A stretch of DNA of 56,412 nt from Candidatus Eremiobacterota bacterium (GTDB taxonomy: Bacteria > Vulcanimicrobiota > CADAWZ01 > Ess09-12), in contig JAVHLM010000039.1 in assembly GCA_031082125.1 (NCBI GenBank), positions 1 to 56,412 of the forward strand. Reading direction: 5' to 3'. Shown piece after piece: positions 1 through 56,412 of the stretch. A program made the position numbers and the translations under genes. The notes under the pieces are model-generated. The model was not told where the DNA came from, made no database searches, and saw only the letters and a program-made list of their open reading frames with translations. How positions within the stretch are numbered: the stretch's first letter is position 1; each line of letters starts with the position of its first letter.

Positions 1-2
1 TG

Positions 3-293
3 AAGCGCGACCGGTTCCGCTGCCAGACTCCGGGCTGCCGCTGCCGCAGAAACCTGCACATTCATCATATCATCAAGCGCTCACAAGGCGGCACCGATGA
101 CCCCTGGAACCTTATCGTGCTCTGCGAGGCCTGCCACCTCCACCTCCTCCACAGACTCCGGACCCTCACCGTGAGAGGCAGGGCGCCCTTTGACCTCACC
201 TTCATCTTCGGCTCAACGTACTCCCATGAAGCCTTTCTCGTCTATGAAAGCGGGGTAAGGACCGGTTTACCCACGGGCGCTGATGTGCTATAA
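3..293 (+). CDS. HNH endonuclease, C-terminal part (gene starts before window)
   Basis: The frame is open from the window edge to TAA at 291-293, about 96 residues. It shows the zinc-binding/HNH layout RFRCQTPGC, then HIHHIIKRSQGG, then WNLIVLCEACHLHLLH. The paired Cys, His-His and Asn/His residues fit a beta-beta-alpha-metal HNH nuclease. In the family these domains cut DNA and often follow a DUF222-like helical region, as found in mobile repeats and restriction-like genes. The gene at 54604 in this window has such a helical region but no HNH end, so the two are probably members of the same family. The N-terminal part is off the window and cannot be judged. Confidence 0.8.
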   Translation, partial: KRDRFRCQTPGCRCRRNLHIHHIIKRSQGGTDDPWNLIVLCEACHLHLLHRLRTLTVRGRAPFDLTFIFGSTYSHEAFLVYESGVRTGLPTGADVL

Positions 294-309
294 TGGAACT
301 GGAAGTTCC
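266..309 (+). promoter_or_regulatory. Sigma-70-type promoter with short palindrome at the start site
   Basis: TTTACC (266-271) and TATAAT (289-294) are separated by 17 bases, and the -10 overlaps the stop codon of the HNH gene. A perfect inverted repeat, GGAACT-GGA-AGTTCC (295-309), lies at the expected start point. It could be an operator or the first hairpin of the transcript. The likely target is the secreted ORF at 354. Confidence 0.5.
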
Positions 310-353
310 CGCACGCCGGGACATCACAATGAATGGCAGCGTAAACCACTGCT

Positions 354-791
354 ATGGGAAGATTCTTTAAGATTCTCCTTCTTATCACCATCGCAGGCCT
401 TCTCTTCCTGGACGCCGGCACTTCGTTATGCCATGCCTGCAGGAATGGAGCAGGGGCAGAAAGCACGGGCTCCCCATCTCTGGGGAGTGATTCCGGCCCC
501 GGCGATGAGTGCTCCCCTTACCCATGCGGTGCTCTGGATATCCTTAATCTCCCCTGTCTTCCTTTTGACAGGATAACGGCGGGAGAGAGGCGGCCCGGCA
601 CCAATGCCTCACTTGTGAGCCAGAGATCACGGGACACAGGCAGCCAGGGCAAGAGAGAGAGAGAGGCCGCATATGGCTTCACCACGTCTTCGGCAGAGCT
701 CATTCAGGGCGGCATCTGTGAAGAACTGCCGGCCCATGGCTCATGCATTGATTCATCATCACCAGGCGCGCGCTCCCCTCCCCTCAGGTAA
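354..791 (+). CDS. Putative small secreted protein, unknown
   Basis: The 145-residue frame begins with a convincing signal peptide: a short basic start, a hydrophobic stretch at about residues 6-20, and a possible cleavage site after SLCHA. The mature part is rich in Gly, Ser, Pro and Arg and carries several Cys, including CSPYPC. I recognise no domain. A promoter-like sequence lies about 60 bases upstream, but there is no good ribosome binding site before the ATG, and the composition is less gene-like than that of its neighbours. It may be a real secreted protein or a chance frame with a hydrophobic start. The stretch 792-943 after it holds nothing I can name. Confidence 0.4.
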   Translation: MGRFFKILLLITIAGLLFLDAGTSLCHACRNGAGAESTGSPSLGSDSGPGDECSPYPCGALDILNLPCLPFDRITAGERRPGTNASLVSQRSRDTGSQGKREREAAYGFTTSSAELIQGGICEELPAHGSCIDSSSPGARSPPLR

Positions 792-943
792 CCTCCTCCC
801 GCCACGTTCAGCACAAATCACAGGACTCATGGATACCCGGACAGGTAATTCAGTGCCGGCCGTCACTCAGGCCTTATTGCACGGCAGCAGACAGAGTGCC
901 CGCTGTTCCGGCCCCATATTACCGAACAAGGAGGCGACCGAAC

Positions 944-1096
944 ATGTATCCCATAATCGTGAGCGCCGCCATAGCGGCAAAAATCAGGATGGAAGAGCAG
1001 ATGAGAGAGGAGGAGGAGCGCAGGGAGGCTGAGCAGAAGGCCTCGGAAAGAGAAAAAGCGGCGGAACGAGAAAAGAGAAAGAAGGGCAGGGCCTGA
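944..1096 (+). CDS. 50-residue highly charged protein coupled to Kef antiporter
   Basis: The ATG at 944 follows AAGGAGG with ideal spacing, so this start is better than the longer frame from 896. The product begins with a short hydrophobic patch (MYPIIVSAAIAAKI) and continues as a Glu/Lys/Arg-rich single helix, probably a coiled coil, to the end. Its stop codon shares one base with the ATG of the antiporter gene (TGATG), so the two should be translationally coupled. A small amphipathic protein made together with a Kef-type transporter could be an accessory subunit. That is inference from position only; I know no family for it. Confidence 0.7.
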   Translation: MYPIIVSAAIAAKIRMEEQMREEEERREAEQKASEREKAAEREKRKKGRA

Positions 1097-3078
1097 TGGA
1101 GCTCGATATATTGAGAGATCTTGTAGTAATCACAGGGATTACCATCCCCGTGATCCTTCTCTGTCACCGGCTCAAAATCCTCAGCATCATAGGCTTCCTC
1201 ATTGCCGGGGTCATTATCGGCCCCCATGGCTTCAGCCTCATAGAGGGGTACGACAACATCACGGTATTTGCTGAGCTTGGTGTGGTCGCCCTCCTCTTTA
1301 CCATAGGGCTTGAGTTCTCTTTCGAGAAGATCTGGAAGATAAGAACCCTTTTCCTCTCAGGCGGCGCGCTGCAGGTCACTCTCACCGTGGCAGCTGCGAC
1401 GGCTATAGCGCTCATAATGAAGCAGCCGCTGCACTTGGCTGTTTTCATAGGCTTCCTGGTCTCCTTGAGCAGCACTGCTCTCGTGCTCTCAATACTCCAG
1501 GAGCAGGCAAAAACTGGCAGCCCCCATGGGAGGATAAGCCTTGCCATTCTTATATTCCAGGATATCGCCGTCGTGGCGATGATACTCATTATCCCCTTTC
1601 TCGCGGGGAACGCCGCTGACCCCGGAAGACAGATCATTTCACTCATTGTCAAGGCCTGCGCTCTCGGGGCCCTGGTCTTTATCGCGATGAAGTGGGTCAT
1701 CCCGCAGGTGCTCTACCGCGTGGTGAAAACTGGAAGCCGTGAGATCTTCATGTTCACGGTGCTTTTCCTGTGCCTTTCCATAGGATTTCTCACCTCGTCC
1801 TTCGGCCTTTCACTGGCGCTCGGTGCCTTTATCGCAGGCCTGATAATCTCCGAATCCGATTACGGCCAGCGGGCCCTGGGCGCCATAATCCCCTTCAAGG
1901 ACGTTTTCTCAAGCTTTTTCTTCATGTCCATAGGGATGCTTTTCGATATGCATTACTTTCTCAATAAGCCCCTGTTGATTATAGGTGCCGCTCTTGGCAT
2001 CCTGGTCATCAAGGCTGCCATCGGCGCCTTTACCGTATTGATGCTGCGCTGGCCGCTAAGCACTGCAGTGCTTGTAGGGGCATCGATATGCCAGATAGGA
2101 GAATTTTCCTTTATCCTTATTCAGTCAGGCGTCAGCCTGGGCATCATAGGCGAGGATTTCCGCCAGGTTTTCCTGGGTGTTGCCCTCTGCACTCTCTTCC
2201 TCACCCCTCTGGCGCTCTCACTTGCTCCCGCTCTCTCGGGTCTGCTGTTGAAATTGCCCATTCTACGGTGCTTTAGGGGCACTTGCCCCGAAGAGAAGGA
2301 AGAAGGTGCCGAAGCCCCGCAGAAAGACCACCTGATCATCGTGGGATTCGGGCTCGTGGGGAAGAACCTCGCCATGGCGGCAAAGACTGTCGGCATCTCC
2401 TATGCAATTATTGAAATGAACCCTGACACAGTCAAGACAGAGCAGAAAAACGGGGAGCCGATTCTTTATGGAGATGCAACCCATGAGGCCATACTTCACC
2501 ATGTCAACATCGGCACGGCAAGAATACTGGTCATTGCCATTTCTGATCCTGCCGCCATGAGGGGCGTGACGGAGCTTGCGAGGAGAAGAAACAGGGACCT
2601 CCATATTATCGTGAGAACAAGATTCATGGCCGAAGTGGAAGAGCTTCAGGCACTTGGCGCCGACTGCGTGATCCCCGAGGAATTCGAGACCTCTGTCGAG
2701 ATTTTCACCAGGGTTCTGAAACATTACCTTATCCCCGTGCAGGACATCGAAAGGTTCACCGCCCAGGCAAGAGCGGGCGGCTACAGGATGTTCAGGCCTC
2801 GCTCTCCCGTGACACACACCATGGCGGGCCTCCTGCTCTCTCGCCCGGACATCACCATCATACCGCTGAGAATATCCGCCACTTCACCCCTGGCGGGAAA
2901 GACCCTTGCGGAATCCAACCTGAGAAGGCTTTACGGAGTCTCAGTGCTCGCAGTCCAGCGGGGAAAAGAGACGCTTCCGAATGTATCGGCCGACATGCGC
3001 CTTCATGAAAACGACGTGATTATAGTAATGGGCGCCATGGACGCAATTAACCGCCTGAGAGGCGAGGTATCCCTGTAG
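1096..3078 (+). CDS. Kef-type K+/H+ antiporter (CPA2) with RCK domains
   Basis: The 660-residue protein has an N-terminal block of about 12 membrane helices (residues 6-385) typical of the monovalent cation:proton antiporter-2 family, including the FQD motif (Q155, D156) in a central helix. A cytoplasmic RCK/TrkA-N Rossmann domain follows (about 411-530; nucleotide loop GFGLVG at 417-422, acidic residue E440 at the end of the second strand). A TrkA-C domain ends the protein (about 575-660). Such proteins exchange K+ or Na+ for protons across the inner membrane and are gated by nucleotide or thiol ligands at the RCK domain. Ion choice cannot be read from the sequence. It is the second gene of a two-gene unit with the 50-residue protein. 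Confidence 0.92.
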   Translation: MELDILRDLVVITGITIPVILLCHRLKILSIIGFLIAGVIIGPHGFSLIEGYDNITVFAELGVVALLFTIGLEFSFEKIWKIRTLFLSGGALQVTLTVAAATAIALIMKQPLHLAVFIGFLVSLSSTALVLSILQEQAKTGSPHGRISLAILIFQDIAVVAMILIIPFLAGNAADPGRQIISLIVKACALGALVFIAMKWVIPQVLYRVVKTGSREIFMFTVLFLCLSIGFLTSSFGLSLALGAFIAGLIISESDYGQRALGAIIPFKDVFSSFFFMSIGMLFDMHYFLNKPLLIIGAALGILVIKAAIGAFTVLMLRWPLSTAVLVGASICQIGEFSFILIQSGVSLGIIGEDFRQVFLGVALCTLFLTPLALSLAPALSGLLLKLPILRCFRGTCPEEKEEGAEAPQKDHLIIVGFGLVGKNLAMAAKTVGISYAIIEMNPDTVKTEQKNGEPILYGDATHEAILHHVNIGTARILVIAISDPAAMRGVTELARRRNRDLHIIVRTRFMAEVEELQALGADCVIPEEFETSVEIFTRVLKHYLIPVQDIERFTAQARAGGYRMFRPRSPVTHTMAGLLLSRPDITIIPLRISATSPLAGKTLAESNLRRLYGVSVLAVQRGKETLPNVSADMRLHENDVIIVMGAMDAINRLRGEVSL

Positions 3079-3149
3079 CATTGACGACGCTTTCCTTATC
3101 GGGGTAACGGGGGATGTAATAATGAGGCCGGTGCACCTGGGGAGGCCTG

Positions 3150-3178
3150 TTGACCATAGACTTTTACTCTGCTATACT
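3150..3178 (+). promoter_or_regulatory. Sigma-70 promoter for the 3359 gene
   Basis: TTGACC (3150-3155) and TATACT (3173-3178) have a 17-base spacer. The start point would be near 3185, giving a leader of about 175 bases before the ATG at 3359. I see no known riboswitch in the leader. Confidence 0.6.
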
Positions 3179-3358
3179 CAAGAGCATACCAGGCGACATT
3201 ATTTTGCTGCAGAGCACAACCAGCGTCTCATGGCAATTTACCCGGGCGGCATCAAATAATGATTGTCAGCAGAGAACAGGACTCTTAAAAATCCTCCGAT
3301 TTCCGCCATTCTTGAAGACATTGTCACAAGGGCGGTCATGGGGGCACAAGGAGGTTTT

Positions 3359-4402
3359 ATGCAGGAAACAATCCTGTTTCAGGAAGCCCGGGAGCCCCGC
3401 GAGGGGGCTTTCACCTTTCTCATGCCCGCGGGGTGGCATATCGAGGGAGGCATTGTAAGGGTTAATCCTATGATGAGGGGCGGCTTCACCCAGTCCATCG
3501 AAGCCAAGCTCGATATGGCGGTGATGAGCGACCCCCAGGGGACCGTGATGATCCACTTCCTTCCCTCTCTCTATTTCTGCGACCTGCGCATGAACCCTAT
3601 GATCGGCGGCATGTTCCCGCCGGGCAGCAACTATAACGGCATGACAGTGATGCCGGCGATGCCGGCTGCAGAGTTTCTGTGGCAGGTCCTCTTCAGGCAG
3701 GCTCACCCCCAGGCGGGCGATGCCCGCTTTCACGGCGCTCAGCCATTCCCGCAGCTTGCGCAGCAGAAAGCCCAGGCCAGCATGGCCACGGGGTTGATGT
3801 GCCAGTGCGACGCCGCCGCTGTTGAATATGAATATGCCGAGCAGGACCGCCGCTACCTTGAGCGCGCCTTCTGCTACATCAAGAGCTACGGCCCGATGAT
3901 GGCCGGCATGTGGGTAAACGAGGACACCCACCTGCTCAGGGCACCCATGGAGCAGTTCAACACCTGGCTCCCTGTGCTGGAAAAAATCAGGGATTCCATG
4001 AAGATCAGCGGGCAGTGGGCCGGCAGCGAGTCCCGGAATGCCCAGGCCATGGGGAACATGGCCCTCGATGCTCAGCATCAGCAGCAGCAGCGCGACCAGA
4101 AGCTCCTGGATACCCAGCGGTCGCTGAACCAGATGGATCAGGAGATCCAGCAGCACAGGATGATGACCAGCGCCGAGATCCAGAACGACCAGTATCTCAC
4201 CCTGATGGGCCAGGAAGAATACCATAACCCCCACAGCGGAGATTTTGAAAGAGTCGAGGAGCAGGGTAAATACCGCTGGGTCACTCCTGAGGGGAAAGAT
4301 TACTTTACCGATGACCCTGATTACAACCCCAACTTTGATCCCAACGCCACGAGAACCGACTATGAGAGGAGCCACAGGCGGCCGCGGTTCCCCGGCCAGT
4401 AA
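3359..4402 (+). CDS. Uncharacterised Met/Gln-rich protein
   Basis: I chose the ATG at 3359 because AAGGAGG lies four bases before it; the frame is open upstream to 3263. The 347-residue product has no signal peptide or membrane segment. The N-terminal part, with FTFLMPAGWHIEGG near its start, reads like the beta-sheet fold seen in PsbP/Mog1-like proteins. It is followed by a Met-, Pro- and Gly-rich stretch and a Gln-rich helical segment, probably a coiled coil with several consecutive Gln residues. The acidic, Tyr-rich tail ends in basic residues. It is convergent with the methyltransferase gene, with only three bases between the stops. The PsbP/Mog1 comparison is weak, and I do not recognise a family. 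Confidence 0.75.
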   Translation: MQETILFQEAREPREGAFTFLMPAGWHIEGGIVRVNPMMRGGFTQSIEAKLDMAVMSDPQGTVMIHFLPSLYFCDLRMNPMIGGMFPPGSNYNGMTVMPAMPAAEFLWQVLFRQAHPQAGDARFHGAQPFPQLAQQKAQASMATGLMCQCDAAAVEYEYAEQDRRYLERAFCYIKSYGPMMAGMWVNEDTHLLRAPMEQFNTWLPVLEKIRDSMKISGQWAGSESRNAQAMGNMALDAQHQQQQRDQKLLDTQRSLNQMDQEIQQHRMMTSAEIQNDQYLTLMGQEEYHNPHSGDFERVEEQGKYRWVTPEGKDYFTDDPDYNPNFDPNATRTDYERSHRRPRFPGQ

Positions 4403-4405
4403 TGC

Positions 4406-5467
4406 CTACCGCCCGTAATGGATGGTATAGAGGTTGATATACTCATCAGAATAGGCAATGGAGTCGCAACGGCATGTGAAAGCACTGCCAAGACCTTCGC
4501 GGAAAAGATCATGCCACTGTGGGCGCAGCATATGATAATCAGTCCTGGCGCCCCGCCCCTGGATGAAAAATGAGACTGCCTCCATCATCAGGAAGGCATC
4601 AACGCTCGGAATGGCCGTCTCAAGAGGGGCATCGTGGCTGAATACCCAGTCAATAAGAGAGCCATAGGACTGGTATACCGAGAGGGCAAGCTCGGGGGAG
4701 AACTGCTCCGGCGTGTCATTGTTGGAGTCCACCTCAAATATAATGAAGTGATCCGTATGAGGCGATATTTTCTTAAGATGCACAAGCTTTGTCTCCCGGG
4801 GCATGTGGTGGTAGGCAAGCGACGAGAGCATCACGTCAAAGTGCCCCTCGAGGCCGCCGGAGAAATTTTCTATCCTGCTCTGCACCACGCGGACCGAAGC
4901 CTGCGGGAAAGCGTGACCCACCTTCTCCTCCGCCATGGCGCACATTGCCCTTGAAGCGTCCAGGAGCACTATCTCGGCAATGTCACCGATCCTCCCGGCC
5001 TTCCTGAGGTGCGAGAGAAGCGCGGTCAGAAGCCCTCCGTCGCCGCAGCCTATGTCCATGATACGGAAAGGCTTCGTGAAGACCGGGAGCGAGTGGGCAC
5101 AGTGGACTCTGAAGGCGGCCCTCGCCTCCTTAAGCGTGGGAACGCCGGCAAAGTGGAGAAAGGGAGCCGGATCCTGAAAGACCACGGCAGGCATCACGAG
5201 GCGCCCCCCATGGCGCTCAAGAAAGCTCGAGAGAAAGGAATTGAAAAAGACACCCTCCTCCTCGAGCATGGCGCCTTCCCTTATCCAGGAGGCTCCCTTC
5301 TCTTCAAGCCCCTTTGCAGAGAGCAGGGTGCCCGCGTAACAATAGAATACCGGGATAAGATTGGGCCTTATCCCGTCGCAGCATTCCCCCGGGGAGAGAG
5401 CACCCCGCAGGATCTCATCGCTTCGCTGGCGCCATTCACTTTTTTCCTCTTCTGAAAGAAAAAGCAT
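4406..5467 (-). CDS. SAM-dependent methyltransferase (class I)
   Basis: The protein has 353 residues. A Rossmann-type methyltransferase core begins at about residue 133, with motif I DIGCGDGG (138-145) for the S-adenosylmethionine methionine part, an acidic residue after the second strand (VLLDAS), and a motif IV-like region SSLAYHHMPR. The first 130 residues form a helical N-terminal domain of unknown role. AAGGAGG lies just before the ATG. The acceptor is unknown; the SLAYHHM segment is of the kind found in small-molecule methyltransferases. The gene heads a minus-strand unit that faces the 3359 gene. Confidence 0.85.
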   Translation of the reverse strand: MLFLSEEEKSEWRQRSDEILRGALSPGECCDGIRPNLIPVFYCYAGTLLSAKGLEEKGASWIREGAMLEEEGVFFNSFLSSFLERHGGRLVMPAVVFQDPAPFLHFAGVPTLKEARAAFRVHCAHSLPVFTKPFRIMDIGCGDGGLLTALLSHLRKAGRIGDIAEIVLLDASRAMCAMAEEKVGHAFPQASVRVVQSRIENFSGGLEGHFDVMLSSLAYHHMPRETKLVHLKKISPHTDHFIIFEVDSNNDTPEQFSPELALSVYQSYGSLIDWVFSHDAPLETAIPSVDAFLMMEAVSFFIQGRGARTDYHMLRPQWHDLFREGLGSAFTCRCDSIAYSDEYINLYTIHYGR

Positions 5468-5499
5468 GCCTTCCTCCTTGAAAATTCCAGAGAGCGCTT

Positions 5500-5802
5500 T
5501 CAGCCTTCGAGAGTAATCAGGGAACCGAAACCGGACTGCAGGAAAGTCTCCCGCACGGGGCCCGAAAGCCCCCTGACAGAAAATGAGGCGCCCGATGCCT
5601 TTACTTTGCGGGCGGTCATCAGGATGCTCCTGATGCCGGCACTGCTGATATAGAGAAGCCCTTTGCAGTCGAGCACCAGCGCCTTCCCTGAAGACGCGAG
5701 CGGGAGCACCGCCTTTTCAAATTCACCTGAAGAGGTGCCGTCAAGCCTCCCGGCTATCAGAAGGCTCACCATACCTTCTTGCTCTGCTACAATAATCTCC
5801 AT
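5500..5802 (-). CDS. STAS-domain anti-sigma-factor antagonist-like protein
   Basis: The 100-residue protein is a single STAS domain of the SpoIIAA type. The expected phosphorylation site lies in YISSAGIR (S53/S54) at the start of the second helix, after the strand ALVLDCKGLLY. In the family, the unphosphorylated form binds an anti-sigma factor kinase and frees the sigma factor. No kinase, phosphatase or sigma factor gene is nearby, so its partner must be encoded elsewhere. It is 32 bases upstream of the methyltransferase gene on the same strand and may be cotranscribed with it. GAGGTG precedes the ATG. Confidence 0.88.
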   Translation of the reverse strand: MEIIVAEQEGMVSLLIAGRLDGTSSGEFEKAVLPLASSGKALVLDCKGLLYISSAGIRSILMTARKVKASGASFSVRGLSGPVRETFLQSGFGSLITLEG

Positions 5803-5919
5803 AGCCCTTCACCTCTTCTTTAATATTCAATAGCGGCAAGGCGATTCCCCCCGGAAAGCTCCGATGGGCGTAAAGGTATTTCTCCGCCGGAAAAAGAACT
5901 TTCCGGGAGGAGGTGTGCC

Positions 5920-6504
5920 ATGAAACAGGTTATCGTCATCGTGCTCATCGTGGCGGTCCTTGCGGGTATCTATCTGCTGGTGAGGGAGCCTGCCGGGCGG
6001 TTCATCGAGATGGCAAAATTCCCCAACGCGCGACCCGGTTATGAAAAGCTTCTCTTTGAGCTGGACAGGGAGAGAAAATACGAGAAGCGGACCGTGAGCT
6101 TCGATGCGGTCCCTAAAAGAAGCGGTAAAGTCCTTCTCCTCACCATGAAGGAGCAACTCCTCACCACCGTTCCTGAAGATTATTTCAGGCTCCCCGCGGA
6201 GGTGAAATCCCCCTCGGTAGAAAAACCAGACACCGTGGTCTTTGTGAGGCTTGAGCATGTCTGCTTCGAGGAGCATCCCTATCCCCCCATTCCCTCTTCC
6301 AGGGATAAGAGAGCCTCTTACGTGCTCCGCCTCTACTCCTTTGACAGGGCGTCATCAAAATTCCTGGGTGCCAGCGAGGTGGCCTCCTTCGAATCAGACA
6401 GCACGGGAAATCCTGTCATCGGCAAGGAGAAAGGGGGGCCTCCCTATCCCGACCTTGTGCCCGTCATCACGAAAATGCCCCTCACAAAAGGAGGTACAGA
6501 ATGA
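5920..6504 (+). CDS. Membrane-anchored periplasmic protein, unknown
   Basis: The 194-residue protein has an N-terminal hydrophobic helix (residues 4-20) without a clear cleavage site, so it is probably anchored in the inner membrane with its body outside. The rest is a mixed alpha/beta domain without a motif I recognise. GGAGGAGGTG precedes the ATG. The gene overlaps the thioredoxin-fold gene by four bases (ATGA), so the two are made together. The divergent intergenic stretch 5803-5919 must hold promoters for this unit and for the STAS gene, but I could not identify consensus boxes. Confidence 0.7.
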   Translation: MKQVIVIVLIVAVLAGIYLLVREPAGRFIEMAKFPNARPGYEKLLFELDRERKYEKRTVSFDAVPKRSGKVLLLTMKEQLLTTVPEDYFRLPAEVKSPSVEKPDTVVFVRLEHVCFEEHPYPPIPSSRDKRASYVLRLYSFDRASSKFLGASEVASFESDSTGNPVIGKEKGGPPYPDLVPVITKMPLTKGGTE

Positions 6505-7472
6505 ATAGAAAGGGCACTCTCTCCTCCCTTATGCTTTGTGCCTTTGTCATGCTTGTTCTTGTGGCAGGGAGCGGCATGCACAAAGCATGCGCCCTCGGGC
6601 AGGCGGAAGCCCGGCAGAAGCTTTTCCCCCGGTACGAAGGGAAGGTCCTCGTGCTGCTCCTTGGAATGGAGGGCTGCAGCGAGACGGGCAAGGCAACGCA
6701 GTCTCTTGCTGAATATTCGAAAGAGAAGCCCCGAGAGGCCGTCATCATAAGGGTGGACGTGCCCCCTCCCGAAAAGCTGCCCGGGATGGCAGCGTCTGCC
6801 GCCAAATGGAACGCTCCATTCTCCAGGATAGATGACAATGACAGGAAAATCGCCAGGGCGCTTGATTTCTTCTCCTATCCCACCCTCTATATCCTTGACG
6901 GGAAAAGAGAGATAAGGTTCTCCGGCGGGTGCGACGCGGGGGAAGTGAAGAGAATGGTGGCGGAAATACTCAGTGAAAAACAGGGGGACGCTCCCCATGT
7001 CTACACGAGGCCGCTCCCGGAAAAAGGCACTTTGATTGCCGATTTTGACGCCTCAACCCTTGAGAAAAAACCGGTGAAGCTTTATGAGCTGCTGGGAAAG
7101 AAAGGGACCGTGATCTTTTTCGGCTCTCCTTCGTGCCCTTTCAGCGCCAGTGCAACCTCGAGCCTTCCCGAAATACAGAGGGAGTTCGGAAAAAAAGGCA
7201 TCGCCTTTCTCATCATAGACAGCAGCAGGGATTCCTCACCTCTTTCCTTTTACCGGGAGAAGGCGCCGGGCATTCCCGTGCTGGCCGACGGCAAAGGGGC
7301 TCTGAGCGGGGAAAAATTCGGCGTCCAGGCCGTGCCGTTTTTCTATGTGCTGGACACCGGGGCCCACGTTGCGGAGCGGAAGCCTTTCACCAGGGAAGGA
7401 GCCGAAGCAGCCCTGAGGAGCCTCCTGGGAGAAAAGGTGAAGAGCGCCCCTGCCGTTGATGGCGCAGGCTGA
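6501..7472 (+). CDS. Secreted protein with two thioredoxin-like domains, single-Cys sites
   Basis: The 323-residue protein has a signal peptide (about 1-31) and two thioredoxin-fold domains. The first (about 40-160) has a lone active-site cysteine, C59 in MEGCSET, and the cis-proline region YPTLYI. The second (about 175-315) resembles TlpA/redoxins, with C212 in SPSCPFSAS and the cis-proline region VPFFYV. Both sites lack the second cysteine of the usual CXXC, so simple dithiol exchange is not expected. A one-cysteine peroxidase-like, glutathione-using or thiol-binding role is possible. The gene overlaps the membrane-anchored gene before it by four bases, which suggests a joint periplasmic task. 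Confidence 0.82.
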   Translation: MNRKGTLSSLMLCAFVMLVLVAGSGMHKACALGQAEARQKLFPRYEGKVLVLLLGMEGCSETGKATQSLAEYSKEKPREAVIIRVDVPPPEKLPGMAASAAKWNAPFSRIDDNDRKIARALDFFSYPTLYILDGKREIRFSGGCDAGEVKRMVAEILSEKQGDAPHVYTRPLPEKGTLIADFDASTLEKKPVKLYELLGKKGTVIFFGSPSCPFSASATSSLPEIQREFGKKGIAFLIIDSSRDSSPLSFYREKAPGIPVLADGKGALSGEKFGVQAVPFFYVLDTGAHVAERKPFTREGAEAALRSLLGEKVKSAPAVDGAG

Positions 7473-7486
7473 AGGCGCTAGGCAGC

Positions 7487-7509
7487 GGAGGAGTGTGGAA
7501 CACTTCTCC
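7487..7509. terminator. Hairpin between convergent genes, possible terminator
   Basis: GGAGGAGTGT (7487-7496) can pair with ACACTTCTCC (7500-7509), with one G-U pair and a three-base loop. It lies between the converging genes that end at 7472 and 7526. There is no T-run on either side, so it would be a weak or Rho-assisted terminator. Confidence 0.45.
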
Positions 7510-7525
7510 CCCGAAGATGGCGATC

Positions 7526-8479
7526 TCAGCGGTGGTGCCTCTTGAAGAACTCCCATATCACCGAGGCGCCGTCAAAGTCCCTGCAGACCTTGCCCACGAC
7601 CTTCTCGGGAAGGTACTGGGTGCCGCCGGGCCACGTGTGGCCGCCGTTCTTTATGGTATAGAGGATCACCTCGGTGCCCTCCCTGCCGCTGCCATAGGTC
7701 TCGACAGTGGCGGTGCAGCCGTCCCCGGGATCAGCATCAGGTAATGATTCCGTTCTGGGAGCCTTCTCGCACCCGTTGAGCTTCACGAAGTACTCGACGG
7801 TCTCCTTGGTGGAGACAGCCTTTCCCAGAGTCTTCTTTCCCAGGTGAATATCACCGCCCTTGTAAGGCGCCAGGGGATCGTCGGTGCCGTTGATTATCAT
7901 CACCGAGATGGGCATCGCAGGCTTGGGCCCCTTGTAAACGGCCTCCCCCATGGGGCAGATAACGGGGGCAATGGCAGCGATCTTGCCCGTGGCCTCGCAG
8001 GCAAGCCGGTACGCCATCAGGGCGCCGTTTGAAGCACCTGTCACATAGACCCTTGCAGGATCTACGCCGTAATTCTTGACCAGGGAATCAATGAGCGCCG
8101 TAAGAAAGCCTACGTCATCAATGTTTCCCTTGTGGGCGCGGTACTCACTGATTCCCCGGCCGTCATTCCAGTGGCCCTCCACGCCGTCAGGATAGCACAG
8201 CAGGAACTCATCCCTGTCGGCCATCTTCTGAAAGCCCTTCACCGTGAAGCCCGCCATCTTCTGGGCCGTGCCGCCGCCGCCGTGAAGAGCTATCACGAGG
8301 GGAGGGTGCTTTTCAAACTCCCTCACGGGAAGATAGAGAATATAAGTTCGCGTGAGACCCTTCCACTCCATGGATTCTTTCCTGTAGGGGCTTCTTTTCT
8401 CTTCCGAGGCGTGAGCGCAAGCCAGGCCAAGAGATATGACCATCACGGCGAAGAAGGCTCCACACCAGGTTTTCTTCAT
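7526..8479 (-). CDS. Secreted esterase of the PHB depolymerase/feruloyl esterase family
   Basis: I chose the ATG at 8479 because AAAGGAG lies eight bases before it. The 317-residue protein has a signal peptide with probable cleavage after AHA (residue 24). It is an alpha/beta hydrolase of the LpqC/PHB-depolymerase type: oxyanion loop HGGGG (66-70), nucleophile S150 in GASNG, acid at D201 in NGTDDPLAPY, and H281 in GGHTWPGG. Family members cut poly-3-hydroxybutyrate, short esters or plant feruloyl esters outside the cell; the actual substrate is not evident. It is the last gene of the minus-strand run and lies 62 bases after the RCK gene. Confidence 0.9.
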   Translation of the reverse strand: MKKTWCGAFFAVMVISLGLACAHASEEKRSPYRKESMEWKGLTRTYILYLPVREFEKHPPLVIALHGGGGTAQKMAGFTVKGFQKMADRDEFLLCYPDGVEGHWNDGRGISEYRAHKGNIDDVGFLTALIDSLVKNYGVDPARVYVTGASNGALMAYRLACEATGKIAAIAPVICPMGEAVYKGPKPAMPISVMIINGTDDPLAPYKGGDIHLGKKTLGKAVSTKETVEYFVKLNGCEKAPRTESLPDADPGDGCTATVETYGSGREGTEVILYTIKNGGHTWPGGTQYLPEKVVGKVCRDFDGASVIWEFFKRHHR

Positions 8480-8541
8480 TACAGTCACTCCTTTCACTTT
8501 CAAGACCACCCTGCGGGCGGCACAAGGCGCATGAAACTCTT

Positions 8542-9294
8542 TTACATCAGCGTGCAGAGGCGCGCAAAATCAAAGGTATGCTGGTTGGCGAGGACCAGGA
8601 TCTGATCCTCCCTGGCAAGGCAGTACGACCGGGGGGGGTTGATGCGCGGCTTCTCCGTCTTCCGGTCGCTGAGGGCTATCAGCAGCATTTCCTTTTTATA
8701 GAGCAGGGCTGAGGCCTCGCTCACGGTCTTCCCCACGAGATCGCCGTTTACGGCTATCGCAAAAAGACTCTGGGAGGTGGAGAGGTCAAAGAGCTCCTTG
8801 TACACATGGGATACATAATGGGTGACGGCAGCCTGCGCCAGGAGCTTCTCCCTAAGGTTGGGAATTGAGATGATATGGTCGGCCCGGGCCAGCTTCATGC
8901 TCGCGATATTGTCGGTGTCCACCACCTCGACGCAGACATGGATATTCTTTGAGATGCTCTTGATGGCCAGGATAATGAGAATTGACCGGGCATCGGCTAC
9001 GGAGCGCTCCTTTTCATTGGCGAGGAGGATCACATTCCTGGCCTTCTCTATATCGGCGGCCCGAAGCAGCCCTTCATCGGTGGGATCGCCGATGAGCCGG
9101 TATACTTTCTCTCCCGGCAGCTTCTCCCATGGGATGCTGTTGGCCCCTGCGGAGATCACAAGGTTTATTGCGGGAAGACCGCAGAGCTTCTGGCGGCTCT
9201 CGATATGGGAGAGGACCTTCACCAGCCTCTCGTCCCATGCCAGTATCACCAGATGATCCTCGAGGGTGAAAGAGGCTTCCTTGTCAATGATCAC
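8542..9294 (-). CDS. Stand-alone RCK/TrkA-like regulatory protein
   Basis: The protein has about 250 residues and no membrane segments. The first half is a degenerate RCK/TrkA-N-type Rossmann domain (HLVILAWDERLVKVL); the second half resembles the helical and TrkA-C parts. It resembles the cytoplasmic end of the channel encoded just upstream, so it is probably a second RCK unit that completes the gating ring. The GTG at 9294 gives a GTGA overlap with the channel stop codon and has GGGAGG at about ten bases; the longer ATG at 9312 is also possible. The resemblance to Castor/Pollux-type proteins is only general. Confidence 0.75.
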   Translation of the reverse strand: MIIDKEASFTLEDHLVILAWDERLVKVLSHIESRQKLCGLPAINLVISAGANSIPWEKLPGEKVYRLIGDPTDEGLLRAADIEKARNVILLANEKERSVADARSILIILAIKSISKNIHVCVEVVDTDNIASMKLARADHIISIPNLREKLLAQAAVTHYVSHVYKELFDLSTSQSLFAIAVNGDLVGKTVSEASALLYKKEMLLIALSDRKTEKPRINPPRSYCLAREDQILVLANQHTFDFARLCTLM

Positions 9295-11003
9295 TCCCTC
9301 ATCACCTCCCATCCTCTGATATCTTCAGGCCTGGCGATGACGAAAATCCTGTCATGGGGCGTGATGACATAGCTTCCCGGGGGATTCACCGTGGTCCTGC
9401 ATGTGAACTCCATGATGCCCAGCTCATCCACAAGGGGGACCCCCTCGCGGTCGGTCTTCACTTCTTCACTGAGGACCGCGAGGGGAATGATGTTTTTGTC
9501 GGAAAGCTCCAGGTAGATCTCCCCGAAGTGCTTTCCCACAAAACTATAGGACATGATCTTGTAGAGGTTGTTCTCCCCCTTTTCATTGGTGAGAAGCTCG
9601 TTCATCACGTCCACGAGATCGGGGATAATGGCCGACTGAGCGAGGATGTCATCGGCCTCGTCATCGATGAGAATAATCTCGTTGACGTAGGCCCGCTCAA
9701 GATTTCTCATGTTTGCCGCGTTGAAGAGCTCGGAGCACGTGTGGATATCGCGGCCCATCCTGGTGCGCGAGATGGACTCTACGGCAAGGGTGGCCAGGAT
9801 TGCCCTCTCGTCGGCGTAGAGGCCTTGCGTAGTGCCCGAGAGCACGATGACGGCGGCCGCGTAGGGGACATTTGCCCGCAGCAGCACCGATTCATTGAGA
9901 GGGCTCCCCCTCACGAAAAAGACATCGCGGCCGAGGAGGGGGAGCGCTTCGATACTATCGTCAATCACTAGGATGTGCCTTTTCCTCTTTCCCATATGGG
10001 AGTGCAGGTACCCTATAAGGTCAGCGGCCTGGTCGCGCCAGCCGCAGATCACCACATGGTCTCTGAATGAATAATTTATATTCCCGCTCTTCACCGACTG
10101 GAGCCGCTCGCTGAGAGTGGCGGCCACTGTGCCGGTGAGTATCGAGGTGATGACGACGCCGCTCAGCATCAGGATGACGCCGATGATGCGGCTCCCCGGA
10201 GTGGTGATGTCAAGGGGCTGTCCGGCAAAAAGGAGGGAAATGCTCCACCAGAGGGCGTCATGGAAGTGCCTGAAGGGCTCACGGTGATGCTCGAGGTGAA
10301 ATATGGTGATGGTGCCGAAGAAAAGAAAAACGATGCTCAGTATCACGATGATCATGAAGTTGAAGACATTCTCGGACCAGAGCGCGGCGAGATATTTGGT
10401 GCTTTCGGCCAGGGTCTGCAGGTACTTCCTGAATTTGGCGATGCGCAGAAACCGCAGAAGCCTTATGAAACGCATGAGCCTGAAGGCCCTGAGGAGCGGG
10501 AAAAGGGCCAGCAGGTCAATGAGGGACTCGGAGCTTGTGATGAATTTTATCTTGTCATCACCTGCTGAAAGATAGCGAAGGTAGTATTCCAGCAGCAAGA
10601 TGACCAGGACCGCGTCATCGATGGCCCTGAAGAAAGAAGCCATGGGAGTGCTCAGCCTGCAGACCGCCTCTATGATTATGAGCACGAGGGAAAAGAGGAT
10701 CAGGGAGATGATGCTCCATATGAACAGGGGGCTTTCGTTAAGCATATACCTCAGGCGCTGCAAGATCTTCTCACGCCTCACCCGGGTCATCACCAGAAAA
10801 AGGAGCTTGTCGGAATAGAAGAAAAAGAGCATCATCCAGAGCACTGCCACGGCATCCTCGAGGATAATGGAGCCTTTCAATGAAAAGAGGACGACGGTGA
10901 GCGCCACGGTGAGCACGGTGAGTGAAAAGATGAAATAGGAGCGGTGGTATTTCTCCCAGAGCAGGCGCCATCGTTCGGCAATGCTGTCGTTCCGGCTGTT
11001 CAT
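9291..11003 (-). CDS. Voltage-gated-like ion channel with RCK domain and non-canonical filter
   Basis: The 570-residue protein has a six-helix channel core. The S4-like helix (about 172-193) carries Arg at roughly every third position. The pore loop (248-270) starts with the usual DALWWS, but the K+ channel signature TVGYGD is replaced by FAGQPLD. An inner helix follows (273-295). From about residue 315 there is a cytoplasmic RCK-like Rossmann domain (HVVICGWRD) and further regulatory domains. Without the signature, K+ selectivity is not expected; a non-selective or Ca2+-type conductance, as proposed for Castor/Pollux relatives, is possible. The stop codon overlaps the stand-alone RCK gene by four bases. 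Confidence 0.85.
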   Translation of the reverse strand: MNSRNDSIAERWRLLWEKYHRSYFIFSLTVLTVALTVVLFSLKGSIILEDAVAVLWMMLFFFYSDKLLFLVMTRVRREKILQRLRYMLNESPLFIWSIISLILFSLVLIIIEAVCRLSTPMASFFRAIDDAVLVILLLEYYLRYLSAGDDKIKFITSSESLIDLLALFPLLRAFRLMRFIRLLRFLRIAKFRKYLQTLAESTKYLAALWSENVFNFMIIVILSIVFLFFGTITIFHLEHHREPFRHFHDALWWSISLLFAGQPLDITTPGSRIIGVILMLSGVVITSILTGTVAATLSERLQSVKSGNINYSFRDHVVICGWRDQAADLIGYLHSHMGKRKRHILVIDDSIEALPLLGRDVFFVRGSPLNESVLLRANVPYAAAVIVLSGTTQGLYADERAILATLAVESISRTRMGRDIHTCSELFNAANMRNLERAYVNEIILIDDEADDILAQSAIIPDLVDVMNELLTNEKGENNLYKIMSYSFVGKHFGEIYLELSDKNIIPLAVLSEEVKTDREGVPLVDELGIMEFTCRTTVNPPGSYVITPHDRIFVIARPEDIRGWEVMRE

Positions 11004-11031
11004 CTTTTCCTCATATGCTGCTGTCGGCGCG

Positions 11032-13029
11032 CTATGACTTTTCTATGAGCTCAGCGGCTTTCTTCCTTGTCTCTTCACCGACGGAGAGCCCCAGGGCCCT
11101 GGCCGTCTCGAGGTTGACGATAAGCTGGTGCTCCTGGGGGCCCACGAAGGGTATCTTGTCAGGAGACTCGCCGTTGAGAATCCTCACGGCGCTCTTTGCG
11201 CTCACCTGGCAGAGGTTTCTCCAGTTGGCGCAGTAAGAGACAAGGCCGCCCTTCTGCACCGCTGAGCGGAGCGCGCAGAGGGCCGGAAATTTTTCCGCCA
11301 GAGCCTTGATATCTTTTTTCGCCACCTGGGGCGTCATGGTGTCGGCAGGGAGGAACAGGGCATCTATCTCCTGATCCTGGAAGAACTCGAGGGCCCTGTG
11401 GAGATCGCCGGGGTTCTGCACGTCAAAGGGGAAAAGCTCAAAGCCTCTCTCAGAGGCCAGCTTCTTCGCCTCGTCAAGCTGTATCTCCGAGTGGAGCTCC
11501 CCCGTGTTGTAGATGACGCCGAGGCGCTTCACGGTATCCACGAGGGGAATGAGGCCCTTGTCAAGCTGCTCGGCAAGGCTTACGCGGTAATAGGTGCCCG
11601 TCACGTTGCCGTGGGTGCCCTCGTAATCGCGGAGAAGCCCCATCACCACGGGGTCGAATACCTCGGCGCAGACCACGGGCACCTCGGTCCCCACGAGCAT
11701 CTTTTTCACGGTGCTGATTACCGGCGAGCCCAGGGAATAGATAAGATCAACCTTCATCTCCAGAAAATCTGCCATGATGGCGCGGCAGTTGGCTTCCTTC
11801 TCGTCACAGTTGCGGTAGTGAAGCTCAATGTTCTCATCGCCTGTCCTGAATCTGAACCCCGCCTCCTTGAGAGCCCTCTCAAGCTCTTCCAGCACGATCT
11901 CTGTCTCGGGGAGGGACTCCCAGAAGACGACACCGATGGATTTTTTCTTTGAGCCGTACCGCTTGGCCTGCTCCTCGCCGCGCAGCACCCTCAGGCCTCC
12001 CAGGGCAAGGGCCTCCATCTCGTTCTCGCCGGGAATGAGCGTCACGGGGCAGATGAACTGCACGCGCTCCACAATCCAGTCGGTAAGCATCTTGGAATGG
12101 GCAAGCCCGCCGGTGAGCACGATGCCGTCAACTTTCCCCGACAGCACCGTTGCCCGCATGCCTATCTCCTTGGCAATCTGGTAGGCCATGGCCTCGTAGA
12201 CCTCGCGGGCTTTCCTGTCGCCGGCCTTGATCATCTCCTCGACGGTCTTGGCGCTGTTGCTCCCCAGGTAGGCCACGAGACCGCCCTTGCCCACAAGGCG
12301 CTCCTTGATCTGCTTGATGGTATAGTTCCCCGAGAAGCACATCTCGATAAGGGGATAAGTGGGAAGGCTTCCGGCGCGCTCAGGCGTGAAGGGGCCTTCG
12401 TAGATGCCGTTGTTCACGTCCACCATGCGGCCGGCTTTTATGGCGCAGGAAGTGACGCCGCCTCCCATGTGGGTCACAATGATGTTCAGATCATTGAGGG
12501 ATTTCCCCTTGAGTGCCGCGAACTTCCTTGCCACTGCCTTGATGTTGAGGGCATGGAGAATGCTCTCGCGGGTGATCTCGGGGATGCCCGAGTAACGGGC
12601 CAGGGGCTCAAGCTCATCGACGGAGACGGGGTCCACGATAAAGCTGTCTATCCTGAGGTCCCACGCAATTCCATAGGCAAGAATGCCCCCCAGGTTCGAG
12701 GCATGCTCGCCGCGGACGGCAGCCCGGAGGTCATCAATCATCTCATTATTGACGCGGTAAGTGCCGCTCTCAAGAGGGGGGAGGAGGCCCCCGCGGCCCA
12801 CGACGGCTGATATCTCATCGTGGGAAACGCCCCTCTTGTCAAGCTCCTTGAGAATGGTCCTCTTCCTGAAGTCATACTGGTCCCAGACCCGCTTGAACTG
12901 CTCGAGCTCCATGGAGCTGTGGGAGATGTTCTTTTCCCAGACCGGCGTCTCATTCTGGTAAAGGGCGATTTTTGTCGATGTGGAGCCGGGATTGATGATC
13001 AGCAGCTTGAACTTTTTTTCCTCTTTCAT
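11032..13029 (-). CDS. Butyrate kinase fused to an ABC-type substrate-binding domain
   Basis: The 665-residue protein is nearly twice the length of a butyrate kinase (about 355). Residues 8-358 form a full ASKHA-fold kinase: INPGSTSTKIA near the start, DPVSVDE, THMGGGVTSCAI and TGGLAHSK. The family makes ATP from butyryl- or branched-chain acyl-phosphate. From about residue 368 there is a domain of the ABC_sub_bind/TrpX type (SIGVVFWESLP, YSLGSPVIST, DPVVMGLL, NVTGTYY, IGVIYN, ADTMTPQVA). It lacks a signal peptide, so it would be a cytoplasmic ligand sensor, perhaps controlling the kinase. The gene follows a leucine-dehydrogenase-like gene, the same order as bcd-buk in Bacillus bkd operons. 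GAGAGGAG precedes the ATG. Confidence 0.9.
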   Translation of the reverse strand: MKEEKKFKLLIINPGSTSTKIALYQNETPVWEKNISHSSMELEQFKRVWDQYDFRKRTILKELDKRGVSHDEISAVVGRGGLLPPLESGTYRVNNEMIDDLRAAVRGEHASNLGGILAYGIAWDLRIDSFIVDPVSVDELEPLARYSGIPEITRESILHALNIKAVARKFAALKGKSLNDLNIIVTHMGGGVTSCAIKAGRMVDVNNGIYEGPFTPERAGSLPTYPLIEMCFSGNYTIKQIKERLVGKGGLVAYLGSNSAKTVEEMIKAGDRKAREVYEAMAYQIAKEIGMRATVLSGKVDGIVLTGGLAHSKMLTDWIVERVQFICPVTLIPGENEMEALALGGLRVLRGEEQAKRYGSKKKSIGVVFWESLPETEIVLEELERALKEAGFRFRTGDENIELHYRNCDEKEANCRAIMADFLEMKVDLIYSLGSPVISTVKKMLVGTEVPVVCAEVFDPVVMGLLRDYEGTHGNVTGTYYRVSLAEQLDKGLIPLVDTVKRLGVIYNTGELHSEIQLDEAKKLASERGFELFPFDVQNPGDLHRALEFFQDQEIDALFLPADTMTPQVAKKDIKALAEKFPALCALRSAVQKGGLVSYCANWRNLCQVSAKSAVRILNGESPDKIPFVGPQEHQLIVNLETARALGLSVGEETRKKAAELIEKS

Positions 13030-13043
13030 AGGCGTGCTCCTCT

Positions 13044-14123
13044 CTACCTGACGGCAAGGATGTGACTCACCCGCGAGATATTCTCAATCCTCTCCCTGGC
13101 AAGCCTCAAAGCCACCCGGTAGGGGCTCGAGTCCTCCTCGCGGGCCTGGGAGACAATGCCCACAAGGTTCCTGGCGATTTTCCTGTATGATTCCTCGCCC
13201 TGCATGGCGCCGCGCCCTGTAATCTCGTCCTCGGCCTGCAGCACGCCCCCCGCGTTGATGACGAAATCGGGGGCGAAGAGGATGCCTTTCCCGTGAAGCA
13301 CATCAGCGGCTGAAGCATCGGAGAGCACGCATGTCGCCGCCCCGGCGATCATCCTGCACCTGAGGGCAGATGCCACCTCGGGCGTAATGATCCCGCCAAG
13401 GGCGCAGGGGATGAAGATGTCGTATTCCTTCTGCAGTATCTCCTCGGGCGACACGATCTTTATGTCAGGATGGCAGTCCTGGATGATCTTCATCCTGTCA
13501 TAATCTATGTCGCTTATGGAGAGCTGCACGCCCGGCTCCCTTTTCTTGATGAGCTCGATGAGGTTCCTTCCCACGCGCCCGGCGCCCTGGACGCCCACCT
13601 TGAGGTCCTTCAGCGTCGTGAGCTTGAAGATCTCTTTCACGCAGGCCATGATGCCGTAGTAGACCCCCCAGGCCGTAGCCAGGCCTTCCTCGCCGCTCAT
13701 GGAGCCGATAAGGGGCAGGTTTACGGCATACTCAGTCTCGCGGCACACACACTCAAGGTCCTCGCAAGAGGTACCAAGCTCCGTGGTAGCGATGAGCCTT
13801 CCCTCAAGGCTTTCAATAAATCTGCCCAGGGCCCGAAGCAGCGCCTCGCTCTTGTGGACCTTGTGATTGCCCCATATGACAATGCTCCCCCCTGAGAGGT
13901 CGCAGCCGGAGACCGCAGTCCTCAGGGCCATGTCGCGGGCAAGCCTCAGGGCATCGAGAAGAGCCTCCTCCTCGCTCCCGTAGTTCCACATCCTCAGGCC
14001 TGCAAGCGCCGGCCCCATCGAGGTGTTGCTGATGGCGATAAAAGCCCGGAGCTTCGTCGCCTCGTCACAGCAGGCCGTCACATATTCACAGCCATGGCTT
14101 CCCATCATCTGAAAGATTGTCAT
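13044..14123 (-). CDS. Leucine-dehydrogenase-like protein with substituted active site
   Basis: The 359-residue protein aligns by eye with Leu/Glu/Phe/Val dehydrogenases over its whole length: GPALAGLRMWNY at 37-48, the NAD-binding GVQGAGRVG at about 175-185, DIFIPCALGG and FAPDFVINAGGV. LeuDH makes 2-oxo acids and ammonia from branched-chain amino acids. The catalytic positions are changed: the substrate lysine is R68, the catalytic lysine of GGGK is S80 (SGGS), and the acid in EDVGT is E115 (TELGT). The residue numbers match those of the Bacillus enzyme. It may therefore be inactive or have a different reaction. It lies 14 bases before the butyrate kinase gene. Confidence 0.85.
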   Translation of the reverse strand: MTIFQMMGSHGCEYVTACCDEATKLRAFIAISNTSMGPALAGLRMWNYGSEEEALLDALRLARDMALRTAVSGCDLSGGSIVIWGNHKVHKSEALLRALGRFIESLEGRLIATTELGTSCEDLECVCRETEYAVNLPLIGSMSGEEGLATAWGVYYGIMACVKEIFKLTTLKDLKVGVQGAGRVGRNLIELIKKREPGVQLSISDIDYDRMKIIQDCHPDIKIVSPEEILQKEYDIFIPCALGGIITPEVASALRCRMIAGAATCVLSDASAADVLHGKGILFAPDFVINAGGVLQAEDEITGRGAMQGEESYRKIARNLVGIVSQAREEDSSPYRVALRLARERIENISRVSHILAVR

Positions 14124-14141
14124 AGCACTCCACCTTTCTCC

Positions 14142-14771
14142 TCAAGGTAATATTGCCGGTCCCCTCTCACCTGGTTTCGCCGGGTACCACTCAAGCATCT
14201 TCTTCCGCCCGTCATCTCTTTTATCATCAAAAGGCATTGCTCCCCGCTCGTCCCACAGGACATGCTCTCCCTCCGGGAGCGTCTTCCTGGCGGCCCACTT
14301 CTCAACCACCCACCACACCCTGCCGCGAAGCACGATGAGATGGTTCTTCTCCTGGCGCTCCGCATAGACGTCAATCTCCGCGTTATCGGCCGTTATGGTG
14401 GCATCGCCGGCCAGTATGATTATCTTTGCAGGGCAGCCGTCAAAGAGCCCTCTCACCTGCCCCGACTCGAGGGCATACACGGGGAACCTGAATTTCATCC
14501 CCAAAAAGACCTCCGTCGAGGCGTTAAGGACAATCCTGGCTTTTTCATTGATGAAGATCGTCGCCCTTGAGTCCTTGTCGGTGATGATCCCGTCGCCTTC
14601 CTCAAGGTTCATCCCCTCTTTGGCCGCGCTTTTCTCAGTGTTCCTTATCAGGTACACCTTGCCCGAGAGGTCTTTCAGCGCACCGATGGGGGAAGCCCCG
14701 CGGGCCCAGGCGGCGCTCAGTCCCGCGGCCATCATCAGCAGAAGCATGAATGAAGCGGTAAGGTTCTTCAT
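14142..14771 (-). CDS. Secreted FecR-domain protein
   Basis: The 209-residue protein has a signal peptide (cleavage likely after AWA, about residue 23) and a FecR-like beta-rich domain (about 30-165): KVYLIRN, LEEGDGIITDKDSRATIFINEKARIVL, then repeated beta strands ending in GRVWWVVE. FecR domains sense or bind ligands in the periplasm; single secreted copies of unknown role are common. There is no sigma factor or TonB receptor nearby. The ATG overlaps the stop codon of the DAHP synthase gene by four bases (ATGA), and GGGGGTGAAG serves as its ribosome site. Confidence 0.8.
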   Translation of the reverse strand: MKNLTASFMLLLMMAAGLSAAWARGASPIGALKDLSGKVYLIRNTEKSAAKEGMNLEEGDGIITDKDSRATIFINEKARIVLNASTEVFLGMKFRFPVYALESGQVRGLFDGCPAKIIILAGDATITADNAEIDVYAERQEKNHLIVLRGRVWWVVEKWAARKTLPEGEHVLWDERGAMPFDDKRDDGRKKMLEWYPAKPGERGPAILP

Positions 14772-15829
14772 CGCTTCACCCCCAGTCCTTCAAAAAAGGT
14801 GCTGAACTGTTCCAGGTCGAGCTGCTGCTCGTTGTCTGAAAGGGCCACGTCAGGGTTGTAATGCACTTCCACCATGATGCCCTTGGCACCTGCCGCCAGC
14901 GCCGCCTTTGCCACGGGAAGGAGAATGTCCCTTCTCCCTGTGGCATGGCTCACGTCAACGATGACGGGCAGATGGGACTCCCTGGCAAGAAGGGGGATGG
15001 CCGATATGTCAAGGGTGTTCCTGGTCCATCTCTCAAAGGTCCTTATGCCCCGCTCACAGAGGATGATGCTGCTGTTTCCACGGCTCATCACGTATTCTGC
15101 CGCAAGGATGAGCTCCTCGATAGTCGCGGAGAAGCTCCGCTTAAGCAGCACGGGCTTCTTCTGGCGGCCCACCTCCTTGAGCAGCTCGTAATTATACATG
15201 TTTCTCGCGCCGATCTGCAGCACATCGGCCACTTCGCTCACTGCCTCTATATCCCTGCAATCAAGGACCTCGGTCACCACCTTGAGGCCGTACTTTTTCT
15301 TTATCTCCGCAAAGATGGCGAGCCCGTCAGCTCCGAGACCCTGGAAGCTGTAAGGCGAGGTGCGGGGTTTGTAGGCGCCGCCGCGGATCACCTTGATGCC
15401 GAGAGGTATGAGGCCCTCGCAGATGCGCTCCATCTGCTCGAAGCTCTCGACGGAACAGGGCCCGGCGATTATTACAGGCCTTTCTCCCCCGATGACGACC
15501 TGGTCTCCCAGGGCCACAAGGGTGTCCTCGGACTTGTGCTTCCTGCTCACCACGAGGGTCTCGCGCCATTCCTCCTCCATGAGGTCCCGTGAGGCGCTGA
15601 AAATCTCCTTGAAAAGCTTCTTCACGGCGCTCGAGGGGAAAGGCCCCTTGTTTTCTGCGAGAAGCCTCGCGAGCATGTCCGACTCCCTGGCGGGATCATA
15701 GGTCTTGAGTCCCTTTTCCCTCTTAATCATGCCTATTTTTTCGACACGGGCCGCCCGCTCATTGAGGAGCCTGAGGATCTCAAAGTTAAGCTCGTCAATC
15801 TCTTGCCGTATCTTGTGCATATCGTCCAT
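14768..15829 (-). CDS. aroF: Bifunctional chorismate mutase / DAHP synthase
   Basis: The 353-residue protein begins with an AroQ-type chorismate mutase domain (1-90; IRQEIDELNFEILRLLNERA) and continues with a KDO8P-synthase-like DAHP synthase (about 95-353; IAGPCSVES, IRGGAYKPRTSPYSFQG, GARNMYNYELL, DVSHATGRRD). This is the B. subtilis AroA arrangement. The enzyme joins phosphoenolpyruvate and erythrose-4-phosphate at the entry of the shikimate pathway; the mutase domain converts chorismate to prephenate and usually mediates feedback inhibition. It sits between the ABC importer genes and the branched-chain-type genes on one strand. GAGGAA precedes the ATG. Confidence 0.95.
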   Translation of the reverse strand: MDDMHKIRQEIDELNFEILRLLNERAARVEKIGMIKREKGLKTYDPARESDMLARLLAENKGPFPSSAVKKLFKEIFSASRDLMEEEWRETLVVSRKHKSEDTLVALGDQVVIGGERPVIIAGPCSVESFEQMERICEGLIPLGIKVIRGGAYKPRTSPYSFQGLGADGLAIFAEIKKKYGLKVVTEVLDCRDIEAVSEVADVLQIGARNMYNYELLKEVGRQKKPVLLKRSFSATIEELILAAEYVMSRGNSSIILCERGIRTFERWTRNTLDISAIPLLARESHLPVIVDVSHATGRRDILLPVAKAALAAGAKGIMVEVHYNPDVALSDNEQQLDLEQFSTFFEGLGVKR

Positions 15830-15890
15830 GGCGGTTCCTCGCTTCCTGTATATCCATCTCCCTGGACCCCTTCTTCATGATTCCCTTTTT

Positions 15891-16871
15891 CTATTCTCTT
15901 TCCTCTCTTATATAGGGGAGACCCAGTCCCTTCGGGGCCTGTGAGAACCTTTTGAGGGGGCCTGACGAGGCGATGACAAGGACAAGAATGGTGAACAGGT
16001 AGGGGAACATCATCAGCACGTTGGCGGGGATATGGGTGCCCGCCGCCTGGATCCTCATCTGGATGCCGCTGATGCCTCCGAAGAGGTAGGCGCCCGCCGC
16101 CGCCCTCAGGGGATTCCACCCTGAAAAGATGACGATTGCCACGGCAATCCAGCCCCTTCCCCCCGTCATCATCTCCGTCCAGCCCGGCGTGTAGGCCAGG
16201 GAGATGGAGGCGCCGGCAAGCCCCGCGAAGAGCCCTCCCACCAGGAGTGCGGCGAATCTCACCGCCGTCACGTTAATGCCCATCACGTCGGCGGTCCTTG
16301 GGCTCTCGCCTGCGGAGCGGAGCTCCAGGCCCCACCGTGTCCTGAAAAGAAAAAACCACACAAGGGGCACAAGCAGATATGAGAAGTAGACCAGCACATT
16401 GTGCTGGAAAAAGGCAGGCCCCAGGACGGGGATTTTTGAGAGGAGCGGAACAGGCACGACGGGAAATCCTTTTGCAGGAAGGCCCACGAATGCATCTCCT
16501 GCAAAGCCCGTGATGCCGGCGCCGAAAATGGTGACGGCGAGGCCGCTCACCACCTGGTTGGCACGGCACGTGATGGTCACCAGCCCATGGACCAGGGCCA
16601 GCAGAGCCGCGGCTGCCATCGCCGCGAGAAGAGCCACAATGAGAAGTTTCCCGCTGGGCTCGCATGCCACCGGGATACCGCATATAGCGGCGGCGCGCTG
16701 GTAAGTGGCAAAACCTGACAGGGCCCCCACGAGCATCATGCCTTCCAGCCCGAGGTTGAGCATGCCGGCGCGCTCCGCTATGATCTCGCCGAGGGTCGCG
16801 AGCAGTATGGGCGTGCCTGCCCGTACCGCCGCCGCAAGTATGGCCACAAGAAGGGTGGTGTGCAAGTCCAT
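15891..16871 (-). CDS. ABC transporter permease, NupQ-like
   Basis: This inner-membrane permease of the BPD_transp_2 family has about 326 residues and 8-10 hydrophobic helices. GEIIAERAGMLNLGLEGMMLVGA near the N-terminus and GGRGWIAVAIVIFSGWNPLRAA are typical of the smaller permease of nucleoside importers (YufQ/NupQ type). It pairs with the permease at 16874-17932. I prefer the ATG at 16871, with AAGGAG five bases before it, over the GTG at 16877 that overlaps the previous stop. Confidence 0.9.
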   Translation of the reverse strand: MDLHTTLLVAILAAAVRAGTPILLATLGEIIAERAGMLNLGLEGMMLVGALSGFATYQRAAAICGIPVACEPSGKLLIVALLAAMAAAALLALVHGLVTITCRANQVVSGLAVTIFGAGITGFAGDAFVGLPAKGFPVVPVPLLSKIPVLGPAFFQHNVLVYFSYLLVPLVWFFLFRTRWGLELRSAGESPRTADVMGINVTAVRFAALLVGGLFAGLAGASISLAYTPGWTEMMTGGRGWIAVAIVIFSGWNPLRAAAGAYLFGGISGIQMRIQAAGTHIPANVLMMFPYLFTILVLVIASSGPLKRFSQAPKGLGLPYIREERE

Positions 16872-16873
16872 GG

Positions 16874-17932
16874 TCACTCCTTACCTGTCACTATCCTGTA
16901 TTCGCAGAAAAGACCGCCTGCCAGAATGAAAAAGAGGATGATTCCCTGGATGACGCCCTCAAGGCCGGCGCCGGCGCCGAGGTTCATCTGCAGCAGGTCG
17001 CCGCTTGTCATGAGCCCTGCAAAGAGCACCGATACGAGGATGATGGAGAGAGGATTCAGCCTGGCAAGCCAGGCGATGATTATGGCCGTGTAGCCGTAAC
17101 CGAGCGCAAAGCCATGCTGGAGGCGGTGCTGCACCCCTGAGAGCTCGCACATACCTGCAAGCCCCGCGAGGCCGCCGCTCACCAGCATCACAAGGAGGAT
17201 ATTCCGCTCCACCTTGATTCCGCAGTACCGGGCCGCTCCCGGATTCTCGCCGGTAACCCTCACCTCGTAGCCCCACTTTGTCTTTTTCATGATCACCCAG
17301 AAGAGCGCCACCATGAACAGGGCAATCACAATACCGGCATGAACGCGGGTGATGCCGAACTGGGGAAGAAAGGTCGTCTCGGGCAGGATGGCGGTCATGG
17401 GAAACTGGTAGCCCCTGGGATCTTTCCAGGGGCCGTAAACAAGGTATTCCAGGAAATAAATCCCCACGTAATTAAGCATGAGCGACGTCACGATCTCGCT
17501 GGTGCCCAGGTAGGCCCTCAGGGCGCCGGGTACAAGGCCCCACAGGGCTCCTCCCAGGAAGCCCATGGCTATCATGAGAGGGATCATCACCATTGCGGGG
17601 AGCGCAGGAAAAGCAAGAGCGAGCCCTGCGGCACAGATGGCCCCCAGGCAGTACTGCCCCTCGGCGCCGATGTTCCAGAGCACCATGCGAAAAGCCAGGC
17701 CCACTCCAAGGCCCATCATCATAAGGGGAATAGCCTTCACAAGCGTTTCTGAGAGGCCGTATGGGGTGCCGAAGGCGCCGATTATCATCTCCTTGTATGC
17801 CCTGAGGGGAGAGACTCCCATGAAAGCCATAAGTACTCCCGCAATGAGGAGGGCAGCGAGAAGAGAAACGAGAAATACCGCTGCAGGCATCCACCACTCC
17901 GGGTTCTCCCTTTTCACAAGCCTTATGGTCAT
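16874..17932 (-). CDS. ABC transporter permease, NupP-like
   Basis: The 352-residue inner-membrane permease of the BPD_transp_2 family has GLGVGLAFRMVLWNIGAEGQYCLGA, GTSEIVTSLMLNYV and VTGENPGAARYCGI, which are typical of the larger permease of BmpA-dependent nucleoside importers. It forms the membrane channel together with the product of 15891-16871. AAAGGAAG precedes the ATG. There are 39 bases between it and the ATPase gene. Confidence 0.9.
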   Translation of the reverse strand: MTIRLVKRENPEWWMPAAVFLVSLLAALLIAGVLMAFMGVSPLRAYKEMIIGAFGTPYGLSETLVKAIPLMMMGLGVGLAFRMVLWNIGAEGQYCLGAICAAGLALAFPALPAMVMIPLMIAMGFLGGALWGLVPGALRAYLGTSEIVTSLMLNYVGIYFLEYLVYGPWKDPRGYQFPMTAILPETTFLPQFGITRVHAGIVIALFMVALFWVIMKKTKWGYEVRVTGENPGAARYCGIKVERNILLVMLVSGGLAGLAGMCELSGVQHRLQHGFALGYGYTAIIIAWLARLNPLSIILVSVLFAGLMTSGDLLQMNLGAGAGLEGVIQGIILFFILAGGLFCEYRIVTGKE

Positions 17933-17971
17933 GGCACTTCCTTTACCTGTCGTACTGCCTGTCTTCCCGGC

Positions 17972-19501
17972 CTAGTCGCCGGGCTCCCTCCTGAGAGACC
18001 CGCTCATCATGAGGCCCAGCTCTTCGATGCTGGCGGTCCCGGCCTCTACAATTCCCGTAATCTTTCCCTCATAGATGACGGCTATCCTGTCGGAAAGCAG
18101 AAGAAGCTCCTCCAGATCCTCAGAGATGAGCAGTATTGCCGTCCCGGCCTGGCGCTCCCCGCGGAGCTTCTCATGGACAAACTCCACTGCGCCGATGTCA
18201 AGTCCACGCGTGGGATGGACCGCCACGAGAACTTTCGGGCCGCCGTGAAGCTCCCTGGAGAAGAGGAGCTTCTGGAGGTTCCCGCCCGACATGAGCTTCA
18301 CAGGGTAATGCTCTTTCGGGACCTTTATCCCGTACTCGGCCACGGCTCTTTTCGCCGCCTTCCCGATTTCCCCGCTGTCAATGAAAGGTCCCCTGGAAAA
18401 GGGAGGCCTGTCATATTCCCTCAGCGCGAAGTTATCGTCCACGGGGAGAGTGGGCACAAGGCCCATGGCAAGCCTGTCGGCCGGGATAAAGGCCATGCCT
18501 TCGCGGTAGTGCTCCCTGGGGCTCCTGCGGGCGACCTCCTTGCCCAAAAGGGTGATGGTGCCTTTTTCAATGGGCCTGAGGCCGTTGAGCGCCTCGGAGA
18601 GCTCTTTCTGCCCGTTTCCCGCCACACCGGCGATGCCCACGATCTCCCCCTTCTGGATGGTGAAGCTCACCCCCCTGAGGGCAGGAAGACCCCGCTCGTT
18701 CCTTACATGGAGATCTTTCACCACGAGGGCTTCAGAAAGGCCGGGCGGCTCCGAGGGAAAGCGGCTGAGCTTCACATCGCGCCCCACCATCATCCGGGCA
18801 AGGCCCTCGGCGGTCGTCTCCGCCGTGTTCACCGTCCCTTCGACCCTCCCCGCTTTCATTACCGTGACGCGTGAAGAGAGAGCCATCACCTCCTCGAGCT
18901 TGTGGGAGATGAACACTATGGCATGGCCCTGCCCGGCGAGAAGCCTGAGGGTGGTGAAGAGCTCCCGGGTCTCCTGGGGCGTGAGGACTGCCGTAGGCTC
19001 GTCCATGACGAGGATCTTTGCATCACGGTAAAGGGCCTTCAGAATCTCCACCCGCTGCTGCTCGCCCACGGAAAGCTGCCAGATCAACGACCGGGGGCTC
19101 ACGGCAAGACGGTACTTCAGGGAAAGCTCCTCGATCTTCCCTTCAAGCCGGGCCATCGGGAGATGAATCCCCGTCTCACGCCTTCCAAGTATGATATTTT
19201 CGCAGACCGTGTGGGACTCCACGAGCATGAAGTGCTGGTATATCATTGCAATGCCGTGGCGGAGGCTCTCGCCGGGAGAGCGGAAGCTCACGGGCTTTCC
19301 CGCCATGAGGATCTCTCCCTTGTCGGGGAAGTAAAGCCCCGAAAGGATGCTCATCAAGGTGCTCTTCCCCGCGCCGTTTTCGCCCAGCAGGGCATGGATC
19401 TCGCCTGCTCTCAGCTCAAAGGTGACGTCATCATTGGCTACAATGCCGGGAAATCGCTTTGTGATGCCTTTCATGAGAAGAAGAGAGCTGTCTGTTTCCA
19501 T
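17972..19501 (-). CDS. ABC transporter ATPase with two nucleotide-binding domains, NupO-like
   Basis: The 509-residue protein has two ABC cassettes, as in sugar and nucleoside importers (RbsA/NupO type). The first (about 6-240) has Walker A GENGAGKST (40-48), signature LSVGEQQRVEI and Walker B ILVMDEP. The second (about 262-500) has a degenerate Walker A (GVAGNGQKE), signature MSGGNLQKLLF and VHPTRGLD, so it is probably impaired in hydrolysis, a normal trait of this family. It energises uptake by the two permeases downstream with the lipoprotein encoded just upstream. Confidence 0.93.
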   Translation of the reverse strand: METDSSLLLMKGITKRFPGIVANDDVTFELRAGEIHALLGENGAGKSTLMSILSGLYFPDKGEILMAGKPVSFRSPGESLRHGIAMIYQHFMLVESHTVCENIILGRRETGIHLPMARLEGKIEELSLKYRLAVSPRSLIWQLSVGEQQRVEILKALYRDAKILVMDEPTAVLTPQETRELFTTLRLLAGQGHAIVFISHKLEEVMALSSRVTVMKAGRVEGTVNTAETTAEGLARMMVGRDVKLSRFPSEPPGLSEALVVKDLHVRNERGLPALRGVSFTIQKGEIVGIAGVAGNGQKELSEALNGLRPIEKGTITLLGKEVARRSPREHYREGMAFIPADRLAMGLVPTLPVDDNFALREYDRPPFSRGPFIDSGEIGKAAKRAVAEYGIKVPKEHYPVKLMSGGNLQKLLFSRELHGGPKVLVAVHPTRGLDIGAVEFVHEKLRGERQAGTAILLISEDLEELLLLSDRIAVIYEGKITGIVEAGTASIEELGLMMSGSLRREPGD

Positions 19502-19513
19502 CGATTTCCCGGC

Positions 19514-20680
19514 CTACCTGAGACTCATACTCGCCTGGGGCACCTGCTCAAAGAGGCGCTGCCCCGTTTCCACCTTGCCCTCGACGCCCTCGACAAACCA
19601 GTCAATCTTGAGAAGCTGGTCATCGGTGAGCTTTTCCCCCTTCTTTACCCTGAGAGTGCCCGTGTTGTCCTTGAGAGGGCCGGAGAAAATGCAGTCAGCG
19701 GGCTCCCCGGGTTTTGCCTTATCCGTTGCCGCCGCCTCTATCTTTTCCCTTTCAGCCTTGACAAGATCCTGGACCTCCCTGGGCACCATGGGGCCGAAGG
19801 GAGCGAGCCCCACGATCCCCTCCTCCATGCCGCCCCAGTAGGACCCGCTCTTCCACGTGCCGTCCTGGACCGATTTCACCACTTTCGCATAATAGGGGCC
19901 CCAGTTCCAGACGGGCGCCGTGAGATGGGCCTTCGGCGCAAAGGTGGCCATGTCGGTGTTGTAGCCTATGCTGAACTTGCCGCGCTCCTGGGCGGCCTGC
20001 TGGGGAGCATAGGTGTCCTGGTGCTGGGCAATCACGTCGGCCTTGAAATCAAGCAGGCTCTCTGCGGCCTCGCGCTCTGCAGGAGGATCATACCATACGT
20101 GGGTCCACACCACTTTCACCTTGGCCTTGGGATTCACCTTTCTCACGCCGAGGGTGAAGGCGTTGATACCCCTCACCACCTCGGGAATGGGGTTCGCAGC
20201 CACGTAGCCGATGATATTGCTCTTTGTCATCTTTCCCGCCACTATGCCGCTCAGGTAACGGGCCTGGTACATCCGCCCGAAGTAAGTTCCCACATTCGGC
20301 GCCGTTTTGTAGCCTGAGCAGTGCATGAACACCACCTGGGGGAACTTCTTCGCCACGTTCAGCGTGGCATCCATATAGCCGTAACTGGTGGTGAAAATCA
20401 CCTTGTTGCCCTGCATGGCAAGGTTGGTGATAAAGCGCTCGGCATCCGATGATTCCGCCACGTTTTCCACGTAGGTGGTCTTCACCGAAGTGAGCTGCTC
20501 CTCGAGGTACTTCCGGCCTTTATCATGAGAAAGGGTCCAGCCCGCATCGCCCACCGGCCCTATATAGACGAAGCCCACTTTCATCCCGGGCTCCTCGCCG
20601 CTTTTCCCCCCTTCCTTGGGGCACCCGCTTATCAAAAGCGCCAGCATGAGCCCCGCAAGCATCACGAAAATCCGCTTCAT
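19514..20680 (-). CDS. BmpA-family substrate-binding lipoprotein
   Basis: I start at the ATG at 20680, with GAGGTGGG before it; the frame is open to 20743. The 388-residue protein has a lipoprotein signal with LISGC (C20) and a BmpA/PnrA-type type I periplasmic binding fold: VGFVYIGPVGDAGWTLSHDKG, FITNLAMQGNKVIFTTSYG, GYVAANPIPEVVRGINAF and DVIAQHQDTYAPQQAA. Family members bind purine nucleosides or related compounds and deliver them to NupOPQ-type importers. The ligand here is not certain, and because the operon also carries amino-acid-related genes another small molecule is possible. Confidence 0.92.
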   Translation of the reverse strand: MKRIFVMLAGLMLALLISGCPKEGGKSGEEPGMKVGFVYIGPVGDAGWTLSHDKGRKYLEEQLTSVKTTYVENVAESSDAERFITNLAMQGNKVIFTTSYGYMDATLNVAKKFPQVVFMHCSGYKTAPNVGTYFGRMYQARYLSGIVAGKMTKSNIIGYVAANPIPEVVRGINAFTLGVRKVNPKAKVKVVWTHVWYDPPAEREAAESLLDFKADVIAQHQDTYAPQQAAQERGKFSIGYNTDMATFAPKAHLTAPVWNWGPYYAKVVKSVQDGTWKSGSYWGGMEEGIVGLAPFGPMVPREVQDLVKAEREKIEAAATDKAKPGEPADCIFSGPLKDNTGTLRVKKGEKLTDDQLLKIDWFVEGVEGKVETGQRLFEQVPQASMSLR

Positions 20681-20773
20681 ACCACCCACCTCTTTCTTTT
20701 TCGGGGCAGTGCCGTCACCGAAGCCCCTTGCTCCACGGCTCATGTATTCTTTGGTTTTCCGAAGAAACCTCTT

Positions 20774-21670
20774 TCACCGTCCCCCGGGAAGCCTGCCGTC
20801 CCTGGCAAGCGCCTCAATGAGGGCCTTGAGCATGGGGCCTGCAATGGAGCACCCGAGAGCCCTTTCAAGGCTTTCTATCCCCGGTGATGAGTTCACTTCA
20901 AGGACCATGAGCCTGCCCCGGTCAGCGAGCAGATCGGCGCTTCCCGCAAGAAGCCCCAGCGAGCTCAGGGCCCTCATCGCGAGCCCGCCGCATTGCTCCG
21001 TTTCCTCTTTCCCCGCAATAACCCCTCCCCGCGCCGCGTTGCTCCTGAAATCACCGGGCTTTGACGCCATGTGCACCGCCGCGATGACCTCGCCTCCCGC
21101 GCAGAGCACCCTGAGGCACCTTCCCCTGGGTTCCCCGAGAAAGGGAGAGACAAGCACGTTCACGCCGAGGGCCCGGTAAGAGTCAATAAGGGACACCAGC
21201 ATATCCTGGGAGGTGGCATAAGTCACGCCCATGCCGCGGGAGCCATAAAACAGCTTCACCACCAGGGGGAAGCCGCCCAGGGCTTCAATTACGGCGCCTG
21301 CCTCCTCGCCTGACCGGAGGGCGACTGAGGGCACCACGGGCACTCCGATCCCTTTGAGCACCTGGAAAGTGGTGAACTTGTTGCTTGAGCGCTCAATGGC
21401 CCCGGGGGGATTGATGACAGGGACCCCGCCAAGCTCAAGGTGCCTTGCCACCGCGAGGATAAACTCCCTTTCGGCAGCATGGACTGAGGTGCGGACAAAA
21501 GCCATGTCACAGCCTGAGAGCCTTGCGCCTCCTGAAAGAAGGCTGTCAGGACCGATGGCCACCTGGAGGGGATTATGGCAGGCAACCTCATGGCCCTCCA
21601 TGACGGCCTCCTCGGCAAGCCTCTTTACCGTATAACTGCTGCAGTCCTTTGCAAAAAAAGCGATTCTCAT
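20774..21670 (-). CDS. RimK-like ATP-grasp ligase
   Basis: The 298-residue protein has an N-terminal pre-ATP-grasp domain (MRIAFFAKDCSSYTVKRL) and an ATP-grasp core of the RimK type (about 95-285): NKFTTFQVLKGIGVPVVPS, PLVVKLFYGSRGMGV, LRVLCAGGEVIAA and the metal-binding VLEVNSSPGIES. RimK relatives add amino acids, often glutamate, to proteins or small molecules via acyl-phosphates, and others make amino-acid conjugates. The substrate is unknown. It follows the glycosyltransferase gene after only six bases. The 93 bases between it and the BmpA gene show no terminator. Confidence 0.88.
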   Translation of the reverse strand: MRIAFFAKDCSSYTVKRLAEEAVMEGHEVACHNPLQVAIGPDSLLSGGARLSGCDMAFVRTSVHAAEREFILAVARHLELGGVPVINPPGAIERSSNKFTTFQVLKGIGVPVVPSVALRSGEEAGAVIEALGGFPLVVKLFYGSRGMGVTYATSQDMLVSLIDSYRALGVNVLVSPFLGEPRGRCLRVLCAGGEVIAAVHMASKPGDFRSNAARGGVIAGKEETEQCGGLAMRALSSLGLLAGSADLLADRGRLMVLEVNSSPGIESLERALGCSIAGPMLKALIEALARDGRLPGGR

Positions 21671-21676
21671 CCTCTA

Positions 21677-22807
21677 TCAGGGCACCCCGGGCACCCTCAG
21701 CACTCCTTTCACCAGCTCCATGAAAGCATGGTAATAGCGGTCGGGGGAAAAGGACTCCTCGGCGAACTGCCGCGCCTGATGACCCATGGCGAGGGCCTTA
21801 TCTCGGTCCCTGAAGAGGATCTCGATCTTCTCCCTCAGCGCCGCGGTATCGCCGGCAGGGAAGAGAAAGCCCCGCGTGCCGTCCTCGACAAGCTCCGGGA
21901 TACCGCCCATCATGGTCCCTATGACCGGCTTGCCCAGGGCAAAGGCCTCCATGACGGCGTAAGGCAGGTTTTCGACGCACTCCGACGGCACCACCACGCA
22001 GAAGGCTTCATTGACTGCCTCTCTCAGCCTGTCACCGGATAGGTAGCCCCGGAGCACCACGTTATCAAAACCTCCACTTCTTATTTTCCTCTCAAGGGCT
22101 CCCTCAAGCTCGCCGCGCCCGATGATGTGCAGTTCCACGGGAAGGCCCTTCACGGCCTCCATCAGCGTATTGATGCCCTTTACCGGCGAGAGGCGGCCGA
22201 AATAGGCCACCTTCCGTGAGTCGTCCCGGTAATAAGGCTCATAGGAAGGCATATCCAGAAAATTCGCAAGGTGGACCATGGGGTAGTAAAATCCCCATTT
22301 CCTGTAAGTATCGATGAGAGCCCTGCTCGGGGCGATGAATTTTGCCACGCACCCGTAGGGCGACTGCCCCATGATCGTCAATCGTGCCCACAGGCTGAGC
22401 GCGAGAGGCATATTCACACAGGCCGAGAAGCCGGCCTGGTAAAAAGCGCCGCCCTTGCAGCGCGGGCAGAGCTTCCCCTTCCTGAAGAGCGACCCCGCCG
22501 GGCATATGGGGCGGTGATCGTGAAGGGTCTGGATAATCGGCACGCCGCGGGCGTAAAGGGCCTCCAGAAGGTGCAGAAAGGGGTGGTCAAGCATGTGCAC
22601 GTGAGCCACGTCGATACCCGGAGAAGAAAGAATCCCCTCAAGCTTCTCCCTGAGGCCCTTTGTTGAGAGCTTGCGGTAAAGCTCCCTGACAGGAAAAAGG
22701 ATTACCTCGTGCCCTTTTGCCTCAAGGAGTTCTGAGAGCAGAGCCATGTGGAGCTCCGCGCCTCCCTGGCTCCCGGCAAAATCGTTGATCTGGAGGAATC
22801 TGGCCAT
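21677..22807 (-). CDS. Glycosyltransferase family 4-like
   Basis: I chose the ATG at 22807 over the much longer frame to 22984, because the extra N-terminus is non-conserved in character and runs into the divergent intergenic region. The 376-residue protein is a GT-B enzyme: N-terminal FAGSQGGAELHMALLSELLEAKGHEV, a CxxC pair (LCPRCKGG) within an inserted segment, and the C-terminal donor site KVAYFGRLSPVKGINTLMEAV with VVPSECVENLPYAVMEAFALGKPVIGT. It should transfer a sugar from a nucleotide donor in the cytoplasm. The Cys-rich insert (about residues 110-140) resembles that of some cell-surface polysaccharide transferases. Confidence 0.9.
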   Translation of the reverse strand: MARFLQINDFAGSQGGAELHMALLSELLEAKGHEVILFPVRELYRKLSTKGLREKLEGILSSPGIDVAHVHMLDHPFLHLLEALYARGVPIIQTLHDHRPICPAGSLFRKGKLCPRCKGGAFYQAGFSACVNMPLALSLWARLTIMGQSPYGCVAKFIAPSRALIDTYRKWGFYYPMVHLANFLDMPSYEPYYRDDSRKVAYFGRLSPVKGINTLMEAVKGLPVELHIIGRGELEGALERKIRSGGFDNVVLRGYLSGDRLREAVNEAFCVVVPSECVENLPYAVMEAFALGKPVIGTMMGGIPELVEDGTRGFLFPAGDTAALREKIEILFRDRDKALAMGHQARQFAEESFSPDRYYHAFMELVKGVLRVPGVP

Positions 22808-22986
22808 CTGCCCTTCCCTCTGTGCATGGTGAGCCCCGCATCCATGTTCCCCCCGCAAGCTCCTTTCACCTTTCAGAGACCGAAAGAGGCATGGCCGGGG
22901 GACGCCTTCCTGAAGAAGGGAGAAAGGCGGGGGCGTCGAAAAGTTCTCAGGAACTTGGGAAAATTTTCGCCGGGAGTGTGGCACTG

Positions 22987-24663
22987 ATGAAACAGAAGGA
23001 AGAGCAGTACAAGTGGTTTGTCATAGGTGACATCAACGGGTTTTTCGGCCTCATGTTCGACAACATGACAGTCCTTTCGTTCCTGGCCGGCATCCTCATC
23101 TTCGCCTTCCAGTACCCCGCCGAGATCGTGTACAAGCACATGTTCCCCGGCACGGCCTTCGGCGTGCTCTTCGGCGACCTGGTCTATACCTGGATGGCCT
23201 TCCAGCTCGCGAAAAAGAGCGGGAACCCCAATGTGACTGCCATGCCCCTCGGGCTTGACACCCCCTCGACTATCGGCGTGGCCCTCGTGGTGCTGGGCCC
23301 TGCTTTCATCGCCCTGAAGCAGAAAGGATACTCGCCCAATGACGCGGCCTATATGACATGGTACATCGGGATGGCCACCATGGTCCTCATCGGCGTATTC
23401 AAGCTCATCATGTCCTTCTGCGGGAGATGGATCCAGAAGATAGTCCCCCAGGCAGGCCTCCTGGGCTCCCTGGCAGGCATAGGGCTCGCCCTCATAGGCC
23501 TCGTGCCCCTCATAGACATCTTCGGCCTCCCCGTCGTGGGCCTCATCTCCCTGGGCATAATCCTCTACACCCTCGTGGCAAAGATAAGGCTCCCCGGAAA
23601 CTTCCCCGGTGTCCTTGCCGCCATTGTCATCGGCACGGTGCTCTATCACGTCCTGGGAAGTACCGGCTCCCTGGGGGGCCTCCAGTACAAGCCTCCCGTT
23701 GCCGAGCTTCATTTCGGCTTTCCCACGCCGTCGATCCTGTTCCTGAATGGCTTCATGGAAGCCCTTAAGTACCTCCCCATCGCCCTTCCCTTCGCCATCC
23801 TCACCGTCGTGGGCGGCATCAACGTGACCGAGAGTGCCCGCGTTGCCGGTGACGACTTCAATACGAGAAACATCCTCCTCACCGAGGCCATCGCCACCCT
23901 TATCGCAGGCATCTGCGGGGGCGTGGCGCAGTCAACGCCCTACATCGGCCAGCCGGCTTACAAGGGGATGGGAGCCCGCGCCGGTTACACGCTTCTCACG
24001 GGGCTTTTCATAGGGCTCGGGGGGATCCTGGGTTATATCTCCTTTTTCGTGGAATTGATTCCAAGGGCGGTCCTGGCGCCAATCCTGATATTTGTGGCCC
24101 TCGATATCATGGTGCAGGCCTTCCTTGCCTGCCCCGCCCGCCATGCTCCCGCCGTGGCCTTTGCTTATTTCCCCACGGTGGCGAGGCTCCTTGCCATAAA
24201 GTTCGGTACGCCCGACATCGTGCCCATAGAACGGTTCCAGGAGCTCATGCAGACTCAGGGAAAGACTCTCCCCGAAGTGCTCGTCACGGTAGCCCTCGGC
24301 AACGGCTTCATCCTTACGGCAATGCTCTGGGGAGGCTTCCTCGCGGAGCTTATCGACAGGCGCCTGAGGCTGAGCTCGGTGTACCTCTCGATCCTGGCGA
24401 TCCTGGCCTTCTTCGGCATCATCCACTCCTCGTCGCCAGACGGGGGCATGTATGCCCCATGGAATCTCTCCGGCATCGCCCAGCAGGTTCCCTACCAGTT
24501 CGCCCTGGCCTACGCCATCCTTGCCCTTATGTTCCTCGTGCTCTCCTTCACGCCTGAGAGCAGGGAGCCCTTCCCCGAGGAGGGGGAGCACCTCGGTGTG
24601 GCAGCAGACGAGGTGAAGGTCCGCGATCTTGCCGATAAGGGGGATAATCCGAGGCAGGGATAA
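22987..24663 (+). CDS. NCS2 family permease (xanthine/uracil-type)
   Basis: The start at 22987 is supported by the family-like N-terminus KWFVIGDINGFFGLMFDNMT. The 558-residue protein has about 12-14 membrane helices with NCS2-type features: TAMPLGLDTPSTIGVA in the first half and GGVAQSTPYIGQPAYKGMGARAGYTLLTG in the second. NCS2 proteins take up xanthine, uric acid, uracil or ascorbate with protons or sodium. It is longer than most members and diverges from the usual QNTG-type motif, so the substrate is uncertain. It is divergent from the glycosyltransferase, with a 179-base gap in which I found no consensus promoter. Confidence 0.85.
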   Translation: MKQKEEQYKWFVIGDINGFFGLMFDNMTVLSFLAGILIFAFQYPAEIVYKHMFPGTAFGVLFGDLVYTWMAFQLAKKSGNPNVTAMPLGLDTPSTIGVALVVLGPAFIALKQKGYSPNDAAYMTWYIGMATMVLIGVFKLIMSFCGRWIQKIVPQAGLLGSLAGIGLALIGLVPLIDIFGLPVVGLISLGIILYTLVAKIRLPGNFPGVLAAIVIGTVLYHVLGSTGSLGGLQYKPPVAELHFGFPTPSILFLNGFMEALKYLPIALPFAILTVVGGINVTESARVAGDDFNTRNILLTEAIATLIAGICGGVAQSTPYIGQPAYKGMGARAGYTLLTGLFIGLGGILGYISFFVELIPRAVLAPILIFVALDIMVQAFLACPARHAPAVAFAYFPTVARLLAIKFGTPDIVPIERFQELMQTQGKTLPEVLVTVALGNGFILTAMLWGGFLAELIDRRLRLSSVYLSILAILAFFGIIHSSSPDGGMYAPWNLSGIAQQVPYQFALAYAILALMFLVLSFTPESREPFPEEGEHLGVAADEVKVRDLADKGDNPRQG

Positions 24664-24677
24664 GCCCCTGCAGCTTT

Positions 24678-26564
24678 TTACGGCTGCCCCTTCAGCTCGC
24701 CCTTCATGTCCTGTACCTCATCCAGCAGCTCGCCGGTGGGCGAGATGACCTTCAGGAACACCATTGGCCCCTCCACTTCAATGATGCAGCAGTTGAGCTC
24801 GGAGCTGAAGGCTTTCACCTTGCCGCTCCAGGGGAGATCCTTCTGCTGGAAGTAATAGGGAGCCCCCACGTCACCGCTCAAAATCTGCCACATGGGGTTT
24901 TCCACCGCGGGATCAAGCGATTTGTCAATTACCATCCTGGAATAATTATGCTCATGACCTGTAAAGAGTGCAAGTACGCGGTATTTTGAGAGAATCGAGA
25001 GAAACCGGCTTCTCATGGCCAGCACGTCTCCCATGGGCTGTGTCCTGTCATTGAGGCCCTTCCAAGTGCCCCCCTGCTTCTTGCCCCAGAACATGGCGCT
25101 GTCGGCGTGGCCCCCGTTGGGGAAGGGAGGCTCATGGAGCATCACGAAGAGATGCTCCATCTTCCGCTCCCTGGCTTTTTTCAGGTCCTCTTCGAGCCAC
25201 CTGAGCTGGTTTTCCATGAGGTAGCCGACCCTGTTGCCCCCCAGCACGGTGAGAGCCTCGGCGAACATATCCCCGTCATAGGTGTCTCTGACGCCCGCAC
25301 TGGCATAGTTGCTGTTGAGGCAGGCGAAATGGCAGTTGGCGTAGTCCAGGCTGAAGACGCTCTCCTCGTAGGAAGGACCCTTTGCTCCCTTGATTATTTC
25401 CGGCGGCGGGAAGCTCTCCCCGGGGTTGGCGAACTCCCTTGCAATGACGGCCTCGGTGCCGTCATTTCCCTCCTTGTAGCGGTAATACTCCCGGGTCTTT
25501 CCCTGTTTTTCCACAAGCCACGCGTCACCCACGAACTCGTGGTTGCCGATGAGCTCATAGACAGGGATGCGGTGCCCCACGAACTCAATGGTGAGCTTCC
25601 ACTGGTTGAGCTGCTGCTGCAGGTCCCTGGCCTCGGAGACATAGCCGTCCACGAGATCCCCCCCGAAGAATATCATCTTTGCCCTCTGCTGGTAGCACTG
25701 CATGAAAAAGTTCTGGAGATCGGGCTTGGAGAAGCCCAGGAAATCCTCCTGCCCCCCTCCTTCCGAGGCCCTGCTGTCGGACATGAAGGCGAAGCGGAAT
25801 TTCTTTCCGGTGCCGGGAAGGGGCGCCGTGTCAAAGGAATACCGGGGATACCGGTATGAGCAGGTGTCGTTCTGGACCTTCACTTCATAGTGATAATGGG
25901 TATCGGGGGAGAGGCCGGTGACCGTCACCTCGTGCGCGCAGGAGGGCTCATTCTGCGCCACCGATTTCTGCCCCACGAGGACCTCGCCCCTCGTGGGCAC
26001 GTCAGTTTTCCACCCGATGGTGGCAGAACTATGGGTCACCATGTCCACAAAAGGGCCTTCGGTGAGGGTGGGCATGGGCTTGAAAAGGCCCTGCTCCTCG
26101 CGGACCCGCTGTCTCCCCTCGTAGAAGGATACGCCCAGATCCACGGGGTTCCATACCTCCACGCGGTAATGAAAATCCAGTCCTTCGCCGCGGAGCGCTC
26201 CCTGATCGACATAATTCTTCATCGCGCCGAAATTGACGGCGATGGAGTGGTCCCTTGCGAGGCTCCCCGGCTCTCCAATGCGCTCCTTGAAGGTTTTCCT
26301 GAAGACGGGGATGGAGAGCTTGTCACCCGGAAGAATAATCCCCACATGCACGCAGGCGGGAGGTGCGGGCACTCTCGTCGAGAAGGCGAGGCGCACGGCC
26401 CCCTTGCCGTCGAACACGAAGCGCGGGAGGCTGGCATAGAGAGATTCTCTCATCTTTGTCTTCTTCCATGAGTCCGGTACTGCGGCAACGGCGCCAGGGG
26501 AGCAGACTCCCAAGAGGAGCGCGGCGAGAATAAGGAGAGCACAGCGGCCTTTTACAGAGTTCAT
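24678..26564 (-). CDS. Secreted metallophosphoesterase with fibronectin-like domain
   Basis: The ATG at 26564 gives a signal peptide (MNSVKGRCALLILAALLLG, cleaved after AVA) and 628 residues. An N-terminal beta domain (about 45-165) and a purple-acid-phosphatase-like Fn3 domain (about 165-248; DTHYHYEVKVQND) precede the calcineurin-type core (about 255-600). Metal-binding blocks are SDSR (D263), GGDLVDGY (D303), GNHE (341-343), LHEPPF and GHEHNYSR. The first block has Arg where many metallophosphoesterases have His, as in purple acid phosphatases. It should hydrolyse phosphate esters outside the cytoplasm. The upstream gap carries the terminator of the VIT gene. Confidence 0.88.
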   Translation of the reverse strand: MNSVKGRCALLILAALLLGVCSPGAVAAVPDSWKKTKMRESLYASLPRFVFDGKGAVRLAFSTRVPAPPACVHVGIILPGDKLSIPVFRKTFKERIGEPGSLARDHSIAVNFGAMKNYVDQGALRGEGLDFHYRVEVWNPVDLGVSFYEGRQRVREEQGLFKPMPTLTEGPFVDMVTHSSATIGWKTDVPTRGEVLVGQKSVAQNEPSCAHEVTVTGLSPDTHYHYEVKVQNDTCSYRYPRYSFDTAPLPGTGKKFRFAFMSDSRASEGGGQEDFLGFSKPDLQNFFMQCYQQRAKMIFFGGDLVDGYVSEARDLQQQLNQWKLTIEFVGHRIPVYELIGNHEFVGDAWLVEKQGKTREYYRYKEGNDGTEAVIAREFANPGESFPPPEIIKGAKGPSYEESVFSLDYANCHFACLNSNYASAGVRDTYDGDMFAEALTVLGGNRVGYLMENQLRWLEEDLKKARERKMEHLFVMLHEPPFPNGGHADSAMFWGKKQGGTWKGLNDRTQPMGDVLAMRSRFLSILSKYRVLALFTGHEHNYSRMVIDKSLDPAVENPMWQILSGDVGAPYYFQQKDLPWSGKVKAFSSELNCCIIEVEGPMVFLKVISPTGELLDEVQDMKGELKGQP

Positions 26565-26703
26565 ACTTCCACCTTCTCTTTCTTGTGCCGCGGGACGGCA
26601 CGCCTTGGGTACCTCTTCATTTTCTTCCCCCGCCCCCATTCTCCTTTTGAGGCGATACCGGAGCCTGGTCTCAGGCTTCCGCGAGGCGGGGAATTGCCGC
26701 TTG

Positions 26704-26730
26704 AAAAAAAAAGCCCGGGATACCCCGGGC
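26704..26730 (-). terminator. Rho-independent terminator after the VIT/vWA gene
   Basis: Read on the minus strand, a 7-bp GC stem (GCCCGGG arms, 26713-26719 with 26724-26730) and a 4-base loop are followed by nine T (26704-26712). It is 32 bases after the stop of the VIT gene. Confidence 0.92.
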
Positions 26731-26761
26731 CCTATCGGAAACAGACCGCCCTGTAAAGGCC

Positions 26762-29275
26762 TTAGAACAGCTGGCTGCACCAGCCCCGCTCCGGCGGGAC
26801 AGGATCGTCCGCCAGAGCGTATGCCAGAATTCCCATGAAATGAGTCATTGGAAGGAAGCTTATCTTCCTTCCGCCCGTCAGGGGCTCAATCTTTTCCACA
26901 GCGGGAAGCTTTGCCAGGTCATCGAGCTTTTCCACGGGGAGCGTCCCTGTGACCACCTTCTGCCCTGCTGAATATGTGGCTATTTTAAGCCCCGCGGCTT
27001 TGAGGTCCGCAAGCACTTTCTTTGAAAGGTGGGTCACCGTCACGATGAGAGGGATTTTCCCCCCGCGCACTTCCACCTGGGCCGTCACGTAGGTCCCGCC
27101 GCCTGCCTTTACCTTCGAGGCTATGTCCTTGAGGGAGGAGGCAAGCTTCTCTTCAGGCTTCTTCGCAGGAGGCGTGTAACGGCTCTCATCCCCTGAGAGA
27201 TAGCCCTGTGAGGGCATTGCCATCTTGTTCATCCTCGCTGCGCCGCTGCCTGAGCCTGCCGGTCCTGCCATCGAGGAAGGGGCATTGTAAGCCCGCATTT
27301 TCATCGCGCCCTTATCGGCCTTGGACTTCTCCTCGCCGAAGACTCCCTCGTAGCTCACGCCGTCGGGCATCTCTACCGGCACGACCACCGTTTTAGGAAC
27401 TCCGCCCTCGGTGACTACTTTCTCCTCGACAGCCACGAAGGAGGTATACTGCGTCATGATGCGGTAATCCAGGCCCAGCTTCGTAATCTCATTCTTGATT
27501 TTGGGGTTGGGCCTGTTTTGCTGGATATTGAGGAGATCCTGGTCCATAAGGTACTCGACACATGTCCGGGCCCAGAGGCTCGCAAGGACTTCATGCCCTG
27601 CCTCGCTCCCCGGGAGCGTGACGGCGATCTTCCGGGCATGGGGCTTCCCCGCGATGAAGCCTTTCAGGGTGATATCGCCCTTGGAGGCGCCTGAATACCG
27701 CCCGGTGAAGACCAGGGGCTTGCCGCTGAAGAGGTCGGGGTGGTATTTCGGGAAGATCTCCCTGACGGGGAGGTTCCCCCAGTCGATGGAGATGTCGGTG
27801 AGGATGGGCGTGCCTATCTTCTGCTGGAAGGCCTCGGCCACCTCGTCGCCATGGCGGTTGAGCGTCACGTATTCCGCCTCGCCGCGGCCCATCTCTGCCA
27901 TCTTGTCCAGCAGGTAGCGGTTTACGCTGTTCCCGACGCCGAAGGAGAAGAGGCGGGCCTTGCCGATGTTCTTCTTGACAGCGTCGATTATCTGCATGTC
28001 ATTTCCCACGTAGCCGTCGGTCATGAAGCAGACGATCCTGAGCTTTTCAGGGTCCGGCTTTGGCTCGAGGGCCGCCATCATGGCGGGGAGCATCTCGGTG
28101 CCGCCGCCTCCGAGGCGGTGGGCGAGGAAGTCCAGGGCTTCCTCGCGGTTTTTCTTTGAGTTGGGCTGCGGGGCGTCAAAGAGCTTCACCACGTTGTTGG
28201 AGAAAGCCATGAGGTTGAAGGTGTCGCCGTCGTTCATGTTCTCGATGCAGTACTTCATGGTCTCCTTGGCCTTCTCAATGGGCCACCCCATCTGGGAGCC
28301 TGAAGAGTCGATGACAAAGATCATCTCCTTGGGCGTGATCTGCGCTTTTTCAGGCCTGAGGGGAGGCTGGACGATGAGGGAGAAGAATCCTCCGCGTGCC
28401 TTGGAGGCATGGGTAAGGCAGGCGTCCTCGATGGACTTTCCCGCCGTCTCATACTGGAGTATGAAGTCCTTGTTGGGAATGTTGTCAAGCTGATCAAGGG
28501 TCACCTGTGCCCTGGAGCTTCCTTCCTGCTGCACCGTGTGAACCCTGTGGAGCACCGAGCGGATTTTCCTTATGGGGACGCCGGCGTCAATCGACAGGGA
28601 GACTTCAATGTCATGGCCTGCCCTGGTGCCTTTCGGCGTCACCGGGGGCGTGATGCGCGAGGCATCGGGGACATCATTGGTATCAGACGCCCACCCCGTC
28701 CCCTGGGCTCCCGTGGCCCTGCCGGGAATGTAGCGGGGACCTACCACCATGGGAAAGACGAACTCGTAAATGCCGTCCTGGTAGCTCAGGTACTCCACGT
28801 AGCTTATCTCTATATTGACGGCTTCGCCGGGCATGATGTTGGCTACGGACTGGGTGAAGATGTTGGGGCGCTCCTGCTCGAGAAGGGATGCCACATGGCC
28901 CTGCTTCTTCGCCGCCTCGTAGATTTTCTTGGCCTCCTCGCGCTTCTTGATGTCGCCCTTTATGGTGCGCTTCCCCACGTGCATCACCATGTCATCGACT
29001 GCAGCCCGGGAAGGCAGCGGAAAGACATACACGGCCTCGATTTTTTCCTTGCTCGGGTTGTGAAACTGCTGCGTCACCTTCACACGGGCCATGAAGCCCG
29101 TGATGTCTGCCTTCACTGCCGTGTGCCTGAGGGGGCAGAGCGCCTTGGTCTTCCCCTGCTTGTCTATGATCTTCAGGGTGCCTTCCGTCACGTCATTGCC
29201 AGCCCAGGCCCACGAGGCCGAAAGGGCTGCCAGGAACGCAAGCAGAATCACCAGTGACCTCACTTTCATCTCCAT
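26762..29275 (-). CDS. Secreted VIT / von Willebrand A domain protein
   Basis: The 837-residue protein has a signal peptide (cleaved after AWA, about residue 25), a VIT domain (about 30-165; VTQQFHNPSKEKIEAVYVFPLP) and a vWA domain (about 315-490) with an intact MIDAS motif D323-S-S-G-S327. A long C-terminal part follows, with a Pro/Lys linker at about 700 and a final hydrophobic segment. The VIT-vWA pair is that of inter-alpha-trypsin-inhibitor-like proteins, which bind metal-dependent ligands at the cell surface. There is no sortase or C-terminal anchor that I can see. AAAGGAG precedes the ATG. It is transcribed divergently from recA. Confidence 0.9.
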   Translation of the reverse strand: MEMKVRSLVILLAFLAALSASWAWAGNDVTEGTLKIIDKQGKTKALCPLRHTAVKADITGFMARVKVTQQFHNPSKEKIEAVYVFPLPSRAAVDDMVMHVGKRTIKGDIKKREEAKKIYEAAKKQGHVASLLEQERPNIFTQSVANIMPGEAVNIEISYVEYLSYQDGIYEFVFPMVVGPRYIPGRATGAQGTGWASDTNDVPDASRITPPVTPKGTRAGHDIEVSLSIDAGVPIRKIRSVLHRVHTVQQEGSSRAQVTLDQLDNIPNKDFILQYETAGKSIEDACLTHASKARGGFFSLIVQPPLRPEKAQITPKEMIFVIDSSGSQMGWPIEKAKETMKYCIENMNDGDTFNLMAFSNNVVKLFDAPQPNSKKNREEALDFLAHRLGGGGTEMLPAMMAALEPKPDPEKLRIVCFMTDGYVGNDMQIIDAVKKNIGKARLFSFGVGNSVNRYLLDKMAEMGRGEAEYVTLNRHGDEVAEAFQQKIGTPILTDISIDWGNLPVREIFPKYHPDLFSGKPLVFTGRYSGASKGDITLKGFIAGKPHARKIAVTLPGSEAGHEVLASLWARTCVEYLMDQDLLNIQQNRPNPKIKNEITKLGLDYRIMTQYTSFVAVEEKVVTEGGVPKTVVVPVEMPDGVSYEGVFGEEKSKADKGAMKMRAYNAPSSMAGPAGSGSGAARMNKMAMPSQGYLSGDESRYTPPAKKPEEKLASSLKDIASKVKAGGGTYVTAQVEVRGGKIPLIVTVTHLSKKVLADLKAAGLKIATYSAGQKVVTGTLPVEKLDDLAKLPAVEKIEPLTGGRKISFLPMTHFMGILAYALADDPVPPERGWCSQLF

Positions 29276-29385
29276 GTTCTGCTCCTTTCATGTATGATGT
29301 ACTCTTTATTTCTTATAGTATGAAAATGTAACAAATTATTCCTCCCCGGCAAACTCTTTTTAAAATGCTGTTCATATCCTTCCTT

Positions 29386-29391
29386 TATAAT
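29386..29391 (+). promoter_or_regulatory. -10 box candidate for recA
   Basis: TATAAT at 29386-29391 would start transcription near 29398, giving a 134-base leader. No good -35 box lies 16-18 bases upstream, so an activator or another promoter may be needed. A second -10-like box, TACAAT, is at 29495-29500. Confidence 0.4.
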
Positions 29392-29464
29392 GGAGAGGTG
29401 AAAGCACCGGGAGGGCATATATGGGAGGGGAAAAAATAGGAGCCACAAGATATTCCATGGGAGG

Positions 29465-29486
29465 CACTGACATACAGGTGTCAGTG
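29465..29486. promoter_or_regulatory. Perfect palindrome upstream of recA, candidate LexA-like operator
   Basis: CACTGACA (29465-29472) and TGTCAGTG (29479-29486) are a perfect 8-bp inverted repeat around a 6-base centre, 45 bases before the recA start. It does not match the E. coli or Bacillus SOS boxes I know. Its position over the promoter/leader of recA makes it a candidate operator of the SOS system in this lineage, or else a hairpin in the leader RNA. Confidence 0.45.
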
Positions 29487-29531
29487 AGAGATTCTACAAT
29501 GAAAGAAGAAAAAGAAAAGGAGATGAGCAGT

Positions 29532-30587
29532 ATGGCAAAAGTAGAAGTTCTTGACAAGCAGAAGGCCTTTGAGCGGGCGCTCCAGGCCATTGAGAAACAG
29601 TGCGGGAAGGGATCGCTGATGAAGCTCAACGACGTGAGGCGGGTGGACGCGAACAGCATCCCCACGGGCTTCATAGGGCTTGACGTGGCCCTTGGCGTAG
29701 GCGGCGTCCCAAGGGGGAGGGTCATCGAGGTCTTCGGTCCCGAGGGCTCCGGCAAGAGCACCCTGGCCCTGGAAATACTCGCTGCCGTGCAGAAGGAGGG
29801 GGGCAACGCCGTTTTCATCGACGCAGAGCATGCCCTGGACCCCCAGTATGCCACCAGGCTCGGCGTGGACCTCGACAGCCTCTTCATCTCGCAGCCCGAT
29901 TATGGCGAGCAGGCACTCTTCATCGCCGATGAGCTCATCAGGAGCCATTCCGTGGACATCATCGTCATTGACTCCGTGGCGGCCCTCACCCCCAAGGCGG
30001 AGATCGAGGGTGAAATAGGCGACGCCCATGTGGCCAACCAGGCAAGGATGATGTCCCAGGCCCTCAGGAGGATGACGGCACAGATCAACGTGTCGGGCAC
30101 CATCGTGATTTTCATCAACCAGATAAGGGAAAAGGTAGGCGTCATGTTCGGGTCAAACGAGGTGACACCCGGCGGGAGGGCCCTCAAGTTCTACTCGTCG
30201 ATCCGCCTTGACGTGAGAAAGAAGGAATCCATCAAGGACGGCAAGACAGGCGAGACAATAGGCCACCGCTGCAAGGTGAGCGTGAAGAAGAACAAAGTGG
30301 CGCCGCCCTTCAAAGAGTGCGAGCTCGAGCTTTACTTTGGATCGGGCTTCTCCCGCGACGCCTCGGTGCTCCAGGAGGCCATCACCGCGGGGGTAGTGGA
30401 GAAATCGGGATCGTGGCTCTCCTTCAGGGAGGTGCGCCTGGGCCAGGGTATTGAAAACGCCAGGAGATTCCTTGAGGATAATCCCAAGGTCCAGGAGGAT
30501 ATCCTTGCCCTCATAAGGGAGAAGACCTTCGGGGCAGTGGAGTTTGTGGAGGAAGAGGATTTATCTGCGGAAGAAGACGCGGCTTAG
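29532..30587 (+). CDS. recA: Recombinase RecA
   Basis: The 351-residue protein starts at the ATG at 29532, with AAAGGAG nine bases before it; in-frame ATGs further upstream give an unlikely extension. RecA features are complete: Walker A GPEGSGKST (69-77), VIDSVAALTPKAEIEGEIGD (Walker B and following loop), FINQIREKVGVMFGSNEVTPGGRALKFYSS (loop region) and an acidic C-terminus. It forms filaments on single-stranded DNA, promotes strand exchange and triggers LexA self-cleavage. It stands alone with its own terminator. No recX or lexA is adjacent. Confidence 0.98.
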   Translation: MAKVEVLDKQKAFERALQAIEKQCGKGSLMKLNDVRRVDANSIPTGFIGLDVALGVGGVPRGRVIEVFGPEGSGKSTLALEILAAVQKEGGNAVFIDAEHALDPQYATRLGVDLDSLFISQPDYGEQALFIADELIRSHSVDIIVIDSVAALTPKAEIEGEIGDAHVANQARMMSQALRRMTAQINVSGTIVIFINQIREKVGVMFGSNEVTPGGRALKFYSSIRLDVRKKESIKDGKTGETIGHRCKVSVKKNKVAPPFKECELELYFGSGFSRDASVLQEAITAGVVEKSGSWLSFREVRLGQGIENARRFLEDNPKVQEDILALIREKTFGAVEFVEEEDLSAEEDAA

Positions 30588-30593
30588 CAACCG

Positions 30594-30630
30594 GGCCAGG
30601 CAGCGCCGAACCTGCCTGGCCTCTTTTTTT
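30594..30630 (+). terminator. Rho-independent terminator after recA
   Basis: A 10-bp stem, GGCCAGGCAG (30594-30603) with CTGCCTGGCC (30612-30621), and an 8-base loop are followed by TCTTTTTTT. Confidence 0.95.
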
Positions 30631-30703
30631 CCCCTGAACGCCATGCCCCTCCACCCCGCATCCCAAAATGGTAACATCAGTTAACAGAAATTTCACGGTT
30701 TCA

Positions 30704-30746
30704 TGTGATCACCGTCACTTATCTCTGAAATGATATCTGGTAGAAT
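30704..30746 (+). promoter_or_regulatory. CRP-type operator and -10 box of the crp-like gene
   Basis: TGTGA-TCACCG-TCACT (30704-30719) matches nine of ten positions of the E. coli CRP half-site consensus TGTGA-N6-TCACA. A -10-like TAGAAT is at 30741-30746, without a -35 box. The start point would be near 30753, which puts the operator centre (30711.5) at about -41.5, the class II activator position. The site directly precedes a CRP-family gene, so autoregulation is likely. Confidence 0.6.
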
Positions 30747-30771
30747 AAAAGAAAAAGGGATGGTGATCTCA

Positions 30772-31482
30772 ATGCAGAGGACTCTTTCTGAAGGCCCCTC
30801 CCGGGAGAGCATCTCGATTGCCGACCACTTTTCAAGGCTCCCGCTCCTCATAAAAAGGCAGTACCACAAGGATCAATTCATCTTCCTCGAAGGCGAGCCC
30901 GGCGATTCCTGCTTTTTCATCCTTTCAGGCAGGGTGAAAGTGGTGCACCAGTCCTTTGACGGCAAAGAGGTCACCCTGGCCATTCTTGGCAAAAATGAGC
31001 TCTTCGGCGAAATGGCCCTCCTGGACGGAAAGGCGAGGTGCGCCTCAGTCGTTGCCCTCACTCCCATTGAGGCCATGGCCCTCTCGGATTTTCACCTCCG
31101 GTGGCTCATCGAGAAGGAGCCTTCCTTCTCGCAGTTGATACTGGCCATGTCCCTGGAGCGCCTCAGAAGCACCAACACGGCCTGCGAGCACCTGGCCCTC
31201 TCCACGGTGAAAGAGCGCCTCGGCCATATGCTCCTGTCATGGCATTCCCGGGAAGCGGGTCACGGCATCAAGACCCTCTCTTTCAGGCTCCCCCTCACGC
31301 ACCAGGAAATCGCATCGGTAATGGGCACCTCGCGGGAGACGGTGACGCGGACCCTTAAAGACCTTCAGGACGAGGGCCTCCTTTCCATAGAGAAGGGCCT
31401 CGTCACCATAAGGGATATGGCGGGCCTGGCGAGGCTTGCCGGGATGCCGCAGGCAGCAGGAGAGCATGTGAGAGGGAATTAG
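30772..31482 (+). CDS. CRP/FNR family transcription regulator
   Basis: I prefer the ATG at 30772, with GGTGA five bases before it; ATGs at 30760 and 30730 are in frame. The 236-residue protein has a cyclic-nucleotide-binding beta barrel (about 20-140; GEPGDSCFFILSGRVKV, then FGEMALLDGKARCASV with E80 and R89 of the cNMP pocket, the usual Ser/Thr being Cys), a dimer helix and a winged HTH (LTHQEIASVMGTSRETVTRTLKDL). There is no N-terminal Cys cluster of FNR type. cAMP-like binding is plausible. The response regulator gene follows after 52 bases and may share its transcript. Confidence 0.88.
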   Translation: MQRTLSEGPSRESISIADHFSRLPLLIKRQYHKDQFIFLEGEPGDSCFFILSGRVKVVHQSFDGKEVTLAILGKNELFGEMALLDGKARCASVVALTPIEAMALSDFHLRWLIEKEPSFSQLILAMSLERLRSTNTACEHLALSTVKERLGHMLLSWHSREAGHGIKTLSFRLPLTHQEIASVMGTSRETVTRTLKDLQDEGLLSIEKGLVTIRDMAGLARLAGMPQAAGEHVRGN

Positions 31483-31534
31483 GGTCCCTTCCGTAGAAGA
31501 GTATGGATAATCCGTGAAATGCGAGGAACGCCCG

Positions 31535-32878
31535 ATGTCTTCAAGTGAGGGAAAGACCCGAGTGCTCGTGGTAGATGATGAGCTGCCCATCCTTAGGTTC
31601 GTGGAAAAGATCCTTTCCCGGTCGGGCTACCATGCGCTGGTGGCCTCAAGCGTCTCGGAGGCCATCAAGGTCCTTGAGACTACCGTGGTGGACCTGGTGA
31701 TCACCGATCTTAAAATGCCAAAAATGAGCGGTATGGACCTTGTAAGGCACGTTAAGGAAAACTTCAGGTTCACCGAGGTGCTGATGATGACAGGGTTCCC
31801 TTCCATTGAGAGCGCCGTATCGGCGGTAAAGACAGGCGCCGAAGAGTACCTTACCAAGCCCTTCACTGGCGAGGAGCTCCTCTCGGCTGTGCGGCGGGCC
31901 CTGGAGAAGCTCAAGATGCGCAGGCTCGGCTCAGGCGAAGGGCAGGCCTTCTCAACGGCGCCTTATGGCATAATAGGAAGGTCCGAAGCCATGCTCAAGA
32001 TCTTCGACGCCATCGGGAAAGCGGCGAAAACCTCGGCCACGGTCCTCATCACCGGCGAGAGCGGCACAGGCAAGGAGCTGGTAGCCCGGGCCATCCATTA
32101 CTCCAGCTCCAGGGCCGCGGCGCCCTTCATCCCGGTGAACTGCGGCGGCATCCCCGAGGAGCTCCTGGACAACGAGCTTTTCGGCTCTCCGCGTCCCCAG
32201 GATGAGGCCCCGACAAGCCTCTTCGGCGCCGCAGACGGCGGCACCATATTCTTTGACGGCATCGCCAACCTCACCCACACGATGCAGACCAAGCTCCTGC
32301 GCGTCATCCAGGACAGGAAAATCTCTGCAGCAGGGCAGGGAGGCACAAGGAAAGTTGACGTGCGCCTCCTCGCGTCGTCCAACAGGGACCTCCTCTCCAT
32401 GGTGAGCGGCGGCACCTTCAGGGAGGACCTTTATTACCGCATCAACGTCATTCCCATCGCCCTGCCCCCCTTAAGGGAGCGCGGCAGCGACATCCTGATC
32501 CTCACGAGCTACATTGCCACAAGATGCGCCGGCGAGATGGGGAAGAAAGCGCCGGGCTTCAGCGATTCCGCCCTCGAGGCCCTTAAAACGTACTCCTGGC
32601 CGGGCAACGTGAGGGAACTGGAAAACACCGTGCAGTCCCTGGTGGTGATGTGCGACAGGGACGTCATCGACATGACGGAGCTCCCTCCGTACCTGCGCTT
32701 CACGGCATTTGCCGAGGGAGGGCGCGCGAAAACCCTTGCCGAGGTCGAAAGGGAGTATATCCACTATGTCATGGCCAGCGTGGGCGGCAACAAGTCACAG
32801 GCAGCGGATATCCTGGGGATGGACAGGAAGACCCTCAGGGAAAAGCTCAAGAAGATCGGAGACACCTCGCCGGATTAA
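31535..32878 (+). CDS. NtrC-like response regulator with altered AAA+ domain
   Basis: The 447-residue protein (ATG at 31535, GAGG before it) has an N-terminal receiver domain with phospho-acceptor D58 and K108, a sigma-54-activator-type AAA+ domain (about 143-380) and a C-terminal Fis-type HTH (NKSQAADILGMDRKTLREKL). Walker A GESGTGKE (174-181) and the FREDLYYR arginine region are intact. But the GAFTGA loop that contacts sigma-54 is missing (ELFGSPRPQDEAPTSLFGA instead), and the Walker B acidic pair is D241-G242 (FFDGI) rather than DE. It is probably unable to open sigma-54 promoters. No histidine kinase is adjacent. The stop is two bases from that of the convergent gene. Confidence 0.88.
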   Translation: MSSSEGKTRVLVVDDELPILRFVEKILSRSGYHALVASSVSEAIKVLETTVVDLVITDLKMPKMSGMDLVRHVKENFRFTEVLMMTGFPSIESAVSAVKTGAEEYLTKPFTGEELLSAVRRALEKLKMRRLGSGEGQAFSTAPYGIIGRSEAMLKIFDAIGKAAKTSATVLITGESGTGKELVARAIHYSSSRAAAPFIPVNCGGIPEELLDNELFGSPRPQDEAPTSLFGAADGGTIFFDGIANLTHTMQTKLLRVIQDRKISAAGQGGTRKVDVRLLASSNRDLLSMVSGGTFREDLYYRINVIPIALPPLRERGSDILILTSYIATRCAGEMGKKAPGFSDSALEALKTYSWPGNVRELENTVQSLVVMCDRDVIDMTELPPYLRFTAFAEGGRAKTLAEVEREYIHYVMASVGGNKSQAADILGMDRKTLREKLKKIGDTSPD

Positions 32879-32880
32879 CC

Positions 32881-33372
32881 CTATTCCCCCGTGATGGTAA
32901 AGGTCACTGTCCTTGAGGTGAGGGGCACCTTGCCCGCCTCGCCTGATGCCTGAAAGCGGTACGTAATCGGAAGATTCTTTGCCGTCTTTTTCCCCGCGCC
33001 TGTCACCAGGTCCGATGGCGACGTTGAAAGGGAAACCTCGCCCAGGCTTGTGGCCCCTGCGGGCGCCGCAAGGTTCACCTTCAGCACCGTGTGAGGCGGC
33101 GTGTTCCTGTCAAGGCTCCCTGTAATCTTCCTGCTCCTTGCGTTGGTGAAAAAGCTGTACGACGTTGAGGCATCGGTGACTTCAGAGGTCTTCTTCTGGT
33201 CCTTGGCGGTAAGCACCTCCATCGGACCGGGGTCGCCGCTCACCGAGATCATGCTGAGGCCTGCGATGCTGAAGGAGACCTGGTGGCTCGCCGTGCTTCC
33301 CGCAGAAGCGGGGCACGCAAGGAGAAAGAGGAGCGCCATTGCTGCTGCGGTTATTGCGATTCCGTGCCTCAT
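32881..33372 (-). CDS. Small secreted beta-rich fibre-subunit-like protein (family member A)
   Basis: The 163-residue protein has a signal peptide cleaved after ASA (about residue 24) and a beta-rich mature part. Its pattern recurs in six other genes of this window: an alternating N-terminal strand (HQVSFSIAG), ISVSGDPG, TSYSFFTN, RKITGSL, LKVNLAAPAG, SLGEVSLS, LVTG, ITYRF, AGKV and a final RTVTFTITGE. It is closest to the protein at 42898. I do not recognise a named family; the alternating N-terminal strand and the beta ending recall pilins of chaperone-usher type. It is the second gene of a pair, 33 bases after member B. Confidence 0.8.
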   Translation of the reverse strand: MRHGIAITAAAMALLFLLACPASAGSTASHQVSFSIAGLSMISVSGDPGPMEVLTAKDQKKTSEVTDASTSYSFFTNARSRKITGSLDRNTPPHTVLKVNLAAPAGATSLGEVSLSTSPSDLVTGAGKKTAKNLPITYRFQASGEAGKVPLTSRTVTFTITGE

Positions 33373-33405
33373 AATTTGCCTCCGTTTACTGGGTGCCTGG
33401 CGGCT

Positions 33406-33909
33406 TTAGTCGCCTGTGATGGTGAAGGTGATGGTCCGCGCCGCTGGCGTACTGTTCTTGTCCTGGCTGCTCATGCGGTAGGTGATGGGAAGATCAGTGG
33501 CCACCCTGTCAGGTGTTCCCGTCACAAGGCTCCTGTGGACCTGGGAGAGGGGCACGTAGCCTGAGCTGCGCGCGCCTTCAGGGGCTGCCATATGAATCTT
33601 CACCATCTGTGAAGAGGGAGCTTCGTCAATGGCGCCGGTGATGCGGCGCTCGAGCCCCACGGAGGAGCTGCTGTACGACGAGGACACCTGGCCGCTGGCG
33701 CTCCTCGCAGAGGCAGCCTGGGCAAGGGACACGAAGGAGGAGCCGCCCTCCATGGTGATGTCGTCCACGGGGGTCACTTTCAGCATGACGACCTGCGTGG
33801 CCGAGCTTCCGGCATAGACAGGGGAGCAGGCCAGCAAGAAAAAGAGCACTGCCGCCATGGCAATGGCTCCTTTCCAGATTCTGCGCGTTTTTGTAAGCTC
33901 TCCGTACAT
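33406..33909 (-). CDS. Small secreted beta-rich fibre-subunit-like protein (family member B)
   Basis: The ATG at 33909 has AGAGGAG nine bases before it; longer frames to 33978 are less likely. The 167-residue protein has a basic start, a hydrophobic signal and cleavage after VYA. It keeps the family pattern (RRITGAID, VKIHMAAPEG, SSGYVPLS, LVTG, LPITYRM, ARTITFTITGD) but is the most divergent member in the middle, where it is Ser/Ala-rich. A -10-like TACAAT (33941-33946, minus strand) lies 31 bases upstream with no clear -35. It forms a two-gene unit with member A, away from the chaperone and usher-like genes. Confidence 0.75.
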   Translation of the reverse strand: MYGELTKTRRIWKGAIAMAAVLFFLLACSPVYAGSSATQVVMLKVTPVDDITMEGGSSFVSLAQAASARSASGQVSSSYSSSSVGLERRITGAIDEAPSSQMVKIHMAAPEGARSSGYVPLSQVHRSLVTGTPDRVATDLPITYRMSSQDKNSTPAARTITFTITGD

Positions 33910-34166
33910 GGGGTTCTGCTCCTCTTGTCTTCCTGCTCTTATTGTATCAATTGGCATAGTGATGGGTAAATGGAGCAAGTCGCCTCATCTGGTTTTGCAT
34001 CCTGGAAGGTTTTTTTGTCTTTCGGGGTCCCCGGAAAAAGTACGGCTGCCCTCTACAGGCAGTGGAGTAAGACGGCACTTTCAAGAGAGAAACATGAAAA
34101 GGGCGGAAGGGGGGCCTGGGGAATTTTCCAGGATCACTGGGGTGAAGTGTCCCATCTCCCCCCAAA
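33910..34166. other. Intergenic stretch
   Basis: This gap between the divergent B gene and vapBC-like genes is less GC-rich than its surroundings. Apart from the -10-like box for gene B and the promoter that begins at 34167, I see no gene or structure in it. Confidence 0.5.
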
Positions 34167-34202
34167 TTGACATCACCATGTTTATGATGTATGATGTAAA
34201 CA
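34167..34202 (+). promoter_or_regulatory. Consensus promoter and palindromic operator of the VapBC-like operon
   Basis: TTGACA (34167-34172) and TATGAT (34190-34195) are spaced by 17 bases. An inverted repeat TGTTTA-N12-TAAACA (34179-34202) covers the -10 box, and ATGATGT is repeated directly inside it. This is the expected place for repression by the ribbon-helix-helix antitoxin. The ATG follows about ten bases after the likely start point. Confidence 0.8.
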
Positions 34203-34211
34203 GGAGGGAGC

Positions 34212-34460
34212 ATGGAGCACCGCAAGCACAGGACTCAGATTTCACTTGAGGACTGGCAGTACATGCTCCTCAGGGAGCTTTCCATGGTGAGGAAGCAAAG
34301 CATATCATCCCTTATCCGTGACCTCATTGCGGAAAAATACCTGGATCGGCAGGTAGCGCTCCATGATGATCCTCTCATGGGGATAATCGGCATGGCGACA
34401 GGCGATGGTGATGCGACTGCCAGGAGCCACGACGACGTGCTCTATGGAGACCGGCAGTGA
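34212..34460 (+). CDS. Ribbon-helix-helix antitoxin, VapB-like
   Basis: The 82-residue protein begins with a ribbon-helix-helix-like segment (HRKHRTQISLEDWQYMLLRELSMVRKQSISSLIRDLI) that would bind DNA as a dimer, followed by an acidic tail that would wrap the toxin. It is preceded by AGGAGGG and overlaps the toxin gene by four bases (GTGA). The pair has the layout of a VapBC type II toxin-antitoxin module; the antitoxin should repress the palindrome that covers its promoter. Confidence 0.85.
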   Translation: MEHRKHRTQISLEDWQYMLLRELSMVRKQSISSLIRDLIAEKYLDRQVALHDDPLMGIIGMATGDGDATARSHDDVLYGDRQ

Positions 34461-34855
34461 AGCGGGTATTTGTGGATACGGGCGCCTGGTATGCCCTCGT
34501 AGACTCTCACGATCCCGATCACCGCCAGGCGGAGACTTTTCTGAAAAGCAACACCCTTCCGATGGTAACGACAAATTTTGTCTTTGACGAGTCGGTGACC
34601 CTTATAAAAAAGCGCCTGGGACACCATGTGGCAGTGGAATTCGGCGAGCGCCTGATGAAAAGCCCTTCCGTCATGGTGCTTCCCGTGGAGCCTCGTGACC
34701 AAGAGGAAGCCTGGCGCATCTTTTCAGAGTACCGTGACCTTGACTTCACCTATACGGACTGCACAAGCTTTGCGGTGATGAAAAGGCTCTCCCTTGTGAC
34801 GGCCTTTGCCTTTGACAGCCACTTCACCATGATGGGATTTTCCTTGCCATCATGA
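34457..34855 (+). CDS. PIN-domain toxin, VapC-like
   Basis: The 132-residue protein, with a GTG start inside the antitoxin stop, is a PIN-domain ribonuclease. Acidic active-site residues are visible in FVDTGAWYAL (D7), NFVFDES, YTDCTSFAVM and FAFDSHF. VapC toxins cut tRNA or rRNA when freed from the antitoxin. It looks intact, and its size fits the family (about 130 residues). Confidence 0.88.
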   Translation: MKRVFVDTGAWYALVDSHDPDHRQAETFLKSNTLPMVTTNFVFDESVTLIKKRLGHHVAVEFGERLMKSPSVMVLPVEPRDQEEAWRIFSEYRDLDFTYTDCTSFAVMKRLSLVTAFAFDSHFTMMGFSLPS

Positions 34856-34964
34856 AGCGCCATCCCTGCTCCGCGCTTCCTCCACACCGTGGGGACCTCC
34901 TCGACATGGAACCCCGCGGATTGGTTTTATCGTCGTTTCCTCGCCGATGGGCTCCGCGGGGGGG

Positions 34965-35230
34965 GTGATTCCCCGGTAGTGAGACAGCGCCCTGCGGTGT
35001 GGCGGGAGGCCAGGGGCATTCTCCCGGCCAATAGAGTTTGTCTGTGTTACATGTACAAGATAGTGACAAACTCAAACATTGGCTGAAGAGGAGAATGTCC
35101 CCTGACCTCTAATATTACCGCACATTATGCTTTCTCAGAAATCTTCGCAGGAAAGATTCAGGATCCGTGCGATATCTTCCCGTTTCATCCCTTCGGCAAG
35201 CAGTTTCCGGGCAGCTTCAATCTTACCTTC
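34965..35230. repeat. 266-bp direct repeat, copy 1
   Basis: This stretch is closely similar to 37550-37815. It joins a 130-bp palindromic element to the last codons of a truncated Rpn-type gene. Differences cluster inside the palindrome, where they compensate each other, and at third codon positions. Outside these borders the two copies are unrelated, so the unit has moved or been left behind as a block. Confidence 0.85.
34993..35122. repeat. 130-bp imperfect palindrome, copy 1
   Basis: The arms begin TGCGGT and end ACCGCA and pair along most of their length. Inner stems include GCCAAT/ATTGGC and the perfect 9-bp GAGTTTGTC (35034-35042) with GACAAACTC (35065-35073), around a 22-base loop. 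It lies just after the stop codon of the truncated Rpn gene on the minus strand. It could be a small non-autonomous mobile element, a structured RNA or an attenuating hairpin. Confidence 0.8.
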
Positions 35231-35494
35231 CTCTATGCCTTCGCGCTTTGCTTCAGCGATGTCCGTCGCATAGTCATGATCTGCCTTGTCACGAAGATCC
35301 ATCAGGTACCTCAATCTCCAGTCGGCCTTCGACTTCTTGTACGCCTCAAGCGCCATCACAATCCTCTCCTGCCAGTTCAGGCGGGAGCCCTTCTTCTGGG
35401 GTATGTCCCCGATGTCACATTCCCCAGGAAAAGAGTAAACATTTTGTGATGCTATAATTGTGATGGAAGTGAATAGTCTGAAAGAGAGGCACAA
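35135..35494 (-). pseudogene. C-terminal remnant of an Rpn/PDDEXK-type nuclease gene
   Basis: The last 75 residues (MALEAYKKSKADWRLRYLMDLRDKADHDY, then IEEGKIEAARKLLAEGMKREDIARILNLS) match the tail of Rpn family recombination-promoting nucleases, where a charged helix and a short degenerate repeat end the protein. The PD-(D/E)XK nuclease domain that should come first is missing. The first 45 codons are unrelated. The copy at 37720 is truncated in the same way, and an intact relative of different sequence is at 53457. Confidence 0.75.
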
Positions 35495-35512
35495 ACAAAG
35501 AGGTGAAACCGG

Positions 35513-37165
35513 TCAGGGCTTTTTCCTCAGCAGCATCCACCTCTCGGTGCTCTCTACGAAGTCGAAATGCTTTTCAATATAGCTGCCGTATATTCTCAGG
35601 AGCGGGAGCGTCGATTCAGGGCAGCCCGGCCGGGGCACCATGACGAGGGTGGTGTCATGGAAAGCCCTCTCCGGCATGATATAATGCTCATTGTTGAAAT
35701 CGACACCAAAATTGCAAATAGAGTAAAATCCTTTCGGGCTCATCAATCCGAGGCCCACCGGGAAAGGGTTCTCAAAGTCAAGCGTGGCGATCCTGTCATG
35801 CTCCCTGGCGTGCCTTTTCAGGAGATCGAGCCCCTCATTGAGCTTTTCAGGGTAATCCTTGTTGAAGGTGCCGTCGGCAAAGGCTACATAGAGGGCGCCA
35901 AGTGCGTCAGACCTTATCGCAGTGAGAGCGCCGGCAGCTTTTTTCTTGTTGGCGGAGGCAAAGCCGATGCTCGCCACATTCTTGCCATAGAAACTCCCGG
36001 TGATGATAAGAAATATCAGCAGAATGGAAAGGGCTGAGACAGCAAGGAATTCCCGGGAGTGATCGGGTTTCAGCAGAAAATACTCGAAAGGCAGAAAAAC
36101 CAGAGGCAGAAGCATCGGCATGTCATAAAACCCATGATTGGTGAGATTCAGCAGAATACCGCAGAGAAAGACGGCGGCCATCAGGGCGAATACCCTGGAG
36201 GGCGAGCCTATTTTCCCTCTGGGTTGAAAGGTGAAGCCCGAGAACAGTATCAGATACACGGGAAGCAGCATGAAAGAGAGGGCGAAAGGTCCCATCTTTT
36301 CCATGACAAAGGCCGGATCGGAGAAGAGTGACCGGCCTCTTACCAGGGTGACCATCTGGTAATCGCGGAGCACCGGGGTAAAATCGAACCGGAAGAAGAG
36401 GGCCATCGGCACGAGCGCTCCCGCAAGGCCCGCCGCGAAGCCTGCCGCCCAGCCGCCGGAAGGCCGCGCTATCACCGCTCTTATGACAAGAAGCGCGCAG
36501 GCGGCGGTGAAGAAGTTCACCTTGATGAATAAAAGGCACACCAGCAGGAAGCCCGTGGAGAGGCCGCCCGTGAAGTCCTGCCTTGTATCTTCTTTCCTGG
36601 GAGGGAAAAAAAGATCAAGCAGGATGACGAATAGCATGGCGTATCCATAGCGGTTGTAAAGATTTGCATAGGTCGTTGCCCGGTAATCGAGTCCGAGATG
36701 ATAGGCTCCCGTGATGAAAAGCCCCACGGCGAGAGCATAAAGAAACGCAAGGGGCGCCGACAGCCTCCTGACGGCGAGAATCCAGGTCCAGAGGGAGAAA
36801 AGCCAGAACATCATGAGGGTGGCAGAGATGATCCCCCACACCGAAACGCCGCCGAGCTTCATCCCCGCGGCAAGGATGAGAAAAAAAAGGGCACCGAGGA
36901 TCGATTGAAAATCGGCGTGGGGGAGCTGACCGTTGAGGACCCGCCAGGCACAGTCCATGTATACCGGCACGTCGTGGCCATACCTTGTAATCACCACGGG
37001 CCCCGTCCTGAGGAGCACGACGGTGATGAGCACCGCGATGACGAAGTATAAGGCGATGAAAAGCCGGTAAGAGCCGCTGATTTTCTCAAGAAAATCCATG
37101 ACGCGGCCGGAAACGGCGTCGATCCGGGAGGGGGCAGACTGTTCGGAGGCCATGTGCTCTTTCAT
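35513..37165 (-). CDS. Polytopic membrane protein, GT-C glycosyltransferase-like (copy 1)
   Basis: The 550-residue protein has about 10-12 hydrophobic helices, with a first extracytoplasmic loop GHDVPVYMDCAWRVLNGQLPHADFQSILG that resembles the acidic loop of GT-C lipid-linked sugar transferases (ArnT/PMT-like), and a soluble C-terminal domain of about 130 residues. No family signature is certain. The protein at 41002-42672 is a close paralog along its whole length, including the final FVESTERWML. A sugar transfer to a surface polymer or protein is plausible but not shown. No strong ribosome site precedes the ATG. Confidence 0.72.
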   Translation of the reverse strand: MKEHMASEQSAPSRIDAVSGRVMDFLEKISGSYRLFIALYFVIAVLITVVLLRTGPVVITRYGHDVPVYMDCAWRVLNGQLPHADFQSILGALFFLILAAGMKLGGVSVWGIISATLMMFWLFSLWTWILAVRRLSAPLAFLYALAVGLFITGAYHLGLDYRATTYANLYNRYGYAMLFVILLDLFFPPRKEDTRQDFTGGLSTGFLLVCLLFIKVNFFTAACALLVIRAVIARPSGGWAAGFAAGLAGALVPMALFFRFDFTPVLRDYQMVTLVRGRSLFSDPAFVMEKMGPFALSFMLLPVYLILFSGFTFQPRGKIGSPSRVFALMAAVFLCGILLNLTNHGFYDMPMLLPLVFLPFEYFLLKPDHSREFLAVSALSILLIFLIITGSFYGKNVASIGFASANKKKAAGALTAIRSDALGALYVAFADGTFNKDYPEKLNEGLDLLKRHAREHDRIATLDFENPFPVGLGLMSPKGFYSICNFGVDFNNEHYIMPERAFHDTTLVMVPRPGCPESTLPLLRIYGSYIEKHFDFVESTERWMLLRKKP

Positions 37166-37549
37166 AACGCTCTATTCATACAGGGAGGCAATTATCGCGG
37201 CGGAAGCCCGGTACGCCATGCACTTCGATAAGTGCCCCGGGTTCCCTTCAGTCTGACCCCATTTATTCAGTCACATTTGTGCCTGAAGCCATCTGGCATC
37301 TTAAGGAAATCACAGGATAAGACTCGTTCAAGCGGCACAGGAAGCGCACTCCATGCTGATAGCACTTGATAAAGTCCGCTTCAATATGGCGAAAAGACTT
37401 GTTTCTTTCTGCTCCCTCTTTGATGACATGGCGGAAAGGGCCTTCGTGGTGACGCTCACGGGGGAGCGCCTGGCCCTTGGTGAGAAGGTCACGGCCCTCC
37501 CTTTCCGGGACTTTGTGAAAAGGGATTACATCTGAAGGGGCCGGGCTGT
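37166..37549. other. Intergenic stretch with a possible coding remnant
   Basis: A frame on the plus strand is open from 37305 to TGA at 37533-37535 and reads like helical protein (AAQEAHSMLIALDKVRFNMAKRL, then ERAFVVTLTGERLALGEKV). It has no start codon before 37353 and no ribosome site, and I do not recognise it. It may be the end of a decayed gene. Confidence 0.3.
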
Positions 37550-37815
37550 GTGATTCCCCGGTAGTGAGACGGCGCCCTGCGGTGTGGCGGGAGGCCAGGG
37601 GAATTCTCCCGGCCAACAGGTTTTGCCTGTGTTTCGATACATCCATAGGGACAAAACCAATTGTTGGCTGAAGAGGAGAATGTCCCCTGGCCTCTAATAT
37701 TACCGCACATTATGCTTTCTCAGAAATCTCCGCAGGAAAGATTCAGGATCCGCGCGATATCTTCCCGTTTCATCCCTTCGGCAAGCAGTTTCCTGGCCGC
37801 CTCAATCTTACCTTC
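37550..37815. repeat. 266-bp direct repeat, copy 2
   Basis: This is the second copy of the unit at 34965-35230, with the same length and orientation. It runs from the GTGATTCCCCGG border through the palindrome into the last codons of the second truncated Rpn gene. Confidence 0.85.
37578..37707. repeat. 130-bp imperfect palindrome, copy 2
   Basis: It has exactly the same length as copy 1. The inner stem is GGTTTTG (37619-37625) with CAAAACC (37652-37658), and GCCAACA pairs with TGTTGGC. Relative to copy 1, at least three base pairs are changed on both sides (A-T to G-C, G-C to T-A, and T-A to C-G), so pairing is kept while sequence drifts. The loop is 26 bases long and differs from that of copy 1. 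Confidence 0.8.
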
Positions 37816-38046
37816 AATCTTACCCTCAGCCTTGCCCTCAGCCCGGCCTTCCTCCTGCCCTTCCCTGCGCGCCTCATGAAGGAAATGGTTATAGTCACGC
37901 TTGGCCTTTTCCCTCTGCTCGACCAGGAAATGCACCTCTTCTGACGAGGACATCTTCCTGAATGACTCCATGGCCATCACAATCCCCTCCTCATGCAACA
38001 AAGTCTCCGGCACCTTTGCCCCGCAGTTATTACCGATAACTGTCAC
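37720..38046 (-). pseudogene. C-terminal remnant of a second Rpn-type gene
   Basis: The 85 residues from MAMESFRKMSSSEEVHFLVEQREKAKRDYNHF to IARILNLSCGDF correspond to the tail of Rpn family nucleases, with the GRAEGKAEGKIEGKIE repeat typical of their ends. The nuclease domain is absent. The last 33 residues are almost identical to those of the remnant at 35135. The frame begins directly after the DUF5615 gene (stop 38048), so it might still be translated in that operon. Confidence 0.72.
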
Positions 38047-38047
38047 C

Positions 38048-38401
38048 CTATTGTTCCGCCGTCCTTATCCTCACCCTTCCCGGTTCAACTGTCACTATGG
38101 CGCCTTTTTGAAGCTCAAGCCCATACCTCATCAGGACCTTGATGCAAATATCAGCCTGCAGCCTTGCGGGAATATTTACCAACCTCACAATGCCATGGTG
38201 AGGAATATCACGAAGAACAGCTATTTCACCGAAATCCTTGTCAAGTGTCACTAAAACTCTTTCTTCCTTGTGTGCATAGGCCAGAATCTCATAATCACCT
38301 GGATCTTTTTGCCATCGTCCCGTCCATTCTGCATCTATTCCAGATGATTCCAGCCTGGTGAGCGCTCCACCCCACACACAGGTATCAAGCAAGACTCTCA
38401 T
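38048..38401 (-). CDS. DUF5615-type PIN-like toxin
   Basis: The 117-residue protein has the PIN-like layout of DUF5615 proteins: an N-terminal strand with D6 (MRVLLDTCVW), the conserved ILAYAHKEERVLVTLDKDFGEIA segment with acidic residues, and HHGIVRLVNIP. Such proteins are the presumed RNase partner of DUF433 antitoxins. It overlaps the DUF433 gene by four bases (ATGA). The length is normal for the family, so it is probably intact. Confidence 0.85.
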   Translation of the reverse strand: MRVLLDTCVWGGALTRLESSGIDAEWTGRWQKDPGDYEILAYAHKEERVLVTLDKDFGEIAVLRDIPHHGIVRLVNIPARLQADICIKVLMRYGLELQKGAIVTVEPGRVRIRTAEQ

Positions 38402-38649
38402 GACCCTGTTTCCATGAGAAAAGGCTCAATCCGCTCGTGGCATATCATTTTGTGAGCATAGAGGAGGCTTGCCTGGATGTCTTCCCTCTCAAGCCATGGG
38501 TAGCCTTCAAGAATAGTCTCCAGTGTATCGCCTGCCGCGAGCATGCCCACAATATGCTCCACTGCAAGACGCCGCCCCCTGATAATTGGCTTTCCCCCGA
38601 AAATATCGGGATTTACCGTGATTCTCCCGAGAAGCTTCTTTTCATCCAT
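38398..38649 (-). CDS. DUF433-type antitoxin
   Basis: I chose the ATG at 38649, with AAAGGAAAG before it; the frame extends to 38769 but the family begins here. The 83-residue protein has the DUF433 signature ITVNPDIFGGKPIIRGRRLAVEHIVGMLAAGDTLETILEGYPWLEREDIQASLLYA, a small helix-turn-helix fold. In the family it neutralises a DUF5615 partner and probably represses the operon. Its promoter has a hairpin-forming palindrome (GAAAGAGCTTTC) just after the start point, a possible operator. Confidence 0.88.
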   Translation of the reverse strand: MDEKKLLGRITVNPDIFGGKPIIRGRRLAVEHIVGMLAAGDTLETILEGYPWLEREDIQASLLYAHKMICHERIEPFLMETGS

Positions 38650-38728
38650 GACAATCTTTCCTTTCACCTTTGCCAGAGGTTGCCTTATCATATTATGTGT
38701 ATCACAAGAGAAAGCTCTTTCCATCTCT

Positions 38729-38757
38729 ATTATACCTCCCTTTGGAATCTGCGTCCA
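38729..38757 (-). promoter_or_regulatory. Promoter of the DUF433/DUF5615 operon
   Basis: Read on the minus strand, TGGACG (38752-38757) and TATAAT (38729-38734) are 17 bases apart. The leader would be about 70 bases. Confidence 0.65.
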
Positions 38758-38843
38758 CAGGGAGATCATAGCGGAGAGATATTACCACAGAGGGCACGGG
38801 GAGATGAATATCTTGTGAAAATTGTAAAATAGTGGCTTCAGAG

Positions 38844-38966
38844 CTAGCCGAGCAGGGCGAGAAAGCGCCACGCGGGGACCACGTATCCTCACTCCGCGTA
38901 TACCTCATTCTTATCAAAACTGCGCACCACCTGAAAACAGGGGACTCCAAGGTGCCTGCTGAAGTA
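38844..38966 (-). pseudogene. Broken fragment of a DUF4143 ATPase gene
   Basis: The frame YFSRHLGVPCFQVV continues with an in-frame TGA and ends VVPAWRFLALLG before TAG. It corresponds to the last 41 codons of the ATPase gene at 39698 (YFSRLLSVPCFQVVW to VVPAWRFFALLG). It has many substitutions and one stop, and no upstream part is present. It marks a second, decayed copy of the gene or a footprint of rearrangement. Confidence 0.8.
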
Positions 38967-39048
38967 AAGAGAAAAACACTCTTCGGGAGGGCGAAGACTG
39001 GAGCATGAAAAATAATGGGGCAAAAAATCATAAGGACCTTAGGAACTC

Positions 39049-39330
39049 TTATTTTGCCTGGCCTGTCCTCCGGATCTCTTCTTTCGCTTTTTCAGTAAGC
39101 CACATGCTTATGAGAGTCTGATACCGAATTCCTTTGTTTCGGGCTATTAGCTTCAATACACGTTTGAGCGCAGGATCCAGTCTCAACGTGGTGACTTCCT
39201 TTTGGGGAGAGCGTCTATCGAGCACTGGGCCTTTGATTTCTTCAGCGTCGTCCAGAAAATCAGTTCCGCTATGACTCTCGAAAAATTCAAAAATATCATC
39301 CTCACTGATAAAATCTGGAAGTCTCGCCAT
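39049..39330 (-). CDS. BrnA/CopG-type antitoxin
   Basis: The 93-residue protein has an acidic N-terminal half (SEDDIFEFFESHSGTDFLDDAEE) and a C-terminal ribbon-helix-helix (KEVTTLRLDPALKRVLKLIARNKGIRYQTLISMWLTEKA), as in CopG-type antitoxins of BrnT toxins. The toxin gene comes first, four bases upstream, which is usual for brnTA modules. It should bind the toxin and repress the shared promoter. Confidence 0.85.
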   Translation of the reverse strand: MARLPDFISEDDIFEFFESHSGTDFLDDAEEIKGPVLDRRSPQKEVTTLRLDPALKRVLKLIARNKGIRYQTLISMWLTEKAKEEIRRTGQAK

Positions 39331-39334
39331 AAGT

Positions 39335-39613
39335 TCACCTCCCTTTTTTTTCTTTGTATAATGACCTGTCCTTTTTCTCCATATCGCGAATACTGATTAC
39401 TCTCACTATTCTTCCAGGCTTGAGAACAAAGACGCCGAAAAGGTATCTTCCCCCAAGAGTTACGCTGAAAATATAGTAAAGGTTCTTTTTAACCCTGAGG
39501 ATCAAAGGATCCGTAAAGAAAGCTTCCTCAGTTTCCCCAGTTGTAACGCTGTGCTTGAGAAGGTTCTTTTCTGCATTTCCGGTATCCCATTCAAATCCCC
39601 TCACTGGGAACAT
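39335..39613 (-). CDS. BrnT-family toxin
   Basis: The 92-residue protein has the BrnT pattern FEWDTGNAEKNLLKHSVTTGETEEAFFTDPLIL, a central beta sheet and the end RIVRVISIRDMEKKDRSLY, which corresponds to the RIISARxA...Y ending of the family. BrnT toxins are RelE-like ribonucleases. Asp replaces the more usual Ala-containing SARxA signature. AAAGGAAC precedes the ATG. Confidence 0.85.
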   Translation of the reverse strand: MFPVRGFEWDTGNAEKNLLKHSVTTGETEEAFFTDPLILRVKKNLYYIFSVTLGGRYLFGVFVLKPGRIVRVISIRDMEKKDRSLYKEKKGR

Positions 39614-39659
39614 AAAGTGTTCCTTTGCACTTGTGGCACATTGTTTGCTTTGTATTTAC

Positions 39660-39688
39660 ATTATAAATTATTCAGCAAGAAAAGTCAA
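39660..39688 (-). promoter_or_regulatory. Consensus promoter of the BrnTA module
   Basis: On the minus strand TTGACT (39683-39688) and TATAAT (39660-39665) are 17 bases apart. The leader is about 40 bases. It lies just downstream of the ATPase gene's stop. Confidence 0.78.
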
Positions 39689-39697
39689 AGTCAACCA

Positions 39698-40939
39698 CTA
39701 CCCGAGCAGGGCGAAAAAGCGCCACGCGGGGACCACGAACCTTTCCCCCGGGTGCTCCTCGGCATCGTCAAGCTTCCACACCACCTGGAAACAGGGCACC
39801 GAGAGAAGCCTGCTGAAGTACGATACCGACCGGGTCAAACTTCGCTCCCTCGCCTTCGCCTCGATGAGTACTAGAGGCTTCCGGTCATAGGTGATAAGGA
39901 AATCCACTTCATGGCCCTCCCTGGTGCGCACGTAGTGAAGATCGAAATCGCCGGCTCCCTGCTCATTGAGGCGACACAAGAAGCGGAGAAGGCCCAGGGC
40001 AAGGGCGTTCTCAAACTGCGGGCCTTCGCCCTTCACCATCGTCCAGTCGAAGAAGTAATACTTGGACTCCTTCCTGATGGCCCTGGAGAGCGTGCCTTCC
40101 CAAGGGGAAATCGAGAAGACAAGATATATCTTTTTCAGGGCCTCGAGCCAGTTCACCACGGTCTTATGGGCCACCTGGAGGTCCTCCCTCAGGGAATTGA
40201 CGCTCAGCGGCGAGCCCACTCTCTCAGGAAGAAGCAGCAAAAGCTGCTCAATACCCTTGATATCGCCAATACGGCTAAGCTCTCTCAGGTCCTCGCCGAT
40301 GAGAAGGGACTGGTATATTTTTCTCCACTTGCGCGAGAACTCTTCCCTGGCTTTAAGATATGGCTCCGGAAAGCCGCTAAAGCGCATCAGGCGCTCAAAG
40401 GTCTCTTTAAAAGGCTTTTCCGGCACCCTCTGAAGAAGGGGGAGGTAGCCCCCGGGGCCGGGTGCTGAGAGGAACTTAGCATCTTTCTGTACAAAATGAA
40501 AATCGTCGGCGACCTCTGCAAGCCCCGCGGGGAGCATCCTGTAGGGGAAATACCTGCCCACGAGGCTGTCGCCTGACTGCCGGAAAAAGTCAAGCCGGGC
40601 ACTTCCCGTGATTATGAACTGGGCTTCGGCTGAATGGAGATCATAAAGACCCTTCAGGACATTTTTCCAGGCTCTGTGCTTGTGAATCTCTTCAAAGGCG
40701 ACAAGAGGCTTCTCTTTGCGGGGTTTTGCGAGATAGGCTTTCAGAAAATGAGGGTTCCTAGCATATTCCCTTCTCACATAAGGGTCATCCCAGTTGAAAT
40801 AGAGGTCCTCGCAGCCAACCTCCTTCAGCCTGCCTTTTACAAAGGTGGTCTTCCCGACCTGCCGGGGTCCGGAGAGAAAGATCATCTTCCCCCCGTTGAT
40901 TTCCTCATCAAAGAGATAAAAGGAATGGATCCGTCTCAT
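39698..40939 (-). CDS. AAA_14 / DUF4143 ATPase
   Basis: The 413-residue protein has an N-terminal AAA_14 domain (Walker A GPRQVGKTT near residue 25, then LVAFEEIHK as a Walker B region, and IITGSARLDFF as sensor) and a C-terminal DUF4143 domain (about 200-413) with a helix-turn-helix-like SVNSLREDLQVAHKTVVNWLEAL and the PD-(D/E)XK-like EVDFLI...PLVLIEAKA. These archaeal- and bacterial-type ATPases have no settled role but are common next to toxin-antitoxin genes and mobile regions. It starts at the ATG at 40939, which coincides with the predicted transcription start, so the mRNA may be leaderless. Confidence 0.9.
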   Translation of the reverse strand: MRRIHSFYLFDEEINGGKMIFLSGPRQVGKTTFVKGRLKEVGCEDLYFNWDDPYVRREYARNPHFLKAYLAKPRKEKPLVAFEEIHKHRAWKNVLKGLYDLHSAEAQFIITGSARLDFFRQSGDSLVGRYFPYRMLPAGLAEVADDFHFVQKDAKFLSAPGPGGYLPLLQRVPEKPFKETFERLMRFSGFPEPYLKAREEFSRKWRKIYQSLLIGEDLRELSRIGDIKGIEQLLLLLPERVGSPLSVNSLREDLQVAHKTVVNWLEALKKIYLVFSISPWEGTLSRAIRKESKYYFFDWTMVKGEGPQFENALALGLLRFLCRLNEQGAGDFDLHYVRTREGHEVDFLITYDRKPLVLIEAKARERSLTRSVSYFSRLLSVPCFQVVWKLDDAEEHPGERFVVPAWRFFALLG

Positions 40940-40940
40940 A

Positions 40941-40973
40941 TGACAATTTTATACCATGGGCGAAATTTGTCAA
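40941..40973 (-). promoter_or_regulatory. Promoter and palindrome at the start of the DUF4143 ATPase gene
   Basis: On the minus strand TTGACA (40968-40973) and TAAAAT (40946-40951) are 16 bases apart, putting the transcription start at or within two bases of the ATG. The boxes are flanked by an inverted repeat, TGACAA (40941-40946) and TTGTCA (40967-40972). Confidence 0.65.
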
Positions 40974-41001
40974 GACATTTTGGGAGGGTGGGTGAAAAGT
41001 G

Positions 41002-42672
41002 TCAGGGCTTCCTCCGGTAGAGCATCCAGCGCTCGGTGCTCTCGACGAAGTCGAAATGCTTTTCCATATAGTCGCCGTATATCCTCAGCAAGGGGAGCGT
41101 AGATTCAGGGCAGCCCGGCTTGGGCACCATTATGAGGGTAGTATCAGAGAAAGCCCTCTCCGGCGGGATATAATGCTCGTTGTTGAAGTCAACGCCGAAA
41201 TTGCACATTCCATAAAATCCTTTCGGACTCTTTAATCTCAAGCCTACCGGGAAAGGGTTCTCGAAGTCGAGCGATACAATCCTGTCATGTTCTGCAATAT
41301 GCTTTCTTAGAAGCTCCAGACCCTCGTTGATTTTTTCAGGGTACTCCCGGTTGTAGCTCCCATCGGCAAAATCAACAGAGAGAGTATTGAGCGTCTCTGA
41401 TTTGATTTTCGTGATGCTGTTCCGCATCCTCGCCTTATTGGTGCCCGCAAATACAATACTGGCAAGATTTTTTCCATAAAAGCTCCCCACAGTGAAAATG
41501 CAGATCAGCAGGAGAGGGAACAGGAGGTAGCATTTGAATTCCTTTGACCTGTCCACTTTCAGGTCAAAATATTCAAAGGGAAGAAAGGCCATCACCAGAA
41601 GCATCGGCATATCATGAATTCCGTAATTCGTCATATTCAGAAGTATTCCGCAGAAGCCGGAAACACCCATAATCACGAAGAGCTTCACCGGCGAGTTTAT
41701 TCCACCCCTTGCGGTAAAAGCAAAACTGGAAAACAGCAGCATATAGAAGGGCAGCAGTATGAACACATAGGCGAAAGGCCCTATTTTCTCCATGAATAAA
41801 GCAGAATCCATGAGAATTTCATAACCTCTCACCATGGATACTATCCGGTAATCATGGACCACGGCGCTGAAACTGAACCTGAAATAGAGCGCCATCGGTA
41901 CAATGGCGCAGAAAAAGCCTGCCATAAAGCCTTTCACCCAGTCTTTAGAGGGTACGGCGAGCAGGATTCTTAATAGAATGAATAAAGACGCCGCGGTGAA
42001 ATAATTGATCTTGATGAACCACAGGCACACCAGCAGAAAGCCGGTGGAAAAGCCTCCCGCACTTTCATGCAGCTTCTTTTCTTTCCTTAGAGGGAAAAAC
42101 AGCTCAAGAATGACGATGAAAAGCATGGCATAGCCATAGCGGTTATAAAGCGTCGTGTAAGTGGTGACAGTGTAATCAAAGCCCAGATGATAGGTCCCCG
42201 TGATAAAAAGCCCCACGGCGAGAGTGAAAAGAAAAGCGAGAGGTGCCGAAAGCCTCTTTACCGCAAGAATCCAGGCCCAGAAGGAAAAGAGCCAGAACAT
42301 CAGAATGTTGGCGCAGACTATCCCCCACACCGAGACGCCGCAGATCTTCATCCCTGCGGCGAGAATGAGAAAAAAAAGGGCGCCAAGCACCTGTTGAAAA
42401 TCAACGTGGGGAATCTGGCCGCAGAGAACCCGCCAGGCCGAGTCAAGATACACCGGCACATCGTGGCCGAACCTCATGATCACCACTGGCCCCGTCCTGA
42501 TGAGCAGAAAAGTAATAAGAGCCCCAATCCCGCAGTATATCAGGAAAAAGAAACGGTATGACTCCCTGATTCTGCTGCAAAACCCCGCGATGAGGCATGC
42601 GAGAAGAACCAGCTCGGGTTGCCCGGCCTGAGAGGGAGCTTTTGTGGTGTCCGTGATGGCCTTATTTTTCAT
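41002..42672 (-). CDS. Polytopic membrane protein, GT-C glycosyltransferase-like (copy 2)
   Basis: The 556-residue paralog of the protein at 35513-37165 is similar along its whole length, with the same loop GHDVPVYLDSAWRVLCGQIPHVDFQQVLG, the same block GAYHLG/GTYHLGFDYTVTTYTTLYNRYGYAMLF, and the soluble C-terminal domain ending VESTERWMLYRRKP. It has about 10-12 membrane helices. I chose the ATG at 42672; the TTG at 42690 is also possible, and neither has a good ribosome site. A GT-C sugar transferase acting outside the cytoplasm is the best guess. The gap 42673-42897 after it holds nothing I can name. Confidence 0.72.
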   Translation of the reverse strand: MKNKAITDTTKAPSQAGQPELVLLACLIAGFCSRIRESYRFFFLIYCGIGALITFLLIRTGPVVIMRFGHDVPVYLDSAWRVLCGQIPHVDFQQVLGALFFLILAAGMKICGVSVWGIVCANILMFWLFSFWAWILAVKRLSAPLAFLFTLAVGLFITGTYHLGFDYTVTTYTTLYNRYGYAMLFIVILELFFPLRKEKKLHESAGGFSTGFLLVCLWFIKINYFTAASLFILLRILLAVPSKDWVKGFMAGFFCAIVPMALYFRFSFSAVVHDYRIVSMVRGYEILMDSALFMEKIGPFAYVFILLPFYMLLFSSFAFTARGGINSPVKLFVIMGVSGFCGILLNMTNYGIHDMPMLLVMAFLPFEYFDLKVDRSKEFKCYLLFPLLLICIFTVGSFYGKNLASIVFAGTNKARMRNSITKIKSETLNTLSVDFADGSYNREYPEKINEGLELLRKHIAEHDRIVSLDFENPFPVGLRLKSPKGFYGMCNFGVDFNNEHYIPPERAFSDTTLIMVPKPGCPESTLPLLRIYGDYMEKHFDFVESTERWMLYRRKP

Positions 42673-42897
42673 CGGTGGCTTTAGGAGCAAGGCATATTAA
42701 TAAAAGTTCTAGTATCCAGAGTAATTATTCGAGGAGCAGCAGTTCTTTCCTTGTGAACCACACCGCACCGGACCTTATCGCAGAAAATGGTATTCAGGGG
42801 AGAGAGCGTGCGGCAGAATGGCTCAATCACTTAGAAAAAGTCGATTCCGGAGAGATAATGGGAAGAGCTGCTGCGGAGAGGGGGGCAGGAGACCAGG

Positions 42898-43431
42898 TTA
42901 TTCGTCGCAGAGGGTGTAAGTGACGGTGCGCCTTGTGAGGGGCACCCTCCCTGCTTCCTTTTCTGCGGCAAACTTGTAGGTGATCGTGAGGTTCTTTCCC
43001 GTTCTTTTCCCCACGCCCACCACAAGATCCTTTGGCGACGAGGAGAGGGAGACATCACCAAGACTTGTGCCGCCTGGAGGCGCTGCAAGATTCACCTTGA
43101 GCATTGTGTAGGAAGGGGCGTTCTGATCAAGAGTGCCCGTTATTTTTCTTCTCTTCGCATTGGTGAAGAAACTGTAAGAACTCGAGGAATCGATGACCTC
43201 TCTCGCGCCCGACTGGTTAAGAGATACAAAGACCTCCATGATCCCGGGGTCGCCCTGCACGGTGATCTGGTCAATGGCGGGCACGGAGATGTAAACATTG
43301 TGCGTCGCCTGGTCGCCGGCCCATGCGGGCACACTCAGGACCAGCACAAGGCAGAGGCACACCAGAAGCGCTCTTACCTGCGAGGACATGTTCCTCAGTA
43401 AAAAATAGTTCATAATGCTGAAATCCATCAT
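42898..43431 (-). CDS. Small secreted beta-rich fibre-subunit-like protein (family member C)
   Basis: The frame gives 177 residues with a long N-region and a signal cleaved after AWA (about residue 38). The true start could be an internal ATG (43389). The mature part keeps the full family pattern: THNVYISVPAIDQITVQGDPG, SYSFFTN, RRKITGTL, LKVNLAAPPG, SLGDVSLS, LVVG, ITYKF, AGRV and RTVTYTL. It is closest to member A (32881). It has its own promoter (43454-43482) and so is transcribed apart from the D/E pair upstream. Confidence 0.8.
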   Translation of the reverse strand: MMDFSIMNYFLLRNMSSQVRALLVCLCLVLVLSVPAWAGDQATHNVYISVPAIDQITVQGDPGIMEVFVSLNQSGAREVIDSSSSYSFFTNAKRRKITGTLDQNAPSYTMLKVNLAAPPGGTSLGDVSLSSSPKDLVVGVGKRTGKNLTITYKFAAEKEAGRVPLTRRTVTYTLCDE

Positions 43432-43453
43432 CCCCAGTTTATCTTCTCGTTAT

Positions 43454-43482
43454 ATCATAACCTATTTCGTCTCAAATTGCAA
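43454..43482 (-). promoter_or_regulatory. Promoter of subunit gene C
   Basis: On the minus strand TTGCAA (43477-43482) and TATGAT (43454-43459) are 17 bases apart. Transcription would start near 43447, about 16 bases before the first ATG. Confidence 0.68.
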
Positions 43483-43560
43483 ATCTCTTCTTTCGATTGC
43501 GCCTCGGAAACGCCGCCATGAAGGCCTTTTGTCCGAGTAAAATTTCCTCGCTCAAGGTGA

Positions 43561-44055
43561 TCATGGACCGGCGGTCAGGGTAATGGTCACATCTCTGGAG
43601 GTGGAGGCTATAATGCCCGATATGACGGGGGCCGTGAAGCGGAATGTCACTGTGATCGCCGTGCGGTAGCCCGGGTTAAGCGATGAGACAACGTTCTGCG
43701 CCGTCGTGGAGAGCGGCACGAAACCGGCGCTTGTCCCGCCCAGAGTCCCGCCCGGGGCGGCGGCCTGCATCTCGACAGTGGTGTCAGCAGGAGCCGCAGA
43801 GTTGAGGGCCGCCGTGAGCTTGAAGTTGGCACGGTTCGATGAGATATTGTAGGTCATGGACTGCTCGCTTGAATCAGGCTCATCGCCGGCTGCGGCGGTC
43901 TGCACCGTCAGGGATACTGGCGACCCGGTGAGGGACATCTCAGTGATTGATGCCACGGTGATGTTGAGAGTCTGGTTTATGGAGTTCGCGCTGCCGGGAG
44001 AACAGGCAAACACTATAAGGCACAGAGACAGGATAATCCACCGCCTGCAGTTCAT
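43561..44055 (-). CDS. Small secreted beta-rich fibre-subunit-like protein (family member D)
   Basis: The 164-residue protein has a signal peptide cleaved after GSA (about residue 23). The mature part shows the alternating N-terminal strand QTLNITVASITEMSLTG, the block GDEPDSSEQSMTYNISSN, KLTAALN, EMQAAAPGG, GFVPLS, ITVTFRF and the end SRDVTITLTAGP. It has the layout of the family but is the member furthest from A and C. Its ATG is 11 bases after the stop of member E, so D and E are one transcript. I do not recognise a named family. Confidence 0.8.
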   Translation of the reverse strand: MNCRRWIILSLCLIVFACSPGSANSINQTLNITVASITEMSLTGSPVSLTVQTAAAGDEPDSSEQSMTYNISSNRANFKLTAALNSAAPADTTVEMQAAAPGGTLGGTSAGFVPLSTTAQNVVSSLNPGYRTAITVTFRFTAPVISGIIASTSRDVTITLTAGP

Positions 44056-44066
44056 GGCGCCCCTCC

Positions 44067-44543
44067 TTAATTGGTAAGCGTGAAAAAGACCGTTCTGGTG
44101 GTCGTATCGATCTCTCCCGCATCGACTGTGGCCGAGAAGGTGTAGCGAAGGTCAAGGTTCTTTCCCTTTATTTTCGTGAGGCCCGTCACGGCGTCAACTG
44201 TCGAGCTTGTGAGGAGCAGATCGCTCGTCCATGTGCTGTCGGGCTTCTTGAAGGCGATCATGAGAGCAGTGCCGGTCTCGGTGTTGCTGTCGATGCGCAC
44301 CGTGATCTTCAGGTTGGTCCCGTTGGTGGTGAAACTGTATCTCGTGGTGGAATCGCTGACTGCCGTGGGCTCCTCACCTGCTACCGCGGAGTTCACCGTG
44401 AGGGGAGCAGGAGAGCCCGAGACGGAGAGCTCGCTTATCGAGTTTGCCTGAAGGTTCACCACACCTACCACGACGTTGGACCCGTGGACTGGAGCGGCAA
44501 GCACGAAGAGCAGTGCTGCGGCGATGATAATTCTGGCTGTCAT
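44067..44543 (-). CDS. Small secreted beta-rich fibre-subunit-like protein (family member E)
   Basis: The ATG at 44543 follows AAGGAGG with four bases spacing. The 158-residue protein has a signal peptide cleaved after VHG (about residue 21 of this start). The mature part reads NSISELSVSGSPAPL, GEEPTAV, TRYSFTTN, KITVRID, LMIAFKKPD, LTSSTVDAVTG, LDLRYTFSATVDAGEI and RTVFFTLTN, matching the family pattern. Its own promoter lies directly after the usher-like gene, so it can be expressed more strongly than the assembly genes. It is followed by member D. Confidence 0.82.
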   Translation of the reverse strand: MTARIIIAAALLFVLAAPVHGSNVVVGVVNLQANSISELSVSGSPAPLTVNSAVAGEEPTAVSDSTTRYSFTTNGTNLKITVRIDSNTETGTALMIAFKKPDSTWTSDLLLTSSTVDAVTGLTKIKGKNLDLRYTFSATVDAGEIDTTTRTVFFTLTN

Positions 44544-44565
44544 GGCGCCTCCTTTCACCCTCTCT

Positions 44566-44595
44566 ATTATAACGGAGAAAAGCTCCCCGCGTCAA
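44566..44595 (-). promoter_or_regulatory. Promoter of the E-D subunit genes
   Basis: On the minus strand TTGACG (44590-44595) and TATAAT (44566-44571) are 18 bases apart. The -35 box begins one base after the stop codon of the usher-like gene. Confidence 0.75.
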
Positions 44596-47500
44596 TCATT
44601 TCTTCCTGGTTTCTTTCTTCTGATCCTTCTTGACGTCGCCGTGATCGATGATCTTGATGGTCCTCTTCCTGGGAAGGATTCTCAGGGCGAGTGTCTTTTC
44701 CCCGCCAGGGGCCACCTCGACTTCGATATTGTTGGTCTCCAGGTAAGTAAGCTCGGGAAGCTCGTCATCATAGACAATCAGGGTCCATTTTCCCGGGCGC
44801 ACGTCATAAAAGGCGAAATCGCCGTTGCCGTTGGTCATCTGCCTCACCGTCTCATTCCCGTTGGTGATCTCGACAAGGGCCGAGGAGAGACCTCCCTTGG
44901 CCACAAGGGGCGCCGGCGCCTCGCCCTTGCCGGGGATGAGAAGCTCGCCGCTCCCCCTGTCCTCCGGGGGACCATAAATGGTGATGTTTCCCGATATCTT
45001 CGCCGAGGTGATGATTCCGATAGGGAGCTCTTTTGTTTCACCGCCCTTGAGCTTGATGGCAAATGGCGTCTTCTCCTTTGTCACTTTCCTGAGTCCGATG
45101 GAGCGCTTCTCCACCGATATATAAATCTCACCCGGCCCAAGGGCGGGGAAAAGATACTTTCCCTTGCCGTCACTCACGGCAACGGCCTGGCCGGCCTTCA
45201 CGACGACGTTGGCGAGGGGGACCACCCCTTCCTTTTCGGCGTCGAACACCACGCCCTTTATCATGGCGATGTCCTTTTTCCGCGAGACCGGGACCCCAAG
45301 CGGGATATTGTAGGTCACCATGACGCCCCTGTCATCAAAAGTGTTGGTGGATCTCCTCTTTCGGGCCCTCATGAGCAGGAAGCTCTTGTCGGGGAAAAGA
45401 TACTCAACGGTGCCGTAGTAGTTCTGGCTCTGCTGCATGGTGTCATATATGGTGTACTGCTCGTAGTTGAAGGTCATCTTGAGGTTTTTTGAAAAGGCGA
45501 GCTGCGCCGATCCCCCTATGGTGTTTCCGAACTGGGGATTCAGATAGAAGGTGGTCTCGCCGTTGATGAGGTACAGGGTGAGACCTAGGCCGGGAGCTGG
45601 ATTGTAATAAGCATAAAGACTGGTTCTGGTCATCGGTTGCTCGTAGTTGATTATGTTTTCATTGAGAACTCCCTTTTCCAGGTAGGCCTGGAGGCCCCAT
45701 CTGGTGAAACTCTGCCCGAGCCCCCAGCGCCACCAGCGCGTCCGGAAATTGTAATCAACGGGCAGGAAGTCGTCCTTGCGGTCAAAGTCGTTGTAATCGA
45801 GGGAAAGAGAAAGCCCGCCGGGAAAAGTGTAGGCGGTGCCCACCTGGTAGGTCTCCTCCCGGTTCGCCGTGCTCTGCGTCGGGTCGCGGGAAAGATTGTT
45901 CTGGTAGAAACGGTATGAGCCGTAGCCCGAGAGCTCCTTCAGTATGGGGAAGGTGATGGAGGCGTTGGTGTAGTCCACGTCGCTCATGTAGCCGAAATAG
46001 CGGGGGCCTGCATAGCATTTCTCGAAGGCGTAATTGATGGACTGGCTGATGGCGCCGTTCAGCACGATATGGTAGGCCTTGTCGAAGGCTGCACCGCCGC
46101 TGTTGCTGTTGCAGCCCGCGTACTCGGCCTGGAGCTTGAGTTTGTCTTTCACCTCGTAATTACCCAGGATACTGTAAAGCCTCGCATTGTTCCAGCTTCC
46201 CGGCAGGCCGCTGCCGTAAATGAATCCGATAGGAGGGGCGCCGCTGTAGTCATCGAAGTACCCGTTCATCGCGCCGTTCACGAAGCAGTTGATGGTGCCG
46301 TTCACATAGCCCTCGAACTCCCCGTTCACATAGCCGTAGCCTGTCACGAAGCCTATTACCTGGCCGCTTATGTAGCCGTTGAAGAAGCCGTTGAGGTATG
46401 CATTGACGTAGTTGTTGAGGTAATTGTTGGGCATGACTGAGGTATCACGGGTCTTGTTGAGAAGGGTGCCCTGAAAATAAAGGCGGTCGCTCGCGTTATA
46501 GGCCATGAAGGCCGCCGTCTGCTCCTCCTGCGGCTGGGAGAGAAGGGTGCGCAGCGTATAGCCCCCCCACTCCACGCGGGGTCCCAGGAAATCCACTTCG
46601 GCGGCCCTGCCGTACTTGAAGTTCTCCGTGAGGGGCGTGAGGGAATAGTTCTGGTCGCCGAGGTGCATCTCGAAGGTCCTGGTATAGTAATTCATGAAGT
46701 ACTGCTCCCGGTTTGCCCACTGGAAGTTCTGGAGATCCGGCGACCGGAAGAGAAAATCGATTTTCCTGGTCTCTGCCTCGTCAAGACTCCCCGCGCCTGA
46801 CACCTCGCCCTGGAATCCTGTCTGGCCGTTGTCGTTGAACTCGGCGAGGCTCACGAGGCACTTGAGGCGGTGATAGGGATCATAGACGCCTGTAATGCGG
46901 GGAAGCACTTTTACCGATGCGCTCCGCTCGATGACCAGATTCTTTTTCAGGCTCTCATCGACAATGAGCCTCATCACCACGACGTTCTGCTCCTCCCGGA
47001 CCAGGCTTTTCTCGGTCTTCACGGTGACGGTGATGAGCTCTGACTGTCCCACGTCCAGGGTCATGCGGGAAACCGGGGCACTGAGGGGAAACGGTGGGGA
47101 GTTTTTCAGCTCAAGGCCCATGGCGGTGGCCACGTTTCCCCTGTTGGTGACGCGGAGCTTTATCGCATATATGTCGCCGGCGATGACTATCTCGGGCTTC
47201 TCCTCAACCTGGGCCTCAATTCTTATCAGAGGGTTCACTTCGATCTCGACGGTTCCGCTCCCCTCGGCGGCCTGGGAGGCCTGGACCTGGTAGGTGAGCT
47301 CGTAGCGGCCCGCGGGTGCCTTTGCGGGGATCCGCACCGTGGCAAAACGGACAAGCTCTTCTCCGGCGCTGATCCTGAAGGGCTGACCCGTGGGGATCAC
47401 GACCTGCCACCCGGGGGGCACTTTCATGGTCTCTGTGGGAGAAAGGGCCGCACCTAAGGTGTTTTTCACCTGAAAGGCGGCAGTGACAATCCTCCCCGGG

Positions 47501-47667
47501 TCGGTCTGGATGGCCTGCGGCGACGAGCGTCGCACTGAAAGGGCGCCTGAAGAGAAAGCTGTGCCTGCCCCGCAGACGAGGAGGACCATGAGCACCATGA
47601 GAATGAAGTGAGAGGGGAGCTTACTTGATCGAGATATTGTACTCCGCCCCGAAAACGTTTTCATCAC
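44596..47667 (-). CDS. Large predicted outer-membrane, usher-like protein
   Basis: The 1023-residue protein has a signal peptide with a long basic start (hydrophobic 21-38), two Ig-like domains (about 45-260), a long Tyr/Asn-rich, Gly- and aromatic-ending beta region (about 265-790) and two or more carboxypeptidase-regulatory-like domains (about 790-1000). EMHLGDQNYSLTPLT, RGAAEV-like GRAAEVDFLGPRVEWGGY and the C-terminal GVVFDAEKEGVVPLANV...KYLFPALGPGEIYISV echo fimbrial ushers and the domains that end them. It overlaps the chaperone-like gene by 47 bases. It would sit in the outer membrane and assemble or secrete the small subunits. No family match is certain. Confidence 0.8.
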   Translation of the reverse strand: MMKTFSGRSTISRSSKLPSHFILMVLMVLLVCGAGTAFSSGALSVRRSSPQAIQTDPGRIVTAAFQVKNTLGAALSPTETMKVPPGWQVVIPTGQPFRISAGEELVRFATVRIPAKAPAGRYELTYQVQASQAAEGSGTVEIEVNPLIRIEAQVEEKPEIVIAGDIYAIKLRVTNRGNVATAMGLELKNSPPFPLSAPVSRMTLDVGQSELITVTVKTEKSLVREEQNVVVMRLIVDESLKKNLVIERSASVKVLPRITGVYDPYHRLKCLVSLAEFNDNGQTGFQGEVSGAGSLDEAETRKIDFLFRSPDLQNFQWANREQYFMNYYTRTFEMHLGDQNYSLTPLTENFKYGRAAEVDFLGPRVEWGGYTLRTLLSQPQEEQTAAFMAYNASDRLYFQGTLLNKTRDTSVMPNNYLNNYVNAYLNGFFNGYISGQVIGFVTGYGYVNGEFEGYVNGTINCFVNGAMNGYFDDYSGAPPIGFIYGSGLPGSWNNARLYSILGNYEVKDKLKLQAEYAGCNSNSGGAAFDKAYHIVLNGAISQSINYAFEKCYAGPRYFGYMSDVDYTNASITFPILKELSGYGSYRFYQNNLSRDPTQSTANREETYQVGTAYTFPGGLSLSLDYNDFDRKDDFLPVDYNFRTRWWRWGLGQSFTRWGLQAYLEKGVLNENIINYEQPMTRTSLYAYYNPAPGLGLTLYLINGETTFYLNPQFGNTIGGSAQLAFSKNLKMTFNYEQYTIYDTMQQSQNYYGTVEYLFPDKSFLLMRARKRRSTNTFDDRGVMVTYNIPLGVPVSRKKDIAMIKGVVFDAEKEGVVPLANVVVKAGQAVAVSDGKGKYLFPALGPGEIYISVEKRSIGLRKVTKEKTPFAIKLKGGETKELPIGIITSAKISGNITIYGPPEDRGSGELLIPGKGEAPAPLVAKGGLSSALVEITNGNETVRQMTNGNGDFAFYDVRPGKWTLIVYDDELPELTYLETNNIEVEVAPGGEKTLALRILPRKRTIKIIDHGDVKKDQKKETRKK
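46240..46422 (-). repeat. Tetrapeptide repeat array within the usher-like protein
   Basis: Residues 416-476 are built of about fourteen four-residue units of the form aromatic-X-(N/S/T)-G, such as YLNG, FFNG, YISG, FVTG, YVNG and FVNG. Encoding DNA shows the matching 12-bp periodicity (GTTCACATAGCC-like on the plus strand). Asn-Gly is the classic two-residue type I' beta turn. Confidence 0.85.
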
Positions 47668-48421
47668 CGTTATCTGCTACGACAAGGGCCTTGTAATCTC
47701 CTTTCGGCACGCCTGAGAGGTCGATGAGGTGGCGCACTGAGCAGCCGGGGTAAATTCTGTACTTGCCGCTCTCAAAGCGGCCCACGTAAGCGCCGCTCCC
47801 GCTGTAAAGCTCTGTCCACACTGCCGGGATAAGGGTTCGCTCGCCGTTGTTCTCCAGGTCGAGCTGCAGGGCCACCTGGTTGTCCTTGAGGACGAGCTGC
47901 TTGTCAATGAAACGGAGCTTCTTCTCCCCGGAGTCGGCGATGTTGGTGGAGATCTGTATCCCATAGCGCACAATGGTCTGGAGGCCCACCTTGATCTTGC
48001 CCTTTTCGGGCGACACCTCGGGAGCCGTTTCGGCGATAGGCTCCACCATTATCATGCTCCAGTACGATCCGTTGAGGGCATCGTCCTTGGGCACTGTGAT
48101 GGTGTAATTGATTGCCGCCGTCTCCTTGGGAGCCACCGTGAGGCGCATGGGGCTTATGGATATCCATTTTGCATTTGAGCGGGCCATTTTTCCGGCCTCG
48201 CCGTAAGTGTTACGGCCGTCATAGAAGAACTGGTAGTCCGTCTGGTAAACCTTCACGTCGCTCGGGGTATCGCCGTCGTTGCGGCAGATGATCATGCCGT
48301 CATAGGAGTCTCCCGGCTTCGCGTCGTGATCGTGGGTGAGGTTCCCCACGACAGCCACGCGGGCCCAGGAACATGTGGCGGTAAGGACTATGAAGAGAAG
48401 AATCAGTGCAACTTTTTTCAT
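47621..48421 (-). CDS. Periplasmic chaperone-like two-domain Ig protein
   Basis: I chose the ATG at 48421, with AAAGGGGGAG before it. The 266-residue protein has a signal peptide cleaved after SWA and two Ig-like domains. The first (about 20-140: PGDSYDGMIICRNDGDTPSDVKVYQTDYQF, WISISPMRLTVAPKETAAINYTITVP, GSYWSMIMVEP) has the strand pattern of pilus chaperones and of DUF916-type WxL-interacting domains. The second (about 150-266) ends GDYKALVVADNG. It lacks the usual chaperone signature residues. It lies 11 bases after the H gene and overlaps the usher-like gene, so the three form one operon. Confidence 0.8.
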   Translation of the reverse strand: MKKVALILLFIVLTATCSWARVAVVGNLTHDHDAKPGDSYDGMIICRNDGDTPSDVKVYQTDYQFFYDGRNTYGEAGKMARSNAKWISISPMRLTVAPKETAAINYTITVPKDDALNGSYWSMIMVEPIAETAPEVSPEKGKIKVGLQTIVRYGIQISTNIADSGEKKLRFIDKQLVLKDNQVALQLDLENNGERTLIPAVWTELYSGSGAYVGRFESGKYRIYPGCSVRHLIDLSGVPKGDYKALVVADNGDENVFGAEYNISIK

Positions 48422-48432
48422 GGTCTCCCCCT

Positions 48433-48960
48433 TTACGGTGTATTTACGCATGTCAGTACTATAATGATATTGCTGTAGGTCCCTGTGCCATCGGTAAGCT
48501 CGCAGCCCTGGATCTCATACTGGATAGGGATGTTATTCCTGTCCCCGTTCCCGTTGAAAAAAGTTTGATCCGAGGTGGTTACCAGCAGGAAGGTGTCGCC
48601 GCCCGATACTGCTGTTCCGTTTGAACCAGTGCCGGTACCGGTCCTCTTTATCCAGATCTGAAAGGGAAGCGTCCCACCGTAGGTATAACGCACATCAACA
48701 CGGTAGTTGTCCCACTTATTTTTGCAGCCCGAGATCACTACAAGTGTCTGGTTGGTGGCGCTGTCAATGATCTGATTGATCTCTGAGCCTGCGCCTGACT
48801 GAAGATCAGTGGAATCTATTGTTCTTGTCCACCCCGAGGAAGTTGATGAAATGGTGGGTACCGCATAAACCTGGCCCGTGAGCAGTGCGGCTGTCAAAAT
48901 AAAAAAAACAAAGAAATATCCCACACGGCTTTTCAATGATTTGAAAAAGTCTCTCATCAT
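48433..48960 (-). CDS. Secreted protein at head of the fibre operon, tip-like (H)
   Basis: The 175-residue protein has a signal peptide (about 1-33, AVYA). The mature part differs from the A-G family: it has three Cys, including GCK and GCELTD, many Ser/Thr/Gly, and a final strand GTYSNIIIVLTCVNTP that resembles the GTYTD-type end of spore-coat-U/Csu-type pilins. It is the first gene of the chaperone/usher-like operon, 11 bases before the chaperone-like gene, so it could be the tip, adhesin or first subunit. GGAGGTGAAG precedes the ATG. The promoter is not clear. Confidence 0.78.
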   Translation of the reverse strand: MMRDFFKSLKSRVGYFFVFFILTAALLTGQVYAVPTISSTSSGWTRTIDSTDLQSGAGSEINQIIDSATNQTLVVISGCKNKWDNYRVDVRYTYGGTLPFQIWIKRTGTGTGSNGTAVSGGDTFLLVTTSDQTFFNGNGDRNNIPIQYEIQGCELTDGTGTYSNIIIVLTCVNTP

Positions 48961-49044
48961 GAAATGCTCTTCACCTCCCGTAGAAAATTCAATACGCCCC
49001 GGAAGAACCCTCCTTTCATGAGAGTGTATTCCGGAAAAATGGTT

Positions 49045-51174
49045 TTATTCCCTCGCTGCCCCTCCCCGCTTTTCAAGCTCAAGGGCATCAAGCCGGACAG
49101 CCTCCGGCTCGTTGCGGTCGCGGTGGATCTCCATGCGGACCCGGTATGCGTCCAGAAAGGAGGGGTCGCGCTCGAGAACCTTCGCGAGCTCTGCGAGGGC
49201 CTTGGGATCGTTCCCCATCCTGTGGAGCGTGTGGGCCAGCGTGACGCGGGCCCTCAGGTGGGAGGGGTCGAGCCTGAGGGCTTCCCTCAGGTCGTCAAGA
49301 GCTTTATCATAGTCTTTTTTCAGGAAAAAGACGGTCCCCCTGTTGCTCAGTATTCCCGCGTGGCCCGGCGAGAGCCTGAGGGCCTCCGTGAGGTCGGCGA
49401 CGGCCCTGTCGTATTCCTTCATGGCCGCGTGGAGAGAGCCCCGGTTGTTGAGGGCATCCTTGTGCATCGGGTCGAGGAAGAGGGCGCGGTCATAGTCCCT
49501 GAGGGCTTCCCGGAACTCTCCCTTATGCTGGTGCACCAATCCCCTCGTGGTAAAGGCGTCGGCGTTATAGGGGTTGTATTCCACAGCCCTGTCACAGTCC
49601 ACCAGGGCGCTTTCCAGATCTCCTTTCTTCTGACGTGCGGCGCCCCGGTTCCCGTGTGCCTCGGAAAAGCGGGGGCTGTATGCTATGGCCTTGTCGTAGT
49701 AGGCGATGGCCTCATCTGTCTTTCCCGTCATGAAGAAGATGACGCCGCAGTTATTGTGTGCCGAGGCGTCATAGGGATTGACGGAGAGGACGGTAGTGCA
49801 TTCCGCGAGAGCTGCGTCAAAGTCTTTTTGTTCTATATAGGCGAGGCAGCGGCCATAGTATGCATTAAGGTTCCTCGAGTCCTTCATTGACGTGTCGTTC
49901 CAGAGGGTGATGCTGTCCTTCCAGACGCCGCAGCGCTCCCATGTGAGGATACTGAGCGTGATGACCATGGCGGCGCCGAGAGCGAGTATCCCCCGCGCCG
50001 CGGGACTGTGCTCTCTGGAAAGCCCCTGGTGGATCCACAGCACCCCGAGGGCAATAATGAAGAAATACCCCAGGGAAGGCACGTAGAAATAGCGGTCGGC
50101 GGCGATGCCGGGCGGGATAGGGAGGATCTGGCTCACGGGGAGGATAGTGATGAGATAGAAGAGAAGGCCGAAGAGGACCTCCCTGGAGCGCCGGGCGAAG
50201 TAAAGGGCCAGGGCGAAGACCAGGGGCGCGATGACGCCTGTCGCCGTGAACTCCCATGGAAGTGAGCCCGCGGTTTTTGCCTCGACAGGGTGGCGATACA
50301 CCGCTGAGAGATTGACCGGGAGGAGCATCTTGGAGAAATAGAAATAAAAGCCGTAGCCGGCGACAATGAGATTGTAACCGAGGGTCGGCGCAGGTCCCAG
50401 GTCCGTCTCGACGGCCTTTCCTATCTCGCCGATAGTCCTCAGGATCAGAAGCTCGCCGATGCAGAGCAGGATAAAAGGCAGCTTGTTCACCAGGAAGTCA
50501 GCCTTGAGCGCCCGCTCCTCGTACCAGTCAAGAAGGAGAAGCACCGCCGGGAGGGTGATTGCCATGGGCTTGGCCAAGAGCGAGAGCACAAAGAAGGCTA
50601 GCGTGAGGCCGTAAAAAAGAGGCTTTCTGTGTGTCCGCCAGTGAAGGTAAGCAATCATGGAGAGAAGATAGAAAAAAGCATAGAGCACGTCCTTGCGCTC
50701 GGTGATCCATGCCACGGACTCCACGTGGAGGGGGTGGATCCCGAAGAGGAGCGCCACGATGAAGGCCGCCCACTCATTCCTCGCGAGCAGCAGGAACAGC
50801 CAGAAGACCAGGGTCGTGTTGAGGCAGTGGAGCACGAGGTTGGTGAGATGGAAGGTGAAGGGGGAAGGCCCCGAAAAGTGATATTCCACGGCGAAGGAGA
50901 GGGTGGTGAGGGGGACGTAGAGGCTCTTCACCAGGATGTTGCTCCGGTAGAGCGAGGGGTCTGAGAAATTGAAGATTCCCTTCAGGTTCTCCCAGGAAAG
51001 CTCAAAGACCAGGGGGTTGTTCAGGATATACTCGTCGTCATCCCAGTTGGTGAAGCCGTTCTGAAGAGACGGGAAAAACGCTGTGAAGGTGACGGCGACG
51101 AGAAGAAAAACTAGCAGGGCCTGACGGCCGCCCTGCCGTGAATCTGAGCATTTCCTCTTCTCTTGCCGCCCCAT
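49045..51174 (-). CDS. TMTC-like membrane glycosyltransferase with TPR repeats
   Basis: I chose the ATG at 51174, with GAGAGGTG before it. The 709-residue protein has about 10-11 membrane helices, with WDDDEYILNNP in the first loop and FGIHPLHVESVAWITERKDVLYAFFYL, the DUF1736/GT-C signature of TMTC-type O-mannosyltransferases, followed by about eight TPR repeats (about 455-690). Such proteins transfer sugars from a lipid carrier to protein outside the cytoplasm; the TPRs would hold substrate. It is upstream of the fibre operon on the same strand, which suggests glycosylation of the subunits, but this is inference. It ends 84 bases before the H gene. Confidence 0.88.
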   Translation of the reverse strand: MGRQEKRKCSDSRQGGRQALLVFLLVAVTFTAFFPSLQNGFTNWDDDEYILNNPLVFELSWENLKGIFNFSDPSLYRSNILVKSLYVPLTTLSFAVEYHFSGPSPFTFHLTNLVLHCLNTTLVFWLFLLLARNEWAAFIVALLFGIHPLHVESVAWITERKDVLYAFFYLLSMIAYLHWRTHRKPLFYGLTLAFFVLSLLAKPMAITLPAVLLLLDWYEERALKADFLVNKLPFILLCIGELLILRTIGEIGKAVETDLGPAPTLGYNLIVAGYGFYFYFSKMLLPVNLSAVYRHPVEAKTAGSLPWEFTATGVIAPLVFALALYFARRSREVLFGLLFYLITILPVSQILPIPPGIAADRYFYVPSLGYFFIIALGVLWIHQGLSREHSPAARGILALGAAMVITLSILTWERCGVWKDSITLWNDTSMKDSRNLNAYYGRCLAYIEQKDFDAALAECTTVLSVNPYDASAHNNCGVIFFMTGKTDEAIAYYDKAIAYSPRFSEAHGNRGAARQKKGDLESALVDCDRAVEYNPYNADAFTTRGLVHQHKGEFREALRDYDRALFLDPMHKDALNNRGSLHAAMKEYDRAVADLTEALRLSPGHAGILSNRGTVFFLKKDYDKALDDLREALRLDPSHLRARVTLAHTLHRMGNDPKALAELAKVLERDPSFLDAYRVRMEIHRDRNEPEAVRLDALELEKRGGAARE

Positions 51175-51292
51175 GGGCTCACCTCTCCGGTCACTCTCTC
51201 CCCGATCTGCCGCAGGCGCTCCGCCGAAGGCCACGCCTTTCCGATTCCCCGCCCGGGTCTCTTACTCCTCTCCGTGCCCGGCAACAAGGCAC

Positions 51293-51323
51293 AAAAAAGC
51301 CGGCCCCCTGAGAGACCGGCCTT
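51293..51323 (-). terminator. Rho-independent terminator after subunit gene F
   Basis: On the minus strand an 8-bp stem (AAGGCCGG with CCGGCTTT, one G-U pair) runs into six T. It lies about 30 bases after the stop of gene F and before the TMTC-like gene. Confidence 0.85.
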
Positions 51324-51351
51324 AAGTCCATTAAAGTGTAAGTCGGGTTCC

Positions 51352-51852
51352 TTATTGACTCAGCATGGTGAGCGTGCACGTCCTGCTTGCATTCACCGGG
51401 TCGGCGTCCTGGGTGCAGGAGAGCTTATAGCTTATTTGCGTATCAGATGCTCTGTATTTGCCTCCGGTGGCAATGGTGACCGCCGTGGAGCCTGTGATGG
51501 TCTGGTATTCACTCCCTGCCCAAGTTCCGCCTCCCGTACCCGAGGGAATAGCCGACTTTATCTGAAGGGTGACCTCGGCCGGCATATCGGCGCTCAACTG
51601 CGCGGTAATCCTGCGGGTAGCAAGGTTGGTGGTAAAGCTGTATTTGACGTTTGTCAGATCCTCCACAGGATCGGGGTCTTCACCTGGTGTCACCGTGGTG
51701 ATGGCGAGGGTCGCTGTGCCGGTGCTTGAGATCTCCTGGAATGACGCAATTGAGAAACTTACCGTGTGGGTCGCCTGGGTTGCCGCCATCGCCGACCCGC
51801 TCATCAGGCATATCATCGCGGCTATCGTGAGTATGAGTGCATATTTTTTCAT
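51352..51852 (-). CDS. Small secreted beta-rich fibre-subunit-like protein (family member F)
   Basis: I chose the ATG at 51852, with AAGGAGG eleven bases before it; a TTG start at 51885 is less likely. The 166-residue protein has a signal peptide cleaved after AMA (about residue 23). The mature part has THTVSFSIASFQEISSTG, GEDPDPVEDLTNVKYSFTTN, TRRITAQLS, LQIKSAIPSG, SEYQTITGS, ISYKLSCTQDADPV and the end SRTCTLTMLSQ, with two Cys that could form a disulphide. It is closest to member G next door. It has its own promoter and terminator, so it is a single-gene unit. Confidence 0.82.
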   Translation of the reverse strand: MKKYALILTIAAMICLMSGSAMAATQATHTVSFSIASFQEISSTGTATLAITTVTPGEDPDPVEDLTNVKYSFTTNLATRRITAQLSADMPAEVTLQIKSAIPSGTGGGTWAGSEYQTITGSTAVTIATGGKYRASDTQISYKLSCTQDADPVNASRTCTLTMLSQ

Positions 51853-51990
51853 CTTGAGTCTTTCCCTCCTTTGGGTTTTTTTCAATATCTCTTGCTTATC
51901 TATCCTTCAACTTCCTCTGGGGCTCTTGCACCTCCTTCGCACTTCTTTGAGGAATTTTTACCCTTTCACTGTCACTATTCCACCTTTCTC

Positions 51991-52019
51991 ATTATAACTT
52001 ATTTCTTTGTTCCGGTCAA
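51991..52019 (-). promoter_or_regulatory. Consensus promoter of subunit gene F
   Basis: On the minus strand TTGACC (52014-52019) and TATAAT (51991-51996) are 17 bases apart. The leader to the ATG at 51852 is about 130 bases. Confidence 0.82.
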
Positions 52020-52042
52020 TACCATGAGGATATTTTCCATAG

Positions 52043-52552
52043 CTATTGCGAGGTGAGGGTGTAGGTCACGTTGGTCGTGCCGCTCGACACCTCACCTGCA
52101 TCGACCGTGGCTGAGAGACGGTATGTGATGGTGAGACCCGATGCTCTTTTTCTGCCCCCGGTCGCCAGGTCAGCAGCCGATGTCGAGAGGCTCTGGTAGC
52201 CGGTGCTTGACCATGCGTTGGGTGCCCCGGCTGCCGCGAGGTTCACCTCGAGCGTGAGACCTGAAGGCATATTCGCCGAGAGCGCGCCCGTGATCTTCCT
52301 GGTGGTCTGGTTGGTGGTGAACGCGTAGGTGGTCGTGGCATCCTCAACAGGGTCAGGCTCGCTGCCGGCAGTGGCAGTGCTTATCGTCATCGCTCCGGGG
52401 CTCCCGCTCACCGCTATCTCATTGATCCCCGATACCGCGTAGGTCACCGTTGCGCTCGCATTGTCTGCCGCAAAGGCGGGCCCTGAAAATATGAGCGCGA
52501 TTATCGCGACGGCGGCGGTCACCTTTATCATTTTTACCAGGTTCTTCATCAT
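52043..52552 (-). CDS. Small secreted beta-rich fibre-subunit-like protein (family member G)
   Basis: The double ATG at 52552/52549 with AAGGGGG before it is the likely start. The 169-residue protein has a signal peptide cleaved after AFA (about residue 28). The mature part has ATVTYAVSGINEIAVSGSPGAMT, GSEPDPVEDATTTYAFTTN, TRKITGALS, LEVNLAAAG, GYQSLSTS, LATGG, LTITYRLSATVDAGEV and the end TNVTYTLTSQ. It is the member that best shows the whole family pattern. Its own promoter is near consensus. It ends next to the promoter of gene F. Confidence 0.83.
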   Translation of the reverse strand: MMKNLVKMIKVTAAVAIIALIFSGPAFAADNASATVTYAVSGINEIAVSGSPGAMTISTATAGSEPDPVEDATTTYAFTTNQTTRKITGALSANMPSGLTLEVNLAAAGAPNAWSSTGYQSLSTSAADLATGGRKRASGLTITYRLSATVDAGEVSSGTTNVTYTLTSQ

Positions 52553-52604
52553 TTTATCCCCCTTTTCTGAGTATTTTTTACTCATTTTCCCTCTTCCTGA
52601 TATA

Positions 52605-52633
52605 ATTATACCTGAATTTTTCCCCGCAGTCAA
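52605..52633 (-). promoter_or_regulatory. Consensus promoter of subunit gene G
   Basis: On the minus strand TTGACT (52628-52633) and TATAAT (52605-52610) are 17 bases apart; transcription would start near 52598 and the leader is about 45 bases. Confidence 0.85.
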
Positions 52634-53456
52634 CAGGTATTCTGTACGTTTTTACCAAAATGTTAAAATTTCATCCTTCAGTATGAGATGCGGAGAAAAT
52701 ATCTCCACTTGAGTATGATGATTTGATTAATTTCTCCCCACTCCTGTCTGCCGGTTCGATTTCTCCTCTCTTCCCGGGCATGGCCGGTTGTGATAATTCG
52801 CCCTGACGCATCGCTCATCCTCCTGCCACAGTTTCCCCGTTCAAGCCCTCAATATCCCCTATTTTTATACCGCTTCAACATACTTTTCATTCCTTAATAT
52901 GATAAAAATATCTCACTCGGGATTTTGCCCTTTTTTCCCCACCCACAGATCCTATGCAGAGATTTTTTAACCGGCCGCCTTTTGCATGAGTGAAACCCAA
53001 AAAATCGTCAATAGCGCTATTGCAATAGGCACAAACAATGTCGCACCGCTAAAATGCGCGTAAAATTTTCTCAAAATTTCCCCTGGAGGCATGACCGGGG
53101 TGGCAGATTTTCATGCTCCATGGATACCCCGCCCGGCACTTCTGGAAACTAAAAAGGCCGCCCAATGAAAGTTGGCCTTTTTTGCCCCGCCAGTTGGCGA
53201 TTTGCCGGTCACACGCTCCGCATTCATGGCGTAACGCTCATCACCACAGGTGAAAAGATTATATAATCAAGCACAGGATGAAATAAATGGGACTTATCAA
53301 GGGATCTGTGGAGTAAAATCTCGAGCTTCAGCCCTTTGCTTCAGCTTCGGCATATATCTTCACGCTGTCCTGGCCGAAGTCGGCTCTTCAAAGACTTCTA
53401 TTAACTCTGCAGGCTCGCCAAGGAAGAAAGGCAGGAAACGCTGCCCGTGCTGCAGG
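52634..53456. other. Gene-poor AT-rich stretch
   Basis: No convincing gene lies here. It contains a perfect 14-bp palindrome, CAATAGCGCTATTG (53009-53022), and a terminator hairpin (53151-53183). The last 145 bases, read on the minus strand, have short frames that look like a decayed gene end (DFGQDSVKIYAEAEAKG before a stop, and FLPFFLGEPAELIEVFEE in another frame). I found no DnaA boxes or att sites. Confidence 0.5.
53151..53183. terminator. Bidirectional terminator hairpin
   Basis: AAAAAGGCC (53151-53159) and GGCCTTTTTT (53174-53183) are complementary, with A- and T-runs on both sides, so it can end transcription from either direction. It is 274 bases beyond the stop of the Rpn gene. Confidence 0.8.
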
Positions 53457-54194
53457 TTATTCTATCCCGAGCCTGTCCAGCTCTGCGTCGGAGAGGGCCG
53501 TGGCCTTTTTGATGGTTTCCCTTTCGAAACCTTGGCTCCTGAGGCGGGCGGCCACTTCTGCTTTGCCCTCTGCTTTGCCCTCTTCACGGGCAAGAGTAAG
53601 CTTCGTGGCCTCTATCAGCTCCGCTTTCTCACGAAAGTGAATCATATTCTGCACCCTGCGGTCGGCAAGCGACTTCCTATACTCGTTCACTGCCATTTCC
53701 ATCCCCTCCTCATCCTTCAGCACTGCAGGAACTTCCACCTCAATAGTAGCATATTTCACGCTGAATTTCAAAAAATGGGGACTGCTGAACCTGCTGTGAA
53801 CCCTCTCAAAGCCGGGAAAGAGGACATAACTCACAATAGATATTGCTATTGTCTTCTTTAGCAGCGTGAAGTCGTCGCCGCGGCCAAGCTGGCCCCCATG
53901 AAGCCTGGCATGGTAAAATGACACTCTCGGAATGAACATCTTCTCATCGCCAACCTGCATCTCGATGTGATAGCGGCGGCCCCAGCTGTCTTTTGCCGCG
54001 ATATCCAGGATCCCCAGCCTGTCTTCAAGCTTCTCCCCATAGCGGAATGGATTCAGGATCGCCACCTTTTCGATGCGGTCCTCACCAGAAAATCCCAGCA
54101 CGCTATTCAAGAACGCTCTCAGTATGCACGTATTGGTATCTCTTCCAAACACCGATTTGAAAAGAATGTCATTAGTAAGGGGGACAACCTTCAC
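53457..54194 (-). CDS. Rpn family recombination-promoting nuclease (PD-(D/E)XK)
   Basis: I prefer the GTG at 54194, with GAGAGGTG before it; an ATG at 54230 is in frame. The 245-residue protein has the family start VPLTNDILFKSVFGRDTNTCILRAFLNSVLG, the nuclease core LGILDIAAKDSWGRRYHIEMQV with the D...ExQ acidic set, and a charged tail with EGKAEGKAEVAARLRSQGFERETIKKATALSDAELDRL. Rpn proteins are DNA endonucleases that stimulate RecA-independent recombination and are spread horizontally. It looks intact. The two truncated relatives at 35135 and 37720 have another type of tail. Confidence 0.9.
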   Translation of the reverse strand: MKVVPLTNDILFKSVFGRDTNTCILRAFLNSVLGFSGEDRIEKVAILNPFRYGEKLEDRLGILDIAAKDSWGRRYHIEMQVGDEKMFIPRVSFYHARLHGGQLGRGDDFTLLKKTIAISIVSYVLFPGFERVHSRFSSPHFLKFSVKYATIEVEVPAVLKDEEGMEMAVNEYRKSLADRRVQNMIHFREKAELIEATKLTLAREEGKAEGKAEVAARLRSQGFERETIKKATALSDAELDRLGIE

Positions 54195-54230
54195 CGGGCA
54201 CCTCTCTCTTCTGTTCCTCAGGATTATCAT

Positions 54231-54515
54231 AGCAGCCCGGTGTTGCCTTCATGTGAAAATCTGTCGTCCCTTCTCGAGCAGGGGGGCAGTCACCAAGGAC
54301 AGGGCCGGTCTTATCTTTAAAAATTGTCAGAAATTCCTGTGCATTGCTCCCTGTCCTCCTTTTCGCTGCCGGCAATGCCTCATATTTCTGCGCTGGCTGC
54401 ATTTTTCAGCACATCGATCAGAAAAATCGCAAAAGATGCTTTCCCGGTCCTTCAGAGGCCATCCAGCAATGACCTTCAACCTCAATAAATACAGGCATCT
54501 CTGCAGATGACCCTT
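54231..54515. other. Intergenic stretch
   Basis: This stretch between the divergent Rpn and DUF222-like genes is AT-rich relative to the genome. I see no gene in it, nor a clear promoter for the Rpn gene. Confidence 0.5.
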
Positions 54516-54568
54516 TTGACATGACATCTCTATTTGTATATAATGTTAATAGAGATACAAAAGTATCT
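54516..54568 (+). promoter_or_regulatory. Perfect consensus promoter with hairpin at the start site
   Basis: TTGACA (54516-54521) and TATAAT (54539-54544) are separated by 17 bases. Both boxes match the sigma-70 consensus fully. The likely start point is followed by AGATAC-AAAA-GTATCT (54553-54568), a perfect hairpin that may stabilise the mRNA or serve as an operator. Confidence 0.88.
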
Positions 54569-54603
54569 GCTCGATCTGCATATATCATGAAAGGAGGACT
54601 ATC

Positions 54604-56391
54604 GTGAGCACCGGCGCAATCCGCGAATATCCCGGCTACGAGGCCACAATGGAGGGCGGGCAGGTCTTCAATGCATGCCCCGGCCTCCCGCTGGTCACGT
54701 ACGGCGCCGATGAGGTGCTCTCGCGCTCGAATTGCCGGCACATATTCCGCGATCTCACCGCCGAGGTCCTGGACTGGAACCTCTGGTGCCTCTCTTCTGC
54801 CGGGGTCAGGCTCGATCTCCTCATCGGGGAGGCTCTTCTCTTCCTTGACGGGAAGCTCGAGAGGCTTGGCTATGTGAGAGTGTCCGACTTTGTGCGAGAA
54901 GAGCTGGGCATCTCTTCCAGGAGCGGCTATGAGCTGATGCGGAACGCGAAGGCCCTTCAGAAGCTCCCCCTCATCAGGGAGGCTCTCGAAAAGGGGCATC
55001 TCAGGAAGAGCGCGCTGCGGTATCTTTTCCAGGTCGTGACGCCTGAGACCGAGGTGGAGTGTATCTCAAGAGCCATGCATTCAACCATAAGACAAATTGA
55101 AGAGGAGGTGAAGCGTTTTAAAGCCGGGGGGAGTGGTATCAATGCATTCGCCGCCGGGGATGATGACGAAGAGGACACAGGGAGCCTCGCGGTAAGCGTG
55201 CGGATTCCCATATCTCTTGCCGCAAAGTGGGACAGGGCGCTGGAAGTGTTCCAAAGGTCCGAGGAGGCGGATCTTCCTTTGGAGACATTCGTGGAGGCTC
55301 TTCTCGCCGAGTTTGTCGCATCGGCGCCGCTTGTGGGTCTCGGGCGTCCTGGCACAGAGACGCAGGCACCGGAGGATTCGGATTCCGGGACAGGGAAGCC
55401 AGGCGCTCATCACACCGGGGAGCTTTCTCTCTGCTGCGCGCAGGAGAAAGGCTCCCAGGGCATTGAGGCTTCCCATGGCGACTGCGCCAACCACGGTGAT
55501 GGGGTACACGCTCGGAATGGTCTTGATGCTTCCGACACAGGGGAGACCGGAGCCGATCCCGCCTTCGGGGAGAAGGCTCTTCTCCTTGGCGCTCTCGCGG
55601 GGGTAATCGCCTCCCTCTATGACGAGGCTCCCTTCGGTGAGCAGGAAAAGGAGCTTGCCAGGCAGGTCCACAAGGACCTCGAGGAGGTCTCTCACCTTTG
55701 GGATTTCTTGCCATGGAAGCCTGTCACCGTAGAGCTTCCTCCGGAGCTCCAGGCTCCCGGGAGCCACAGGCCCGACGTTGATACCGCCGTCACCCCTGAC
55801 GGGACACTCGTGCGCCCCCCGGCCGATCCCTTCGAAACGGTTTCCCGCCTCCGCAAGATGGCAGCGCTCCGCCACTCCCTCTCCTTCTACCAAGGGAGAC
55901 TTCTGCGGACCCTCAACAATTTCGGTCTCTATAAAGACATGCTCTTTCTGAGCCTGGGCCACTATACCAGGGAGCGCCTCGGGATGTCCCGCAGCACCGC
56001 TTATTCTCTAATCAAACAGGAAAGGAGCTATCTTGAGTATCCAGATATGCTGGACCTTGTCCAGGCGGGGAAGCTCACCCCCGAGCAGGCGAGGCATCTT
56101 TCAAAGGTCTTCAATGAGGGGACCAGGGTCAATGGAGCGTGGCTCTCCTACGCGCAGGATGTTCCTGTGGCCACCCTCATGCAGGCTGTCGAGGCGTTCA
56201 TCCGCTTTGCGCAGAGGGCTGTCCACAAAAAGTGGGATATCGCTCCCGAAGCCTTCGAGGTGGCCGACACGGGGAGGTCCGTCAAGAGGACAATCCAGGC
56301 AGGTTCAATTGCCTCTGAACCCAGTGGGGATAAGGGTTCTGATGCCGCAGTCCAGATATGCGGTGCGGCCGAGCAAGGTCGTGTTGTATAG
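54604..56391 (+). CDS. DUF222-like protein with duplicated helical module; HNH end apparently lost to an intron
   Basis: The GTG start follows AAAGGAGG by six bases. The 595-residue frame has two related modules: residues about 60-190 (LGYVRVSDFVREELGISSRSGYELMRNAKAL, then RYLFQVVTPETEVECISRAMHSTIRQIEEEV) and about 440-560 (LGHYTRERLGMSRSTAYSLIKQERSYL, then KLTPEQARHLSKVFNEG). They are the helical domain that precedes HNH in DUF222-type nucleases. A long Gly/Ser/acidic linker lies between. No HNH domain follows. From 56363 the DNA looks like a group II intron, so the last ten codons are probably intron sequence and the true protein continues in an exon outside the window. Confidence 0.8.
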   Translation: MSTGAIREYPGYEATMEGGQVFNACPGLPLVTYGADEVLSRSNCRHIFRDLTAEVLDWNLWCLSSAGVRLDLLIGEALLFLDGKLERLGYVRVSDFVREELGISSRSGYELMRNAKALQKLPLIREALEKGHLRKSALRYLFQVVTPETEVECISRAMHSTIRQIEEEVKRFKAGGSGINAFAAGDDDEEDTGSLAVSVRIPISLAAKWDRALEVFQRSEEADLPLETFVEALLAEFVASAPLVGLGRPGTETQAPEDSDSGTGKPGAHHTGELSLCCAQEKGSQGIEASHGDCANHGDGVHARNGLDASDTGETGADPAFGEKALLLGALAGVIASLYDEAPFGEQEKELARQVHKDLEEVSHLWDFLPWKPVTVELPPELQAPGSHRPDVDTAVTPDGTLVRPPADPFETVSRLRKMAALRHSLSFYQGRLLRTLNNFGLYKDMLFLSLGHYTRERLGMSRSTAYSLIKQERSYLEYPDMLDLVQAGKLTPEQARHLSKVFNEGTRVNGAWLSYAQDVPVATLMQAVEAFIRFAQRAVHKKWDIAPEAFEVADTGRSVKRTIQAGSIASEPSGDKGSDAAVQICGAAEQGRVV

Positions 56392-56412
56392 TGGGTGCGA
56401 ATCCCACCTGAT
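56363..56412 (+). mobile_element. Probable 5' end of a group II intron
   Basis: The run from 56363 begins GTGCG, the 5' consensus of bacterial group II introns, then folds as GGCC-GAGCAA-GGTC and continues TATAG and GTGGG-TGCGAAT-CCCAC, the order of elements I recall for domain I starts. It interrupts the DUF222-like gene in frame. The window ends after 50 bases, so the reverse transcriptase and the 3' end cannot be seen. Confidence 0.5.

Follow-up and report, generated by a model that had tools for sequence, protein, structure and literature searches.

A putative chaperone-usher-like operon with a WxLIP-type chaperone in a Candidatus Eremiobacterota bacterium

A minus-strand operon in the genome of an uncultured, diderm Candidatus Eremiobacterota bacterium probably encodes a divergent chaperone-usher pathway, one that would use a WxLIP-type chaperone and WxL-related subunits. 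The operon lies in a stretch of 56,412 nucleotides, here called the window, and this reading is supported by the operon itself, by the homologies of its products, by the absence of classical families and by the usher-like fold of the outer-membrane protein of a relative. The locus is outside the Pfam definitions of the classical usher and chaperone, and it also lacks two defining features of the Gram-positive WxL systems, namely the membrane anchor and, in the window subunits, the WxL motif. It looks like a link between two systems that have so far been described separately, the chaperone-usher pathway and WxLIP/DUF916.

The operon runs from 48960 to 42898 and begins with gene H (48433-48960), which encodes a secreted, cysteine-containing protein of 175 residues. 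H is followed by the chaperone (47621-48451), a secreted 276-residue protein with a DUF916-like and then a DUF3324-like Ig domain, by a 1023-residue usher-like outer-membrane protein (44596-47667), and by the genes for subunits E (44067-44558), D (43561-44055) and C (42898-43431). Neighbouring ORFs overlap at both ends of the chaperone, H by 19 nt and the usher-like protein by 47 nt, whereas E, D and C follow after spacings of 37, 11 and 129 nt, respectively. These positions, and the strand, are as given in the initial annotation, except that the chaperone gene extends to 48451 rather than to the 48421 given there in one place. Four further subunit genes lie on the same strand: G (52043-52633) and F (51352-51885) upstream of H, and the distal pair A (33406-33978) and B (32881-33372). 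The segment THTVSFSIAS, cited in the initial annotation as an example of a donor strand in member F, is a real part of that sequence, but F lies beyond the 42898-48960 region in which it had been placed.

By itself, the window chaperone gave a weak match to the WxLIP of Enterococcus faecium (0.011). A profile of this sequence and 28 homologues from the same phylum matches the EfmWxLIP1 structures 9i25 and 9i1y at 2.8e-10, spanning both Ig domains, and Pfam WxLIP_PGBD is matched by 24 of the 29 family members (WxLIP_HBD by one). WxLIP proteins consist of two Ig domains and a C-terminal membrane helix (PMC10599100). In contrast, no C-terminal membrane helix was found in the window chaperone, where the best 19-residue mean hydropathy within the last 60 residues is 0.65, as expected of a chaperone that is free in the periplasm. 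Judged from its sequence, the chaperone thus appears to be a WxLIP (DUF916-DUF3324) homologue minus the membrane anchor. AlphaFold2 complexes of the Gram-positive proteins predict that a strand of a WxLIP hairpin fills the gap of the WxL sandwich in parallel orientation (PMC10599100). By analogy, this strand insertion resembles donor-strand complementation, although the terms "chaperone", "usher" and "donor" are all absent from the paper that defines WxLIP (PMC10599100).

The initial annotation had named both pilus chaperones and DUF916 proteins as candidate matches for the chaperone, and it is the DUF916 side that was recovered among known structures: PapD-family structures are absent from the PDB matches of the chaperone profile at E ≤ 10. 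No chaperone tested from the family matches PF00345 (PapD chaperone) in Pfam. Comparison with a profile of nine PapD-like chaperones, all of which adjoin PF00577 ushers in the same phylum, did yield an alignment over both Ig domains at 1.4e-15, with a reversed-sequence control of 0.49. However, the same PapD-like profile also aligns with the N-terminal Ig pair of the usher (5.6e-9), and because of this control we consider the likeness between the chaperones to be partly generic to Ig domains and give it less weight.

In the 1023-residue protein, Pfam identifies a NEW3-type Ig domain at the N-terminus and CarboxypepD_reg at the C-terminus, where there are two domains of this kind; a putative barrel lies between, at about residues 255-800. 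Neither this protein nor the related ushers that we scanned match Usher PF00577, and the source genome contains no match to PF00577 or PF00345, in agreement with the earlier view of a system without classical family members. Sequence matches to the window usher in its own phylum are short stretches, mostly in the C-terminal domains. Among Bipolaricaulota, a set reached via L100, 89 of 100 genomes hold a match at E ≤ 0.01, typically to residues 20-220 or 810-1010 and in ORFs of about 850-1000 residues, a few of which may be other proteins that share these domains. Aligned as profiles, the window usher and 15 Bipolaricaulota ushers that neighbour a chaperone match at 9.3e-34 over residues 22-1007, but this match is driven by the flanking domains and is not counted as evidence for the barrel. 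The barrel region of the window protein alone gave no significant match to either of the usher families compared (E 0.08 and 0.22), and a further barrel-only profile comparison was also weak (0.029). When about 15 PF00577 ushers from the phylum were compared with the Eremiobacterota usher family, they aligned at 8e-15, mainly through the C-terminal domains, and at 4e-4 in the barrel alone. Thus it is the flanking domains that carry the sequence homology of the usher. A test for a barrel based on alternating-residue hydrophobicity could not separate known ushers from shuffled sequences. A single-sequence PDB match of the usher to pyridoxal kinase was rejected as a low-complexity artefact of a repetitive stretch, and Pfam matches to Pilin and PTS_EIIC were dismissed because they fell under the cut-off.

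The evidence for an usher fold comes from a relative in the Eremiobacterota, L084, whose usher was modelled from a deep alignment (pLDDT 77.5). In the model, residues 82-543 form about 24 long strands, and beta-sandwich domains come after them. Among its PDB matches, FimD takes the first seven ranks (E 3e-16 to 9e-15), a Bacillus anthracis TIE protein comes eighth and PapC ninth, with porins beginning near 1e-7. The TM-scores against ushers are modest (0.32-0.44 by target length), indicating that the L084 protein shares the fold and layout of ushers rather than a close structural identity. By extension, we infer that the window protein also carries a large outer-membrane barrel. The proposal of the initial annotation that the system is chaperone-usher-like gains support from this barrel and from the conservation of the operon described below.

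We considered whether the locus might belong to a chaperone-usher clade that is already known, archaic or alternative, and simply be too divergent for Pfam. Archaic systems form the largest class and the one with the widest distribution (PMC4654587), and the profile similarities of both chaperones and ushers to the PF00577-type systems of the phylum could be taken in this sense. However, the PF00577 and PapD models match no member tested, and the chaperone profile finds WxLIP rather than PapD-family structures. Furthermore, a PF00577-type usher is present in 23 of the 149 genomes from the phylum, the source genome not being among them, and the window subunits have no convincing match to the usher-linked subunits of these systems. 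We therefore regard membership of a known clade as quite improbable. The system that we favour shares with the classical, alternative and archaic pili (FimC-FimD, CsuC-CsuD) an operon of secreted subunits, a two-Ig periplasmic chaperone and a large outer-membrane protein, and differs from them in its WxLIP-type chaperone, in the NEW3-type and CarboxypepD-like domains that flank the putative barrel of its usher, and in lacking matches to the fimbrial subunit models.

The operon of chaperone, usher and subunits recurs in both Eremiobacterota and Bipolaricaulota. An usher is present at 27 of 30 Eremiobacterota loci (one of them partial), and the remaining three are cut short by a contig end that lies at the chaperone or just upstream of it. 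Many of these loci share the gene order usher, subunit, chaperone, subunit, subunit and a large protein of about 1370 residues, the C-terminal region of which weakly resembles the subunits (2e-5); this sequence likeness suggests that the large protein might be a two-domain tip adhesin. No obvious two-domain adhesin of this kind is seen in the window itself. Among Bipolaricaulota, 83 of 100 genomes are matched by the chaperone profile, and a match to the window usher starts within 3 kb at 64 of the 90 chaperone places listed, in 55 genomes. This linkage of the chaperone and usher genes speaks against another alternative, in which the large protein would have an unrelated role at the outer membrane or in polysaccharide export, and its adjacency to the chaperone would have little functional meaning. 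CarboxypepD_reg and NEW3 domains are indeed widespread and the barrel comparisons lack significance, but the recurrent adjacency in two phyla, together with an usher as the top fold match of the relative, makes such a coincidence very hard to credit.

The window operon has its nearest relatives, which include counterparts of the H and subunit genes, in Bipolaricaulota, and since this is another phylum, horizontal transfer is possible. The closest chaperone, from L154, is 46% identical, and the Bipolaricaulota operons (L154/G231, L155/G232 and L148/G191), with chaperones 40-46% identical, have the same gene content as that of the window, whereas their usher barrels are beyond sequence recognition and the number of subunits varies. 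An H orthologue lies directly before the chaperone in two of these genomes (L154:8803-9375, 36% identity; L155:8256-8831, 33%). When the window subunit profile was searched against all ORFs of the fetched relatives, it singled out, in L154 and L155, the subunit gene that neighbours the closest chaperone (E 1e-27 and 2e-30). No genome other than the source genome is listed in its family.

The window subunits are paralogues, with 27-44% identity to the first sequence. Searching the 7.4-Mb genome with a five-subunit profile returned seven members, all of them inside the window, while the chaperone and the usher-like protein each gave a single match in the genome. Seven paralogues clustered round one chaperone-usher pair are the pattern expected of a dedicated secretion system, and with the recurrence of the pair elsewhere they place the locus beyond chance. 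At the profile level, H is weakly connected to the other subunits (7.8e-7), and it is probably an adapter or tip subunit. The subunit sequences have an alternating segment at the N-terminus and a strand at the C-terminus (predicted, for example, at the end of E), which fits a donor-strand pattern; the AlphaFold2 model of E, made with seven window paralogues, is of low confidence (pLDDT 54.8), and a fold search with it returned nothing below 0.001.

None of the window subunits has a significant Pfam match. Their relation to WxL is indirect and is provided by a chain of profiles that links the window subunits to those of Bipolaricaulota (9e-10), and these in turn to the subunits of an Eremiobacterota group led by an 8.4-Mb genome (6e-7), some of which score above the Pfam WxL cut-off, as seen in one relative genome, L042. 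We thus consider the window subunits to be WxL-related through these links. Together with the chaperone matches, the WxL-scoring relatives bear out the kinship with WxL/DUF916 systems that the initial annotation had raised.

These similarities could also be accommodated by a diderm WxL/WxLIP coat, in which monomeric or loosely associated subunits would be held by WxLIP-like proteins at the peptidoglycan or the outer membrane, with the large protein acting as an anchor or export channel and with no polymerisation into a fibre. The chaperone sequence is nearer to WxLIP than to PapD, the subunits of relatives score as WxL, and the presence of several subunit paralogues would be in keeping with a coat. 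Against this, the membrane anchor of WxLIP is missing from the chaperone, the fold of the relative's outer-membrane protein is most like that of ushers, and the Eremiobacterota operons end in the protein of about 1370 residues whose weakly subunit-like C-terminal region recalls tip adhesins. On balance we consider a coat unlikely. The locus also shares with the Gram-positive systems the clustering of its genes, and differs from them in having an usher-like outer-membrane protein and more subunits.

From these homologies and from the general pathway (PMC4654587), a mechanism can be proposed by analogy. Sec would carry the subunits and H into the periplasm, where the soluble two-Ig chaperone would bind each nascent subunit and a strand of its first domain would complete the open beta-sandwich of the subunit. 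Loaded chaperone-subunit complexes would then be received by the 1023-residue usher at the beta-sandwich domains that it exposes to the periplasm at its N- and C-termini. At this site the chaperone strand would give way to the N-terminal strand of the following subunit, and the chain of subunits would be extruded as a surface fibre. Donor-strand complementation and exchange, an order among the subunits and a fibre as the product would all be features of such a pathway.

A literature search limited to published papers, mostly open-access ones, found no description of such a WxLIP-type chaperone-usher system. If our reading is true, it would add a new branch of chaperone-usher systems to two diderm phyla about which little is known, neither of them among those given for archaic systems (PMC4654587). 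It would also suggest how the WxL/WxLIP proteins of Gram-positive bacteria, the role of which is unsettled, might work, with a chaperone that completes the fold of its client with a strand. More tentatively, and with some doubt on our part, the monoderm WxL/WxLIP and diderm chaperone-usher pathways might descend from one ancestral chaperone-subunit module. The Eremiobacterota and Bipolaricaulota systems would then be intermediate, the monoderms having lost the usher and anchored the chaperone, or the reverse.

The subunit genes are flanked on the same strand by genes for membrane proteins. Upstream, between F and H, is a membrane protein with C-terminal TPRs by Pfam (49045-51234), which is possibly a GT-C glycosyltransferase. 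Downstream of subunit C lies a protein with multiple membrane spans (41002-42690) that had no match in a Pfam scan and has a GT-C-like motif in its sequence; a paralogue of it is found at 35513-37165, close to subunits A and B. We speculate that these flanking proteins may attach glycans to the subunits, which are rich in Ser and Thr. A promoter-like sequence, TTGACC-17-TATAAT, was noted for subunit F at 52019-51991.

The window chaperone, a two-Ig WxLIP-type protein (47621-48451, minus strand), is 46% identical to the chaperone of the Bipolaricaulota locus L154 (genome G231) and 40% identical to that of L148 (G191), both from another phylum, and its matches within its own phylum are far weaker than these. 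Because of this pattern of sequence identity, it is possible that the chaperone was transferred across phyla. A C-terminal extension is present on the Bipolaricaulota chaperones L151:6381-7424, L158:7984-9003 and L163:7910-8992, and it resembles a dockerin/EF-hand calcium repeat (DFNNDG...).

Within Eremiobacterota, one 8.4-Mb genome (G135) has three separate chaperone-usher loci (L042, L043 and L044), and the subunits of at least one of these (L042) exceed the Pfam WxL cut-off. In the Eremiobacterota operons L047, L050 and L059, a flagellin-like gene adjoins the usher gene on the opposite strand.

Each set of subunit genes in the window is adjoined by a multi-span membrane protein (49045-51234, 41002-42690 and 35513-37165), one of the three containing TPRs. 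All three resemble GT-C glycosyltransferases, and one possible role for them is glycosylation of the subunits. Strong promoter-like sites lie on the minus strand near G, F and E (52633, 52019 and 44595, respectively; 11/12 matches each), and 13 promoter-like sites were observed in all compared to about 4 expected.

The usher contains a low-complexity stretch rich in N-G-Y/F (NNYLNNYVNAYLNGFFNGY...; residues about 412-476, window 46240-46434), which falls within the putative barrel; no long tandem array was found in the DNA of this stretch. A gene for a PD-(D/E)XK nuclease family transposase (53457-54230) adjoins the cluster.
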